Of a stretch of 13,795 nt of DNA, positions 1 through 13,795 are shown piece by piece; position 1 is the stretch's first letter; every line of letters begins with the position of its first letter. The stretch comes from Oscillospiraceae bacterium. Its GTDB lineage: Bacteria > Bacillota > Clostridia > Oscillospirales > Oscillospiraceae. The DNA lies in assembly GCA_017538775.1 (NCBI GenBank), contig JAFYIF010000218.1, positions 1 through 13,795 of the forward strand, written 5' to 3'. Both the position numbers and the translations under genes were made by a program. The notes beneath the pieces are model-generated. The model was given only the letters and a program-made list of their open reading frames with translations, made no database searches and had not been told where the DNA came from.

Positions 1-754
1 CGTCGGAGAGGATGTCCCCGAACATGTTGCTGGTCACCACCACGTCGAAGCGGGCGGGGTCCCGCACCAGCTGCATGGCGGCGTTGTCCACCAGCATGTC
101 GGACAGCTCCACGTCGGGGTAGTCCGCCGCCACGCGGTGGACCGTCTCCCGCCAGAGGCGGGAGGTCTCCAGCACGTTGGCCTTGTCGATGCTGACCACG
201 TTGCGCCGGCGCTTCCGGGCGGTCTCGAAGGCCACGCGGGCGATGCGCTCCACCTCCATGACGCTGTAGGCTTCGGTGTCATAGGCTTCCGGGCCGAACT
301 TGCCCTCTCTCCTGCCCCGCTCGCCGAAGTAGATGCCGCCGGTCAGCTCCCGGACGATCACCAGGTCGAAGCCCCGGGCGGCGATGTCGGGCCGCAGGGT
401 GCAGGCGTCCCGCAGGGCCTCGTAGATCTTGGCCGGGCGCAGGTTGGTGTAAAGGCCCAGGGCGTGCCGCAGCCCCAGCAGGGCCTTCTCCGGGCGGAGG
501 GCGGCGGGCAGGCTGTCCCACTTGGGGCCGCCCACCGCGCCCAGCAGCACGCTGTCGCTGTCCAGGCAGGTCTGCACGGTCTCCTCGGGCAGGGGGACGC
601 CCAGCTTATCGTAGGCGCAGCCTCCGGCCAGGGTCTCCGGGAAGCGGAAGCGGTGGCCGAAGCGCTGCCCGATCTTCTCCAGCACCTGCACGGCGCTGTC
701 CACGATCTCCGGGCCGATGCCGTCGCCCTTCACCAGGGCAATTTTGTATTCCAT
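1..754 (-). CDS. leuB: 3-isopropylmalate dehydrogenase, C-terminus cut by window edge
   Basis: LeuB oxidises and decarboxylates (2R,3S)-3-isopropylmalate with NAD+ to give 2-oxoisocaproate, the leucine precursor, in the cytoplasm. The open frame runs from an ATG at 754 off the left edge, so 251 residues are visible of a usual 350-360. Family landmarks are GDGIGPE near residue 10, GGPKWD at 75-80, LRPAKIY at 105-111, the signature RELTGGIYFGE at 135-145, the catalytic lysine in SIDKANVLE (K191), the aspartate in MLVDNAAM (D223), and the start of the metal-site motif SNMFGDILSD at 242-251. The Shine-Dalgarno AAAGGAGG overlaps the leuD stop codon, so the two genes are tightly linked. LeuB is the last visible gene of the operon; the missing third carries the rest of the nucleotide site. 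Confidence 0.97.
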   Translation of the reverse strand, partial: MEYKIALVKGDGIGPEIVDSAVQVLEKIGQRFGHRFRFPETLAGGCAYDKLGVPLPEETVQTCLDSDSVLLGAVGGPKWDSLPAALRPEKALLGLRHALGLYTNLRPAKIYEALRDACTLRPDIAARGFDLVIVRELTGGIYFGERGRREGKFGPEAYDTEAYSVMEVERIARVAFETARKRRRNVVSIDKANVLETSRLWRETVHRVAADYPDVELSDMLVDNAAMQLVRDPARFDVVVTSNMFGDILSD

Positions 755-767
755 GGCTGGGCCTCCT

Positions 768-1262
768 TTACTTCGCGTCCTGCCGCGCCTTGAGATAGGG
801 CAGCAGGCCGCCGCTTTCGATGATCTTGCCGATGAAGGCCGGGGGCGCGGCGGCCTGGAAGGTCTCGCCGCTGGTCTCATCGGTGATGAGGCCAGTGTTC
901 AGATCCACGCGGACCCGGTCCCCCGCCGCGATGCGCTCCGAGGCCTCCGGGCTCTCCAGGATCGGGAAGCCGATGTTGATGGCGTTGCGGTAAAAGATGC
1001 GGGCGAAGCTGGCGGCGATGACGCAGGACACGCCGCTGGCCTGGATGGCGATGGGGGCGTGTTCCCGGGAAGAGCCGCAGCCGAAGTTCCAGCCTCCCAC
1101 CATGATGTCACCGGGCTGGACCCGCCGGACAAAGGAGGAGTCGATGTCCTCCATGCAGTGCTGCGCCAGCTCCTCGGGAGAGGGGGCGTTCAGGTAGCGG
1201 GCGGGGATGATCACGTCGGTGTCCACATTGTCCCCGAATTTGAATACGGTTCCGTTCAGCAT
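768..1262 (-). CDS. leuD: 3-isopropylmalate dehydratase small subunit
   Basis: LeuD is the small (swivel) subunit that works with LeuC to isomerise 2-isopropylmalate to 3-isopropylmalate by dehydration and rehydration. The 164-residue product has the short size of archaeal and clostridial LeuD, not the roughly 200 residues of the enterobacterial protein. It shows [15 protein letters not shown] at 11-25, with the substrate-discriminating loop just after it, and the conserved [10 protein letters not shown] at 61-70. [15 protein letters not shown] follows at about 86-100. The ATG lies inside the end of leuC: leuC stops at 1256-1258 and leuD begins at 1262, a 7-nt overlap that suggests translational coupling. 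An AAGGAGGG ribosome site sits about 10 nt upstream, within leuC. It stops with TAA at 768-770. Confidence 0.97.
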
Positions 1263-2566
1263 GGGTTCAGTCCCTCCTTGTAGGGGCCGGCGTCCTCGAC
1301 GGCCCCGTCCAGTTCCGCCGGGTCGGCCAGGCAGCCGGCCACGGCGCTGGCCGCCGCCACGGCGGGGTTGGCCAGGATCACTTCGCTGCGGACGTGGCCC
1401 ATACGGCCCACAAAGTTGCGGTTCGTTGTAGCCACGGCCCGCTCCCCGGCGCTCATCACGCCCATGTGGCCGCCCAGGCAGGGGCCGCAGGTGGGGGTGG
1501 AGACCGCGCAGCCGGCCTCGATGAAGGTCTGCATCAGCCCTTCCTCCAGCGCCTGGAGCCAGACGGCCTGGGTCGCCGGGATGACGATGCAGCGGACGCC
1601 GGGGGCCACATGGCGTCCCTTCAGAATGGCAGCCGCCGCCCGCAGGTCGGAGATGCGCCCGTTGGTGCAGGAGCCGATGACCACCTGCTGGATGGGCAGG
1701 CCCTTCACCTGGTCCACGGTCTTTGTGTTGCTGGGCAGGTGGGGCAGGGAGACGGTGGGGCGCAGGGCGCTCAGGTCGATCTCCACAGTCCGGGTGTATT
1801 CCGCGTCCGCGTCGGCCTCATAGACCTTCACCGGGCGGGGGAAGCGGTCTTTGACATAGGCCAGGGTCTGCTCGTCCACCGGGAAGATGCCGTTTTTCGC
1901 CCCGGCTTCGATGGCCATGTTGGCGACGGTGAAGCGGTCGTCCATGCCAAGGGCGGCCACGCCCGGCCCGGTGAACTCCAGGGACTGATAGAGCGCCCCG
2001 TCCACCCCGATTTGGCCGATCAGGTGCAAAACCACGTCCTTGCCGCTGACGTAGGGCGGCAGCGTGCCGGTCAGCTCCACCCGAATGGCGGCGGGCACCT
2101 TGAACCAGTTCTCCCCGGCGGCCATGCCCGCGGCCATGTCGGTGCTGCCCACGCCGGTGGAAAAGGCCCCCAGCGCGCCGTAGGTGCAGGTGTGGCTGTC
2201 CGCGCCGATGACCAGGTCCCCGGGGCCCACCAGCCCCTGCTCCGGCAGCAGGGCGTGCTCGATGCCCGCCGCGCCGGTGTCATAGAGATGGGAGATGTGA
2301 TAGCGCTTGGCGAAGTCCCTGGCCGTGGCGCAGAGCTCCGCGGATTTGATGTCTTTGCAGGGGGTGTAGTGGTCCAGGACGATGACGATCTTCTCCGGGT
2401 CGAAGACGCGGGTGAATCCGGCCTTGTCGAAGACGCCCACGGCCACCGGGGTGGTCACGTCGTTGCCCAGGACCAGATCCAGCTTCGCCTCGATCAGGTC
2501 CCCCGCCCGGACGGAGGGGAGCCCGGCGTGGTCGGCCAGGATCTTCTGGGTCATGGTCATTCCCAT
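1256..2566 (-). CDS. leuC: 3-isopropylmalate dehydratase large subunit
   Basis: LeuC is the catalytic iron-sulfur subunit of isopropylmalate isomerase. The 436-residue length fits the shorter LeuC/homoaconitase-like group (about 420) better than the enterobacterial type (about 466). Cluster cysteines are visible in VIGSCTNGR (C300) and [11 protein letters not shown] (C360 and C363). Substrate-site motifs include DHYTP at 65-69 and [13 protein letters not shown] at 121-133. The start codon overlaps the leuA stop by one base (TAATG). In-frame ATGs also occur at 2560 and 2554; I chose 2566 because GGAG at 2577-2580 is spaced 10 nt from it. The cytoplasmic enzyme would carry an oxygen-sensitive [4Fe-4S] cluster, consistent with an anaerobe. 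The leuCD order and overlaps imply co-translation with leuD. Confidence 0.97.
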
Positions 2567-4113
2567 TAGGCGCTCGCTCCTTTCCTCTGCTCCGTGGCGG
2601 CGCAGAGCTTGTTGATGGCCTTGATGTAGGCGGTGATGGAGGCCTCCATGATGTCGGTGGAGAGGCCCTTGCCGGTGTAGGTCCGGCCCTCGCTCATCAG
2701 CTTGATGGTCACGTCGCCCAGGGTGTCCTTGCCCTCGGAGATGGAGTGGATGTTGTAGATGTCAAAGCTGTGGGGCGCGGGCTGGACGATCTTGTCGATG
2801 GCGTTGAAGGCCGCGTCGATGGGGCCGTCCCCCAGGCAGACATCCTCCTGCCGCACGCCGTCCCGCAGCAGGCTGACGGTGCAGGTGGCGGTGGTGAAGT
2901 TGCTGGTGTGGACGGAGAACCAGTCCAGCTGATAGCCGCCCTCGTCGGCGGTCTCCTCCGCCACGGTGCGCTGCTCGGCCAGGGCCTCCAGGTCCGCGTC
3001 GGTGACGGACTTCTTCTTGTCGCAGAGGAGCTTGAACTCCTCGAAGCAGGCCACAAGTTCCTCGGGCGAGAGGTTGTAGCCCAGGTATTTCAGCCGCTCC
3101 TCCACCGCGTGCTTGCCGGAGTGCTTGCCCAGGACGATGTTGTTCGTGTGGACGCCCACGGCCTCCGGGGTCAGGATCTCATAGGTGGCCTTGTTTGCCA
3201 GCACCCCGTGCTGGTGGATGCCCGACTCGTGGGCGAAGGCGTTGGCCCCGACGATGGGCTTGTTCAGCGGGGCCTTCTGGCCGATGACGGAGTAGACCGT
3301 CTTGCTGGTGCGGTTGATCTGGGTGGCGTCCAGGCGGGTGCTGAGCGGGAAGAGGTCGGGCCGGGTGCGCATGGCCATGACCACTTCCTCCAGCGCCGTG
3401 TTCCCGGCCCGCTCGCCCAGGCCGTTGACGGTGCACTCGATCTGCCGTGCCCCGCCCTGCACGCCGCCCAGGGCGTTGGCGACGGCCAGGCCCAGGTCGT
3501 TGTGGCAGTGGACGGAGAAGACCACGTCCTCCGCGCCGGGGACATGCTCGCGCAGGTATTCGATGCGGGCACGCATCTCCGCCGGGGTGGTGTAGCCCAC
3601 GGTGTCCGGGATGTTCAGGGTCGTGGCCCCGGCGCGGATGGCGACGGCGCAGACCTTCGAGAGAAAGTCCAGGTCGCTGCGGGTGGCGTCCTCGGCGGAG
3701 AACTGGATGTTGGAGCAGTAGCGCCGGGCGTAGGCCACCATGGCTGCCGTCTGTTCCAGCACTTCCTCCGGCGTCATGCGGAGCTTGTATTCCATGTGGA
3801 TGGGAGATGTGGCGATGAAGACGTGGATGCGCGGGTCGGCGGCCACTTTCACCGCCTCCCAGGCCGCGTCGATGTCCTTCGTATTGGCCCGGGCCAGGGA
3901 GGCCACGGTGCAGTCCCGGACGGCCTGGGCGATGGCGCGGACGGACTCGAAGTCCCCGGGGGAGGAGATGGCGAAGCCCGCCTCGATGATGTCCACCTTC
4001 ATGCGCTCCAGGGCGCGGGCCACTTCGATCTTCTCCCGCAGGTTCATGCTGCATCCGGGGGCCTGTTCGCCGTCCCGGAGGGTGGTGTCAAAGATTTTTA
4101 CCTGATCGCTCAT
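2566..4113 (-). CDS. leuA: 2-isopropylmalate synthase
   Basis: LeuA condenses acetyl-CoA with 2-oxoisovalerate, the committed step of leucine synthesis. From the ATG at 4113 the product is 515 residues, the normal full size. The TIM-barrel half shows [13 protein letters not shown] at 8-20 (metal Asp9, Arg13), HCHNDLGLA at 202-210 (metal-binding histidines), [14 protein letters not shown] at 230-243 and HESGIHQHG at 295-303. The C-terminal part, about 390-505, is the LeuA regulatory dimer domain that binds leucine for feedback inhibition; it is complete here. A TTG at 4131 could extend the frame by six residues, but the ribosome site AAAGGAG lies at 4119-4125, between that TTG and the ATG, so I use the ATG. 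The ilvD stop is 14 nt upstream. Confidence 0.97.
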
Positions 4114-4127
4114 GATTGCTCCTTTGC

Positions 4128-5789
4128 TCAAGTCAAAATCGCGCCCTTGTCGGCGGAGGAGACCAGCCGGGCGTAGCGGGCCAGATAGCCCGTGGTGACC
4201 TTCGGGGGCGGGCAGACCCAGGCTTTCCGGCGCTCGGCCAGCTCCTCGTCGCTGACGCGCAGGACAACGGAGCAGTTCGGGATGTCGATGGCGATGGTGT
4301 CCCCCTCCTGCACCAGGGCGATGTTGCCGCCGGCGGCGGCCTCCGGGCTGACGTGGCCGATGGCCGCGCCCCGGGTGGCCCCGGAAAAGCGCCCGTCGGT
4401 GATGAGGGCCACGCTGCCGCCCAGGCCCATGCCCACAATGGCGGAGGTGGGGTTCAGCATCTCCCGCATCCCCGGGCCGCCCCTGGGGCCCTCATAGCGG
4501 ATCACCACCACGTCGCCGGGGCGGATCTGTCGGCCATAGATGGCCCGGATGGCCTGGTCCTCGCTGTCAAAGACCCGCGCCGGCCCCTCGTGGCGCATCA
4601 TCTCCGGGGCCACGGCGCTTTGCTTGACCACGCAGCCGTCCGGGGCCAGGTTGCCCTTCAGCACGGCGATGCCGCCGTTGGGGGAATAGGGATTATCAAT
4701 GGGCCGGATGATCTCTGTGTCCCGGTTCTCCGCCCGGGCGATGTTCTCCGCCACGGTCTTGCCGGTGACGGTCATCAGGGAGGTGTCCAGCAGGCCCTTT
4801 TTGTCCAGCTCGTGCATCACGGCCATGACGCCGCCGGCCCGGTCCAGGTCCTCCATGAAGGTGTCCCCCGCCGGGGCCAGGTGGCAGAGGTTGGGGGTGG
4901 CAGCGCTGATGGCGTTGCTCTCGTCCAGGTCGATGCTCACCCCCGCCTCATGGGCGATGGCGGGCAGGTGCAGCATGGTGTTGGTGGAGCAGCCCAGGGC
5001 CATGTCCACGGTCTCCGCGTTGCGGAAGGCCGCCGCCGTCATGATGTCCCGGGGCCGGATGTCCCGGCGGACCAGCTCCATGACCTGCATCCCGGCCAGC
5101 TTTGCCAGGCGGACCCGGGCGGAGTAGGGCGCGGGGATGGTGCCGTTGCCGGGCAGGGCCATGCCGATGGCCTCCGTCAGGCAGTTCATGGAGTTGGCGG
5201 TGTACATGCCGGAGCAGGAGCCGCAGCTGGGGCAGGCGTTGGCGGTGTAGTCCTCCACCCCGGCCTCGTCCAGGGTCCCGGCGTGGTAGGCGCCCACGGC
5301 CTCGAACATGTGGCTCAGGCAGGTGCGCCGCCCGTCGCGGAGCCGTCCGGCCAGCATGGGGCCGCCGGAGACGAAGATGGTCGGCACGTTCACCCGGGCT
5401 GCGGCCATGAGCAGGCCGGGCACGTTCTTGTCGCAGTTGGGGATCATCACCAGGCCGTCAAACTGGTGGGCGATGGCCATGGCCTCGGTGCTGTCGGCGA
5501 TCAGGTCCCGCGTCACCAGGGAGTACTTCATGCCGATGTGCCCCATGGCGATGCCGTCGCAGACGGCGATGGCCGGGAACTCGATGGGCGTGCCCCCGGC
5601 GGCCCGGACCCCGGCCTTCACGGCCTCGGCCAGCTTGTCCAGGTTCATGTGGCCCGGGACGATCTCGTTGTAGGAGCTGACCACGCCGATGAGCGGGCGG
5701 CGCATCTCCTCTTCGGTCAGACCCAGGGCGTACATCAGGCTGCGGTTCGGGGCCCGTTCCACACCCTGCTTGATGTTGTCGGATAACAT
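4128..5789 (-). CDS. ilvD: dihydroxy-acid dehydratase
   Basis: IlvD dehydrates 2,3-dihydroxyisovalerate and 2,3-dihydroxy-3-methylvalerate to the 2-oxo acid precursors of valine/leucine and isoleucine. The 553-residue product is full length. Landmarks are NCDKNVPG with a cluster cysteine (C119), the [19 protein letters not shown] block at 186-203 (C192), GNGT at 214-217 and, near the C-terminus, [21 protein letters not shown]. Where plant and mycobacterial [2Fe-2S] enzymes carry a third cysteine (P-C-N), this protein reads VPGH at 44-47, as does E. coli IlvD. That places it with the oxygen-labile [4Fe-4S] group. The start ATG at 5787-5789 has AGGAGA at 5799-5804. The gene lies downstream of an intrinsic terminator, so it may be expressed at a different level from ilvBNC. 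Confidence 0.97.
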
Positions 5790-5809
5790 AGTGCAAAGTC
5801 TCCTGTTCT

Positions 5810-5827
5810 CCCGCTCCGGGGAGCGGG
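5810..5827 (-). promoter_or_regulatory. small GC hairpin just upstream of the ilvD ribosome site
   Basis: A perfect 7-bp inverted repeat (CCCGCTC / GAGCGGG, 4-nt loop) ends 5 nt before the ilvD Shine-Dalgarno. It repeats the core of the terminator hairpin directly upstream. In the transcript it could protect the 5' end of a processed ilvD-leu mRNA or affect ribosome loading; this role is inferred only from position. Confidence 0.4.
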
Positions 5828-5833
5828 TCCGAT

Positions 5834-5883
5834 AAAAAACGGGCGCAGTCCCGCCCGCTGCGGGAGCGGGCGGGATGCTGCGC
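5834..5883 (-). terminator. strong intrinsic terminator between ilvC and ilvD
   Basis: Just after the ilvC stop, the minus-strand RNA can form a long stem: 6 bp GCGCAG/CUGCGC (5878-5883 with 5843-5848), a 2-nt CA bulge, then 11 bp UCCCGCCCGCU/AGCGGGCGGGA (5865-5875 with 5849-5859) closing a 5-nt loop. Three bases later comes UUUUUU (5839-5834). This is a textbook Rho-independent terminator, but it sits inside an operon whose next gene is 45 nt further on. The opposite strand lacks a U-run after the stem, so it acts on minus-strand transcription. Confidence 0.85.
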
Positions 5884-5891
5884 TGAAATGA

Positions 5892-6911
5892 TTATTTGGA
5901 GGCGCTGTCCAGATCGGCGTCGTCCTTCCAGAGCATCTGCTCGCGCAGGCGCTTGCCGACGACCTCCATCGGATGACGGGCCAGGGCCGCGCGCTTGGAG
6001 TTGAAGAAGGTGCGGCCATTCTTGTTCTCCGCGATCCAGCGCCCGGCGAAGGAGCCGTCCTGGATGTCGCTGAGCACGGCGCGCATCCGGGCCTTGGTCT
6101 CCTCGTGGGGGATGACCCGGGGACCGGAGACGTACTCGCCGTACTCGGCGGTGTCGGAGATGGAGTAGTTCATGGCCGCCACGCCGCCCTTGTTGATCAG
6201 GTCGATGATGAGCTTCATCTCGTGGATGCACTCGAAGTAGGCGTTCTCCGGCTCGTAACCGGCCTCCACCAGCACCTCGAAGCCGCAGCGCATCAGATCC
6301 ACCACGCCGCCGCAGAGGACGGTCTGCTCGCCGAACAGGTCGGTCTCGGTCTCGTCGTGCATCGTGGTCTCCATGATGCCCGCCCGGGCGCCGCCGATGC
6401 CGGCGATGTAGGCCAGGGCGATGTCGCGGCACTTGCCGCTGGCGTCCTGCTCCACGGCGATCAGGCAGGGCACGCCCTTGCCCGCCACATACTGGCTGCG
6501 GACCGTGTGGCCGGGTCCCTTGGGGGCCGCCATGAACACGTCCACATTGGCGGGGGGCACGATGCGCTGATAGCGGATGTTGAAGCCGTGGGCGAAGGCA
6601 ATGGCCTTGCCTTCCGTCAGATAGGGGGCGATGTCGGCCTTGTACATGTCGGCCTGGTTCTCGTCGTTGATGAGGATCATGATGACATCGGCCTTCTGGG
6701 TGGCCTCAGGCACGGTCATCACCTCGAAGCCGTCCCGCTCGGCCACGGGCCAGCTCTTGCCGTTCTTCCGCAGACCCACGATCACCTGGCAGCCGGAGTC
6801 GCGCAGGTTCAGCGCATGGGCGTGGCCCTGGGAGCCGTAGCCGATGATGGCGACGGTCTTGCCGTCCAGCGCGCTCAGGTCGCAGTCCTTCTCATAGTAC
6901 ATCTTAGCCAT
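5892..6911 (-). CDS. ilvC: ketol-acid reductoisomerase, class I
   Basis: IlvC converts acetolactate or acetohydroxybutyrate to the 2,3-dihydroxy acids by alkyl migration and NADPH-dependent reduction. The 339 residues match the short class I family. The Rossmann motif [14 protein letters not shown] is at 23-36. The cofactor loop [10 protein letters not shown] (45-54) has an Arg and a Ser in the positions usual for NADPH-preferring enzymes. The catalytic region AHGFNI is at 107-112 and [11 protein letters not shown] at 128-138. Two-metal ligands are D191, E195, E227 and E231 ([12 protein letters not shown] and FECIHEM), with S252 in the MNYSIS segment. GGAG lies 9 nt before the ATG at 6911. 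The 43-nt gap to ilvN is unusually AT-rich for this region. A strong terminator follows the stop. Confidence 0.98.
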
Positions 6912-6954
6912 GATCCAGTTCTCCTTTATCGTTCTTAATTTTTATTATATGTGT

Positions 6955-7506
6955 TTATCGGTAATTCTTACCCAGATTGAACTCGTCCCGCTCCTTGGTC
7001 TCGGCGGTGATGGTCTCCAGGCCGCGCTCCATCGCCACGATGCCGGTCCGGGCCAGCTCCAGCAGCTCGAACTGCTCCAGAATGGCCTGGATCGCGGCGG
7101 TCTTGTTCTCGTCGCCGATCAGGGCGATGGTCAGAGAGCCGGTGGACACGTCGATGATGGAGGCGCGGAAGATGTTGGCGATCTGGATGACCTCCGTGCG
7201 CTTGGCCCCGGTCTCCGCCCGGACTTTCAGCAGAATCAGCTCCCGGCGGATGGAGCGCTGGGGGGACAGCAGCTTCACGGAGTGGACCGGGAAGAGCTTG
7301 CGGAGCTGGTTGCTCAGCAGCAGGGCGTGGTCCTCGTCGGCCAGCACCTCGATGGTGATGCGGGAGATGGCCGGGTCGTCGGTGGTGCCCACGGCCAGGG
7401 ACTCGATGTTGTAGCCCTTGCGGGAGAACAGGCGCGTCACCTGGGACAGCACCCCCGCCTGGTTGTCGACCAGCACGGCCATGCTGGTCCGTTTGATTTC
7501 GTCCAT
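6955..7506 (-). CDS. ilvN: acetolactate synthase regulatory (small) subunit
   Basis: This is the regulatory subunit of acetohydroxyacid synthase, which activates the IlvB catalytic subunit and confers feedback inhibition by valine. The 183-residue protein is slightly longer than the common 160-175. An N-terminal ACT domain spans about 7-80, with the ligand-loop motif VLVDNQAGVLSQVTRLFSRK and the following GYNIESLAVG. The C-terminal small-subunit domain covers about 85-160, with ELILLKVRA and IIDVSTGSLTIALIGD. The ATG at 7506 has AAAGGAG 6 nt upstream, and the ilvB stop (7522-7524) lies 15 nt upstream. It stops with TAA at 6955-6957. The name ilvH is also used for this gene in related bacteria. 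Confidence 0.96.
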   Translation of the reverse strand: MDEIKRTSMAVLVDNQAGVLSQVTRLFSRKGYNIESLAVGTTDDPAISRITIEVLADEDHALLLSNQLRKLFPVHSVKLLSPQRSIRRELILLKVRAETGAKRTEVIQIANIFRASIIDVSTGSLTIALIGDENKTAAIQAILEQFELLELARTGIVAMERGLETITAETKERDEFNLGKNYR

Positions 7507-7521
7507 TGCTCGCTCCTTTCG

Positions 7522-9228
7522 TCAATCCAGCAGGAACTGGGTGATGTGGCTGCCGCCGCTGACCATGGGCCGCACCATCTCGTCCGTGTCGATGGCGCAG
7601 TCGATGACGAAGCCGTGGCCCCAGTCCAGGGCCTCGCGGGTGGCCGCCTCGAACTCCTCCACGTTGGTGACCCGGCGGCCCCGGAGGCCGTAGGCCTCGG
7701 CCAGTTTCACGAAGTCCGGGCCCCGGTCCAGGGTGGTCTGGTAGAAGCGCTTTTCATAGATCAGGTTCTGCCACTGGCGGACCATGCCCAGGGTGCGGTT
7801 GTCCAGGATGTAGGTGATGACCGGGATGTCATAGTGTTCCTCGGTGGACAGCTCGTTGCAGTTCATGCGGAAGGAGCCGTCGCCGGTGATGTGGATCACA
7901 GTCTTGTCCGGGTTGCCCACCTTGGCTCCCAGGGCGGCCCCCAGGCCGAAGCCCATGGTGCCGAAGCCGCCGGAGGTGATGAGCTGGCCGGGATAGTCGA
8001 AGTGGAAGTGCTGGATGGCCCACATCTGGTGCTGGCCCACGTCCGTGGCAACGATGGTGTCCGGGGGGAGCAGCTTGGCGATGGAGTTGAAAATTTGCTT
8101 GGGCGTCAGCTTGTCCGGCGCGTCGTCGTACTCGGTCTCGGTCTTGAAGGAGAAGACGTAGTCCTTCCAGGGCTTGTGGTCCTGCTGCTCCAGCTTCCGG
8201 TTCAGCCGGTCCAGCACCGCCCGGGCGTCGCCGATGATGTGGTGGTCCGTGCGGACGTTCTTGTTGATCTCGGAGCGGTCGATGTCGATCTGGACGATCT
8301 TCGCCTGGGAAGCGAAGCTGTCCGGCTTCAGGGCCACACGGTCGGAGAAGCGGCAGCCCACGGCGATCAGCAGGTCGCAGCCGTCGCAGGCCATGTTGCT
8401 GGCCTGGGTGCCGTGCATCCCCACCATGCCGGTGGCCAGGGGGCTGCGCCCCACGATGCCGCCGCCGCCCATGACGGTGATCGCCACGGGCGCGTCCACG
8501 ATCTCCGCGAAGCGGGTGAATTCCTCCTGGGCGCGGGAGCGGACCACGCCGCCGCCGCACAGCAGCATGGGCTTCTCTGCGGCGCGGATCATGTCCACCA
8601 GGGTGTCGATGTCCGCCTCGTTGGGCTCCGGGGCCTTGAACTCCTCCGCCGCCCGGGCCCGCATGGCCCGCAGCATCCCGTGCCGGGCGTGCTCGGACTT
8701 GGGCAGGGGCTCATAGACGGCCTTCGTGGCCGTGACGTTCTTGAGCATGTCGATCAGCACCGGGCCGGGCCGCCCGCTGCGGGCGATGGCGAAGCCTGCG
8801 CGCACCGCGTCGGCCAGCTCGTTCACGTCCTTCACCAGGTAGTTCCACTTGGTGATGGGCATGGAGATGCCGGTGATGTCCACCTCCTGGAAGGAGTCCT
8901 TGCCGATCAGGTTCTCCCCCACGTTGCAGGTGATGAAGACCACCGGGGAGGAGTCCATGTAGGCGGTGGCGATGCCGGTGGTGAGGTTGGTGGCGCCGGG
9001 GCCGCTGGTGGCGAAGCAGACGCCCACCTTGCCCGTGCTGCGGGCATAGCCGTCCGCCGCGTGGCTGGCCCCCTGCTCGTGGGCGGTCAGGATGTGGCGG
9101 ATGCGGTCAGAATAGCCATAGAGCGCGTCATAGACGTTCAGGATCGTGCCGCCGGGGTAGCCGAACACCGTGTCCACGCCCTGCTCCAGCAGACATTCGA
9201 TCAGAATTTGCGCGCCGGTCAGTTCCAT
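7522..9228 (-). CDS. ilvB: acetolactate synthase catalytic (large) subunit
   Basis: IlvB is the thiamin-diphosphate enzyme that joins pyruvate to a second pyruvate or to 2-oxobutyrate, the first shared step of branched-chain synthesis. The 568 residues are full length. The N-terminal cofactor domain has FGYPGG at 22-27 and the catalytic glutamate in AHEQGASHAADGYAR (E51). The central FAD/ADP-like domain follows at about 195-350. The C-terminal domain has ITGDGSFRMN (GDG at 449-451), the Mg-ligand asparagine N477 and the substrate-selecting tryptophan W486 in GMVRQWQ. D476 replaces the more usual first Asn of the NN pair, but the ligand itself is kept. The start at 9228 has AAAAGGAGG 8 nt upstream. 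It is the first enzyme gene after the attenuator leader. Confidence 0.97.
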   Translation of the reverse strand: MELTGAQILIECLLEQGVDTVFGYPGGTILNVYDALYGYSDRIRHILTAHEQGASHAADGYARSTGKVGVCFATSGPGATNLTTGIATAYMDSSPVVFITCNVGENLIGKDSFQEVDITGISMPITKWNYLVKDVNELADAVRAGFAIARSGRPGPVLIDMLKNVTATKAVYEPLPKSEHARHGMLRAMRARAAEEFKAPEPNEADIDTLVDMIRAAEKPMLLCGGGVVRSRAQEEFTRFAEIVDAPVAITVMGGGGIVGRSPLATGMVGMHGTQASNMACDGCDLLIAVGCRFSDRVALKPDSFASQAKIVQIDIDRSEINKNVRTDHHIIGDARAVLDRLNRKLEQQDHKPWKDYVFSFKTETEYDDAPDKLTPKQIFNSIAKLLPPDTIVATDVGQHQMWAIQHFHFDYPGQLITSGGFGTMGFGLGAALGAKVGNPDKTVIHITGDGSFRMNCNELSTEEHYDIPVITYILDNRTLGMVRQWQNLIYEKRFYQTTLDRGPDFVKLAEAYGLRGRRVTNVEEFEAATREALDWGHGFVIDCAIDTDEMVRPMVSGGSHITQFLLD

Positions 9229-9253
9229 TTGCCGGACCTCCTTTTGCGTTTTG

Positions 9254-9270
9254 GGCGGCAGCGCGCCGCC
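9254..9270 (-). promoter_or_regulatory. small hairpin between attenuator and ilvB ribosome site
   Basis: A perfect 6-bp inverted repeat (GGCGGC / GCCGCC with a 5-nt loop) follows the U-rich tail of the attenuator. It ends 8 nt before the AAAAGGAGG of ilvB. No U-run follows it, so it is not itself a terminator. A role in spacing or translation control is a guess. Confidence 0.35.
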
Positions 9271-9271
9271 G

Positions 9272-9320
9272 GAAAAGAATAAGACCCCGCCGTCTGGCTA
9301 AAAGCCCGACCGCTGGGTCT
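9272..9320 (-). terminator. attenuator-type terminator upstream of ilvB
   Basis: The minus-strand RNA pairs AGACCC (9320-9315) with GGGUCU (9287-9282). It then continues GC/GC, GUC/GAC and GGC/GCC with single mismatches between blocks, closing on a UUUUA loop. It is followed by the U-rich stretch UAUUCUUUU (9281-9273). The interrupted stem and broken U-run are weaker than the terminator after lysC, as expected for a regulated one. It lies between the leader peptide and ilvB. Confidence 0.65.
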
Positions 9321-9377
9321 GCACCGTTTGGGAATCCGTCTACCGGGGCTTCCCTTGTTCTCGCTTCCCGGTTCCGC

Positions 9378-9488
9378 TCACGCCCTGCAGCTTTGGGTAT
9401 GACTTTCAGCGCTATTCAGTTTCCCGCATACAACCAGCAGGTTCAGAATAACGCCCAGCAGACCCGGAAGCAACATCACAGCGCTCAT
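9378..9488 (-). CDS. leader peptide rich in leucine, valine and isoleucine
   Basis: A short open frame from ATG at 9488 to TGA at 9380-9378 encodes 36 residues. GAGG at 9496-9499 is 7 nt before the ATG, and the predicted promoter starts transcription about 30 nt upstream. Residues 4-20 contain 12 branched-chain amino acids (7 Leu, 4 Val, 1 Ile), including the runs LLPGLLGVIL and LLVV. The last 16 residues are polar with no such bias. In enteric and actinobacterial ilv operons, leader peptides of this sort stall ribosomes when charged tRNA is scarce and so prevent termination ahead of the structural genes; the same role is inferred here. The hydrophobic stretch could alternatively make this a small membrane protein, but position and terminator favour a leader. 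Confidence 0.75.
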   Translation of the reverse strand: MSAVMLLPGLLGVILNLLVVCGKLNSAESHTQSCRA

Positions 9489-9525
9489 AAGCGAACCTCG
9501 TCACAAGAATGGATAGATTGTTGTC

Positions 9526-9554
9526 ACTTTACTACGGCATCCGGGTAAAGTCAA
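9526..9554 (-). promoter_or_regulatory. sigma-A-type promoter of the ilv-leu operon
   Basis: TTGACT (9554-9549) and TAAAGT (9531-9526) are separated by exactly 17 nt. The -35 matches the consensus at five of six positions and the -10 at four of six. Transcription would start near 9519, leaving about 30 nt before the leader-peptide ATG. It lies about 90 nt downstream of the terminator of the preceding lysC operon, so ilvB has its own transcript. Confidence 0.75.
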
Positions 9555-9572
9555 GAAAAAATGCGTCCCTGG

Positions 9573-9584
9573 CCGAATTTTCGG
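9573..9584. promoter_or_regulatory. palindrome upstream of the ilv promoter (possible operator)
   Basis: A 12-bp symmetrical site, CCGAA-TT-TTCGG, centred about 25 bp upstream of the -35 element. Its AATTTTC matches one half of the CodY box, the branched-chain amino-acid and GTP sensor of Firmicutes, but the other half does not match. It may be a repressor or activator site, or chance. Confidence 0.25.
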
Positions 9585-9642
9585 TATGGTGCCGGACTTT
9601 TCCCGGATTTCTCCCGCCGGGATTGTGGGATATGCCCCGCGG

Positions 9643-9675
9643 AAAAAATGTCGGAGCCGCCGGGAGCGGCTCCGA
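9643..9675 (-). terminator. intrinsic terminator after lysC
   Basis: A perfect 10-bp stem (UCGGAGCCGC / GCGGCUCCGA, 9666-9675 with 9651-9660) closes a 5-nt loop and is followed by CA and UUUUUU (9648-9643) in minus-strand RNA. It starts 24 nt after the lysC stop codon and ends the aspartate-pathway operon before the ilv promoter. Confidence 0.88.
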
Positions 9676-9699
9676 AAAGTCGGATGTATGATGGGGGCT

Positions 9700-10179
9700 T
9701 CATTCCCCGTCGCCGAAAAAGCGCCGGTGGATCGCCTGGACGGCGGCGTCGGCCTCCGCCCGGCGCAGCAGGACGCTGAGCTTGATCTCGCTGGAGGCGA
9801 TCATCTGGATGTTCAGCCCCGCCTCCGCCAGAGCCTCGAACATCCGCACGGCCATGCCCGGGGCGTCCATCAGCCCCGCGCCCACGATGCTCACCTTCGC
9901 CACATCCGCGTCCACCGCCAGAGCGCGGTAGCCCAGGGCGGCGGCGTTGGCGTCCAGCAGGGCCCGGGCTTTCACCGCGTCGTCCCGGCGCAGGGTGAAA
10001 GACACGTCGCTGCGCCCCTCCGTCCCGACGGACTGGAGGATCAGGTCCACGTTGATGTCCGCGCCGCTGAGCAGGGCGAAAAGCCGCAGCGCCGCGCCGG
10101 GGCGGTCCGGGAGGCCCCGGACCGTGAAGCGGGCGATGTCCGCGTCCTTCGCCACGCCGCTGATGATCATGCGTTCCAT
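9700..10179 (-). other. internal in-frame start in lysC: predicted aspartokinase beta subunit
   Basis: Inside lysC, AAGGAGG (10197-10191) precedes an in-frame ATG (10179-10177) by 11 nt. Initiation there would give a 159-residue protein made only of the two ACT domains. B. subtilis aspartokinase II and C. glutamicum LysC make just such a beta subunit from an internal start, giving an alpha2-beta2 enzyme. Here the start is codon 246, which as I recall matches the Bacillus position closely. Confidence 0.7.
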
Positions 10180-10914
10180 CGGTGTGAGTTCCTCCTTCAC
10201 CACGGTGCCCGGCGCCCGGACAAAACTGGAGCGCACCTCCAGGTCCACGCCGTAGCGCTTTGCCAGCTCCACGCTGCGGTTGTGCAGCACCTGGTTGCCC
10301 AGGCTGGCCAGCTCCAGCATCTCGTCATAGCTGACGGCGGCCAGCTTTCTGGCCCCCGGGACGTGTCGCGGGTCGGCGGTGTAGACCCCCTCCACGTCGG
10401 TGTAGATCTGGCATTTGTCCGCGCCCAGGGCCGCCGCGATGGCCACGGCGGAGGTGTCGCTGCCGCCCCGGCCCAGGGTGGTCTGGTCCCCGGCCTCGTC
10501 GATGCCCTGGAAGCCGCAGACCAGCACGATCTTTCCGGCCTCCAGCTCCTGCAGCAGCCGCGCCCCGTCGATGCTGCGGATGCGGGCCGCCCCGTGGCGG
10601 CTGTCGGTGCGCAGACCGATCTGCCAGCCGGTGAGGCTGACTGTCGGCTGGCCCATGGCCTCCAGCGCCATAGCCATCAGCGCCACGCTGATCTGCTCGC
10701 CCACGCAGAGCAGGGCGTCCAGCTCCCGGGGGCTGGGAGCGGGGTTCAGGTCCCGGGCTTTTTCGATCAGCTCGTCCGTGGTGTCCCCCTGGGCGCTCAG
10801 CACCGCCACCACCTGGTGCCCGGCGCGGCGGGTCTCGGCGATGATGCCGGCCACCCGCTGTATTCTCGCGGCGTCAGCCACACTGCTGCCGCCGAATTTC
10901 TGCACGATGCGCAT
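9700..10914 (-). CDS. lysC: aspartate kinase (monofunctional, two C-terminal ACT domains)
   Basis: LysC phosphorylates aspartate, the entry step to lysine, threonine, methionine and, in spore formers, dipicolinate. The 404-residue length matches B. subtilis aspartokinase II and the corynebacterial enzyme. The kinase domain shows KFGGSSV at 6-12, GRGGSDTSAVAIAAALGA near 150 and YTDVEGVYTADPR shortly after. Two ACT domains follow from about 260: FTVRGLPDRPGAA through QSVGTEGRSDVSFTL, then VSIVGAGLMDAPGMA through MIASSEIKLSVLL. These would bind the feedback inhibitor (lysine, alone or with threonine). An in-frame ATG at codon 246 has a strong ribosome site, suggesting a separate beta subunit. 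The upstream start uses AAGGA 9 nt before the ATG. It is the last gene of the ACT-hom-lysC operon. Confidence 0.96.
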   Translation of the reverse strand: MRIVQKFGGSSVADAARIQRVAGIIAETRRAGHQVVAVLSAQGDTTDELIEKARDLNPAPSPRELDALLCVGEQISVALMAMALEAMGQPTVSLTGWQIGLRTDSRHGAARIRSIDGARLLQELEAGKIVLVCGFQGIDEAGDQTTLGRGGSDTSAVAIAAALGADKCQIYTDVEGVYTADPRHVPGARKLAAVSYDEMLELASLGNQVLHNRSVELAKRYGVDLEVRSSFVRAPGTVVKEELTPMERMIISGVAKDADIARFTVRGLPDRPGAALRLFALLSGADINVDLILQSVGTEGRSDVSFTLRRDDAVKARALLDANAAALGYRALAVDADVAKVSIVGAGLMDAPGMAVRMFEALAEAGLNIQMIASSEIKLSVLLRRAEADAAVQAIHRRFFGDGE

Positions 10915-10942
10915 TGCCTTGTTCCTTCTCCTGTCGGGAATT

Positions 10943-10965
10943 CCGGGGAGCGTCCGGCTCCCCGG
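10943..10965 (-). promoter_or_regulatory. perfect hairpin between hom and lysC without a U-run
   Basis: A 9-bp inverted repeat (CCGGGGAGC / GCTCCCCGG) with a 5-nt loop lies in the 80-nt gap between hom and lysC. No run of U follows on either strand, so it is not a standard terminator. It ends 10 nt upstream of the AGGAG that precedes lysC. It could be a processing or stabilising element that sets separate lysC expression. Confidence 0.4.
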
Positions 10966-10968
10966 CTC

Positions 10969-10998
10969 ATTCTACGCAAGCTCAGAGGCCGCCGTCAC
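10969..10998 (-). promoter_or_regulatory. weak promoter candidate for lysC
   Basis: TAGAAT (10974-10969), a five-of-six match to the -10 consensus, is preceded 18 nt upstream by GTGACG (10998-10993), a four-of-six match to TTGACA that overlaps the hom stop codon. It could give lysC its own transcript beginning at the hairpin. The match may be chance. Confidence 0.28.
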
Positions 10999-12179
10999 TC
11001 CAGCAGCCGGAGGCAGCGCAGGGCCTCCCGGCCCGCCAGGGCCGCGTCCAGTTCCCGGCGCGTCATCGGCGCGGTGAGGCAGGCGGTCTCCCCCTCCGCC
11101 GCGGCCACGGTCTCCGCCCCGGGCAGGGCCAGGGCCCCCCGGCAGCGCACATACCAGCGCCAGGGCAGCGCGTCCGGGTGGACGAAGCGCTCCGGCTGTT
11201 CCGGACCCCAGTCGATATACTTCCGCCCCACCCGGCGCAAAGCGTCCACCGCGTCGCCCACCACGGCGCTGGCCGTGGGCAGGCTGCCCGCGCCGGGGCC
11301 GTAGAAGAGGCACTCCCCCACCGCGTCGCCCCGGACCGCCACGGCGTTCATCACGCCGCTGACGTGGGCCAGCAGCATCTGCTGCGGCACCAGGCGTGGG
11401 GCCACGAAGGCGGTGAAGCGCCCGTCGGGCAGCAGCAGCGCGTGGGCGATGAGCTTCACCGCGCAGCCCAGAGACGCGGCCAGGCGCACGTCCGCCGCGG
11501 TCACGCCGCCGATGCCCTCGGTGGGCACGGTCTGGGGCGGGACGTTGCTGCCGAAGGCCAGATCGGCCAGGATGCAGAGCTTGCGCTGGGCGTCCACGCC
11601 GTCCACGTCGGCGCTGGGGTCGGCCTCCGCGAAGCCCAGGTCCTGGGCCTCCCGCAGAGCCTCGTCAAAGCCTTTGCCGTGTTCGATCATCTGGGTCAGG
11701 ATATAGTTGGTGGTGCCGTTGACGATGCCGAAGACCTCCTGGATGTTGTTGGCCGCCAGCTCGTCCGTCAGGGGGCGCAGCAGGGGGATGCCGCCCCCGA
11801 CGCTGGCCTCGAAGAGCAGGAAGACATCCCGGGCGCGGGCCAACTCCAGCAGCTCCAGGCCGTGTTCGGCGATGAGCTGCTTGTTGCTGGTGACCACGCT
11901 CTTGCCCGCCAGCAGGCTCCGGCGCACGAACTGATAGGCCGCGCCCACGCCGCCCATGCACTCGCAGACCACGGACAGCTCCGGGTCGGCCTCGATGCGG
12001 GAGAAGTCCTCCGTCACCCGGTCGGCCCAGGGCTCCCCGGAGCAGTCCCGGCGCTCCAGCACATATTTGAGTTCCACCGGCTCGCCCACCGCCCGGGCGA
12101 TGGGTTCCGCGTTTTCCAGAAACAGCCGGGCGACGCCGCCTCCGACCACGCCGCAGCCCAGAATCGCTACAGATTTCAC
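10995..12179 (-). CDS. hom: homoserine dehydrogenase with reduced C-terminal region
   Basis: Hom reduces aspartate semialdehyde to homoserine, the branch toward threonine, methionine and isoleucine. It starts with GTG at 12179 (AGAGGAG about 10 nt upstream) and makes 394 residues. The NAD(P)-binding motif GCGVVGGGVA is at 8-17, VVTSNKQLIAEHG with K100 at 95-107, GIVNGTTNYIL at 151-161, and the catalytic GFAEADPSADVDGVDAQRK at 182-200 (D196, K200). Many bacterial Hom proteins are about 430 residues with a C-terminal ACT domain. Here the last 75 or so residues lack a recognisable ACT ligand loop and look shortened and degenerate. A separate ACT protein is encoded 30 nt upstream, so regulation may act in trans. 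The gap to lysC is 80 nt. Confidence 0.95.
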   Translation of the reverse strand: MKSVAILGCGVVGGGVARLFLENAEPIARAVGEPVELKYVLERRDCSGEPWADRVTEDFSRIEADPELSVVCECMGGVGAAYQFVRRSLLAGKSVVTSNKQLIAEHGLELLELARARDVFLLFEASVGGGIPLLRPLTDELAANNIQEVFGIVNGTTNYILTQMIEHGKGFDEALREAQDLGFAEADPSADVDGVDAQRKLCILADLAFGSNVPPQTVPTEGIGGVTAADVRLAASLGCAVKLIAHALLLPDGRFTAFVAPRLVPQQMLLAHVSGVMNAVAVRGDAVGECLFYGPGAGSLPTASAVVGDAVDALRRVGRKYIDWGPEQPERFVHPDALPWRWYVRCRGALALPGAETVAAAEGETACLTAPMTRRELDAALAGREALRCLRLLE

Positions 12180-12209
12180 GTTGCACTCTCTCCTCTGTTC
12201 TTCTTTGAT

Positions 12210-12647
12210 TTATCCGGCCAGCACGCTCAGGTCCACCACCGTGGGCAGCGCGCTCAGCCGTTCCCGCAGCTCGTCCAGACCGCTGCGCAGGTCCTCCGCC
12301 GTGAAGCTGATGGTCACCATGCCCACCCCGTTGGTGGGGATGGACTGGTTGATGGTCAGGATGTTGGCCCCCGCCTCGGCGAACAGGGCCAGCACGCTGC
12401 TGAGCGCGCCGGGCCGGTCCTGGGTGATCAGGCTCATGGTCACGATCCGGTCCCGGCGGATGTCCCGGAAGGGCAGGACGGCGTCCTTGTACTTGTAGTA
12501 GGCGCTGCGGCTGATCCCGGCCCGGGCCGCCGCCTCCGCCACCGTCCGCACCGTGCCCCGCGCCAGCAGCTCCTTGGCCTCGCAGACCCGGAGAAACACA
12601 TCCGGCAGCACCGACGCTTCCACTAGATACAGCTTGTTTTTCGTCAT
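12210..12647 (-). CDS. ACT-domain protein, PheB/UPF0735 family
   Basis: This 145-residue protein matches the layout of the UPF0735/PheB family. A short N-terminal helical segment with a helix-turn-helix-like stretch comes first (VRTVAEAAARAGISRSAYYKYKD, about 33-55, split here as TVAEAAARAG and ISRSAYYKYKD). An ACT domain covers about 68-143, with LITQDRPGALSSVLALFAE, ANILTINQSIP and MVTISF. The family's precise function is not settled; members often sit beside hom, thr or phe genes. As first gene of the hom-lysC operon it is a good candidate amino-acid sensor for the pathway. I chose the ATG at 12647 because AAGGAG lies 6 nt upstream. An ATG at 12683 would place that ribosome site inside the coding region and add 12 unconserved residues. 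It stops with TAA 30 nt before hom. Confidence 0.88.
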   Translation of the reverse strand: MTKNKLYLVEASVLPDVFLRVCEAKELLARGTVRTVAEAAARAGISRSAYYKYKDAVLPFRDIRRDRIVTMSLITQDRPGALSSVLALFAEAGANILTINQSIPTNGVGMVTISFTAEDLRSGLDELRERLSALPTVVDLSVLAG

Positions 12648-12709
12648 GCGCCTCTCCTTCCACGGGCTCCGTGTCCGTCCCAAACGGGCAAATGTCTTTA
12701 TGAGTCGGT

Positions 12710-12738
12710 ATCATACCACACTTTGCCGCGGGATGCAA
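12710..12738 (-). promoter_or_regulatory. promoter of the ACT-hom-lysC operon
   Basis: TTGCAT (12738-12733) and TATGAT (12715-12710) are 17 nt apart. The -10 matches five of six consensus bases and is preceded by TGG, an extended -10 (TGN) that would compensate for the weak -35. Transcription would start near 12703, giving an untranslated leader of about 56 nt. That leader holds a small CACGG/CCGTG hairpin (12661-12673) just upstream of the ribosome site. Confidence 0.72.
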
Positions 12739-12750
12739 GAGGGGGAGCGG

Positions 12751-12780
12751 AGAAAAAACGACCGCTTGCGCCCGTTTTCT
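12751..12780. terminator. terminator-like hairpin in the divergent intergenic region
   Basis: Read on the minus strand, AGAAAACG and CGUUUUUUCU flank a GC-rich core with a GCAA tetraloop, leaving U6 at the 3' side. Read on the plus strand, the same element ends in UUUUCUU. It sits between the two divergent promoters and could insulate each operon from antisense read-through. The GC core is short, so strength is uncertain. Confidence 0.35.
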
Positions 12781-12804
12781 TCCGGCGGAGCGCCAACGCT
12801 GCCG

Positions 12805-12835
12805 TGCATATCCTCCCGCGCCGCCGGGCATCCTA
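12805..12835 (+). promoter_or_regulatory. sigma-G-type forespore promoter for spoVAD
   Basis: TGCATA (12805-12810), an 18-nt spacer and CATCCTA (12829-12835) fit the forespore sigma-G consensus (about TGNATA, 17-18 nt, CATNNTA). Transcription would begin near 12842, 22 nt before the spoVAD ATG. The B. subtilis spoVA operon is sigma-G dependent, so promoter type and gene agree. Confidence 0.72.
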
Positions 12836-12863
12836 TGCAAAAAGCGGAAAGGACGGGACGCAA

Positions 12864-13795
12864 ATGATCCAAATGTTGGGTGGGCAGACCCTGGCGCTGG
12901 AGCGGGGGGCCGTGGTGTGCGCCGGGGCGGCGGTGGGCGGCAAGCGGGAGGGGGAGGGACCTCTGGCCGCCTGTTTTGACGCCATCGCGGCGGACGGCTA
13001 TTTCGGGCAGAAGAGCTGGGAGGCGGCGGAGACCGCCATGCTGCGTCAGTGCTTTCAGACCGTCTGCGCCAAGGCGGGGCTGGAGCCGGGGGCGCTGCGC
13101 TATCTGATCTCCGGGGACCTGCAAAACCAGTGTACCGGCTCCGGCTACGCCTCCCGGGGGACGGGGCTGCCCTACTGGGGCCTGTACAGCGCCTGCGCCA
13201 CCATGGGGGAGGCCCTGGGCCTGGGGGCGCTGCTGTGTGAGCTGGGGGCGGAGCCGGTCTGCGCGATGACCTCCTCCCATTTCTGCTCTGCCGAGCGCAC
13301 CTTCCGCACGCCGCTGGAGTACGGCGCCCAGCGCAGCCCCACCGCCCAGTGGACGGTGACGGCGGCGGGGGCGGTCATCCTCCGCAGCGGCGGGACCGGA
13401 CCGCGCATCACCCACCTCACCACCGGGCGGGTGGTGGACGCGGGGGTCACGGACAGCGCCGACATGGGGGCGGCCATGGCCCCCGCCGCGCTGGACACGC
13501 TTCTATCCCATTTTGCTGATACCGGGCGAAAGCCCCTATATTACGACGCCATTGTGACCGGGGACCTGGGGGAGTTCGGGCGGCGCATCCTGGCGGAGCT
13601 GCTGCGGGCGGAGGGCTATGAGGCCCTCCCGGCGGTGTTCACCGACTGCGGCTGCCTGATCTACGACGCGGCGGCCCAGGACGTACACGCCGGAGGCAGC
13701 GGGGCCGGATGCAGCGCCGGGGTCTTCGCCGGGCACATCCTGGGCCAGCTCCGGGCCGGGCGCTGGCGGCGGGTCCTCTTCGCCCCCACCGGGGC
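12864..13795 (+). CDS. spoVAD: stage V sporulation protein AD, 3' end cut by window edge
   Basis: SpoVAD is a thiolase-fold protein that binds dipicolinic acid and works with SpoVAC and other SpoVA proteins at the inner forespore membrane to load, and later release, calcium dipicolinate. The open frame runs from ATG at 12864 to the right edge: 310 residues of a usual 335-345. Recognisable blocks are GPLAACFDAI near 32-41, QKSWEAAE near 49-56, LISGDLQNQ at 81-89, the thiolase-like cysteine in GLYSACATMGEAL (C111), TSSHFCSAERTFRTPLEYG at 136-154, DAGVTDSADMGAAMAPAA at 192-209 and AGGSGAGCSAGVFAGHI at 276-292. AAAGGA lies 10 nt upstream of the start. spoVAC, normally its upstream partner, is absent here; what follows lies outside the window. 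Confidence 0.95.
   Translation, partial: MIQMLGGQTLALERGAVVCAGAAVGGKREGEGPLAACFDAIAADGYFGQKSWEAAETAMLRQCFQTVCAKAGLEPGALRYLISGDLQNQCTGSGYASRGTGLPYWGLYSACATMGEALGLGALLCELGAEPVCAMTSSHFCSAERTFRTPLEYGAQRSPTAQWTVTAAGAVILRSGGTGPRITHLTTGRVVDAGVTDSADMGAAMAPAALDTLLSHFADTGRKPLYYDAIVTGDLGEFGRRILAELLRAEGYEALPAVFTDCGCLIYDAAAQDVHAGGSGAGCSAGVFAGHILGQLRAGRWRRVLFAPTG

Follow-up and report, generated by a model that had tools for sequence, protein, structure and literature searches.

The window, i.e. the whole 13,795-nt stretch of DNA analyzed here, belongs to a genome assembly of 1.83 Mb in 360 contigs and carries an operon for branched-chain amino acid (BCAA) synthesis on its minus strand. The first gene of the operon is ilvB (7522-9228, minus strand), encoding the acetolactate synthase large subunit (TIGR00118, over cut-off), followed by ilvN, ilvC, ilvD, leuA, leuC, leuD and leuB (2-7506, minus strand; NCBIfam), with leuB cut by the window end. 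The ilvB, ilvN, ilvC, ilvD, leuA, leuC and leuB assignments are all above the NCBIfam curated cut-offs; leuD is above the subfamily cut-off of TIGR02087 and just below that of the equivalog TIGR02084 (240 vs 245.85). A terminator-like hairpin (9651-9675, minus strand) lies between the monofunctional aspartate kinase gene (9700-10914, minus strand) and the ilv leader, suggesting that the leader begins its own transcription unit. The spoVAD-like gene (12855-13793, plus strand), divergent from the amino acid genes, scores a little below the NCBIfam cut-off for stage V sporulation protein AD and is truncated by the end of the window; its presence fits a spore-forming host.

Upstream of ilvB, the minus strand contains a frame of 36 codons plus stop (9488-9378), MSAVMLLPGLLGVILNLLVVCGKLNSAESHTQSCRA, with counterparts in 23 other aligned loci. 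The peptide has 13 Leu/Val/Ile residues (8 Leu, 4 Val, 1 Ile), and 12 of them fall within residues 4-20. When the 470 nt 5' of ilvB were shuffled 5,000 times with dinucleotides preserved, no shuffle yielded on this strand an ATG-initiated frame with 12 or more Leu/Val/Ile in 17 residues. GAGG (9496-9499, minus strand), the ribosome-binding site of the leader, stands 8-11 nt 5' of the ATG. The sigma-70-type promoter-like site TTGACT-17-TAAAGT (9526-9554, minus strand) matches 9 of 12 consensus positions and was the single site found by the promoter scan in 1601 nt, vs 0.2 expected; TAAAGT is present at the same place in loci L084 and L085. The sequence-only reading had described the frame with its own ribosome site and its 12 branched-chain residues correctly, and its distance of about 30 nt from the promoter was roughly right, with 37 nt measured from the end of the site to the ATG.

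The intrinsic terminator hairpin (9320-9282, minus strand) is followed by the U-rich tract TTATTCTTTT (9282-9273, minus strand). It has 11 pairs and three mismatches in our own hairpin finder and is also in the computed fold; it was absent from the output of a simple terminator scan, probably because of the mismatches in the stem. The leader frame is followed by a terminator and then by ilvBNCD-leuACDB, as had been proposed from the letters. The fold of the whole leader is only modestly better than that of shuffles (z -1.78, 8/200 as good).

Named contigs supplied IlvB loci of relatives (the best 80 of at least 597), and further loci came from genomes at genus, family and order level. Short Leu/Val/Ile-rich frames were detected 217-367 nt 5' of ilvB in two more genomes of the same genus, as well as in further genera and further families of the order. 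The aligned set comprises 24 loci including that of the window (L083); L141 (identical to L003), L214-L216 (near-copies of L213 and L015) and the doubtful L096 were left out. In all 24, a ribosome site precedes a short frame in which the amino acids of the pathway are abundant. The check in relatives suggested by the sequence-only reading therefore came out in its favor: frame and ribosome site recur, the peptide otherwise drifts, and across genera it is conserved only in Leu/Val/Ile content. Within one genus the synonymous bias is weak and uninformative (17 synonymous and 28 nonsynonymous changes). A search for plasmid copies gave no match. L096 was leader-like by eye, but unmatched by the covariance model, and its census class is neither; it is in no pairing test and was kept as a row of alignment A1 and in the leader group of the tree.

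For the census, 400 genomes of the family were searched, and all upstream regions of the 124 with an ilvB match at E <=1e-240 were classed. The leader class was defined by an ATG frame with 8 or more Leu/Val/Ile in 14 residues and a 4/6 match to the ribosome site, 150-400 nt before ilvB; 10 of 2,400 shuffled regions passed. We detected the T-box pattern in 62 loci, the leader in 16, neither in 46 and both in none. Six of the regions fell below 600 nt; among these, L188 (classed neither) has 142 nt, too few for a judgement. Two of the five ilvB-bearing genomes placed in the genus of the window lack the leader. The ilvB genes of L086 and L087, both placed in this genus, have about 70% identity and neither leader nor T-box pattern, and their IlvB proteins group apart from that of the window in the tree, hinting at possible gene transfer. 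In the 250 nt before ilvB of L007/L151, L152 and L153 we saw promoter-like sequence, then a terminator-like hairpin with a U-run, and no leader frame; these hairpins may be remnants of a leader since lost, or a different control element. On the well-supported branches of a tree of 70 IlvB proteins the leader label changes at least six times and the T-box label at least four times; we do not claim these as numbers of leader/T-box switches because ilvB transfer between lineages is possible.

The conserved hairpin, a conserved strand (Q) and the terminator were aligned by MAFFT, with inputs running from the ATG or from arm 1 to the terminator. Arm 1 of the hairpin, GGCGTTATTC (9455-9446, minus strand), holds the control codons GTT ATT (Val-Ile) and pairs with arm 2, GAATAGCGCT (9417-9408, minus strand), as the default hairpin. 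The antiterminator strand Q, GCTGAAAGTCATACCC (9410-9395, minus strand; consensus among leaders GCUGAAAGUYRUGYCC), shares its first three bases with the end of arm 2. Its partner is the apical loop of the terminator and then the 5' arm, usually across an internal loop. In the window, the apical loop and upper 5' arm (9311-9297) offer ten consecutive pairs, 9410-9401 with 9297-9306, plus ACC:GGU (GGT at 9309-9311). The exclusivity between Q and arm 2 owes partly to the shorter ACC:GGU pairing: the overlap is three bases, and the longest pairing of Q is with the terminator loop.

Covariation was measured by a permutation test, in which the segment of each leader was scored on its own terminator vs the terminators of the others, in 20 non-redundant leaders (the 24 aligned minus four near-copies). 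The first 11 nt of Q fit their own terminators far better (cognate -11.59 vs permuted -7.03 kcal/mol, z -8.3, 0/20,000), as do all 16 nt (z -7.7, 0/20,000 permutations as good). The same holds for arm 1 with arm 2 (z -6.9, 0/20,000) and for the two terminator arms (z -5.0, 0/20,000). Control segments on the terminator gave z 0.6 (16 nt before Q), 0.8 (arm 1), 1.2 (hairpin interior) and -0.1 (nt 27-43 after the Q start), and the segment adjoining Q, nt 11-27, gave z -1.8 (760/20,000). The Q starts in the 24 leaders had been placed by hand after complementarity had been noticed in some. An unanchored version with whole leaders gave -24.8 for cognate vs -21.2 for permuted pairs (about z -4.9, 0/20,000), with the own terminator ranked 11th or lower of 20 in L090, L003, L004, L147 and L220. 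In the unanchored duplex search the best duplex fell outside Q in 6 of 22 leaders (that of the window, L084, L085, L096, L098 and L146), and therefore anchored segments and control segments were used.

Two-sided changes occur in 8 of the 10 arm 1-arm 2 pairs, and the covariation score is 0.369 vs 0.190 in shuffles (0/500) and at most 0.158 when the arms are slid. Covarying Q/terminator pairs are GCUGAAAGUC with GGCUUUUAGC in the window, GCCAAAAGCU with AGCUUUUGGC in L095, CAAUUAGUCA with UGACUGAUUG in L094, CGAAAAGUCA with UGACUUUUCG in L149 and GUUAAUGUU with AACAUUAAC in L217. Comparison between leaders backs the alternative 1:2, 2:3 and 3:4 pairings, and the putative three-part switch (arm 1:arm 2, Q:terminator and the terminator itself) is supported by covariation.

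A covariance model of the hairpin plus Q (R1) matched at E <=0.01 in 24 of 394 genomes of the order and 21 of 391 of the class. We examined 33 loci, excluding training loci and their near-copies; the match in genome G1023 was left out, as it had no locus. Ten of the 33 lie directly before ilvB or leuA-like genes (tblastn) and were accepted on this neighbor, which is thus a selection criterion; the other 23 were rejected, with no ilvB or leuA in the fetched stretch. The best rejected locus (L249, E 1.5e-5) outscores the weakest accepted one (L253, E 6.2e-4), so R1 alone is not specific. All ten accepted loci have a short frame across the hairpin with 7 to 12 Leu/Val/Ile in 14 residues, eight of them with at least 8. 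Short frames with 6 to 8 in 14 were also found in 9 of the 23 rejected loci (8 in three of them), and therefore the frame alone does not separate accepted from rejected. In the ten accepted leaders, with Q placed by the model and not by eye and terminators picked by rule, Q again fits its own terminator (11 nt, z -4.0, 1/20,000; 16 nt, z -4.4, 0/20,000).

The training set covers the families f1, f7, f19 and f20 (labels are anonymous), and the ten accepted loci come from f1, f10, f13, f20 and f23 of the order and from f36 and f76 of other orders. The leader is found in seven families of the order, before ilvB in six and before leuA in f13. In f36 and f76 the downstream gene is leuA-like by tblastn, and both leuA-like genes tested (L260 and L261) have the Pfam HMGL-like domain. 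A second model, R2, detected three more loci before leuA-like genes in f36, with the frame seen in L278 and L279; the contig of L280 ends at the hairpin, leaving its frame unreadable. R2 matched 6 of 70 genomes in f36, before a leuA-like gene in 5 of the 6, and 4 of 110 in f23, before ilvB in 1 of the 4. The alignment behind R2 (A5) misplaces arm 1 in L248 and L253; alignment A4 contains antisense matches of the hairpin and was excluded. In genome G673 the leader (L246 and L218) precedes leuA and is separated by about 4.6 kb from ilvB further downstream, which lacks both the leader and the T-box pattern; here the element may have remained at, or been transferred to, the head of another operon. 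In genome G087 the leader (L253) precedes a second, 40% identical acetolactate synthase gene, which lies before the main ilvB.

We suggest that the leader is a classical ribosome-mediated transcription attenuator sensing charged Leu-, Val- and Ile-tRNA, with a probability of about 0.9. The frame, its codon content, the three covarying pairings, the terminator and the operon are seen in silico. The ilvBNCD-leuACDB genes in the window make the amino acids of the control codons, and ilvB or leuA-like genes follow in the other members. The sequence-only reading had arrived at the same kind of regulation; the covarying terminator/antiterminator system, which it had not noticed, now supports it.

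From these elements we infer translation of the frame, ribosome stalling, termination and the order of folding and, likewise, any dominance of one of the three amino acids. RNA polymerase would transcribe the leader while a ribosome begins the 36-codon peptide. With ample charged Leu-, Val- and Ile-tRNA the ribosome would clear the control codons, and arm 1 (GGCGUUAUUC) would pair with arm 2 (GAAUAGCGCU), or the ribosome would cover arm 2. Q would then fail to invade, the terminator at 9320-9282 would fold and transcription would end before ilvB. If any one of the three tRNAs were uncharged, the ribosome would stall at the control codons that lie within and near arm 1, leaving arm 2 and Q free; Q could then pair with the emerging terminator loop and 5' arm, and the polymerase would read on into ilvBNCD-leuACDB.

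Folding of the window leader with no ribosome gave arm 1-arm 2 plus terminator-zone pairs as the minimum-energy fold. A stalled ribosome was simulated by removing arm 1 and the ribosome footprint, with the 3' arm of the terminator not yet made. Pairs were counted crudely by zone, the terminator zone being the last 50 nt. With the ribosome stalled in this way and the terminator unfinished, 17 of 24 leaders have Q paired to this zone, vs 4 of 24 with no ribosome; the Q pairing is absent from the other 7 of the 24. With the complete terminator, terminator-zone pairs persist in 24/24 minimum-energy folds with or without the stalled ribosome, and therefore read-through would have to be kinetic, during transcription. 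Other attenuators likewise act during transcription.

The best surviving alternative is a riboswitch or other RNA sensor, with a metabolite or protein as the ligand of Q and the arm 1/arm 2 hairpin, and with an incidental frame. Q and the hairpin are indeed conserved as RNA: Q was found in all three reading frames across the 24 loci, and the stop codon of the frame precedes Q in five of them (L003, L085, L010, L147 and L148). However, the hairpin interior is variable in length and sequence, unlike an aptamer, and at several Q positions it is the pairing that is conserved, whatever the base. In 24/24 loci the control codon lies in frame, at six distances from the ATG (26 to 50 nt), a count biased upward since the leaders were chosen partly for Leu/Val/Ile density; the ten leaders found by the model, sought regardless of frame, also have the Leu/Val/Ile-rich frame across the hairpin. 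We consider such a sensor improbable.

Still less probable is regulation that is genuine but responds to overall translational status, not to specific amino acids. The codons cover three amino acids in varied order, as such sensing would allow, but at the aligned control position all 20 non-redundant leaders have a Leu, Val or Ile codon (Ile in 18, Leu or Val in the remaining two), 18/20 also have one three codons earlier, and the accepted members, chosen on this neighbor, are confined to sites before ilvB or leuA-like genes. A small hydrophobic membrane peptide with its own function and an unrelated terminator, for which the N-terminal half would be hydrophobic enough to form a predicted membrane helix, is equally hard to sustain when nothing but the Leu/Val/Ile content of the peptide is kept across genera, the frame is tied to arm 1 and three pairings covary. 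A degenerate or divergent T-box leader, common as the T-box pattern is before ilvB in these relatives, has hardly any chance given that Rfam finds none in the window or at the leader in the other leader loci and that the two elements never occur together in the 124 census loci.

T-boxes detect uncharged tRNA and control a terminator. The sequence-only reading saw no T-box at the leader, and this was borne out: there was no Rfam match in the window at the gathering score, and no T-box was among the five weak matches (E up to 10) in 9150-9720. RF00230 gave no match at the leader across the 37 loci scanned (24 aligned, that of the window included, ten found by R1 and three from R2), while 22 of the 24 pattern-positive loci used as positive controls scored above the Rfam cut-off (L107 and L166 below). 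Among 4227 Rfam families, in which named motifs such as ilvB-OMG may not all be included, we found no match at the leader in the 37 loci. A BjrC80 match upstream of the leader (22.4 bits vs a cut-off of 80, E 0.037) was taken as chance. Elsewhere in the genome of the window two T-box matches, L001 and L002, score 63 and 42.9 bits, below the cut-off of 93, and precede frames that we take to resemble pheS and cysE; T-boxes are probably in use in this genome, only not at ilvB. The Rfam T-boxes at L259:229-471 and L279:170-417 (both minus strand) lie on the opposite strand, more than 1 kb from the leader, and belong to other genes of these genomes that use T-boxes.

The result provides a covariation-supported leader-peptide attenuator for Oscillospiraceae-type bacteria and their relatives, whose BCAA operons would otherwise be presumed T-box-dependent. 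We slightly favor the view that the leaders form one old attenuator family, in which the conserved Q, in its covarying variants, would seize the terminator loop, present in several orders of Clostridia at ilvB and leuA and repeatedly exchanged with the T-box. In our sample ilvB is headed by a T-box or by the leader and never by both, which makes the replacement of one tRNA-sensing strategy by another directly testable. The RNA model, if combined with the neighboring gene, aids the annotation of BCAA control in uncultured gut genomes.

Leader-peptide attenuation of this type had been called seldom described. For Clostridia we found no paper on the leader RNA or on BCAA leader-peptide attenuation in the open-access literature (most subscription papers are outside this scope). 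The phrase needs trimming for Bacilli: according to PMC5794164 and PMC6123439, ribosome-mediated BCAA attenuation is reported for S. aureus and for Listeria, with predictions for Lactococcus and Streptococcus. Other sources are a motif survey of 26 genomes (PMC8632094), attenuation known in Actinobacteria (PMC1262725) and histidine leader peptides that replace T-boxes in bacilli (PMC2965389).

The E. coli ilvB and ilvGMEDA attenuators, as described in PMC6123439, share with this leader the short Leu/Val/Ile-rich peptide, the alternative hairpins, the terminator and the BCAA operon. Compared by description, our leader differs from them in that the terminator loop is the main partner of its conserved strand, and in having leu genes within the same operon. 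The S. aureus ilvD attenuator has a leucine-rich peptide of 26 residues and an antiterminator proposed from folding, with supporting mutants (PMC5794164). It is likewise a leader peptide with a terminator and without a T-box at a Firmicute BCAA operon, and differs in its class (Bacilli), its gene (ilvD) and the length of its peptide. The ilvB-II, ilvB-OMG and ilvB motifs, RNA elements with BCAA-rich uORFs before ilvB, are proposed attenuators (PMC10272879) and resemble our leader in combining an RNA element with such a frame. By description, ilvB-II belongs to Corynebacterium, the ilvB motif to Leptospira and ilvB-OMG to 41 sequences of various phyla; our Rfam scans of the leader loci, with a family list that may lack some of these, e.g. 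ilvB-OMG, matched no ilvB-type motif. The T-box (RF00230) heads the same gene in close relatives and differs in sensing the tRNA directly, without translation. Taken together, the kind of switch, and even the replacement of T-boxes by leader peptides in Firmicutes, is already known, while this leader family and its lineage appear new within the open-access literature.
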